Source of the DNA: an uncultured bacterium
GTDB taxonomy: Bacteria; Verrucomicrobiota; Kiritimatiellia; RFP12; UBA1067
Length of the DNA stretch: 34,737 bases
Direction of reading: 5' to 3'
Assembly: GCA_903935195.1 (NCBI GenBank)
Contig: CAIZQW010000184.1
Span: forward strand, 1-34,737
Part shown: in pieces, positions 1 through 34,737 of the stretch
Layout: every line of letters begins with the position of its first letter
Position numbering within the stretch: the stretch's first letter is position 1
Notes under the pieces: generated by a model
Seen by the model: only the letters and a program-made list of their open reading frames with translations
The model's database searches: none
Told to the model about the DNA's origin: nothing
Translations under genes and position numbers: made by a program

Positions 1-110
1 AGGAAGGCTGAATAGGCCTCCAGATTCAGGCGCTTGGCTTCATTGAAACAGGGGATAACCAAGGCGACGCGTTTCGTTTGTTCAACTGCTGTGTTTGGTG
101 ATGGAACCAT
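1..110 (-). CDS. Glycosyltransferase family 2 N-terminus (partial, continues off left edge)
   Basis: Reverse complement from 110 reads MVPSPNTAVEQTKRVALVIPCFNEAKRLNLEAYSAF; VALVIPCFNEAKRL is the typical GT2 N-terminal strand/NE motif. Open at window edge, so absent from ORF track. Confidence 0.75.
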   Translation of the reverse strand, partial: MVPSPNTAVEQTKRVALVIPCFNEAKRLNLEAYSAF

Positions 111-215
111 AAGTTTTTAAGTATACCTGTGTGTGCTTCAAAAGGCAAGCCTGTCGGGGGGGGGCAGAAGTGGCAGTCGGCAGTATCAGTCGGGACATTT
201 GGTGCCTACCAGACT

Positions 216-278
216 GTCTTCACTGTCCTTCGGTCTTTCATCTTGAGTCTTGGTGTCTTAAAGTCTTTGTGTCCTCAC
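216..278. repeat. Degenerate ~8-bp tandem repeat headed by GTCTT/GTCCT
   Basis: GTCYT-type heads at 216, 225, 233, (ATCTT 240), 247, 255, 263, 271; spacing 7-9 bp. Confidence 0.7.
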
Positions 279-415
279 GTTACGCAATATGCAACCAAAT
301 AGTTAAGGGCTTGACGGCAACAATGGAATCCTCTACGCTAGCGCAATCCTTGTTGACAAGGTAGCCTCCTTGCGAGGTAGACTCAATAACACTGTTGGCA
401 GAAGAGGAATCGATA

Positions 416-1243
416 ATGAATAGAGAGACATTGATCAATCATGTGGCAAAGACGACACGAGATATGTGGGATCGAGGTTGGGCAGAAGCAAATGGCGGGA
501 ATGTCAGCCTTCGGTTGAACGATGAGCAAAATGCAGCATTTGCGGGCTTACAAGGTCAATCTGAATGGATTCAGCTTTCCGTAGAGGCTCCGTCGTTGCA
601 GGGTGAGCGTTTCATTTTCACCGGCACGGGCCGCTACTTGCGTAATGTTGAAATCGCCCCTGAGCGGAATATTGGGCTAATCGAATTGAACAACAACGGA
701 ACTGCATATAGGATTTTGTGGGGGTTCGAGCCTAATGGGCGGCCGACATCGGAGTTGGCAGCGCACCTTCTTTCGCATGCCACCATCAAGGACAGCACAA
801 ATAACTACGCGCATGCGGTTATCCATACGCATACCCCGTCAATCATCGCATTGACATATGCCTTTGCGGACCTGTCCACTGCGAAACTGACCGCTCTGCT
901 CTGGCGCATGCACGCGGAGTGCGTTGTCGTGTTTCCGAAAGGGGTTGAATTTCTCCCATGGATGATGGCGGGTAGCGACGACCTGGGACAGGCAACTGCT
1001 GCCGCGCTTCGCCAACGAACCCTCGTGGTCTGGGAGCAGCACGGGATCGTTGGCACGGGACGCAACCTTGATGAGGCGTTTGGTCGGATTTACGTGGCGG
1101 AGAAGGCGGCGGAGATCTACCTGGCTTGCGCGGCTGCCGGTGGTGTGAAGAAGACCTTGACCGATGCCCAGCTTCAGGCAATCGCCGGCAACTTCAGGTG
1201 CAATTGGGAACCATCATTGCTGGCTGGCTGGCCAGGCGTATAA
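416..1243 (+). CDS. rhaD: Rhamnulose-1-phosphate aldolase (class II aldolase family)
   Basis: NGGNVSLRL, GTGRYLRNV, PTSELAAHLLSH, VIHTHTPSIIALTY, VVFPKGVEFLPWMMAGSDDLGQATA and EQHGIVGTGRNLDEAFG closely follow E. coli RhaD. ATG at 416 preferred over the TTG at 395. Confidence 0.9.
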   Translation: MNRETLINHVAKTTRDMWDRGWAEANGGNVSLRLNDEQNAAFAGLQGQSEWIQLSVEAPSLQGERFIFTGTGRYLRNVEIAPERNIGLIELNNNGTAYRILWGFEPNGRPTSELAAHLLSHATIKDSTNNYAHAVIHTHTPSIIALTYAFADLSTAKLTALLWRMHAECVVVFPKGVEFLPWMMAGSDDLGQATAAALRQRTLVVWEQHGIVGTGRNLDEAFGRIYVAEKAAEIYLACAAAGGVKKTLTDAQLQAIAGNFRCNWEPSLLAGWPGV

Positions 1244-1369
1244 CTGAATACGTGACGGAAAATGATGCCAACAATGCCCTGCTGCGTACGTCGCTACGCG
1301 CCGCCGCAGAGGGCTGACGTTCGCCTGGAATCTCCGTCTACGCGGATAAACCTACGGTGGATAAAATAG

Positions 1370-1380
1370 AATAAGGCAAT
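1370..1380 (+). repeat. AATAAGGCAAT direct repeat copy 1
   Basis: Exact 11-mer, also at 1843-1853 and 1859-1869. Confidence 0.7.
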
Positions 1381-1400
1381 AATGGAAGAGGAGCATAAAC

Positions 1401-1720
1401 ATGAGTAAGAATCAACAGGTAAGAGCCATCAGAATTGCTTGGACGTTGACATCGGTTTCGTTGGGTTTCTATCTGGTTGCAATTGCCCTGACCATTATTA
1501 CCGTTCCCTTGTCAATACGTGATTGTCCAATGTTTCTACTTGCTTTACCTTTTATCTTCTTTGTGTTTGTCTTTTCAATCGCGAATTTTATTCATTAGTT
1601 AAGAGAGTCCTCTTAGATCCATTAGGGGAAATTTATTGGTATTTAGATATCTTCCTCATCCCCGTCCCGTTACTCATTTTTCTTGGCGTGTTTATTTATG
1701 AAGAGTTTTTTAGAAGATAA
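1401..1720 (+). pseudogene. Small membrane protein, apparently split by a frameshift (1401-1598 and 1523-1720)
   Basis: Two overlapping hydrophobic ORFs in different frames; joining near 1583-1600 (IANF / YSLVKRVLLDPLGEIYWYLDIFLIPVPLLIFLGVFIYEEFFRR) gives one ~106-aa multi-helix protein. Confidence 0.4.
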
Positions 1721-1735
1721 GGCAGGGGAACCATG

Positions 1736-1763
1736 TATGACACAGTTTATAAACTGTGTCATA
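1736..1763. repeat. Perfect 28-bp palindrome TATGACACAGTTTATAAACTGTGTCATA
   Basis: 14-bp arms, no spacer; read directly from sequence. Confidence 0.95.
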
Positions 1764-1842
1764 GTGCCATTAATCGGTCGTTCAATTTCCAATAAGGCTC
1801 TTTGGCGCAAAGCGAAAACCATTCGCTGAAAGCTTAAGCGGT

Positions 1843-1869
1843 AATAAGGCAATCACGCAATAAGGCAAT
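1843..1869 (+). repeat. AATAAGGCAAT direct repeat copies 2 and 3
   Basis: Exact 11-mers at 1843-1853 and 1859-1869. Confidence 0.7.
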
Positions 1870-1990
1870 GTTTTGAAGTTGTTGACATTTTGTTTGTTGT
1901 GTGAATACCGGAATATTTAGGATGTCTTTAGAGGGGGGTTCGTGGTATACTTTGGCCTCATTTGTAACTTGAAAGAAAGAGGATTTTAAA

Positions 1991-3091
1991 ATGGCACTGG
2001 GTGTTGGAATCGTAGGTCTTCCCAACGTAGGCAAATCAACCTTGTTCAATGCGCTGACGCGTGCGCAGAATGCGGAGGCTGCCAATTATCCATTTTGTAC
2101 GATCGAGCCGAATAAGGCGACCGTCCCTCTTTCGGATATCCGGCTTGACGCGTTGACCAAAATTGCAAAGCCCGAAAAAGTGGTTAAAGCAACGGTAGAC
2201 TTCATTGATATTGCAGGCCTTGTCCGCGGCGCGAGCAAGGGTGAAGGACTCGGAAACAAATTTCTGGCCAATATCCGTGAGAGCAGTGCTATTTTGCAGG
2301 TGGTCCGCTGTTTTGCCGACAATGACGTGGTGCATGTCGAAGGGGGGATTGATCCGATCCGCGACATTGAGATCATTGAGACGGAACTCATCCTGGCGGA
2401 TATGCAATCGCTCGAAAAGCGCTTAGACCGCGTAGGACGCATGGCCCGTTCAGATAAAGACCTGCGTAAAGAGGTCGAAGCCATGGAGCTGCTGATGAAG
2501 CATCTGAATGACGAAAAACCTGTGCGTACCTTCCCTCGCAGTGAGAATGATCCTATTCTGACTACCTTGACCGAGTTGCAACTGCTGACGGATAAGCCGG
2601 TCATCTATTGTGCGAATGTGGGTGAAACGGAAATTGCCCACGACAATGAGCAGGTGGCCCGTGTGAAGGCTTACGCAGCGGCCAAAGGGTGCGACGTGGT
2701 TGTCATCTCGGCGAAGATGGAGGCTGAGATGGTTGGGTTATCGGATGCCGAGCGGGATGATTTTCTCACCTCATACGGTTTGCAGGAAAGCGGTTTGGAC
2801 CAGACCGCCCGGATGGCCTATCATACACTCGGACTTGCCAGTTATTTTACGGTTGGTCCCAAAGAGGTCAGGGCTTGGACCTTCCATCGCGGCTGGAGTG
2901 CGCCGAAGTGCGCGGGTGTGATTCATACGGATTTCGAACGAGGCTTCATTCGTGCGGAGGTTATTGCGTATAACGACTATATCCGGCTAAATGGTGAAGC
3001 AGGGGCAAAGGCCGCAGGTGTGATGCGTGTTGAAGGCAAAGAGTATCTGGTGCAGGACGGGGATGTCATGCACTTCCTCTTTAACGTCTAG
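1991..3091 (+). CDS. ychF: Redox-regulated ATPase/GTPase YchF (OLA1 family)
   Basis: [51 protein letters not shown]-like C-terminus [28 protein letters not shown]. Confidence 0.97.
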
Positions 3092-3117
3092 CCAAAAATT
3101 TTATACTAACAACAAAC

Positions 3118-4335
3118 ATGGAGGATGGGATGATTGCGAAACCTGTTCATGGACAAGGACCCGACGAAAAAGGTTATTTCGGAAAGTATGGAGGAATGTA
3201 TCTTCCTCCGCAATTGGAAAAGCCGTTTGCAGAGATCATCGAGGCCTACCACCGGATCGCGAATGATTCTGCCTTTATTGCCGAGCTGAGAAGTATCCGT
3301 AAGACCTTTCAGGGTCGTCCGACGCCTGTTTATCATGCCCGCACGCTCTCGTTGAAGAATGGTGGGGCGCACATCTATTTGAAGCGTGAAGATCTGAATC
3401 ATACTGGCGCCCACAAAATCAACCATTGCATGGGTGAGGGTTTGCTGGCGAAATTCATGGGGAAGAAAAAGCTGATTGCTGAGACGGGTGCTGGACAGCA
3501 CGGCGTCGCGCTTGCAACAGCCGCTGCCTATTTCGGATTGGAATGTGAAATTCACATGGGCGATGTGGATATCGCCAAGCAAGCACCGAACGTCACACGC
3601 ATGAAGCTTCTGGGCGCAAAGGTGGTGCCGGTCTCGTTTGGTCTTCGGACACTCAAAGAGGCTGTGGACTCCGCCTTCATGGCCTATCTGGCTGATTACG
3701 AAAATTCTATTTATTGCATCGGATCCGTTGTCGGTCCGCATCCCTTCCCGTTGATGGTCCGTGACTTCCAGAAGGTCGTGGGCATCGAGGCCCGTGAACA
3801 ATTTCTGGAGATGACAGGCCAGTTGCCAGAGGCGATCTGTGCGTGCGTCGGAGGCGGTTCGAACGCGATGGGGCTCTTTACGGCCTTCTTGAATGATCCT
3901 GTGGCGATCTATGGTGTCGAGCCTTTAGGGAAAGGCACTGCAGTCGGAGATCATGCTGCGACCATGTCCTACGGACGCGAAGGCATTATTCACGGCTTTA
4001 AGTGCTACTTGCTCCAGAATGACGATGGTTCCCCGGCGCCAGTCTATTCCTGCGCAAGCGGCCTGGATTATCCGGGTGTCGGTCCGGAACATTGCCACCT
4101 AAAGGATTCCGGTCGCGTGCAATATGTGACCTGCTCGGATGATCAATGCAAAGATGCATTCTTCAAGCTCTGTCGCAGTGAGGGAATCATTCCTGCGATT
4201 GAGAGTGCGCATGCAGTTGCGTATGCGCTTGAAAAGGCGCGTGAGATGAAGAAGGGCTCTATTCTTGTGAATCTGAGCGGACGCGGTGACAAGGACATGG
4301 ACTATGTCGTTGAAAACTGGGGCATCGGAGAGTAG
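3118..4335 (+). CDS. trpB: Tryptophan synthase beta subunit
   Basis: [28 protein letters not shown] (PLP lysine), [38 protein letters not shown]. Confidence 0.97.
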
Positions 4336-4354
4336 TCATTTCCGAAAAGCTGTG

Positions 4355-6076
4355 ATGGATCATCTTCTGGGGATGCGCGACCCTGACACCGGCGTGTGGA
4401 CAGGGGAGCTCTCTTCCAGTGCCCTGAGCACGGCCTTGACCCTTGTGGCCTTGATGAAGGATCCTTCCTGTAAGGATCAGACGGAGGCCTCAGTCGCATG
4501 GCTTCTCGCTCACCAGAATGGAGACGGCGGGTGGGGAGACACATCCTCCAGTCGTTCCAACCTCAGCACCACACTCCTAGTGCGTTCCGCCTTGCGGGTT
4601 GTTGAGCGCAGGCGAACATCCGAGGTGCTGTGCGCTGCGCTTCAGCAGTCAGATGCATGGCTCGTTCGGAAGATCGGTGGAATCTCCTTCCCAACGCTGG
4701 CAAAGGCGCTTCAAGAGATCTATCAGGAGGATCGAACCTTTGCTGTTCCCATCTTGACCTTTGTGGCCATCTGTGAAGAGGATGTCCGTCTGTGGAAAAA
4801 AATTCCCGCCTTGCCCTTTCTGTTTGCCCTCCTGCCACACAGCCTCTATCGTTTTTTCAAACTGGAGGTGGTCAGTTATGCGCTCCCTGCTCTTATTGCA
4901 ATTGGAATGTGTAGGAATAGGTGTCGGGCAGGCAAATGGCGAGGGCTGACACTTAGCGCCCTCTTCGCGAAACCATTATTGGCTAAACTTGAAAAGTTGC
5001 AGCCTGAGCATGGTGGATTCTTGGATGCCACCCCGTTGACAGCCTTTGTCGCAGTGGCCCTTGAGCAGATGGGCTATGAGACGCATCCAGTGACCCAGCG
5101 GGCCAAGGCCTTTCTCAAAGCCTCTCTGCGTCCGGACGGGAGTTGTGCGATTGACTCGAATCTCCGGATCTGGGTGACGAGCCTTGCAACACGTGCGCTG
5201 TTGGCTTGCCGCGATGAGCAGAAGTTTCCGCGTGCGGAACAGGAGCGGATCGCTCGCTGGCTTTTGTCGAAGCAGTTTCAGAAGACGCATCCGTATACCG
5301 GGGCGAAGGCAGGTGGCTGGGCCTGGACCGATTGCGCAGGGGGCGTTCCAGATTCGGATGATACCAGCGGCGCACTGATTGCGCTTTACCATTTGAAACA
5401 ACAGGGGGTTGACGTTCCTGTAGATGACGCAGTCCGTGCTGGACTCGCTTGGTTGAGGAGTGTGCAGAATAGCGATGGAGGGATGCCCACCTTTTGCAAG
5501 GGATGGGGACGATTGCCCTTTGATCGGAGCTGCCCGGATATTTCAGCGCATGCCCTGCTGGCCTTTCTGTATTGGAAGGACCTTGCTGTGGGTGCTGAAG
5601 AGACAATCGAGCGCCTGCTTGCTTATCTGATGCGGACACAATGCGAAGATGGGAGTTGGATCCCGTTATGGTTCGGGAATGAAGAGTCTGCTCTCAAGCT
5701 CAATCCGATCATTGGCACCGCGAGGGTCCTTGATGCCCTTCTGCAACTCCTCAAGGCGGGCCATCCCAGCTCTCCCGTGATTGAGCGGATGGTCACTCAG
5801 AGCATCGCCTTTCTCTTGCGCGAACAGCGGCCAGAGGGCTCCTGGGGGGCGGGGACGTGTGGAACCCATGAGGAGACCGGCTTGGCAGTAATTGCTTTGA
5901 AAAAATCAACCCTTCCTGCTACGCGCGAAGCTGTGGTGCGAGGACGTCGCTGGTTGGTAGAGCAGGGACAGAATCCAGTGCCTGCGCCGATTGGTCTCTA
6001 TTTCTCATTGCTTTGGTATCACGAAAAAATGTATCCTTGGGTGTGGACCCTGGAGGCTTTGGCAGAAAATGACTGA
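4355..6076 (+). CDS. Squalene-hopene cyclase-like class II terpene cyclase / prenyltransferase-squalene oxidase repeat protein
   Basis: QW-type repeats (QNGDGGWGD, QNSDGGMPTF, QCEDGSWIPLWFGNE, QRPEGSWGAG) and a canonical DXDD acid motif in GGWAWTDCAGGVPDSDDTSGALIAL. Start ATG 4355 (GTG 4352 also possible). Confidence 0.8.
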   Translation: MDHLLGMRDPDTGVWTGELSSSALSTALTLVALMKDPSCKDQTEASVAWLLAHQNGDGGWGDTSSSRSNLSTTLLVRSALRVVERRRTSEVLCAALQQSDAWLVRKIGGISFPTLAKALQEIYQEDRTFAVPILTFVAICEEDVRLWKKIPALPFLFALLPHSLYRFFKLEVVSYALPALIAIGMCRNRCRAGKWRGLTLSALFAKPLLAKLEKLQPEHGGFLDATPLTAFVAVALEQMGYETHPVTQRAKAFLKASLRPDGSCAIDSNLRIWVTSLATRALLACRDEQKFPRAEQERIARWLLSKQFQKTHPYTGAKAGGWAWTDCAGGVPDSDDTSGALIALYHLKQQGVDVPVDDAVRAGLAWLRSVQNSDGGMPTFCKGWGRLPFDRSCPDISAHALLAFLYWKDLAVGAEETIERLLAYLMRTQCEDGSWIPLWFGNEESALKLNPIIGTARVLDALLQLLKAGHPSSPVIERMVTQSIAFLLREQRPEGSWGAGTCGTHEETGLAVIALKKSTLPATREAVVRGRRWLVEQGQNPVPAPIGLYFSLLWYHEKMYPWVWTLEALAEND

Positions 6077-6800
6077 GACACGTGACACTAGTGATTCAAC
6101 ATTAGCTTCGTTGGAAGAGAAGATCGGCTATGTCTTTAGAGACAAAGCGCTCGTGAAGCGCGCGTTGACAGCTCCCTCGTATCGCGCAACGCATGCCTTG
6201 GGTCCGCAGGAGGATAACCAGCGGCTGGAGTTTTTGGGGGATGCCGTTCTCGGGTTGCTGGCTGCGGAGTATGCCTATCATCGCTTTGACCATCAGGCAG
6301 AGGGTTTCCTGACGATTCAGCGGAGCCATCTGGCGAGCGGCCGGGCATTGGCTGATACGGCGCGTCAGATCGGACTCGGAAGTTATTTGCGAATTGGACG
6401 CAGTGATGAAAACACGGGTGGCGTTGAAAAGGACAGGCTCCTCGCGGATGCACTTGAGGCGTTGCTAGGAGCGGCCTGGATTGATGGCGGAATGCCAGCC
6501 GTCACCACGATCTTCCAAAAGATTCTCCAGCAGAAGGTCGAGGAGGCCCCTGCCAACCATTGGGAAAATAATCCAAAGGGTTGTTTGCAATCTATCTGTC
6601 AGCACCATGCCTGGCCAGACTCGCCGACCTACGAACTTCTCGCGTCAACAGGTTTGGCACATGAGCCGATCTACACGGTGCGTGTTAGCGTAGCAGGGGG
6701 TATCGAGGCGACAGGGACAGGACGTTCCAAGCGCATTGCCGAGGCAAATGCCGCGACGCATCTGCTCAGCATCCTCGCGGAGAAGAATATTTTGTCCTGA
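6069..6800 (+). CDS. rnc: Ribonuclease III
   Basis: NQRLEFLGDAVLGLLAAEY signature, DALEALLGAAWIDGG, C-terminal dsRBD. ATG at 6069 overlaps the upstream CDS end by 8 nt. Confidence 0.95.
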   Translation: MTETRDTSDSTLASLEEKIGYVFRDKALVKRALTAPSYRATHALGPQEDNQRLEFLGDAVLGLLAAEYAYHRFDHQAEGFLTIQRSHLASGRALADTARQIGLGSYLRIGRSDENTGGVEKDRLLADALEALLGAAWIDGGMPAVTTIFQKILQQKVEEAPANHWENNPKGCLQSICQHHAWPDSPTYELLASTGLAHEPIYTVRVSVAGGIEATGTGRSKRIAEANAATHLLSILAEKNILS

Positions 6801-6806
6801 ACAAAT

Positions 6807-6856
6807 CAGAGGGCAGAGGACAGAAGTCAGAGGTCTGATCTCCGACCTCCGATCTT
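6807..6856. repeat. Degenerate heptanucleotide tandem repeat that forms a hairpin between convergent genes
   Basis: CAGAGGG CAGAGGA CAGAAGT CAGAGGT CTGATCTC CGACCTC CGATCTT; GTCAGAGGTC pairs with GACCTCCGAT (with wobble). Confidence 0.65.
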
Positions 6857-6861
6857 TGAAC

Positions 6862-7434
6862 TTATGACCCTGGGTGGACGAAGGGGGTCTTTGATGCGCA
6901 GAGGGGGCACACGGTAGGTTCCCAGACCTCTGGAGCCATCTTCAGGAGCGAGAGCGTGGGTGTGCCAAAGGAGGCCTGCCCAGCGCTACGATCCACGAGG
7001 ACCAAAACAGCGACGACTTCCGCACCTGCGGCTTTCACAATATCAATGGTCTCTTGGACACGTCCGCCACGGGTGATCACATCCTCGGCAACAATATAGC
7101 GCTCGCCGGGCTTAATGGTGAAGCGGCGCATGACAAGTTTATTGTCCTGTTTCTCTGCGAACACGCACTTCACATCCAGCTCGCGTGCGACTTCGTGTCC
7201 GACTAAAATGCCACCCAAGGCTGGCGAGATCACGCCATCAATATTTCCAATCTTCATCTCGGCTTGCATCCGCTTGACCAGTTCGCTGCAGAGGAGCCCT
7301 GCAATACGGGGATAACGCAAGACATTGGCGCATTGGAAAAAGCGATTGCTGTGTAAGCCAGACCGCAGTTCGAAATGGCCTGTCAGCAAGGCACCGGTAT
7401 CTGCAAGCATTTTGAGAATATCTGTTTCGTTCAT
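6862..7434 (-). CDS. pyrE: Orotate phosphoribosyltransferase
   Basis: TGHFELRSGLHSNRFFQCANVL, GVISPALGGILVGHEVA, PRPP motif YIVAEDVITRGGRVQETI. Confidence 0.93.
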   Translation of the reverse strand: MNETDILKMLADTGALLTGHFELRSGLHSNRFFQCANVLRYPRIAGLLCSELVKRMQAEMKIGNIDGVISPALGGILVGHEVARELDVKCVFAEKQDNKLVMRRFTIKPGERYIVAEDVITRGGRVQETIDIVKAAGAEVVAVLVLVDRSAGQASFGTPTLSLLKMAPEVWEPTVCPLCASKTPFVHPGS

Positions 7435-7457
7435 AAGGATTCCTTTTTGTTGTTTGT

Positions 7458-8150
7458 TTACAGTGGGTGAATCACGCCATTTCTCAGTTCCACCTGTCGT
7501 GTCATACGGCGCGCGCAGTCGCGAGCGTGTGTCACAAGCAGGAAAGTCGCACCTTCTTCAGCGTTCAACGCGAGGAGTAAGTCTAGCAGGCGTTGTGCTG
7601 TATCATAGTCCAGAGAGCCGGTCGGCTCATCGGCAAGGAGGAGAGAGGGCTTCATGATGAGTGCGCGGGCGACCGCGACGCGTTGGCACTCACCGCCAGA
7701 GAGTTGGCCGGGGAAATGGGTTTTGCGATCAGCGAGGCCGACACGCTCCAGCAGATAATTCGCCCTCGCGCTATGTTCCAGCGCATGCGTTTGAGGCGCG
7801 GCCCAGGTCGGGACAAGGACGTTTTCCAGGGCGGTCAGCTGCGGGAGTAGGATATGCGACTGAAAGACAAAGCCAACTTCTCGGTTGCGAAATTGTGCGC
7901 GAGCCTCTTCATCCAACGTTGCAAGCTCACGTCCATTGACACGCACCTCACCTGAATCAGCGGTATCGAGCGCACCGATCAGTTGCAAGAGCGTGGTCTT
8001 GCCTGAACCAGAGGCGCCTGTTATGGCAATGGTCTCGCCAGCCCCGACATGGAGGTCTACGCCCTTCAAGACAGGGGTTGGTGAGGCACCTGTCTGAAAT
8101 GTTTTGATCACCTGTGAGAGTTGAATATCAGCACCTGAAGTCACGCTCAT
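7458..8150 (-). CDS. ABC transporter ATP-binding protein, LolD/MacB-type
   Basis: Walker [11 protein letters not shown]-loop [21 protein letters not shown], signature [15 protein letters not shown], Walker [13 protein letters not shown]. Confidence 0.92.
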
Positions 8151-8151
8151 C

Positions 8152-9291
8152 TTAAAATCCCTTCATGCAAAGAAGTTCACCATCCGCCAACAGGAGGCAT
8201 TGTCCGCGAGGTCCGGGAGAGAGGCCTTGGAGATTATCGCCCGGCGACGAGCGAGAAAGCGCTTTCCTGTCAGCCAGACGGAAGGTGATAATGATATGTC
8301 TGGCAATGCTCCAGAAGACTCCTTCGTGGACAATTGTTTCATCAAAGCGCGGTGCGAGTTGGATTTCACCATCCGGGATGAACTGGGCCTGTCCCCATTG
8401 CCAGTAGGTGAGCTTTCCCTCGGGAGTAGACATCATAAATCGGGTTGCATCCACCAAGGCCGGCGTGGCGAAGGTTTCGGTGTCTGAAAGTTTTACGCGT
8501 GCAAGGCAGGTCAGTTGGATCGGATCAAGCAGGACCAGCGTGCCTGCCTGTGTGCCAACCACTAATTGGCCTGTCGGAAGGCGGAGGAGGCTTCCCGCGA
8601 CCTGTTCATCGTCTTTCAATGGGATGGAGCCTGTTAAGTGTCCATTCGTGAGGGAGAAGAGATAGACAGTTGCATCGCAGTTGCCATAGGCGACTGTTTC
8701 GCCGAAGCAGATGGCTGGACCATCGGTGCGATTTGTGGCTGGGCTGCGCCAGAGGGTCTGGCCATCTTTAGCGCGTAGGCAGAGGAGTGTGCCCTCTTCC
8801 TGTGAAAGAAGGATAAGGACTGTCTCGGACTGGAGTGTACTCACCACGGGTGGCTGCACGCAGAACAGGTTGGTTTCACGTTTCCAGAGGAGTTCCCCAG
8901 TGGATGTTTTAAAGCAGGCGAGTTCCCCTTTCTGTGTCATGGCGCAGACGGTCTCGTTGTCAATGCGTGCAGAGGCCTGCCATGAGCAATTTGAATAAGC
9001 AGCCTGCCAGCGAAGGCTTCCCTCATCTGTCAGAAGAAAAGCTTCACCTTTTTGAGAGGTGAGCAACCATCCATTAGGCAGGCGGGTAGGCGTGTTGAGG
9101 GTTGATGGAGCCTTTATTCGCCAGAGAACAGGGGATGTTTGAGGAGGGGTGTTCACAGCCGGCAGGGAAGGAGATTGTTCGCCTTGCTTCGCGGGTGTTT
9201 TCGTGTTTGCTGGGAGGACAGTGAAAAGCGCGGTTGCCGCAGCAACAAACAAACAAAAGAAGAGAGCTATGATCAGTCGTTGCCCCTTCAT
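8152..9291 (-). CDS. PQQ-type beta-propeller repeat protein with N-terminal signal/anchor
   Basis: MKGQRLIIALFFCLFVAAATALFTVL anchor; repeats such as GELACFKTSTGELLWKRET, GTLLCLRAKDGQTLWRSPA. ATG 9291 overlaps the upstream TGA as ATGA. Confidence 0.75.
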   Translation of the reverse strand: MKGQRLIIALFFCLFVAAATALFTVLPANTKTPAKQGEQSPSLPAVNTPPQTSPVLWRIKAPSTLNTPTRLPNGWLLTSQKGEAFLLTDEGSLRWQAAYSNCSWQASARIDNETVCAMTQKGELACFKTSTGELLWKRETNLFCVQPPVVSTLQSETVLILLSQEEGTLLCLRAKDGQTLWRSPATNRTDGPAICFGETVAYGNCDATVYLFSLTNGHLTGSIPLKDDEQVAGSLLRLPTGQLVVGTQAGTLVLLDPIQLTCLARVKLSDTETFATPALVDATRFMMSTPEGKLTYWQWGQAQFIPDGEIQLAPRFDETIVHEGVFWSIARHIIITFRLADRKALSRSSPGDNLQGLSPGPRGQCLLLADGELLCMKGF

Positions 9292-10016
9292 TTGACGACC
9301 ATCCATTCGATATCCACGCAGCCAGAGGCTGCAGTCTTGGATGTTCCCAGCGCTAACACACGTTCAAAGAGGTTTGCATCTGGGTGAGCGGCAGAGAGCC
9401 GGATCACATGTTCGACCACACCTTGATTGTTGCACTCCAGATAAAAGCGACAGGATCCGGAGGAGGAGGCCATGGTCTTTAACGCGTCCAGCGATAACAT
9501 AAATTTGAAGTCAGCTTTTTGGAGCGTTTGCGAGAGTCGAGCGGTATAGAAACTCTTTTGATCAATGGTCATCTTCGGGTAGGGACGTTCCTCTTTTTCA
9601 GGGATTACAATGGCAGGAGCGGTGACGGGAAGGCGTTCCGCTTGCTCAGCCCGCCACGCCGAAGGCAGAATGCCTCCCTTTTCAAGGTAATGGGGTGGTG
9701 GAGGTTCTAAGCTGGCTTCCAACGCGGTTAGATCGAGGCCGTTTTTCTTTGTTTTTGAACCCGCTCCTATCATCCATTCAGAGGCAGCTTGCTTGACCAG
9801 TTTATTGACGCTAGCCTTGTCAATGTTGATATAGGCCACGCTTGAAGAGAGCCGCGACTGCGTGTTCTGTTGAGTCAACGGACGGTTTCGGGGCGTCCAG
9901 GGAAAGTTAGCCCAAAGAGCCGTCACCAGAGAGACGATAATCGCAACAGGCCATAGATAACGCAATGGCGTTTGCTGATACCTCCGTGGGGTGAACTGTG
10001 GGAAGGAGAAGGGCAT
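9288..10016 (-). CDS. Hypothetical single-TM protein, TonB/TolA-like architecture
   Basis: N-terminal TM LWPVAIIVSLVTALWANF, Pro-rich middle (EPPPPHYL), C-terminal SCRFYLECNNQGVVEHVIRLSAAHPDANLFERVL reminiscent of TonB C-terminal domains. Confidence 0.5.
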   Translation of the reverse strand: MPFSFPQFTPRRYQQTPLRYLWPVAIIVSLVTALWANFPWTPRNRPLTQQNTQSRLSSSVAYINIDKASVNKLVKQAASEWMIGAGSKTKKNGLDLTALEASLEPPPPHYLEKGGILPSAWRAEQAERLPVTAPAIVIPEKEERPYPKMTIDQKSFYTARLSQTLQKADFKFMLSLDALKTMASSSGSCRFYLECNNQGVVEHVIRLSAAHPDANLFERVLALGTSKTAASGCVDIEWMVVK

Positions 10017-10018
10017 GT

Positions 10019-10513
10019 TTATTCTGGCTTTTCAGCAACATTCACTTTTGAGACCCCTGCATTTCGTAGGATATTGACGAAGCGCAGTATGTCGCCATGT
10101 TTGACACGTTTATCTGCCAGCAGAAGAAAGTCTTTACTCGAGGCGCTTTGACAGCGCACACGGATTTGTTCAGCAAGGACCGCCATTTGGTCGTTATCTT
10201 CAACCATGAACCGGGAATCATCAAAGAAGACCAGAGCCTCCTCGCGTGCCATAGACTCTTGGGTTACTGCAAACATGAGGGCTGTCAGGCCCGTATGGGA
10301 GCCTTCCTTGAGCGGGGCAGGGGGTAAGTCGAAAACAATGCCAGGCGAGATCGCAATCCGCTGATGATAAAGAAATAGCAGTGCAAAGAGAATCAGGGCA
10401 TTGATCCAAGGAACCGAATACATGACCGCTTGTGCCCATGGGCCACCAAAACGAGAAACGCCACGGTGGCTGCGAATGGTTTGTAGCCAACTAACAGTCT
10501 CATTCTTCTTCAT
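10019..10513 (-). CDS. ExbD/TolR family biopolymer transport protein (atypical)
   Basis: Single TM VPWINALILFALLFLYHQRIAISPGIVFDLP aligns by eye with the TolR/ExbD TM; C-terminal LLLADKRVKHGDILRFVNILRNAGVSKVNVAE is ExbD-like. Confidence 0.75.
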   Translation of the reverse strand: MKKNETVSWLQTIRSHRGVSRFGGPWAQAVMYSVPWINALILFALLFLYHQRIAISPGIVFDLPPAPLKEGSHTGLTALMFAVTQESMAREEALVFFDDSRFMVEDNDQMAVLAEQIRVRCQSASSKDFLLLADKRVKHGDILRFVNILRNAGVSKVNVAEKPE

Positions 10514-11141
10514 GGCTCTCCCTCTCTAACAACGAGGTGTCACTCCGGGTCAGATAGGCGACGATCTCAGAGGCAGCTGCCTCCATATCAATGACAATAC
10601 GTTCGATTCGAACCATCAAAATGGCGTACATCGCATGACAGGGTATTGTAACGAGGAGTCCTGCAATCGTCGAGAAAAAGGCTTGTAACAGGCCATTTGT
10701 CAAATCAACACTTTGAACAAGTGGCGCATTGGCTGTTGCCGCCTGTATGATCTTTACAACGCCGATCAAGGTTCCCAGGAGGCCCAGTAAAGGAGCAATT
10801 TGACACGCAATTGAAATGGTAGCCTGGCGACGTTCCATACGTGAAATTTCAGAACGGCCTGCATTATCTACCGCCTCCCTTAAGGCTTTGGAATCTGCCT
10901 TTCGGTGACGTATGGCCGTCAAAACCACTGCGGCGACGGGGCCGGGGGTGTCTTCGCAAATCATCGTCGCCTCGTCAACGTTCCCCTTATCTAGGACGTT
11001 ACAGACGCCTTTGATGAAGTCCGCATAGTCAATATGCGCGCGGCGCAAGTGCAACATGCGGGTTAAGAAGGTTATAAAAGAATTGAGTCCAAGGAGGATG
11101 ATAATCCAAAAAACAATACCATATTGCAAGAGAGATGACAT
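10500..11141 (-). CDS. MotA/TolQ/ExbB proton channel family protein
   Basis: RRQATISIACQIAPLLGLLGTLIGVVKIIQ and LLQAFFSTIAGLLVTIPCHAMY match TolQ/ExbB TM2/TM3 including both Thr positions. Confidence 0.9.
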   Translation of the reverse strand: MSSLLQYGIVFWIIILLGLNSFITFLTRMLHLRRAHIDYADFIKGVCNVLDKGNVDEATMICEDTPGPVAAVVLTAIRHRKADSKALREAVDNAGRSEISRMERRQATISIACQIAPLLGLLGTLIGVVKIIQAATANAPLVQSVDLTNGLLQAFFSTIAGLLVTIPCHAMYAILMVRIERIVIDMEAAASEIVAYLTRSDTSLLERESHEEE

Positions 11142-11174
11142 GTTTTGTTCCTTTCAATGCGAGAGGGGCTCGCA

Positions 11175-13643
11175 TTATTTTTTTCGCAGGCGTTCAATAC
11201 GGGCACGAATTTCATCCTTGCCCTGGACCTCTGTTTTCAAGACACGTTCAAGAACCTTGATTGCAGAGTGGACGAGACCCTTCTGTTCATATAGATCCGA
11301 AACATTAAAAGCAGCTCGAACATAGAGACCCGCAGCGGAGTCATCATACCACACTCCCTGTGTTGCGCCAGTTTGATAAGGAATAACCACATCTGAATAA
11401 TAGACGTTGATGGCTTCGTCGAGACGCTTAAGTTTCTCAAGGCAGCGTGCGACCTTGTAATTCAGTTGGAGTACCTGACTAGGTGAGAGGGAGGGGAGTT
11501 GGAGAACTTCGCGATAGGTGGCCAAAGCTTTGAGGTAGCGATCTGGATTATCCGCTCCCATGGCAAAGAGCGAATCTCCCTTACGCAGTTTTGCCTGCTC
11601 AGTCCATTCACTCGTAGAATCAGTTGCGATGATCTGGTCGAGCAGGAGTACGGCCTCAGAGAAGCGGGCAAGCTCCATCAGTGCATTGGTTTGAATTAAG
11701 CGAGCCTCCATGATGCGTTGGCTCTTAGGATACTCGCGGACGAGGCGTGTGACCAATTCAACTGCACTGGAGAAGTCGGCATCGTCCACTGCTGCGCGAG
11801 CAGCCCACAGCAAGGCGGCATCCGCCCATTCGGCCGTTGGCCAGCGTGAGACATACTCCATAAACATCTTGCGCGCCTCAGCATACTTGCCCCGATTGAA
11901 GTCAAACTTTCCAATCCAGAGAATCATATCTGGCAGGCGCGATGATTCAGGAAAGTCGGTAATAAATGTTTTGGCGGATGCTTGAGCCTCCTTGTCCCGT
12001 CCCAGCGCATAAAGACAGCGCGTAATAACCTGAAGGGTCTCATCGCGGCGAGTTTCGTCTGCTTGGCCTGCGGCTGAAAAATCCTTCATGGCCGCATCGA
12101 AGCGAAAGAGGCGATAATAGACGTTTCCTCTTCCCATGAAGGCATCGCTATGTTGAGCTTTCAGGAGAAGGTTGGTTTGGATAGAGGTATAGGTTCGAAT
12201 AGCGGTGTCGAGCTCACCACTGGAGACATAGAGTGCGCCCAAACGTAAAAGAGCCCTTCCAGTATTCTCGTTCAGTGGTACTTCGGTAATGAGTTTTTGA
12301 TAGACAGCGATGGCCAGCGCGGGTTGCGCCGAACGTTCTAGACATTCACCTCTTTGATAAAGGGCGCGCGGTGACAAAGGACTCTGAGGGGTCTCAGCCG
12401 TGACACGTGCAAAAACAGGGGCTGCATCAGCAGGCCGACCATCTGCCATCAAAGCCTCGCCCCATTTGAACAAACTTTCAGCCTTGACGATTTGATTGGT
12501 CGTCTGCTCGGCGACACGCTGAAAAACACCAGAAGCCTCTGTGTATCGCTTGAGTTGAAAGAGTGCCCATCCTCTTCCTAGTAAAACATGATCACTCTTT
12601 GACGAGGCTGGATAGGTCTCAAGAACCAAGCGATACTCTTCAGCTGCACGTGACGCAAGACGATACCTTAGAAAAGAATCGGCCAATTTTAAATGCGCCT
12701 GCATGGCCAGAGGATCGTCAGGGAACTCACGCACGAGTGTCTTGATGAGCAACGCACACTCATTCAGGGTGGTTACACCCGAACAGAGCAGATTGCTGAG
12801 ATGAAAACCAGCGAGTCGTCGCATGTCAGGTTCTTGCGCAAGCGAGTAGGCTTGTCGCGCATACGCAATGGATTCGTTTGTTTTGGCGAGTTGCAGAACG
12901 TCGTCGCTCATTTCTGTGAGCGCCTGCACACGGATACGAGAGGAAAAGAGTCGATTGGTGGCAATTTGATCATAGGCAGTTAATGCCTCCTCCTGTTTGC
13001 CTTGACGGAACAAGAGCCGTGAGCGGAGCAATAAGCCCTCAGAAATCTCCGTGTGTGTGGGATTCACTTTCAGCAGACGCGAGAGAACATCAAGAGCCTG
13101 TGGCTCACGCTGAATCGTTTCAAGGGCCAAGGCCCACTCAACAAGGTTGGAGACGCGTGTGGAGATGTTGGTCGAGAGTTTTTCGATTGAGGCAAAAATC
13201 TCTAATGCGCCACCGACGTCCCCGGTTGCCCGTTTGGCGCGTGCCGTCAACCGAAGGAGCGCATCTGTCAAGGCGGGATCGGTGGTTGGCATAGGCACCT
13301 GTTGCAGTGTGGTAACAGCATCCGAGAAGCGGTTCACATTCAATAATGCACGTGCTTTCCAATACGAGAACCAGGCTGGCTGTTGCGCGCGCTCAACGGT
13401 GTTAGAGTATTGGCCGAGAACATCCAGTGCTCGTTGGTCCCGACCTTGCAGGCAGAGTGCTTCAACGAGAAGCACAAGCGCTTCAGGACTCTTGCCGTCT
13501 GAAGCTTCTAATTGTTTCTGGGCATGGACTTCCGCAATATCGAAGAGTTGATCATGCAGGGCTGCCTTTGCAATATCCAGCCCCTCGGCAGCATAGAGTA
13601 CAGGCGAAAGCAGTATCGAAATTAATAATAGCCCCAATTTCAT
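11175..13643 (-). CDS. Tetratricopeptide-repeat protein with signal peptide
   Basis: Signal MKLGLLLISILLSPVLYAAEG; many TPR units. Start at 13643/13655 favoured because the longer ORF to 13730 would read through the hairpin at 13691-13720. Confidence 0.8.
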   Translation of the reverse strand: MKLGLLLISILLSPVLYAAEGLDIAKAALHDQLFDIAEVHAQKQLEASDGKSPEALVLLVEALCLQGRDQRALDVLGQYSNTVERAQQPAWFSYWKARALLNVNRFSDAVTTLQQVPMPTTDPALTDALLRLTARAKRATGDVGGALEIFASIEKLSTNISTRVSNLVEWALALETIQREPQALDVLSRLLKVNPTHTEISEGLLLRSRLLFRQGKQEEALTAYDQIATNRLFSSRIRVQALTEMSDDVLQLAKTNESIAYARQAYSLAQEPDMRRLAGFHLSNLLCSGVTTLNECALLIKTLVREFPDDPLAMQAHLKLADSFLRYRLASRAAEEYRLVLETYPASSKSDHVLLGRGWALFQLKRYTEASGVFQRVAEQTTNQIVKAESLFKWGEALMADGRPADAAPVFARVTAETPQSPLSPRALYQRGECLERSAQPALAIAVYQKLITEVPLNENTGRALLRLGALYVSSGELDTAIRTYTSIQTNLLLKAQHSDAFMGRGNVYYRLFRFDAAMKDFSAAGQADETRRDETLQVITRCLYALGRDKEAQASAKTFITDFPESSRLPDMILWIGKFDFNRGKYAEARKMFMEYVSRWPTAEWADAALLWAARAAVDDADFSSAVELVTRLVREYPKSQRIMEARLIQTNALMELARFSEAVLLLDQIIATDSTSEWTEQAKLRKGDSLFAMGADNPDRYLKALATYREVLQLPSLSPSQVLQLNYKVARCLEKLKRLDEAINVYYSDVVIPYQTGATQGVWYDDSAAGLYVRAAFNVSDLYEQKGLVHSAIKVLERVLKTEVQGKDEIRARIERLRKK

Positions 13644-13690
13644 GCCAGATAGCATAGCGTAAGAGGGTCTAAATATCACGTTAAAAATGA

Positions 13691-13720
13691 AGACGAATGG
13701 CTGAAAACAGCCATTCGTCT
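13691..13720 (-). terminator. Rho-independent terminator-like hairpin
   Basis: AGACGAATGGCTG-AAAA-CAGCCATTCGTCT: perfect 13-bp stem, T-rich flanks on both sides; lies just downstream of tatA. Confidence 0.8.
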
Positions 13721-13748
13721 TTTCATTCACAATAAGGGTTAAGGCAGC

Positions 13749-13994
13749 TTAAGCCTGCTTAACTTCCTCAACCTTTTTAGGCTCTTCTTTCTTAATCTCG
13801 TCGATCACGTCCTTGACCTGTTGAGTGGCGAGCTTGTCGCCCTCTTCCCTGCCTTTTTTGAATTCGCCGACGCTTTTGCCTAACGAACGGGCTAAGCTAG
13901 GAAGTTTGGTGCCACCGAAGAGAACTAAAATGATAACCAGAATCACAATGAGTTCTGTCGGGCCAAGATTTTGAAGAAATGCAATGGGTAACAT
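13749..13994 (-). CDS. tatA: Twin-arginine translocase TatA/TatE family subunit
   Basis: LGPTELIVILVIILVLFGGTKLPSLARSLGKSVGEFKKG. Confidence 0.93.
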   Translation of the reverse strand: MLPIAFLQNLGPTELIVILVIILVLFGGTKLPSLARSLGKSVGEFKKGREEGDKLATQQVKDVIDEIKKEEPKKVEEVKQA

Positions 13995-14015
13995 AATGAA
14001 TCCTCCTTGTTATAA

Positions 14016-14495
14016 CTATCCTCTGTAATGCGTTGAAACAGCTCGTCGGGCTTCTAGGTCGGCATCACGGCGCCGAATGGTCTCCCGTTTGTCCTCCTGT
14101 GCCTTACCTCGGCAGACCGCGATTTCTACTTTCACCATCCCTTTAGGCGTCAAATAAATCCTCAACGGGATCAAGGAAAGCCCCTTCTGCTCTGAAAGCG
14201 CCTGGAGCTTGCGGATCTCCCGCTTGTGCATCAACAATCTTCTCGTCCTCAGGGCCTCATGGTTGAAACGATTTCCAAAAGCATATGGCGGTATACGCAC
14301 CTGATTCAGAAAAAGCTGACCGTCTTTTACACTTGCATACGAACCGTTAAGGCCTGCTTCACCATTTCGAACAACCTTGACCTCGGTGCCGACCAGCTCA
14401 ATGCCAGCCTCATACTTCTCGAGGACAAAATAGTCGTGCGAAGCCCGTCTGTTTACCGTCAGGTTTCCGCCGCTTTTCTTGTCCTCTTTCGACAT
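14016..14495 (-). CDS. smpB: SsrA-binding protein SmpB
   Basis: NRRASHDYFVLEKYEAGIELVGTEVKVVRNGEAGLNGSYA, PYAFGNRFNHEALRTRRLLMHKREI, IPLRIYLTPKGMVKVEIAVCRGK. Confidence 0.96.
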   Translation of the reverse strand: MSKEDKKSGGNLTVNRRASHDYFVLEKYEAGIELVGTEVKVVRNGEAGLNGSYASVKDGQLFLNQVRIPPYAFGNRFNHEALRTRRLLMHKREIRKLQALSEQKGLSLIPLRIYLTPKGMVKVEIAVCRGKAQEDKRETIRRRDADLEARRAVSTHYRG

Positions 14496-14513
14496 AAACC
14501 CTAAAAGGTCTGA

Positions 14514-14759
14514 TTATTCTGACCAACGTGTCTGTGCCTGTTCAGCACGAGCAATTGCGGCGAAATCAACTTCGCACATGATAAGCCCCTCGGCGATTTC
14601 ACGCAATGCTATATCCGCTTTGTCTTCATCAGCAGACAATGGCTTCACCAAAGGACGTTCGCCCATATTGAGCTGGCGAACACGCTTGGAAACCACATTT
14701 ACGAGTACTGGTACGCTTGGAAAGCGGACTCTTGCCTTTTCAATCAATTCAACATTCAC
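14514..14759 (-). CDS. rpoZ: DNA-directed RNA polymerase omega subunit-like protein
   Basis: RFPSVPVLVNVVSKRVRQLNMGERPLV...DKADIALREIAEGLI matches the RpoZ core. Confidence 0.75.
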   Translation of the reverse strand: MNVELIEKARVRFPSVPVLVNVVSKRVRQLNMGERPLVKPLSADEDKADIALREIAEGLIMCEVDFAAIARAEQAQTRWSE

Positions 14760-14808
14760 TAAAAGCCTCCATTTGAAGCGTATACTATATCGGATTACCC
14801 TGCATTGG

Positions 14809-16032
14809 TCAACGGGGAAACTCCATATATTTTGAAAGAAGTCCAGACATGCGTGTTTCGAACCAGGGTGTTACCTTCCAGAAGTCGCGCAACGCGAGGT
14901 ATTCGTTCACAGCCACAATCTGGCCTGGTTTGAGTGCAAACTCGGCTTTAATCAGGATGTTTCGAGCTGTGGCCTCGGCTGAGACAAACTCCACAACCTG
15001 GGTCCGAAAGCCTAAGATGCGAAGCAGTTGTGCGCGAAACGTGTCGGTTAAAAGGTCTGCCAGTCGCTCGCGAAGGATCCCATGACGCAGAAGCGTTTGG
15101 AAGGGGCCCCCCTCTTTGAGCTCTTTATGCAATTCATGCTGACAGCAGGGCACACAAACGATGTAACGGCTCTTCCATTCAATCGCCCGTGCGAGCGCTT
15201 CATCGGTTGCGGTATCACACGCATGGAGGCTCATGACGAGGTCAGGTTCGAAGGGGGGCTCAGCCGTTGCGAGGTCTGCCTCGATGAAGGTCACGTGGGT
15301 GGCAACATCTAGGTTTTGTGCCAGTCTCCTGGCAGTATGGATCAAGGCGGGATTACGGTCAATGCCACAGACTCGAACGGTAAGCCCTCGTACAGCCGTT
15401 AAGTAATGATAAGCGGCAAGGGTCAAATAGGCTTTTCCACAACCGCAATCGACAATATGAAACGGTTTAACTTCCTCTGTTTCAGAGGGTTTAGGAGATG
15501 GAATCAGGTTGTCCAAGACCTTTAAAAGCTCATTGACTTGGTCGTATTTTCCCCTCATGGAGGCCTTGATACGGCCATCCGCATCCGCAATATCAATTGT
15601 TTTTAGCAGCGCGGTTGAATCAAAGGCCGTCAAGGGCATCTGCTTGACTCGGTCATGGGCAGGGGCTTCTTCGCTCTCACGGGCCATAGGCGCGCTTCTG
15701 GAAATCAGCGCTTTCCCCTTTCGGGTGACTCGAACATGAAGATCGCCTGAAGCCGTAATCAGATGAAGCTCGCGTGGACCTACTTGCTCTAAAATATCCT
15801 CCAACCCCTTTTGGGCCCCCGCCAAGTCAAAATTTTTGACCGTTGTCCGTCCATTCTCTGTCATCTCACCTTGGTATCGCTTCTCCTCTTTGATGGTGAC
15901 AGGACGGAGGCTGATTCTAAAGAGTTCGCCTCCACGGCGCACAACTTGGGTGATCTTCATCCACCCCTTTTCTGTGAAAATACGACTTCTTATTTCAGTC
16001 GCCAGCTCAGGCGAGAGATCCGTACGAGACAT
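14809..16032 (-). CDS. SAM-dependent methyltransferase
   Basis: Rossmann motif I HIVDCGCGKAYLTLAAYHYL, VCGIDRNPALIHTARRLA, DLVMSLHACDTATDEAL. Confidence 0.8.
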   Translation of the reverse strand: MSRTDLSPELATEIRSRIFTEKGWMKITQVVRRGGELFRISLRPVTIKEEKRYQGEMTENGRTTVKNFDLAGAQKGLEDILEQVGPRELHLITASGDLHVRVTRKGKALISRSAPMARESEEAPAHDRVKQMPLTAFDSTALLKTIDIADADGRIKASMRGKYDQVNELLKVLDNLIPSPKPSETEEVKPFHIVDCGCGKAYLTLAAYHYLTAVRGLTVRVCGIDRNPALIHTARRLAQNLDVATHVTFIEADLATAEPPFEPDLVMSLHACDTATDEALARAIEWKSRYIVCVPCCQHELHKELKEGGPFQTLLRHGILRERLADLLTDTFRAQLLRILGFRTQVVEFVSAEATARNILIKAEFALKPGQIVAVNEYLALRDFWKVTPWFETRMSGLLSKYMEFPR

Positions 16033-16170
16033 GAGGCTCCTTCATTTTTGGTCTGTTCAATTTTAAGTGACGCAAAGCATAGAGGATTCGAGTTAGGTCT
16101 GCAAGTGCTTTTTCGGTAAATAGCCATAAGGAAAATCACGTAAAATTATTAATTTCGCGGCGAAAACGAC

Positions 16171-16199
16171 TTGCCTGTTTCCTTCAACTTCGGTATAGT
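16171..16199 (+). promoter_or_regulatory. Sigma70-like promoter
   Basis: TTGCCT - 17 nt - TATAGT, upstream of the 16264 CDS. Confidence 0.5.
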
Positions 16200-16263
16200 A
16201 CAACTCATTCTTAGGAGTGGTTAGGGTGTTTTAAGCGAAGTGTTGCTTAAAAGAGAGGAAAAT

Positions 16264-16773
16264 ATGAAGAAAAGTTTATTTGGGTTACTTTTATTTGGCC
16301 TGTTGGCAATAAACGCACAAGCTGCTGATAAAGTGCGTTGGCCCGTATGGTTTACTTTTAGTGGTTCAGAAGATGTAGATGTTATCGGTCTGCGTATCCC
16401 CGTAGGTGGGTACTGCGATCAGGTGACGGGGTTTGAAATGGGGTTAGTCGGACGTTGCCGTTACTTTAATGGGTTCCAGATGAACGTGTTTCGCAGTGCA
16501 GTTGAAGATGAAATGGCTGGATGGCAGTTCTCTTTCCTCTACAATTCAATCGGCCATGGAAACGGCCTTGGAATTCAAAGTGCACTTTGGAATGAGTCTC
16601 AGATCTTCTCAGGACTTCAGTTCGGGCTTGTCAATCTCGCAGATTATTGCAATGGTTTTCAAATTGGGATCATTAATCGAGCAGAGGACCTTTATGGTTT
16701 TCAGTTTGGGCTTGTAAATGTGATTCGTAATTCGACGATGCCTTTTTGCCCGATCATGAACGTTGGCTTCTAA
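16264..16773 (+). CDS. Secreted protein with GFQxGLVN-type repeats (LA_2272-like surface repeat)
   Basis: Signal MKKSLFGLLLFGLLAINAQAA; repeats GFEMGLVGRCRYFNGFQMNVF, GLGIQSALWNES, GLQFGLVNLADYCNGFQIGIINRAEDLYGFQFGLVN. Confidence 0.55.
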   Translation: MKKSLFGLLLFGLLAINAQAADKVRWPVWFTFSGSEDVDVIGLRIPVGGYCDQVTGFEMGLVGRCRYFNGFQMNVFRSAVEDEMAGWQFSFLYNSIGHGNGLGIQSALWNESQIFSGLQFGLVNLADYCNGFQIGIINRAEDLYGFQFGLVNVIRNSTMPFCPIMNVGF

Positions 16774-16800
16774 GCTAAGCGATTTCGTGTTTCACAACTT

Positions 16801-16830
16801 GCCCCCGCATCCATTAAGGATGACGGGGGC
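16801..16830 (+). terminator. Rho-independent terminator-like hairpin
   Basis: GCCCCCGCATCC-ATTAA-GGATG(A)CGGGGGC followed by TGTTTATT. Confidence 0.75.
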
Positions 16831-16856
16831 TGTTTATTACACCTCAGGAGATAATC

Positions 16857-18077
16857 ATGCTTGTTAAACCCTTTGCCGCCCTAAGGCCAGTACCCGAGAA
16901 GGCTTCTGTCTTGGCCTCTGTACCTTATGATGTCGTGGACACCGCTGAAGCGCGTCTTCTCGCGTCTGGAAATCCAGATAGTTTTCTTCATGTCTCCCGG
17001 CCCGAGATTGATCTACCGGACAACATGGATATCCATGATGACCGTGTCTATGCGCAAGGGGTCAAAGCTTTTAAAGATTTCCAGACCAGAGGTGTCCTGC
17101 TGCGTGAGAAGGCGGAGCATTTTTATGTCTATCGCCAAATCATGGGAACCCACCAGCAGACAGGTGTTGTCGCCTGCTGTCATGTTGATGACTATGCAAA
17201 GGATATCATCCGCAAGCATGAAAAGACACGCAAGGACAAGGAAGATGACCGCACGCGCCATTGTCTCGAATTGAATGCGAATTCAGGTCCAGTCTTTTTG
17301 ACGTATCGCGATCAGAGCGGTTTGGACCGCCTCGTTTCGGATGTCCAAAAACAAGCCCCGCTCTATGATTTCACAGCTGTGGATGGGGTTCGACATACAG
17401 TCTGGCGTGTTGAAGGTTCAGCGCCTGTTTGGGTGGAGGCTTTTAAAAATGTGCCCTTGGCGTATGTGGCCGATGGACATCATCGTGCCGCGGCTGCCTT
17501 CCGTACTGGAAAACAGCGCAAAGAGGCGAATCCCAGTCACACCGGTACTGAAGAATACAACTGGTTTCTGGCTGTTCTCTTCCCTGAGACGCAGTTACGG
17601 ATTCTCCCTTACAATCGGTGCGTGGTTGATTTAAATGGTTTGACGCCAGACGCATTTCTGTCAAAGGTCAAAAATATCTTTAAAACAGAGGAGTGCTCGA
17701 CTCCTGAACCAACCGGCGCACGCGAGGTGCGGATGTATCTGGCGAAAAAATGGTATAAGCTCTCCTGGCCGGAGTTTCAAGCGGATCCAGTTGGACTGCT
17801 GGATGTGAGTGTTTTGCAGGATCGCTTGCTGGCTCCTGTGTTGGGGATTGATGATCCGCGAACCAACACCCGCATATCATTTGTAGGGGGTATCCGTGGC
17901 ACGGCTGAACTGACCAAGCGTGTGGACAGCGGACGCGATGCGGTTGCCTTCTCCATGTCCCCAGTGACCGTCGGTCAGATGATGGATATTGCTGACGCGG
18001 GACAGATCATGCCTCCCAAGAGTACGTGGTTTGAACCTAAGCTACGCTCTGGGCTTCTCGTGCACACGCTGGATTGA
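16857..18077 (+). CDS. DUF1015 family protein
   Basis: Begins LVKPFAALRPVPEKASVLASVPYDVVD; contains YVADGHHRAAAA and LPYNRCV, characteristic of DUF1015. Confidence 0.85.
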   Translation: MLVKPFAALRPVPEKASVLASVPYDVVDTAEARLLASGNPDSFLHVSRPEIDLPDNMDIHDDRVYAQGVKAFKDFQTRGVLLREKAEHFYVYRQIMGTHQQTGVVACCHVDDYAKDIIRKHEKTRKDKEDDRTRHCLELNANSGPVFLTYRDQSGLDRLVSDVQKQAPLYDFTAVDGVRHTVWRVEGSAPVWVEAFKNVPLAYVADGHHRAAAAFRTGKQRKEANPSHTGTEEYNWFLAVLFPETQLRILPYNRCVVDLNGLTPDAFLSKVKNIFKTEECSTPEPTGAREVRMYLAKKWYKLSWPEFQADPVGLLDVSVLQDRLLAPVLGIDDPRTNTRISFVGGIRGTAELTKRVDSGRDAVAFSMSPVTVGQMMDIADAGQIMPPKSTWFEPKLRSGLLVHTLD

Positions 18078-18078
18078 G

Positions 18079-18711
18079 ATGAACATCTCACATATTATTT
18101 GGGATTGGAATGGGACCTTGCTGGATGACACGCAAGCCTGTGTCAATTCGATTAATGTGTTGCTGGGGAAGCGTGGCGTTCCCTTCATTGATGTCTCCAG
18201 GTATCGTGATGTCTTCGGGTTTCCTGTGGTAGATTTTTATCGACGGATACAGTTTCCGCTTGAGTCAGAAAACTGGGATCTTGTCGCCCGTGAATTTCAT
18301 GATGTTTTCCTCGCAGACACCACCTTTCAACTTCAGACGGGCACCTTACATGCGCTTGAACACATTCGAGCCCTTGGAGTCGAGCAATCCGTACTCTCGG
18401 CCTCGGAACAAACGATCCTCGATCAGATGCTCATGAAATATAGGATCCGGGATTATTTCAGCCATGTCTGTGGCGTTGATAACCTCTATGGCGCTTCGAA
18501 GATTGCGATGGGTCAGAAGTTAGTGGAACGTTTTCAGCATCCGAAGGCTTCGATTGTCATGGTCGGTGATACGCTGCATGACGTGGAAGTGGCGGAGGCT
18601 CTTGGCATCTCCTGTGTCTTGATTGCGCAAGGGCATCAATCTCGGGAACGTTTGGATCAGGCTGGCGTGCCGGTATTTGCGGATCTGAATTCTTTTTGCC
18701 GCTCGCTGTAG
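18079..18711 (+). CDS. HAD-family hydrolase (phosphoglycolate phosphatase-like)
   Basis: IIWDWNGTLLDDT nucleophile motif, SASEQTILDQML, VMVGDTLHDVEVAEALG. Confidence 0.88.
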   Translation: MNISHIIWDWNGTLLDDTQACVNSINVLLGKRGVPFIDVSRYRDVFGFPVVDFYRRIQFPLESENWDLVAREFHDVFLADTTFQLQTGTLHALEHIRALGVEQSVLSASEQTILDQMLMKYRIRDYFSHVCGVDNLYGASKIAMGQKLVERFQHPKASIVMVGDTLHDVEVAEALGISCVLIAQGHQSRERLDQAGVPVFADLNSFCRSL

Positions 18712-18725
18712 TGCAATATCTCAGC

Positions 18726-19274
18726 CTACAGACACCCTTGTGCAAGGGACTTTACTTGTTCAAGGATGTCACTGTTTTGAATCGGATTCTCTTCCGCTAG
18801 ACAGTGTCGTACCCACTGGACATCGGTTACGCCAAGCCACGTGAGCATCTCTTTGTAGCGTTCGGGCAGATCCTTAAAGCTCTCCGCATCTGCCCCCTGT
18901 GAAAGTAAAAGGATGGCCTTTTTCCCTGCAGGGATGCGAGGGGTGAAGGAGGCGTCCACTAGCCCATGCCACCGCTCGACAAAGCGCCGGAGAGCAACAG
19001 GAACGTCAAGCCACCAGACAGGGGCTGCCATCACCAGGATATCGGTCTCCCTAAATGCATTCAGAACATCACAGATGCCATCCTTGAGTACGCACCACTC
19101 CTTCGTCGTGCGGCAGGCCATGCAGGCCGTGCAGCCAGTGCCTTTAACCGTGTGCAGGTCAAAACGGGTAACAGTAGCCCCGGCCGTTTGTGCAGTCTTT
19201 TCAAAGGTGTCTGCCATGGTGTTGGTGTTTCCCTTGGCGATGGGACTCGAGGTGAGTATGAGAATCTTCTTCAT
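18726..19274 (-). CDS. Flavodoxin / NADPH-dependent FMN reductase family protein
   Basis: MKKILILTSSPIAKGNTNTMADTF, CTACMACRTTKEW, ILVMAAPVWWLDVPVALRRFVERW. Confidence 0.85.
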   Translation of the reverse strand: MKKILILTSSPIAKGNTNTMADTFEKTAQTAGATVTRFDLHTVKGTGCTACMACRTTKEWCVLKDGICDVLNAFRETDILVMAAPVWWLDVPVALRRFVERWHGLVDASFTPRIPAGKKAILLLSQGADAESFKDLPERYKEMLTWLGVTDVQWVRHCLAEENPIQNSDILEQVKSLAQGCL

Positions 19275-19305
19275 GAAACGGGACTCCTGGAACAACATAC
19301 AATTC

Positions 19306-20139
19306 TTACGTAATCGCCGTACGCATGGCATTAATATCCGCATCAAGGCCAGTCCAGATCTTGAAGGAGGCTGCGCCTTGGCGAATGAGCATCCCGATGC
19401 CATTTGTTCCTTTTGCACCAGCGGCTAATGCCGCTGCGAGGGTAGGGGGATTGGGATAGGTCACAAGGTCATAGACTGTCTGCCCTGGATGAAACGAGGA
19501 GGCTGGGAGGACGGAGACGTCCTCAGGTTTTAAGCCGGCCGGTGTGCAGTGGACAATCAAGTCGCAGGACGGAGCGATCTCCGCCCACGTCTGTTGCTTG
19601 CTAGGAAGAATGTGAACCGTTGCTGTATGGCCGTGGCGCTGTTTTGCAGCCTGCATATCGCGTGCAAGCACTTCGGCCCGCTCGGTCATCGGATCGGCTA
19701 AATAGATTTCAGATGCGCCAGCAGAGGCGAAGGTAATGGCACGTCCTGCACCGCCACACCCGAGAACGAGCACACGCTTGTCCATAGGCGTGATGCCACA
19801 GCCTTCCCGCAGATCCTCTTGAAAACCGATAATATCCGTGTTGTAGCCGGTCATGACGCCATCGCCTTCAAAATGGATGGTATTGACAGCTCCAACATGT
19901 GCAGCCAGAGAGTCTACCCGTGTCAGTAAGGGTATGATCGCTGTCTTATGCGGAATGGTGATGTTGAGCCCGGTAAAACCCGCTTGCTGGCAAGCTTCTA
20001 ACTGTTGGCGTAGCTGTGAAAAGTCTACATCAAAAGCCTCATACGTTGCCTCAATCCCGAGGGATTTAAACGAGGCCGCATGCATGCGTGGTGACAAGGA
20101 ATGCTTGATCGGATGACCGAATATGCCGAAGCGATACAT
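19306..20139 (-). CDS. aroE: Shikimate dehydrogenase
   Basis: FGIFGHPIKHSLSPRMHAASF, GLNITIPHKTAI, NTDIIGFQ, VLGCGGAGRAI. Confidence 0.96.
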   Translation of the reverse strand: MYRFGIFGHPIKHSLSPRMHAASFKSLGIEATYEAFDVDFSQLRQQLEACQQAGFTGLNITIPHKTAIIPLLTRVDSLAAHVGAVNTIHFEGDGVMTGYNTDIIGFQEDLREGCGITPMDKRVLVLGCGGAGRAITFASAGASEIYLADPMTERAEVLARDMQAAKQRHGHTATVHILPSKQQTWAEIAPSCDLIVHCTPAGLKPEDVSVLPASSFHPGQTVYDLVTYPNPPTLAAALAAGAKGTNGIGMLIRQGAASFKIWTGLDADINAMRTAIT

Positions 20140-20141
20140 GG

Positions 20142-20624
20142 TTACAGGCTCTCCCTTCCAACTGCGATCACGCCAGAGCGTGACAGGTCAATGATGTGAT
20201 GAGGCTGCATCGCTTTTAAAAATTCAGAAACAGCGTTTTGATTGCTGGCGAGTTGCAGGGAGACCGAGTCCTTTTGAATGTCGACAACTTGCGCATTGAA
20301 GGTGGAAGCAATGTCTAACACCTCGGCACGTTGTGCATTATCTTTTGTCTCCACGCGGACCAACACGATTTCGCGTTCGAGATGCGGCTTGTTGGTCATT
20401 TCAACAACCTCGATGACATCCACTTGTTTGGAGAGTTGCTGGGTGATTTGGTCAATAACTTTTGCATCACCTGGAGCAACAATGGTCATCTTTGAAACCG
20501 TAGGGTCAGCTGTTGGGCCGACATTGAGGGTATCAATATTATAACCACGTCCAGAGATTAAACCAACGATACGTGCGAGCACGCCTGGCTGGTTTTCAAC
20601 AAGGCAGTTGATGATATGCTTCAT
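20142..20624 (-). CDS. ilvN: Acetolactate synthase small subunit
   Basis: MKHIINCLVENQPGVLARIVGLISGRGYNIDTLNVGPT ACT domain. Confidence 0.95.
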   Translation of the reverse strand: MKHIINCLVENQPGVLARIVGLISGRGYNIDTLNVGPTADPTVSKMTIVAPGDAKVIDQITQQLSKQVDVIEVVEMTNKPHLEREIVLVRVETKDNAQRAEVLDIASTFNAQVVDIQKDSVSLQLASNQNAVSEFLKAMQPHHIIDLSRSGVIAVGRESL

Positions 20625-20649
20625 AAGAGAGGTTCCTTTTTCAACAGGA

Positions 20650-22425
20650 TCAGTTTTTAAGATGACCAATCATCGACGAGACATGCGCCCCGGGCGGGAT
20701 CATCGGAAAGACGTTCGCCTCTGGCGAAACGATACACTCGATCACGGTGGTATGTTTACGCTTGAAAGCTTCCTTCAGTGCCTCTTCCACCTCTTTATCC
20801 GTGGTCACGCGATACGCTTTCGCTCCATGCGCCTCTGCCAACTTGACGAAGTCCGGAAGATACTTTTGCTGTTCGGTGATGTCTTCATTGGGACGCCGTC
20901 CCTGTTGGCTGAGCATGACTCCTGAGTACCGTTTGGTGTAGAAGAGCTCCTGCCACTGACGCACCATGCCGAGGTAGCCGTTATTGAGGATCACCACCAC
21001 AATGGGGAGTCGATGCTCCACAGCAACAACCAATTCCTGGAAGTTCATCTGGATGCCACCGTCACCTGCGATACAGACAACAAGCTCCTTCTCGCGTCCG
21101 AATTGGGCTCCAATCGCTGCTGGTAGTCCAAAGCCCATGGTTCCGAGACCTCCGGAGGAGATCCAATGGCGTGGTTGGGTATAGGTGAAGTACTGTGTGG
21201 CCCACATCTGGTTTTGTCCGACGTCCGTTGCGATAATCGCCTTGCCCTTGCTAAGCGTGTCAATCATCTTGATCACCGATTGCGGCATGAGGACGCCTTC
21301 AGGCTGGGGATATCCCAAGGGGAATTTGCTTTTCCACTCTTTGATCTGTTTGACCCAGGCGTCATGCTTGCTGGGCTTGACCTGCGGAATCACAGCCTTG
21401 AGCACAGGCTTGAGATAGCCATGAATGCCAAAGTGAGTCTCCACGTTTTTCCCGATGGCTGAGCGGTCAATGTCAATATGTACGGTGATCGCCTTTGAGG
21501 CAAACTGGTCTATTTTACCTGTCACGCGGTCGTCGAAACGCGCACCGGCGGAGATCAGAAGATCACTCTTGTCCACCGCATAATTGGCCGCGGCCGTCCC
21601 GTGCATCCCCACCATCCCTAATGAGAGCGGGTCATTTTCAGGGAATGCCCCCAAGGCCATCATCGTTGTGCAGACCGGGATGTTCGCCTTGTGCGCGAGC
21701 TCTCGGATCAGCTCGGAAGCTTCTCCGTTGATTGCGCCGCCACCGGCATAGAGCAGGGGACGTTCTGCCTTGTTAATGAGTTCAGCCAATTTTTCGATAT
21801 CACTCTTGGCGACTTTCACATCTGGCTTGTAGGCACGCATCGAGACACTCTCCGGCGCGATGGTGGGGAGTGTCGTTGTTGCGCGCTGGATGTTCTTGGG
21901 GATGTCAATCAGGACAGGGCCAGGCTTTCCGGTTGTTGCAATATAGAATGCCTTAGCAATGATCTCCGGTAACTCATTGACATCGCGCACGAGAAAGTTA
22001 TGCTTTGTGACAGAACGTGTGATGCCCATGACATCTGCCTCTTGAAACGCGTCCGTGCCAATCAGGTGTAAGGCGACCTGCCCAGTGATGCAAACGAGCG
22101 GGATGCCGTCCATGTTTGCCGTGGCAAGCCCCGTGATGGTGTTGGTGGCGCCTGGGCCCGAGGTCACAAGGCAACATCCAGGCTTCCCCGTTGCCCGGGC
22201 ATACCCGTCAGCCATGTGGACAGCGCCCTGTTCATGACGTGACAAAATAAACTGGAAGGGGGCGTCGTAGAGGCAGTTGAAGATATCGAGGACCGTACCC
22301 CCTGGGTAACCAAAGATAATGTCGCAACCAGCCTTGGCCAGTCCATCAATGACGCATTGTGCGCCAGAGCGTAGAGCAGGGGCTTGTTCTTTGGTTTCAG
22401 GTTTTGAGTCTTTTTTCTTTTTCAT
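20650..22425 (-). CDS. ilvB: Acetolactate synthase large subunit
   Basis: IFGYPGGTVLDIFNCL, EQGAVHMADGYARATGKPG, GARFDDRVTGK, ThDP motif GDGGIQMNFQELVVAVEHRLPIVVVILNN. ATG 22425 (GTG at 22467 possible). Confidence 0.95.
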   Translation of the reverse strand: MKKKKDSKPETKEQAPALRSGAQCVIDGLAKAGCDIIFGYPGGTVLDIFNCLYDAPFQFILSRHEQGAVHMADGYARATGKPGCCLVTSGPGATNTITGLATANMDGIPLVCITGQVALHLIGTDAFQEADVMGITRSVTKHNFLVRDVNELPEIIAKAFYIATTGKPGPVLIDIPKNIQRATTTLPTIAPESVSMRAYKPDVKVAKSDIEKLAELINKAERPLLYAGGGAINGEASELIRELAHKANIPVCTTMMALGAFPENDPLSLGMVGMHGTAAANYAVDKSDLLISAGARFDDRVTGKIDQFASKAITVHIDIDRSAIGKNVETHFGIHGYLKPVLKAVIPQVKPSKHDAWVKQIKEWKSKFPLGYPQPEGVLMPQSVIKMIDTLSKGKAIIATDVGQNQMWATQYFTYTQPRHWISSGGLGTMGFGLPAAIGAQFGREKELVVCIAGDGGIQMNFQELVVAVEHRLPIVVVILNNGYLGMVRQWQELFYTKRYSGVMLSQQGRRPNEDITEQQKYLPDFVKLAEAHGAKAYRVTTDKEVEEALKEAFKRKHTTVIECIVSPEANVFPMIPPGAHVSSMIGHLKN

Positions 22426-22440
22426 AACAAAGGAGTGTGA

Positions 22441-22481
22441 GGGGTGTCTCAGACTGGCGTGAGACACCCCGTCTGAGACTA
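22441..22481 (-). promoter_or_regulatory. Mutually exclusive hairpins in the etfA-ilvB intergenic leader
   Basis: Minus strand AGTCTCAGACGGGGTGTCTCACGCCAGTCTGAGACACCCC: GGGGTGTCTCA/TGAGACACCCC (11 bp) or GTCTCAGAC/GTCTGAGAC (9 bp), sharing TGAGAC. Confidence 0.5.
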
Positions 22482-22484
22482 ATG

Positions 22485-23486
22485 TTAACCGAGTAATACG
22501 TTGATCTTGGAGACGATTTCAAAAGCATCGCCGATATAGACAACATCTGCCTTGCCTTGCGCCCAGCCGCAGTTTGCATCGATGTTGATCGCACGGCGTT
22601 CGCTGATGAACCGCCAGCCAACCGCATGAGGCTCTTCACCATGGCAGCAGGTCGAGAGGCCCTTTTGATGACGAGGCGTCGAGCCTGTTTGGCCGATCTG
22701 ATTCATGTGTGACATGAAACTTAAGGTCTCCTGTCCTTCACTCTTCAGATCAACGAGCGACTTGCTGCTGCCTAAGGAGGCTTTGGCCTTCTGGAGGAAG
22801 CCTTGAATCAACGTGCTGGCTTCGCCGATGTGATACTGGCCATCCTTTTGCTTCTTTGTCCAACCGGCACCAGCAACGAACAGGAGCTGGGCATCTGGAC
22901 GAATGGTCTGGGCATCCGCAGCAGGAGCCTGCACGCCGTTAACCGTTGTGCGGGAGTCCACCTGTGTGACAGCGACAGCCTCAGCGGCAACCGTTCCAGC
23001 TGCGCCTTCGTAGGGAGCTTGGATTCCGCCGTCCACCAGTAAAAGCCAGGGACGTGCGACACGTGCAAAGGTTGTCAGAATACGCTGACGATAGAACCAG
23101 CGCTGGACCTTAACACTGTTCCCCTCTGCGGTGATCCCAACGATATGGGTATCCACCTGAGCACCGACGCGTTGGGCAACGCCTGGGAGTGCACGTGCAA
23201 AACGTGAGGTGTTGGGGGCCAGGATAAGTTCTGGATTTGCGGCCTTGATGAGTGCGGTCGCTGCTGCGGTATCCGTTGAGTAGCGTGGTTGGAGAAAAGC
23301 CTCTCCCTCGACAACTAAGAACTTTGCAGCGCCACATCCAGCAAGCTTGTTCGCGGCTGTTGCTGCAGAGCCACCGAAAATGGCGACTGTCAGTTCCCCG
23401 CCAAGGCTCCGTGCTACGGAGATCGTCTCCAGGGCAGCCCTGGGGAGCATGTTGTTTTCTGTATGTAAAAGTGCTAAAACTTTCAT
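22485..23486 (-). CDS. etfA: Electron transfer flavoprotein alpha subunit-like (divergent)
   Basis: MKVLALLHTENNMLPRAALETISVARSLGGELTVAIFGGSA; LILAPNTSRFARALPGVAQRVGAQVDTHIVGI; C-terminal QIGQTGSTPRHQKG and YIGDAFEIVSKIN. Confidence 0.8.
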   Translation of the reverse strand: MKVLALLHTENNMLPRAALETISVARSLGGELTVAIFGGSAATAANKLAGCGAAKFLVVEGEAFLQPRYSTDTAAATALIKAANPELILAPNTSRFARALPGVAQRVGAQVDTHIVGITAEGNSVKVQRWFYRQRILTTFARVARPWLLLVDGGIQAPYEGAAGTVAAEAVAVTQVDSRTTVNGVQAPAADAQTIRPDAQLLFVAGAGWTKKQKDGQYHIGEASTLIQGFLQKAKASLGSSKSLVDLKSEGQETLSFMSHMNQIGQTGSTPRHQKGLSTCCHGEEPHAVGWRFISERRAINIDANCGWAQGKADVVYIGDAFEIVSKINVLLG

Positions 23487-23520
23487 GGTGTCATTTTCCT
23501 CTCGCGATGAGATGTTAAAA

Positions 23521-24330
23521 CTAGGCTTTGAGCCATTCAATGATTTCCTTGGCAATATCGTCCGCTGTCACATCTTTGACAACACGGGTGGCGCGCTTCT
23601 GGGCCGGGATCTCAACCTTCTCGTAGGCAATGCCGCCGACGCCGACAGCTGCTGGCTTGGCCTTCTGCAAGGCCGGCATCACGCCACGCATGTTCATCAT
23701 GCCCACTTGGGGATTGTTGGGCGGTTCAGGCAGATTGCCAGTCGCCCAGGCCAGGACAGCGGGAGCTCCTGCGCAGGTGGAGTCCAGATATTGGCCGCCT
23801 TCAATGCGTTCAAGCACACGGAACGAACCATCTGCGGAGGCTTTGATTTCATCGACTCCTGCGAAAAACTCAGAAATGCCGAGGCGTTCACACACTGATT
23901 GCATGGTGACGCTTGCATCACGCGATGCGGAGGCGCACCCTCCGAAGACGAGCAACTTGCTCTTGTCCAAGCCAGGGATTGCCAGAATGGCGTCTGCCAA
24001 GGCAGTGGCCACCTGTTGGGCATCTGTAAAGCCGCTGGCGTTGCCGTCAATCGCGATCAGCTCAAAAGGGACCTTCTGGGCAACGGTCATCATCAATTGC
24101 TGCAGTTTGGCTTTTGGACCTAAGCTCACAAGCCATACTTTGCTCCCCGCGACCTGCTTTGCCAGATTGGCTGCTTCAAAAAGGGCATGGGCTGACCAGG
24201 GGTCAAGAACCGACGGCAACATCGTCTCGTTCTTCAATCCAGGTCCTTGCGGTGTTGTCACGGGTTCGAGCGTCTGTAACGGGTCAGGCACCAGGCTGCC
24301 GCAGACGACAATTTGGAATCCATTACTCAT
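23521..24330 (-). CDS. etfB: Electron transfer flavoprotein beta subunit-like (divergent)
   Basis: IVVCGSLVPDPLQTLE, VLDPWSAHALFEAANLAKQVAGSKVWLVSLGP; directly upstream of the etfA-like gene. Confidence 0.75.
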   Translation of the reverse strand: MSNGFQIVVCGSLVPDPLQTLEPVTTPQGPGLKNETMLPSVLDPWSAHALFEAANLAKQVAGSKVWLVSLGPKAKLQQLMMTVAQKVPFELIAIDGNASGFTDAQQVATALADAILAIPGLDKSKLLVFGGCASASRDASVTMQSVCERLGISEFFAGVDEIKASADGSFRVLERIEGGQYLDSTCAGAPAVLAWATGNLPEPPNNPQVGMMNMRGVMPALQKAKPAAVGVGGIAYEKVEIPAQKRATRVVKDVTADDIAKEIIEWLKA

Positions 24331-24556
24331 GATGATCTCCTTTGGGTTCTTCAGCTTGCAAGATGACTTGAAATGATCAAACATCCCGCTTAAAAAAGGC
24401 CTAAATTATAACAAAAGGAGGCTCCTTTGTGAATGGAAAACAAGAGAGCGAGAGAAAAAAGTTCCGCGGGCTCAAAAGTGCTTCAGGAGTCGATCTCACG
24501 CTTGACCGCATACGATGAATATGAGATTGTCTTTAAATGCTGTAAGGAGCTGAAAA

Positions 24557-25969
24557 ATGAAACCTTTTATTCATGATGATTTTTTGTTGCAGAATGACAC
24601 GTCCCGTGAACTCTACCATGGGTATGCCAAGCAGATGCCAATCATTGATTACCACTGCCATCTGCCGCCTGCAGAGGTTGCCCAGGATAAACGGTGGGAG
24701 AATATGACCAAGGTTTGGCTGGGTGGGGATCACTACAAGTGGCGTACCCTGCGTTCAAATGGTGTGGATGAACGGTATATCACAGGAGATGCGCCGGATC
24801 GTGAAAAATTTCAAAAGTTTGCGGAGACGATGCCGTATCTGCTCCGTAACCCCATGTTTGACTGGTCCCATCTTGAACTGGCCCGTTATTTTGACTGTTT
24901 CGAGTTGTTGTCCCCAAAAACAGCTGACCATATTTGGAACCTGACTCAGGAAAAGTTGGCTCAGCCAGGCTTTTCAGCCCGTGGTTTTATGACGCGGAGT
25001 CAGGTGAAGCTCGTCTGTACGACGGATGATCCGTGCGACTCGCTTGAACATCATGCAGCGGTCAAAGCCTCTGGCTTCTCGACACAGATGCTCCCGACGT
25101 GGCGACCTGACAAGGCGTTGGCCCTTGACCGACCAGGCTTTTGGAATGAGTGGATGGATCGGTTGTCCGCGGTGGTTGGTGCCCCAGTTAAAACGTTTGA
25201 TGACTTGTTGAGCGCCTTGGACAAACGCCATGCCTTCTTTACACAGAACGGATGTAAACTCTCAGATTATGGTGTTGAAGCCGTCTATGCGGAGTCATAC
25301 ACGGAGGCGGAGGTGCGCGCCATTTTCACAAAGGTCCGTACAGGCGGCACCGCGACCCTTGACGAGGTGTTGAAGTTTCGCTCCGCCGTTCTCTTTGAGT
25401 GCATGAAGATGGATGCCAAGGCGGATTGGAGTGTTCAGATTCATTACGGTCCCATGCGGAATAATAACACCAAGATGTTTAAGAAGCTGGGTGCGGATAC
25501 CGGGTTTGATAGTATTGGCGACTATCAGACCGCGCAACCGATGTCCCGTCTCTTTGACCGCTTGGAGCAGACGGATGCGTTGCCCCGTACTGTTATCTAC
25601 ACGATCAATCCTCGGGATAACGAAATGGTGGCAACCATGCTGGGCAACTTCCAGCGGGGTCCGGAAGCCGGCCGCATGCAGTTTGGTAGCGGGTGGTGGT
25701 TCAATGATCAGCGCGATGGCATGTTGCGTCAGATGGAGGCGCTGTCCCAATTGGGTTTGCTGAGCCGTTTTGTGGGCATGCTGACCGACAGCCGTTCCTT
25801 CCTCAGCTATACACGCCATGAGTATTTCCGTCGTATCCTCTGCAATATGCTCGGCACGGATATTGAAGCAGGGCGCATCCCGAATGATATTCCCTGGACA
25901 GGGGAGATTGTTAAGGATATCTGCTCGCGCAACGCGCTTCGTTATTTCGGCTTTACGGTCTCGAAATAA
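24557..25969 (+). CDS. uxaC: Uronate (glucuronate/galacturonate) isomerase
   Basis: MKPFIHDDFLLQNDTSRELYHGYAKQMPIIDYHCHLPP, CTTDDPCDSLEHH, LTDSRSFLSYTRHEYFRRILCNMLG. Confidence 0.97.
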   Translation: MKPFIHDDFLLQNDTSRELYHGYAKQMPIIDYHCHLPPAEVAQDKRWENMTKVWLGGDHYKWRTLRSNGVDERYITGDAPDREKFQKFAETMPYLLRNPMFDWSHLELARYFDCFELLSPKTADHIWNLTQEKLAQPGFSARGFMTRSQVKLVCTTDDPCDSLEHHAAVKASGFSTQMLPTWRPDKALALDRPGFWNEWMDRLSAVVGAPVKTFDDLLSALDKRHAFFTQNGCKLSDYGVEAVYAESYTEAEVRAIFTKVRTGGTATLDEVLKFRSAVLFECMKMDAKADWSVQIHYGPMRNNNTKMFKKLGADTGFDSIGDYQTAQPMSRLFDRLEQTDALPRTVIYTINPRDNEMVATMLGNFQRGPEAGRMQFGSGWWFNDQRDGMLRQMEALSQLGLLSRFVGMLTDSRSFLSYTRHEYFRRILCNMLGTDIEAGRIPNDIPWTGEIVKDICSRNALRYFGFTVSK

Positions 25970-26494
25970 GTGAGCACAATTCGGCAGAAAGTGAGTGTAG
26001 GCCTGGTCTTCTTCGGTCTCTGGACATTAACCCAGGCCGTGTCAGATGGCGTGTTTGATATTTTCTTTTGTCGGGTTCCAACGCTTTTGGCAGCGCTCTA
26101 TCTGAATGTGCCGCATGCGGGGACGCTCTTGTTGTTGACTGATTCCGATGTTTTTGAGGTGAAGCGCGCGTGCGGAGGCTCTGATTTCTTCGTCATTGTT
26201 ACCGCCATGGTCACTTGGTATTATCTTAAACGCGCTCGGCCGTTGACAGGGCTGTTGATACTCATGGCGCCACTCTGGCTGCTGGTTAATCTGGTTAACA
26301 GTATGCGAATTGTGGCACTGGTCTGGGTTCATGCTCTCAGTGCTGAGGTTGTCCCGGAGCGGTTTCTGGGCTCGCTTCATTTGGCGAGTGGCGTGTTAAT
26401 TTTTTTTCCAGCGCTTCTAGGCGTTTGGTGGGCGTGCAAAAAGGTATGGGAGGTTGAAGATGAGCGACAAACAGGTGAATCCACTCTTTCCTGA
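25970..26494 (+). CDS. Exosortase/archaeosortase family protein (XrtK-like, small)
   Basis: Multi-TM; candidate Cys/Arg/His triad in VKRACGGSDFFVIV, LVNSMRIVALVWVHAL, SLHLASGVLIFFP. GTG start directly after the uxaC stop. Confidence 0.75.
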   Translation: MSTIRQKVSVGLVFFGLWTLTQAVSDGVFDIFFCRVPTLLAALYLNVPHAGTLLLLTDSDVFEVKRACGGSDFFVIVTAMVTWYYLKRARPLTGLLILMAPLWLLVNLVNSMRIVALVWVHALSAEVVPERFLGSLHLASGVLIFFPALLGVWWACKKVWEVEDERQTGESTLS

Positions 26495-29489
26495 GATTTT
26501 AAAGGGACGTCTCTCTCTCTTATTGTCCGTAATGTTCCCTTCGGTCCTGGCTGTGGGTGTGAATGCGCTTGCCTTCTGGCTGCTCTGGGATGAGATGAAG
26601 ACTGCCTCTCAACATAATCATGCGTGGACGTTGTTGATGACCAGCCTGTTGCCTGCGTTGGTGAGCATTCCCTTCTTTTTTCGGCGCACGGTCCTTCCGA
26701 CATGGGCTCAAGCTCTTTTGGGGCTCTCTTGTATCGTGCATCTGGTCGCTTTTTGTTATCTCGCAAGTTCAGCTATTCCCTCGGATACACCCGAGTGGAT
26801 GGTAGGGCCCTCCTTCTGGCTGATCCAATTTGCAACCATGACGCCTGGACTCTTTCTCGGGCTCTGGCGTGTCGCCAGCATTCGGACGCGGTTCGCACCG
26901 CTCCAGGATTTTACTGTTTCGCTTATTGTCTCGATCGTCGGCCCTGGACTACTCTATGTCTTCTTAACCGTGACGATGTTTGGCTTTAGGCATGTAAGAA
27001 GTTCGTCTTTGGAGTGGCTGTGGTCTTCCTTGCTCAATGTGTTCATGATCATCTGCCCTGTCTTTTTCTTTTTGGGTCTCTTGAGATGCTTGATGTGGGT
27101 GCGCCGGTTTGTTGAACAAAAGAGCCTTCAGTATCGTCCCCTTCAGTTGCTCTACGTCGCCCTGGTCGCCCTGGTCTTCCCCATTTCAGGGTTGGTTCTC
27201 AATATAGCGATTCCCTTTCCAGCGGATTTTCAGAATCCATGGCCCTATCTGCTGACGCTCTTCAATGCCGCAGCGCTGATGATTCCAACGACGAGAATCG
27301 CCTGGGTAGACGCACTCACCCGTTTTTTGCGCTGGGCGCTGATGCCGTTCACCTTCTACTTCTTTATCGTCTTCCTGCCGTTCATGCCCTTTTCCCTTTT
27401 TGCCATTATCGCGATGGGCGCTGGCTTTTTGATCTTGGCGCCGACGCTTCTCTTCTTTGTGCAACTTCAGGAACTCCGCAAAGATAACGACACTTGGATG
27501 GCTGCGGGCGTGTCGGCCCGGGGACGCTTTTTGCGCGCCTTAGGGATGCTTGCCATCCTGCCGCTCTGCTTCCTTGCCCGTTCAGAATATGACCGTTATG
27601 TTCTTCATAGCACCTTGGATTACTATTATGCACGAGAGGATATGAAGGATGCCCAGAGTCCGGTCTCAGCACGCGATGTCAAACGTATCCTCAATCGTGT
27701 CCGTGCCTTCAGAGATGGCTCAGAGATTCCGTATCTCACAAACTATTATAATTGGCGCGTCTTTGACAACCTGCTGCTCCAAGAGGAGAAGTTTAATGAC
27801 CTGTGGCGCGCCTTCGTGGATGAGTATCCGCCCGAGAAAGAGAAGGAGGATTTCTCGCGTAATATGTTTGCCGGGATGTTTGGAGGACGCACGCGTGACC
27901 CGGGTTCGAGGTGGGGTTCGCGTTTCCGGCCACCCCGCAATGTCGCGCTGACCGAGGTGACAACCTCGTTTAGCGCAACAAATGGCGAGACCCACGCATG
28001 GATACGCCTCTCCCTGACCTCCCACGAAAAACAGCAGGCCGAGTATGAGGCAAACATTGAGGTGCCAGCCGCTGCCGTTGTCGCGGGGTTGCGCCTGAAG
28101 ATCGGAACGAATTGGGTGGATGCCCGGATTGTGGAACGTAAGGCAGCGGAGTGGGTCTATCGTTCGATCCGCGATGTGCGGCGCGATCCAGCCTTCTTGC
28201 GATATGAGGGGGAGAACCTCCTGAAGTTGAGCGTCTTTCCGATTGAACCCGAGGAGACGCGGCAGGTGGAAATGCTCATCGTCTATCCTGCAGGCTTCGC
28301 GCGTACGGTGAGGATTGGGGATCGCCCCGTCTGTATTCCTGTCGACGGAGATGAACAAGGAAACATCAAATTCTTTGCGTATGCACCAGGCGTCCTGGTG
28401 ACCCAAAAAATCAGATATCTCGAAGAACCGGTTTGGCACGCAGAGGGGGCCTCGGTCATCCTGGACTGTTCCAAGGGGCAAGGCTGGGATGGTGCCTCTT
28501 TGGCAGCGGCACTCCGCCGTGTCCGTGATGAAATGAAGCTCCCGATCCGTTCGATCCTCTTTGCCAATTTTGAGACGAAGTTCCTCACGGTCGCCGAGCA
28601 GGATCCGGCTTTGTTAGCGGCCCAATGCCTGCGGGAGATGCTGCCGGAACGGGGTGGACTCGACATGGATATTGCCCTTCGGCGTGCGGCCTGCACCACC
28701 GCCCTTTCGTTTACAAAGGATCCTTCAACATGGCGTGTACCGGAGCTCGTGCTGCTCCGCAATCACGTGAAGACCCCGCCACCTGCTAAGTCGGGTCGTG
28801 CGCGTGCCGCAGATTTGAAAGGGAAAGAACCTGTCCCATGTTCAGCTCCGAAGGTGAAGCCAAACACCTTCCGTGCTGCCCAGCAGTGGTTGCCGATGCT
28901 GTCGGAAACCCTCGCAGTGATTGTTTCAGAAAAGCCAGTATCAACAGAAGTGCTCTGTGAGAGCAAGACGACTTTTGATCGGACGCAACTGATTCCTGTC
29001 AGCATAGGAAGTCAGATTCGCTGGATCCCGGCAGATGGGTCTCGCGCCTGCTTCTTCTGGGATGTCACGGGCGATCAATCAGTATTGCCAGCTGTTTGGG
29101 ATACAAAGAGTTCGAGCTTTAGTGAAATTCCTGCAGTAAGCCGGATGCCACAAGAGAGCGTCTGGGCAAAGGGTGCTGAGGCGTGGCGTCTACAGACGCG
29201 GTACCAGCAACTGCCGCATCTTGAAGATCTGAGGCGTGATATTCTGAAGCAAAGCTGGTCCTGCGGAGTCATCACTGATGTGGGGTCCTATATCGCCGTT
29301 GAAAACAGCGCCCAGTGGAAGATGCTGGAGTTAAAACAGCGTCAGACCTTGGCCGCCAATGCTGCCCTTGATACGGTTGGAGTTCCTGCGCCCTCGATGG
29401 TTCTGCTTCTCGTGGGACTTGGCGTGTTCCTAGCTGGCTGCAAGTTATACAAGAGGACTTTTTCGAATGAGAGAAGCGTTCTACGATGA
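26460..29489 (+). CDS. Large multi-TM protein with VIT-like domain and C-terminal VPAPS sorting signal (MSEP-CTERM-like)
   Basis: N-terminal ~8-10 hydrophobic segments; VIT-like TEVTTSFSATNGETHAWIRLSLTSHEKQQAEYEANIEVP; C-terminus VPAPSMVLLLVGLGVFLAGCKLYKRTFSNER. Overlaps the exosortase-like CDS by 35 nt. Confidence 0.75.
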   Translation: MSDKQVNPLFPEILKGRLSLLLSVMFPSVLAVGVNALAFWLLWDEMKTASQHNHAWTLLMTSLLPALVSIPFFFRRTVLPTWAQALLGLSCIVHLVAFCYLASSAIPSDTPEWMVGPSFWLIQFATMTPGLFLGLWRVASIRTRFAPLQDFTVSLIVSIVGPGLLYVFLTVTMFGFRHVRSSSLEWLWSSLLNVFMIICPVFFFLGLLRCLMWVRRFVEQKSLQYRPLQLLYVALVALVFPISGLVLNIAIPFPADFQNPWPYLLTLFNAAALMIPTTRIAWVDALTRFLRWALMPFTFYFFIVFLPFMPFSLFAIIAMGAGFLILAPTLLFFVQLQELRKDNDTWMAAGVSARGRFLRALGMLAILPLCFLARSEYDRYVLHSTLDYYYAREDMKDAQSPVSARDVKRILNRVRAFRDGSEIPYLTNYYNWRVFDNLLLQEEKFNDLWRAFVDEYPPEKEKEDFSRNMFAGMFGGRTRDPGSRWGSRFRPPRNVALTEVTTSFSATNGETHAWIRLSLTSHEKQQAEYEANIEVPAAAVVAGLRLKIGTNWVDARIVERKAAEWVYRSIRDVRRDPAFLRYEGENLLKLSVFPIEPEETRQVEMLIVYPAGFARTVRIGDRPVCIPVDGDEQGNIKFFAYAPGVLVTQKIRYLEEPVWHAEGASVILDCSKGQGWDGASLAAALRRVRDEMKLPIRSILFANFETKFLTVAEQDPALLAAQCLREMLPERGGLDMDIALRRAACTTALSFTKDPSTWRVPELVLLRNHVKTPPPAKSGRARAADLKGKEPVPCSAPKVKPNTFRAAQQWLPMLSETLAVIVSEKPVSTEVLCESKTTFDRTQLIPVSIGSQIRWIPADGSRACFFWDVTGDQSVLPAVWDTKSSSFSEIPAVSRMPQESVWAKGAEAWRLQTRYQQLPHLEDLRRDILKQSWSCGVITDVGSYIAVENSAQWKMLELKQRQTLAANAALDTVGVPAPSMVLLLVGLGVFLAGCKLYKRTFSNERSVLR

Positions 29490-30267
29490 TCTGAGAGCTC
29501 AGTACAATGCCTATGTGCAGAGCTTTCAGGATGACACAGGTGCCCTGCCTGCGATGATGCAGTTAAAGGTTGAGCATACCCATCGGGTTGTCGAGGATGC
29601 CCGGCGTATTATGGCTGGCGAGGGGTGGGGGTTTGAGGATGTGGAACTGGGTGAGGCCGCGGCCTTGTTGCATGACACAGCGCGCTATTCTCAGTTCAAA
29701 GCATACAAGACGTTTAAGGATAGCGACTCCTTTGATCATGCAGCCCGTGCCGTGAAAATCATCCACGAACAGGGCTGGCTTCAGGAGCTTACAGCACAAG
29801 AGCGCGAAGCCATTCTGATCGCGGTCTCGGTTCATAATAAGCGAGAGCTTCCTGCGGCTGTGAAGGGGCGGGCTTTGCAGATCGCGTGCCTTGTCCGGGA
29901 TGCGGACAAGCTCGATATTCTCCACCTCCTTGAGCAGGCTGTCAACGACGGCTCGCTGGAACGGAATCCTGAGATCGCCTGGGGGCTACAGATGAAGGGT
30001 GCCCCTGATGCAAGGGTGGTGGAGGCTGTGGCAGCAGGGCAGACAGTGAGTTATGACTGGATTCACTCTTTTTCCGATTTTGTCTTGATTCAAATCGGCT
30101 GGCTGAATGGAGGACTTCAGTATCGGAGTTCCGTTAGGTTGGTTCTCGAACGGAAGGTTTTGGAGTTTAGGGAAGAATTTCTGAAGCGACTGACCGATGA
30201 CCAGACCGGCGTTGAACGGTGTTGTCATGCAGCCCGTTCGTGGTTAACGAACTACGGAGCCCATTAG
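29467..30267 (+). CDS. HD-domain phosphohydrolase
   Basis: EHTHRVVEDARRI, AALLHDTARYSQF, LVRDADKLDIL. Overlaps the upstream CDS by 23 nt. Confidence 0.85.
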   Translation: MREAFYDDLRAQYNAYVQSFQDDTGALPAMMQLKVEHTHRVVEDARRIMAGEGWGFEDVELGEAAALLHDTARYSQFKAYKTFKDSDSFDHAARAVKIIHEQGWLQELTAQEREAILIAVSVHNKRELPAAVKGRALQIACLVRDADKLDILHLLEQAVNDGSLERNPEIAWGLQMKGAPDARVVEAVAAGQTVSYDWIHSFSDFVLIQIGWLNGGLQYRSSVRLVLERKVLEFREEFLKRLTDDQTGVERCCHAARSWLTNYGAH

Positions 30268-30290
30268 GCCAGACCGGCCTTACGAATGGG
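30260..30290. terminator. Hairpin between convergent genes
   Basis: CCCATT-AGGCC-AGACC-GGCCT-TACG-AATGGG imperfect stem-loop. Confidence 0.4.
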
Positions 30291-30690
30291 TAGGATGCTT
30301 CCTCATGTATTCCGCAAGGGCTCGGTCGTGCGTTTGTATCTGGTCTTGAACCCACTGCAACATCCACCGATTCACCTCTTGCAAAAAAGCGGTTGCTCCG
30401 AGAAATTTACCCTCGATCGTCAAGCGCTCAACCCCCTCACGAAATTCGTTGTGCTTTCTTCTGTGGACGTCCAGTGCCGGGTATTTAATTGACTCCATCA
30501 GCATCTCTTCAGAATCAAAGTGTTCCATTGCATAAACGAAAGCCTTCTTTAATGCTTCCTCGATCTTGCTTCTGTTGATGATTTCGTCACGTCCGACTGC
30601 AAAAAGATCATCCAACAAGTTGAGGTAGGCCTCATGTTGATTGTCGATGACGGGGATGCCAATTCTAAAGAGTTGATGGTCAATTTTCAT
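30280..30690 (-). CDS. Bacteriohemerythrin-like protein
   Basis: IPVIDNQHEAYLNLLDDL, MEHFDSEEMLM, HRRKHNEF, WVQDQIQTHDRALAEYM. Confidence 0.88.
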   Translation of the reverse strand: MKIDHQLFRIGIPVIDNQHEAYLNLLDDLFAVGRDEIINRSKIEEALKKAFVYAMEHFDSEEMLMESIKYPALDVHRRKHNEFREGVERLTIEGKFLGATAFLQEVNRWMLQWVQDQIQTHDRALAEYMRKHPTHS

Positions 30691-30769
30691 GATCGCTGAT
30701 CCTTGGCTTGTATTGGAAAAATTGACTATAATGTTACGCTTTTTTTGGGCTAAGCGCAAGAGGATACAC

Positions 30770-30798
30770 TTGTCAAGAACAGGGAGGTGTGTCATACT
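30770..30798 (+). promoter_or_regulatory. Sigma70-like promoter
   Basis: TTGTCA - 17 nt - CATACT upstream of the 30839 CDS. Confidence 0.4.
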
Positions 30799-30838
30799 AA
30801 AAAGGTCTAAAAAAACGCTTTATAAGGAATTTTACACA

Positions 30839-31744
30839 ATGAAGAGTCTCCTCGTTTTTTCTTTTCTTTTTCTGTTTGGCACAGGCGCTGCTTTTTCCGA
30901 AGACCCGGTTCGGCATGTTTTGGTGATGGGGGATGAATCACGGGGCTTTGTGCATTATCTGGACCAGTTTAACACCAACAACAACTTTTCGGTGAAGGCG
31001 GATCGTCCAGTCTGGGACATGAAACGCATTGCGGACAATCGGTATAGGTATGTGCACGGGAACAGCTTCACGGTGATTGATCTCAAAGAGCGGAAGGGTG
31101 TGGAGACCTTCTCGGACACGAAACTGATAGGTTTGACTTCCGTGTGTGATTTGCCAGATGGGGGTTTCTTGGCAGCGACGAATCAGAAGGTTGGGGAGCC
31201 GGCGAAAGAAGCTGTTGTTGTTTATAAGTATTCGGTTGATCGTAAGTTGCATTCCCGTTCTGTTTTTGCGGGGCTCAGTAAAGTCCGCATGATGACCGTG
31301 TTGCCCTCAGGTGAGATCTTGCTGGCCCACAATGATGGTGTTGCCCGTTGTACCTTAGCCTCGGAAGGATCCGAACAAGGGAAGATTGTTCAGAGCTATA
31401 AGCTTCCTAGGGCGAAGAATGCCTATAAGGCCATTCTTCGTAAGGATGGCGGACTCTGGGTCGGAGGGGGGTATGCTTGTGCGCTTTATGCATATTCAGA
31501 CGATGGCTGTGTTATGAAAACATTTGAAGCTCAGCAACCCGAGGGCTTGAAAAACCACTTTTATGGTGGCATCGCTGTCCAGGACAATGGCAATCTGATG
31601 GTCGCCAACTGGACAGGCCATGGTGCCAATGATAGTAAGACAGGCTGGCAGGTGATTGAGTTCGATGCAGAGGGTAAGGTTGTCTGGCATTTGCACGATC
31701 CAGTTGGTTACGGTTCGATCAGCGGCATTGATATTATTCGTTAG
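30839..31744 (+). CDS. Secreted beta-propeller-like hypothetical protein
   Basis: Signal MKSLLVFSFLFLFGTGAAFSED; repeated strands such as PDGGFLAATNQKVG, PSGEILLAHNDGVARC, DNGNLMVANWTGHG. Confidence 0.6.
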   Translation: MKSLLVFSFLFLFGTGAAFSEDPVRHVLVMGDESRGFVHYLDQFNTNNNFSVKADRPVWDMKRIADNRYRYVHGNSFTVIDLKERKGVETFSDTKLIGLTSVCDLPDGGFLAATNQKVGEPAKEAVVVYKYSVDRKLHSRSVFAGLSKVRMMTVLPSGEILLAHNDGVARCTLASEGSEQGKIVQSYKLPRAKNAYKAILRKDGGLWVGGGYACALYAYSDDGCVMKTFEAQQPEGLKNHFYGGIAVQDNGNLMVANWTGHGANDSKTGWQVIEFDAEGKVVWHLHDPVGYGSISGIDIIR

Positions 31745-31762
31745 TTTCAAGAGGAATAAATC

Positions 31763-32719
31763 ATGGTGGCAAAATTCATTTATAAGCGTGGTGAAGAGGA
31801 AAAGGAGATCCCTTGCGCACCGCTTTTGACGATTGGACGCGTGCCTCCAAACGACATTGTTGTTCACCATCCGAAGGTCTCCCGCAACCATGCGATTATC
31901 CGCATGCTTCAGCCTGGCGAATATTACGTGATTGATATTGGTAGTACGAATGGCACCCTAGTGAATAATAAGCGCGTCGTGACGCCGACATTGTTAGTGA
32001 ACGGCGATGTGATTGCGGTCGAGGATGGCACCCTGACCTATCATGCGCAGGAGACGGTTGTCGAGGATGAAGACGGTGATGATGCGACCTGCGCTCAGAT
32101 GACCATGGCCTCCTCCATGGCGGACTTAACCTCGGAGATCACGATCCTGGTGTGCGACATACGTAGCTATACCCGTTTAAGTGAAAAGATGCCGACTAAG
32201 GATCTGGCTCAGATGATGGCCAAGTGGTTCAAGATGGCGACGCAGGTGATTGAAGAAAATGCCGGCACGATTGATAAGTTTATCGGCGATGCGGTTATGG
32301 TGCGCTGGACCATCAGCAACAAGGATAGTAAAGAGAGCGTGATCCACGCCCTCAAGGTTGCGAAAGCGCTCAACGACATGAGCCTTCAGATCAACCAACT
32401 CTTTGTAGCAACTCTGCCGCAGCCCTTCCGAGTCGGCGTCGGGATCAACACCGGTGCCGCTGCGCTTGGCAGTTTGGGTGGTGGCGGGTATCGGGAGTAT
32501 ACCGCACTCGGGGATGCCGTCAATATGGCCTTCCGGTTTGAGAGCGAAACCAGGAATTTAGGCAAGGATGTGGTAGTGGGTATTGATTCATGCACCCATC
32601 TCCCCAAAGAGCTCTGGGAAAAAGCAATGATCCCTGTGACGGTCAAAGGAAAGACAGAAGCGGTCTCAGTCTGGCCGCTCACTTATGCGGAATTAGAGCA
32701 CGCGATCGCTGGCCTTTAA
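31763..32719 (+). CDS. FHA domain plus class III adenylate/guanylate cyclase
   Basis: FHA: LLTIGRVPPNDIVVHHPKVSRNHAII...IGSTNGTLVNNKRV. Cyclase: ILVCDIRSYTRLSE, DKFIGDAVMV, GINTGAAALGSLGGGGYREYTALGDAVNMAFRFE. Confidence 0.92.
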   Translation: MVAKFIYKRGEEEKEIPCAPLLTIGRVPPNDIVVHHPKVSRNHAIIRMLQPGEYYVIDIGSTNGTLVNNKRVVTPTLLVNGDVIAVEDGTLTYHAQETVVEDEDGDDATCAQMTMASSMADLTSEITILVCDIRSYTRLSEKMPTKDLAQMMAKWFKMATQVIEENAGTIDKFIGDAVMVRWTISNKDSKESVIHALKVAKALNDMSLQINQLFVATLPQPFRVGVGINTGAAALGSLGGGGYREYTALGDAVNMAFRFESETRNLGKDVVVGIDSCTHLPKELWEKAMIPVTVKGKTEAVSVWPLTYAELEHAIAGL

Positions 32720-32727
32720 ATTCAGTT

Positions 32728-34191
32728 TTACGTCAATGTTCGCACAATGGCTTCGGCAAGGGCGTGGTCTATGCCTGACACTGCTTCAATCTCTTCGAGG
32801 GTGGCGCGGGAAAGCCGGTAAATGGATTTGAAATGCCTGAGAAGCGCGGTCTTTTTAGCCGGGCCGATGCCGGGGATAGCATCCAATGCTGATTCGCGGA
32901 TGGTGCGGTTGCGAAGCCAGCGATGATAGGTCAGTGCAAACCGGTGGGCTTCATCCCGGAGACGCGTTAAGACACGCAGGGCTTGTGAGTCCAAGGGCAG
33001 GCGAATGGGTTCGCGTCCGTCGTCCACGACGACCTCTTCAAACTGCTTGGCAATACCCACACTGGGAATTGTCGCCATTCCAATCTCGGCGAGTGCTTCG
33101 CGCGCAGCGCGCAGTTGCGTGATGCCACCGTCAATCAGGATTAAGCCGGGCAGGGGCTTTCCCTCATCCCGTACGCGGGTATAACGCCGTTTCACCACCT
33201 CGGCAATGGAGCGGGGATCATCGGCGCCCTCGACTGTCTTAATTTTAAAGTGACGGTAGAAGCGCGGATCGGGAATTCCATCAAGTGCGACGACCATGCT
33301 TGCAACGGAATGGGTCCCAAAAAGATTTGAAATATCAAAGCATTCAATGTGTTTGGGGAGTTGGGGCAATCCGACCAGCTCCTTCAGTTCTTTGACTCCT
33401 TTACGCGCATCAGCGAGATGAAGGGCAGGAGCCCTTGTGATAATACCACGGCGCCGTTTCACCATCTCTTCTAAGGCTAGCCAGGTGTCACGCAGGTTGG
33501 CGGCCTTCTCGTAGTTCTGTTCCTGCGCAACCTCCTGCATCTGTTCCTTGAGTTCCCGGATGATCCCCATGCGCTCGCCCCGCAGGAATGCGCAAGCTTC
33601 TTCAAAACGTGCTTGATACTCATCTACAGAGATTCGGTTGACGCAGGGCGCTGAACAGAAGCGGACGATATCGTTGATGCAATGTTTGTAGGCTTCTGCA
33701 TCTGGATGGATGGGGGTGCATTTCCGTAATCCAAACCGCTTCTCGGTAAAATCAAGGACGGTGCGGACAACAGAGTCTGAGGGGAAGGGACCGAAGTAGA
33801 CGGCGTTGTCCTCGCGGATGATGCGGCAAGTGGTGATGCGGGGGAAGGGTTCATGCGGATCTGCCCGGAGAGACGGATATTGCTTGTCATCGCGCATGAG
33901 GACATTGTAACGCGGACGATAGGTTTTGATGAGATTGCTCTCGGTCAGTAAGGCCTCAGCCTCGCCCTTGACAATAATCACCTCGATATCCGCGATGCTG
34001 TTCACCATGCTACGCAACTTGGGCGGTGCCTTGCGCAGGGTGGAGTCACGGAAGTAGCTCGTGACACGCTTGCGTAGCGAGACGGCCTTGCCCACATAGA
34101 TGATCGTCCCCTTGCGGTCACGCATCAGGTAGCAACCGGGTTTATCCGGAAGCGCGGCCAGCTTTTGTTGGATGAGGGACGGGGTAATCAT
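32728..34191 (-). CDS. uvrC: UvrABC system protein C (compact)
   Basis: GIY-YIG LPDKPGCYLMRDRKGTIIYVGKAVSLRKRVTSYF; UVR motif; RNase H-like ECFDISNLFG, LILIDGGITQL, RDEAHRFALTYHR; HhH AIPGIGPAKKTALLRHF. Confidence 0.95.
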   Translation of the reverse strand: MITPSLIQQKLAALPDKPGCYLMRDRKGTIIYVGKAVSLRKRVTSYFRDSTLRKAPPKLRSMVNSIADIEVIIVKGEAEALLTESNLIKTYRPRYNVLMRDDKQYPSLRADPHEPFPRITTCRIIREDNAVYFGPFPSDSVVRTVLDFTEKRFGLRKCTPIHPDAEAYKHCINDIVRFCSAPCVNRISVDEYQARFEEACAFLRGERMGIIRELKEQMQEVAQEQNYEKAANLRDTWLALEEMVKRRRGIITRAPALHLADARKGVKELKELVGLPQLPKHIECFDISNLFGTHSVASMVVALDGIPDPRFYRHFKIKTVEGADDPRSIAEVVKRRYTRVRDEGKPLPGLILIDGGITQLRAAREALAEIGMATIPSVGIAKQFEEVVVDDGREPIRLPLDSQALRVLTRLRDEAHRFALTYHRWLRNRTIRESALDAIPGIGPAKKTALLRHFKSIYRLSRATLEEIEAVSGIDHALAEAIVRTLT

Positions 34192-34281
34192 GCCTGTTAT
34201 ATTATCATTACCCCGCCACCTCTGTCGAATGCGTAATGGGAAGTGTCAGCCGGCTTCGCTAAGGCTACGCCGCGCCAGGGT

Positions 34282-34317
34282 AAGTGTCAATAAGTCTGGA
34301 AGTGTCAGTAAGTCTTA
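34282..34317 (+). repeat. 18-bp tandem direct repeat (2 copies)
   Basis: AAGTGTCAATAAGTCTGG / AAGTGTCAGTAAGTCTTA. Confidence 0.75.
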
Positions 34318-34344
34318 AGAAATTCTAAAGTCGATGAAGCAGTT

Positions 34345-34395
34345 GTCCTGCGTCCAGTGTCTTGGGTCCACCCAGTCACCCCAGTCAATCCATCC
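34345..34395 (+). repeat. Degenerate GTC-headed 7-9 bp tandem repeat
   Basis: GTC heads at 34345, 34352, 34359, 34366, 34375, 34384. Confidence 0.65.
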
Positions 34396-34472
34396 TCCCC
34401 ACGTCAACTTTTGGCTTTTTCCGGTGACGGAAAAGGGTTACACTATGACCTTCAAACTGCGGAGTAAAAAAG

Positions 34473-34737
34473 ATGAAACAGAACGATTTAGCAGAAAAAA
34501 CAATCTCAACCAAACGTGTATTTACGGGCCGCGCGCTGACGATTGACTCGGTTTCGATCGAGATGCCCAACGGACGCAAGTCGACGCGCGAGATTGTACG
34601 TCACCGCGGTGCTGCTGTGATTCTGGGGCAACGTCCGGACGGAAAATTCGTCCTTGTGCGTCAATATCGCAAGTCCATCGAGCAGACCTTGCTGGAGGTG
34701 GTGGCAGGCGGACTTGAAGAGGGGGAGGCGCCGGAGG
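34473..34737 (+). CDS. NUDIX hydrolase (ADP-ribose pyrophosphatase-like), partial
   Basis: Reads MKQNDLAEKTISTKRVFTGRALTIDSVSIEMPNGRKSTREIVRHRGAAVILGQRPDGKFVLVRQYRKSIEQTLLEVVAGGLEEGEAPE; runs off the right edge, so absent from ORF track. Confidence 0.88.
   Translation, partial: MKQNDLAEKTISTKRVFTGRALTIDSVSIEMPNGRKSTREIVRHRGAAVILGQRPDGKFVLVRQYRKSIEQTLLEVVAGGLEEGEAPE

What the first reader, a model, noticed from the sequence alone, without database searches (positions are those of the whole stretch)
25970..29489. One-exosortase/one-substrate sorting pair (XrtK / MSEP-CTERM-like)
A small multi-TM protein (174 aa) carries the spaced Cys, Arg, His pattern of exosortases (RACGGSDFF, NSMRI, LHLASG). 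The next gene, overlapping by 35 nt, encodes a ~1009-aa membrane protein ending in a short motif, one TM segment and a basic tail (VPAPSMVLLLVGLGVFLAGCKLYKR), the layout of exosortase substrates. From memory, the TIGRFAM pair XrtK/MSEP-CTERM links a dedicated exosortase with a single large adjacent membrane/VIT protein; this locus looks like that pair or a diverged relative. Function of such systems is not established.
Basis: partly seen in the sequence, partly recalled or inferred. Interest (0 to 1): 0.78.

Follow-up and report, generated by a model that had tools for sequence, protein, structure and literature searches.

The report
Dedicated exosortase and its single substrate
Two overlapping genes encode a tiny membrane processing enzyme and the one large membrane protein it appears to process, and relatives that lost the enzyme carry re-written tails matching other enzymes in their genomes, which points to the tail as the enzyme's recognition tag.

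Summary
25970-26494 encodes a 174-aa exosortase-fold protein (TIGR04178 and Pfam EpsH over cut-off; C68, R113 and H137 invariant in 14 relatives). 26460-29489 encodes a 1009-aa MSEP-CTERM protein (TIGR04286, 338.7 bits, cut-off 150) with about 11 TM helices, a VIT/degenerate-vWA ectodomain and an AP-TM-basic tail. The enzyme's best named subfamily is XrtK, but it scores below the XrtK cut-off (29 vs 55), as apparently does its whole clade: a diverged XrtK/MSEP pair, not a strict XrtK. In 162 genomes of the order the two genes occur in the same 22 genomes, adjacent; phylum-wide the enzyme is upstream in 41 of 43 assessable genomes. The two exceptions are informative sisters that lost XrtK. One tail is now canonical PEP-CTERM in a genome whose only detected exosortase is EpsH/XrtA-type; the other is VPDSG-like in a genome with an XrtC-like exosortase and other VPDSG proteins. 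This is strong comparative evidence that the tail is the exosortase signal. Cleavage chemistry and product fate remain unshown. Same-genome bonus: an apparent pseudo-exosortase (C->S, H->S) on contig C66.

The parts
25970..26494 (+). XrtK-like exosortase, 174 aa, GTG start directly after the TAA of the upstream glucuronate isomerase gene; catalytic residues C68, R113, H137
26460..29489 (+). MSEP-CTERM VIT-domain membrane protein, 1009 aa, predicted sole dedicated substrate; overlaps the exosortase gene by 35 nt
26447..26459 (+). Shine-Dalgarno-like GGAGG just upstream of ATG 26460, inside the exosortase gene
   Evidence: direct reading
26508..27629 (+). N-terminal polytopic membrane region (about residues 17-390, about 11 TM helices)
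27942..28331 (+). VIT domain region (predicted beta-rich fold, about residues 495-624; Pfam VIT hit at residues 523-607 in the TTG-start numbering)
28449..28925 (+). vWA-like alpha/beta region (about residues 664-822), degenerate MIDAS (DCS; DxS kept in many but not all homologues)
29376..29486 (+). C-terminal sorting tail VGVPAPS - TM helix - CKLYKR basic end

Best explanation
This is a two-gene, one-enzyme/one-substrate exosortase cassette. The exosortase (C68-R113-H137, active site on the periplasmic side) recognises the C-terminal VPAPS-TM-basic tail of the MSEP-CTERM protein encoded by the overlapping next gene. It then cuts at or near the Ala-Pro motif through a Cys thioester-type mechanism. 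Because the substrate is held in the inner membrane by about 11 N-terminal helices, the cut does not release it. It frees the C-terminus of the periplasmic VIT/vWA ectodomain from its last membrane anchor, most likely handing it to an acceptor (lipid or envelope glycan) or leaving it as a mature free end. SHOWN by sequence comparison: the pair, its co-inheritance, the invariant triad, the conserved tail, and tails matching another exosortase system in two relatives that lost the enzyme. INFERRED from archaeosortase/exosortase biology: Cys catalysis, the cut site, and the side of the membrane. NOT SHOWN: the acceptor and the biological role.
For: Family hits. Triad invariant in 14/14, also read by eye in the further relatives that cover it. 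Identical 22-genome distribution in 162 genomes of the order, adjacent. Enzyme upstream in 41/43 assessable genomes when the phylum sample is added. No other conserved neighbours. Mirrored distances r = 0.83, 0 of 5000 permutations as high. Tail architecture in 27/27. Exception 1 (L105): tail over cut-off for PF07589 and TIGR02595; that genome's only detected exosortase is EpsH/XrtA-type, and the genome has other PEP-CTERM proteins. Exception 2 (L106): tail best in Pfam for VPDSG-CTERM; that genome has an XrtC-like exosortase (235 bits) and four over-cut-off VPDSG proteins, while five comparison genomes have none. Predicted fold of the enzyme pLDDT 87.6; C68 precedes TM3 (71-87), R113 is 20 residues into helix 93-124, H137 is 7 residues into helix 130-168, i.e. 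the same membrane face. ArtA Cys173/Arg214/Arg253 are required for catalysis, and ArtA substrates are cut and lipid-anchored (PMC9263693).
Against: XrtK cut-off is not met (29.1 vs 55). No biochemical data exist for any XrtK in the library searched. The genome holds another intact exosortase that might cross-process the tail. The two exceptions are sister lineages (96/93), so they may represent one loss of the enzyme, not two. The VPDSG match is below its curated cut-off (18.7 vs 25 bits) and the XrtC match is below its own (235 vs 300). The MSEP score of the window rests mostly on its N-terminal two-thirds.
Confidence: 0.8

Rival explanations
1. The tail of the window's protein is processed by the genome's general EPS-type exosortase (584 aa, contig C66), and the adjacent small exosortase is redundant or regulatory.
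For: C66 holds an intact exosortase-EpsI fusion with C, R and H, no PEP-CTERM protein in the genome passes cut-off, and the window's tail is the best match to both PEP-CTERM models.
Against: All 22 pair-bearing genomes of the order keep the small enzyme next to the substrate, and its triad is invariant. The tail scores below both PEP-CTERM cut-offs, unlike the relative that truly lacks XrtK.
Confidence: 0.08
2. The small protein is a dedicated insertion or assembly partner of the MSEP protein with no proteolytic activity.
For: Very small (174 aa), strictly paired, overlapping genes; the fold has no solved relative here.
Against: Cys, Arg and His are the only strongly conserved polar set together with N110. 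Where the enzyme is lost the tail matches another exosortase system rather than merely decaying.
Confidence: 0.07
3. The adjacency is an operon accident and the C-terminal helix is just a last transmembrane anchor.
For: Every polytopic membrane protein may end with a TM helix and basic residues.
Against: No other neighbour is conserved across distant genomes, presence/absence is identical in 162 genomes, a proline motif precedes the helix in 27/27, and tails in the two exceptions match a different exosortase system.
Confidence: 0.03

Closest known systems
XrtK / MSEP-CTERM pair (TIGR04287 / TIGR04286)
   Same: Same two-gene order, small exosortase plus about 1000-aa polytopic VIT protein with a C-terminal sorting tail; the substrate passes the equivalog cut-off. 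A relative in the same phylum (L085) passes both cut-offs (102.7 and 692 bits) and has the literal MSEP tail.
   Different: Enzyme scores 29 bits against a cut-off of 55; tail is VPAPS rather than MSEP, and the tails read in this order are mostly DAP/PAP-type.
XrtN system VIT-domain protein (TIGR04477)
   Same: Exosortase-associated VIT-domain protein; 45 bits over the VIT region, and all 10 aligned homologues match weakly.
   Different: Far below its cut-off of 250; different exosortase.
VIT/vWA (vault-like) proteins with LPXTG, GlyGly-CTERM or PEP-CTERM tails (PMC3237569; TIGR03788 marine sortase target)
   Same: VIT/vWA protein paired with a dedicated sorting enzyme; tail type varies among homologues.
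   Different: Not shown to be the MSEP family with its polytopic N-terminus; they use sortase or rhombosortase as well as exosortase.
Archaeosortase A / PGF-CTERM (PMC9263693)
   Same: Motif-TM-basic tail and Cys-Arg membrane transpeptidase logic.
   Different: Many substrates, lipid anchor shown, third residue Arg instead of His, archaeal.
Inter-alpha-inhibitor heavy chain 1 (PDB 6fpy)
   Same: Best fold match of the predicted ectodomain (E = 4e-10).
   Different: Secreted animal protein, 9% identity, no exosortase.

Membership tests
Exosortase/archaeosortase superfamily (TIGR04178, PF09721) | Profile score over curated cut-off | tested here: met
   39.7 vs 23 (TIGR04178), 29.6 vs 25.7 (PF09721)
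Exosortase/archaeosortase superfamily (TIGR04178, PF09721) | Invariant Cys, Arg, His | tested here: met
   C68, R113, H137 invariant in 14 aligned homologues
Exosortase/archaeosortase superfamily (TIGR04178, PF09721) | Triad converges in space | tested here: inconclusive
Exosortase/archaeosortase superfamily (TIGR04178, PF09721) | Proteolytic processing of the tail | not testable with these tools
   needs co-expression or proteomics
Exosortase K (TIGR04287) | Score over curated cut-off 55 | tested here: not met
   29.1 bits (28.4); matched by all 14 homologues, best E 1.5e-13, which by my estimate is about 51 bits, still under 55
Exosortase K (TIGR04287) | Adjacent MSEP-CTERM partner | tested here: met
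   41 of 43 assessable genomes
MSEP-CTERM protein (TIGR04286) | Score over curated cut-off 150 | tested here: met
   338.7 bits
MSEP-CTERM protein (TIGR04286) | Literal MSEP motif before the C-terminal TM | tested here: not met
   VPAPS in the window; MSEP is literal only in L085 among those read
PEP-CTERM protein (PF07589, TIGR02595) | Tail over curated cut-off | tested here: not met
   16.6 vs 20.7 and 14.9 vs 16 for the isolated tail; best in the genome

The most novel reading that the evidence does not exclude
The exosortase joins the freed C-terminus of the VIT/vWA ectodomain to an envelope acceptor while the N-terminus stays in the inner membrane, making a covalent staple between inner membrane and envelope. 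From general knowledge, animal inter-alpha-inhibitor heavy chains (the nearest fold) are also cut at a C-terminal Asp-Pro and joined to a polysaccharide. In addition, the tail can be rewritten in evolution to hand the same protein to a different exosortase class.
Probability: 0.17. Interest if true: 0.8.

Novelty: new variant of a known kind. Interest (0 to 1): 0.52.

Why it matters
What bacterial exosortases do to their substrates is still not settled: in a 2025 study of a cyanobacterial exosortase, covalent anchoring of the substrates remains a hypothesis (PMC12188702). Most systems have many substrates and larger enzymes tied to polysaccharide loci. A 174-aa enzyme with one overlapping-gene substrate is about the smallest system in which cutting, cut site and acceptor can be tested. 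The natural tail switches give a ready specificity test across three exosortase classes (XrtK-like, EpsH/XrtA-type, XrtC-like) on one protein family. The window's enzyme and apparently its aligned relatives fall under the current XrtK cut-off, so an annotation gap can also be closed.

Tried and rejected
Literature on XrtK or MSEP-CTERM: none in the held library; Haft 2012 is not held. Solved-structure relatives of the enzyme: none by sequence or fold (best E 0.39, unrelated helical proteins). Triad distances: model coordinates are not exposed, so only helix positions were used. Conserved third gene in the locus: rejected, only the pair is conserved (uxaC upstream is shared only within the genus). 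Two independent losses of XrtK: not supported, the two exceptions are sisters at 96/93. An intact vWA metal site: rejected as a general feature, the DxS motif is missing in several homologues. One family scan failed on wrong coordinates and was repeated. The 1e-27 chance figure for identical 22-genome sets ignores shared ancestry and is not used as a probability; the profile used for the enzyme was also built from adjacent pairs, which biases towards pairs, though it was searched without reference to the partner.

Full report
OBSERVATION. The exosortase frame is 25970-26494. The large protein is best started at ATG 26460, preceded by GGAGG inside the upstream gene, which gives 1009 aa and a 35-nt overlap. 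The exosortase GTG directly follows the TAA of a glucuronate isomerase gene without a visible ribosome site, so it may be translationally coupled to it. That upstream gene is shared only within the genus.

WHAT THE PROTEINS ARE. The 174-aa protein passes the general exosortase/archaeosortase model (39.7 bits, cut-off 23) and Pfam EpsH (29.6, cut-off 25.7). Its best named subfamily is XrtK, at 29.1 bits against a cut-off of 55. All 14 homologues aligned match XrtK, but by my conversion of the best E-value none reaches the cut-off. The 1009-aa protein passes the MSEP-CTERM equivalog model (338.7, cut-off 150) and has a VIT domain. So this is an MSEP-CTERM protein with a diverged, sub-cut-off XrtK. 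A fully canonical pair exists elsewhere in the phylum (L085: 102.7 and 692 bits, tail EPMSEP).

ACTIVE SITE. C68, R113 and H137 are invariant across 14 sequences with as little as 19% identity to the query, along with F73, N110, G141 and F145, and also in the further relatives that cover them. The structure prediction is confident (pLDDT 87.6, pTM 0.78). The Cys lies just before helix 71-87, the Arg 20 residues into helix 93-124, and the His 7 residues into helix 130-168. Given the alternation of helices and the basic loop 86-89, all three are near the non-cytoplasmic face (inference). Distances could not be measured. No solved structure resembles the fold.

SUBSTRATE ANATOMY. Hydropathy and the predicted model (pLDDT 73) give about 11 N-terminal helices, then a large ectodomain, then the tail helix with basic end. 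The ectodomain has a VIT fold followed by a vWA-like fold. Its best solved match is inter-alpha-inhibitor heavy chain 1 (E = 4e-10). The vWA metal motif is partly kept (DxS) and lost in several homologues. The segment YIVVENSAQWKML just before the tail is strongly conserved. In 27 of 27 complete homologues a proline, usually in AP or EP, sits directly before the last helix, followed by a net positive end.

THE PAIR IS EXCLUSIVE AND CO-INHERITED. In 162 genomes of the order, strong hits to the enzyme profile (60 bits or more; other exosortases score about 37 or less) and MSEP hits to the membrane region fall in the same 22 genomes, with the genes side by side; in G016 they are about 0.9 kb apart. 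In a sample of 388 genomes of the phylum, MSEP occurs in 23 genomes outside the order. Two lie at contig edges, 19 have the enzyme upstream (in L094 about 1.7 kb away), and two lack it. Together that is 41 of 43. No other neighbour is conserved, and evolutionary distances of the two proteins track each other (r = 0.83). In G031 both genes group with distant relatives, which suggests transfer as a unit.

THE TWO EXCEPTIONS. L105 (Lentisphaerae GWF2_57_35, same record as L051) has a tail over cut-off for both PEP-CTERM models (28.5 and 25.6 bits). Its genome has a single detected exosortase, of EpsH/XrtA type next to an EpsI-like gene, and eight other PEP-CTERM matches over cut-off. L106 (a Lentisphaerae lake MAG, same record as L055) has a tail whose best Pfam match is VPDSG-CTERM (18.7 bits, cut-off 25). 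Its genome has an exosortase whose best family is XrtC, the VPDSG-specific one (235 bits, cut-off 300), and four VPDSG proteins over cut-off; five comparison genomes, the window's included, have none. The VPDSG idea was formed from the tail letters before the enzyme and genome were checked. The two are sisters inside the XrtK-bearing part of the tree (96/93), so the simplest history is one loss of XrtK followed by adaptation of the tail to whichever exosortase remained. This is comparative, not experimental, evidence that the tail is the recognition signal. Tail variation among VIT/vWA proteins in general was noted before (PMC3237569), so the principle has a precedent; I found no report of it for this family in the held library.

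OWN GENOME. Two more exosortase genes sit on contig C66. The 584-aa one is intact (PCSG, GNMFR, FYHDYSG) and fused to an EpsI-like domain. The 367-aa neighbour has Ser in place of the Cys and Ser in place of the His and looks like a pseudoenzyme. No PEP-CTERM protein passes cut-off in this genome, and the best match to both PEP-CTERM models is the window's own tail. The genome is a 92%-complete draft in 466 contigs, so missing substrates cannot be excluded.

MECHANISM. Best supported: the enzyme recognises the tail at the outer face of the inner membrane and cuts near Ala-Pro with C68. By analogy with ArtA (PMC9263693), the acyl-enzyme may pass the new C-terminus to an acceptor. The unusual point is that this substrate stays anchored by its N-terminal helices, so processing cannot be a simple release step. 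It must mature, free or attach the far end of the ectodomain. Confidence: dedicated pair with the tail as signal 0.8 (as scored), cutting about 0.7, covalent transfer rather than hydrolysis about 0.4.

VERDICT. Real, correctly read by the first stage with small corrections, a diverged variant of a known but, as far as the held library shows, experimentally uncharacterised pair. The added value is the near-exclusive pairing across the phylum and the natural tail switches.

Noticed in passing
L038:10173-11273 (-), own genome contig C66: A 367-aa exosortase homologue with Ser in place of the catalytic Cys and Ser in place of the His, directly beside an intact 584-aa exosortase-EpsI fusion: apparent pseudo-exosortase.
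   Followed up: partly
L038:11249-13000 (-): Intact EPS-type exosortase-EpsI fusion in a genome with no PEP-CTERM protein over cut-off: its substrates are unidentified.
   Followed up: partly
L105:3129-6077 (-) and L106:5646-8792 (+), Lentisphaerae MAGs: MSEP-family proteins without adjacent XrtK whose tails match PEP-CTERM and VPDSG-CTERM, fitting the exosortases of their genomes.
   Followed up: yes
L042:8279-11475 (-), G031:C205: Both genes of the pair group with relatives outside the order, suggesting transfer of the cassette as a unit.
   Followed up: partly
L047:6523-10852 (+): In G016 the MSEP gene is split in two frames and lies about 0.9 kb from the exosortase gene: decaying pair or assembly error.
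   Followed up: no
window 32728-34191 (-): UvrC homologue of only 487 aa that matches the N- and C-terminal parts of the model in two stretches, as if a central part were missing.
   Followed up: no
window 31763-32719 (+): FHA domain fused to an adenylate/guanylate cyclase domain.
   Followed up: no
L049 record title: The same-genus MAG is deposited as Akkermansia muciniphila, a name that seems doubtful given its nearest relatives here.
   Followed up: no
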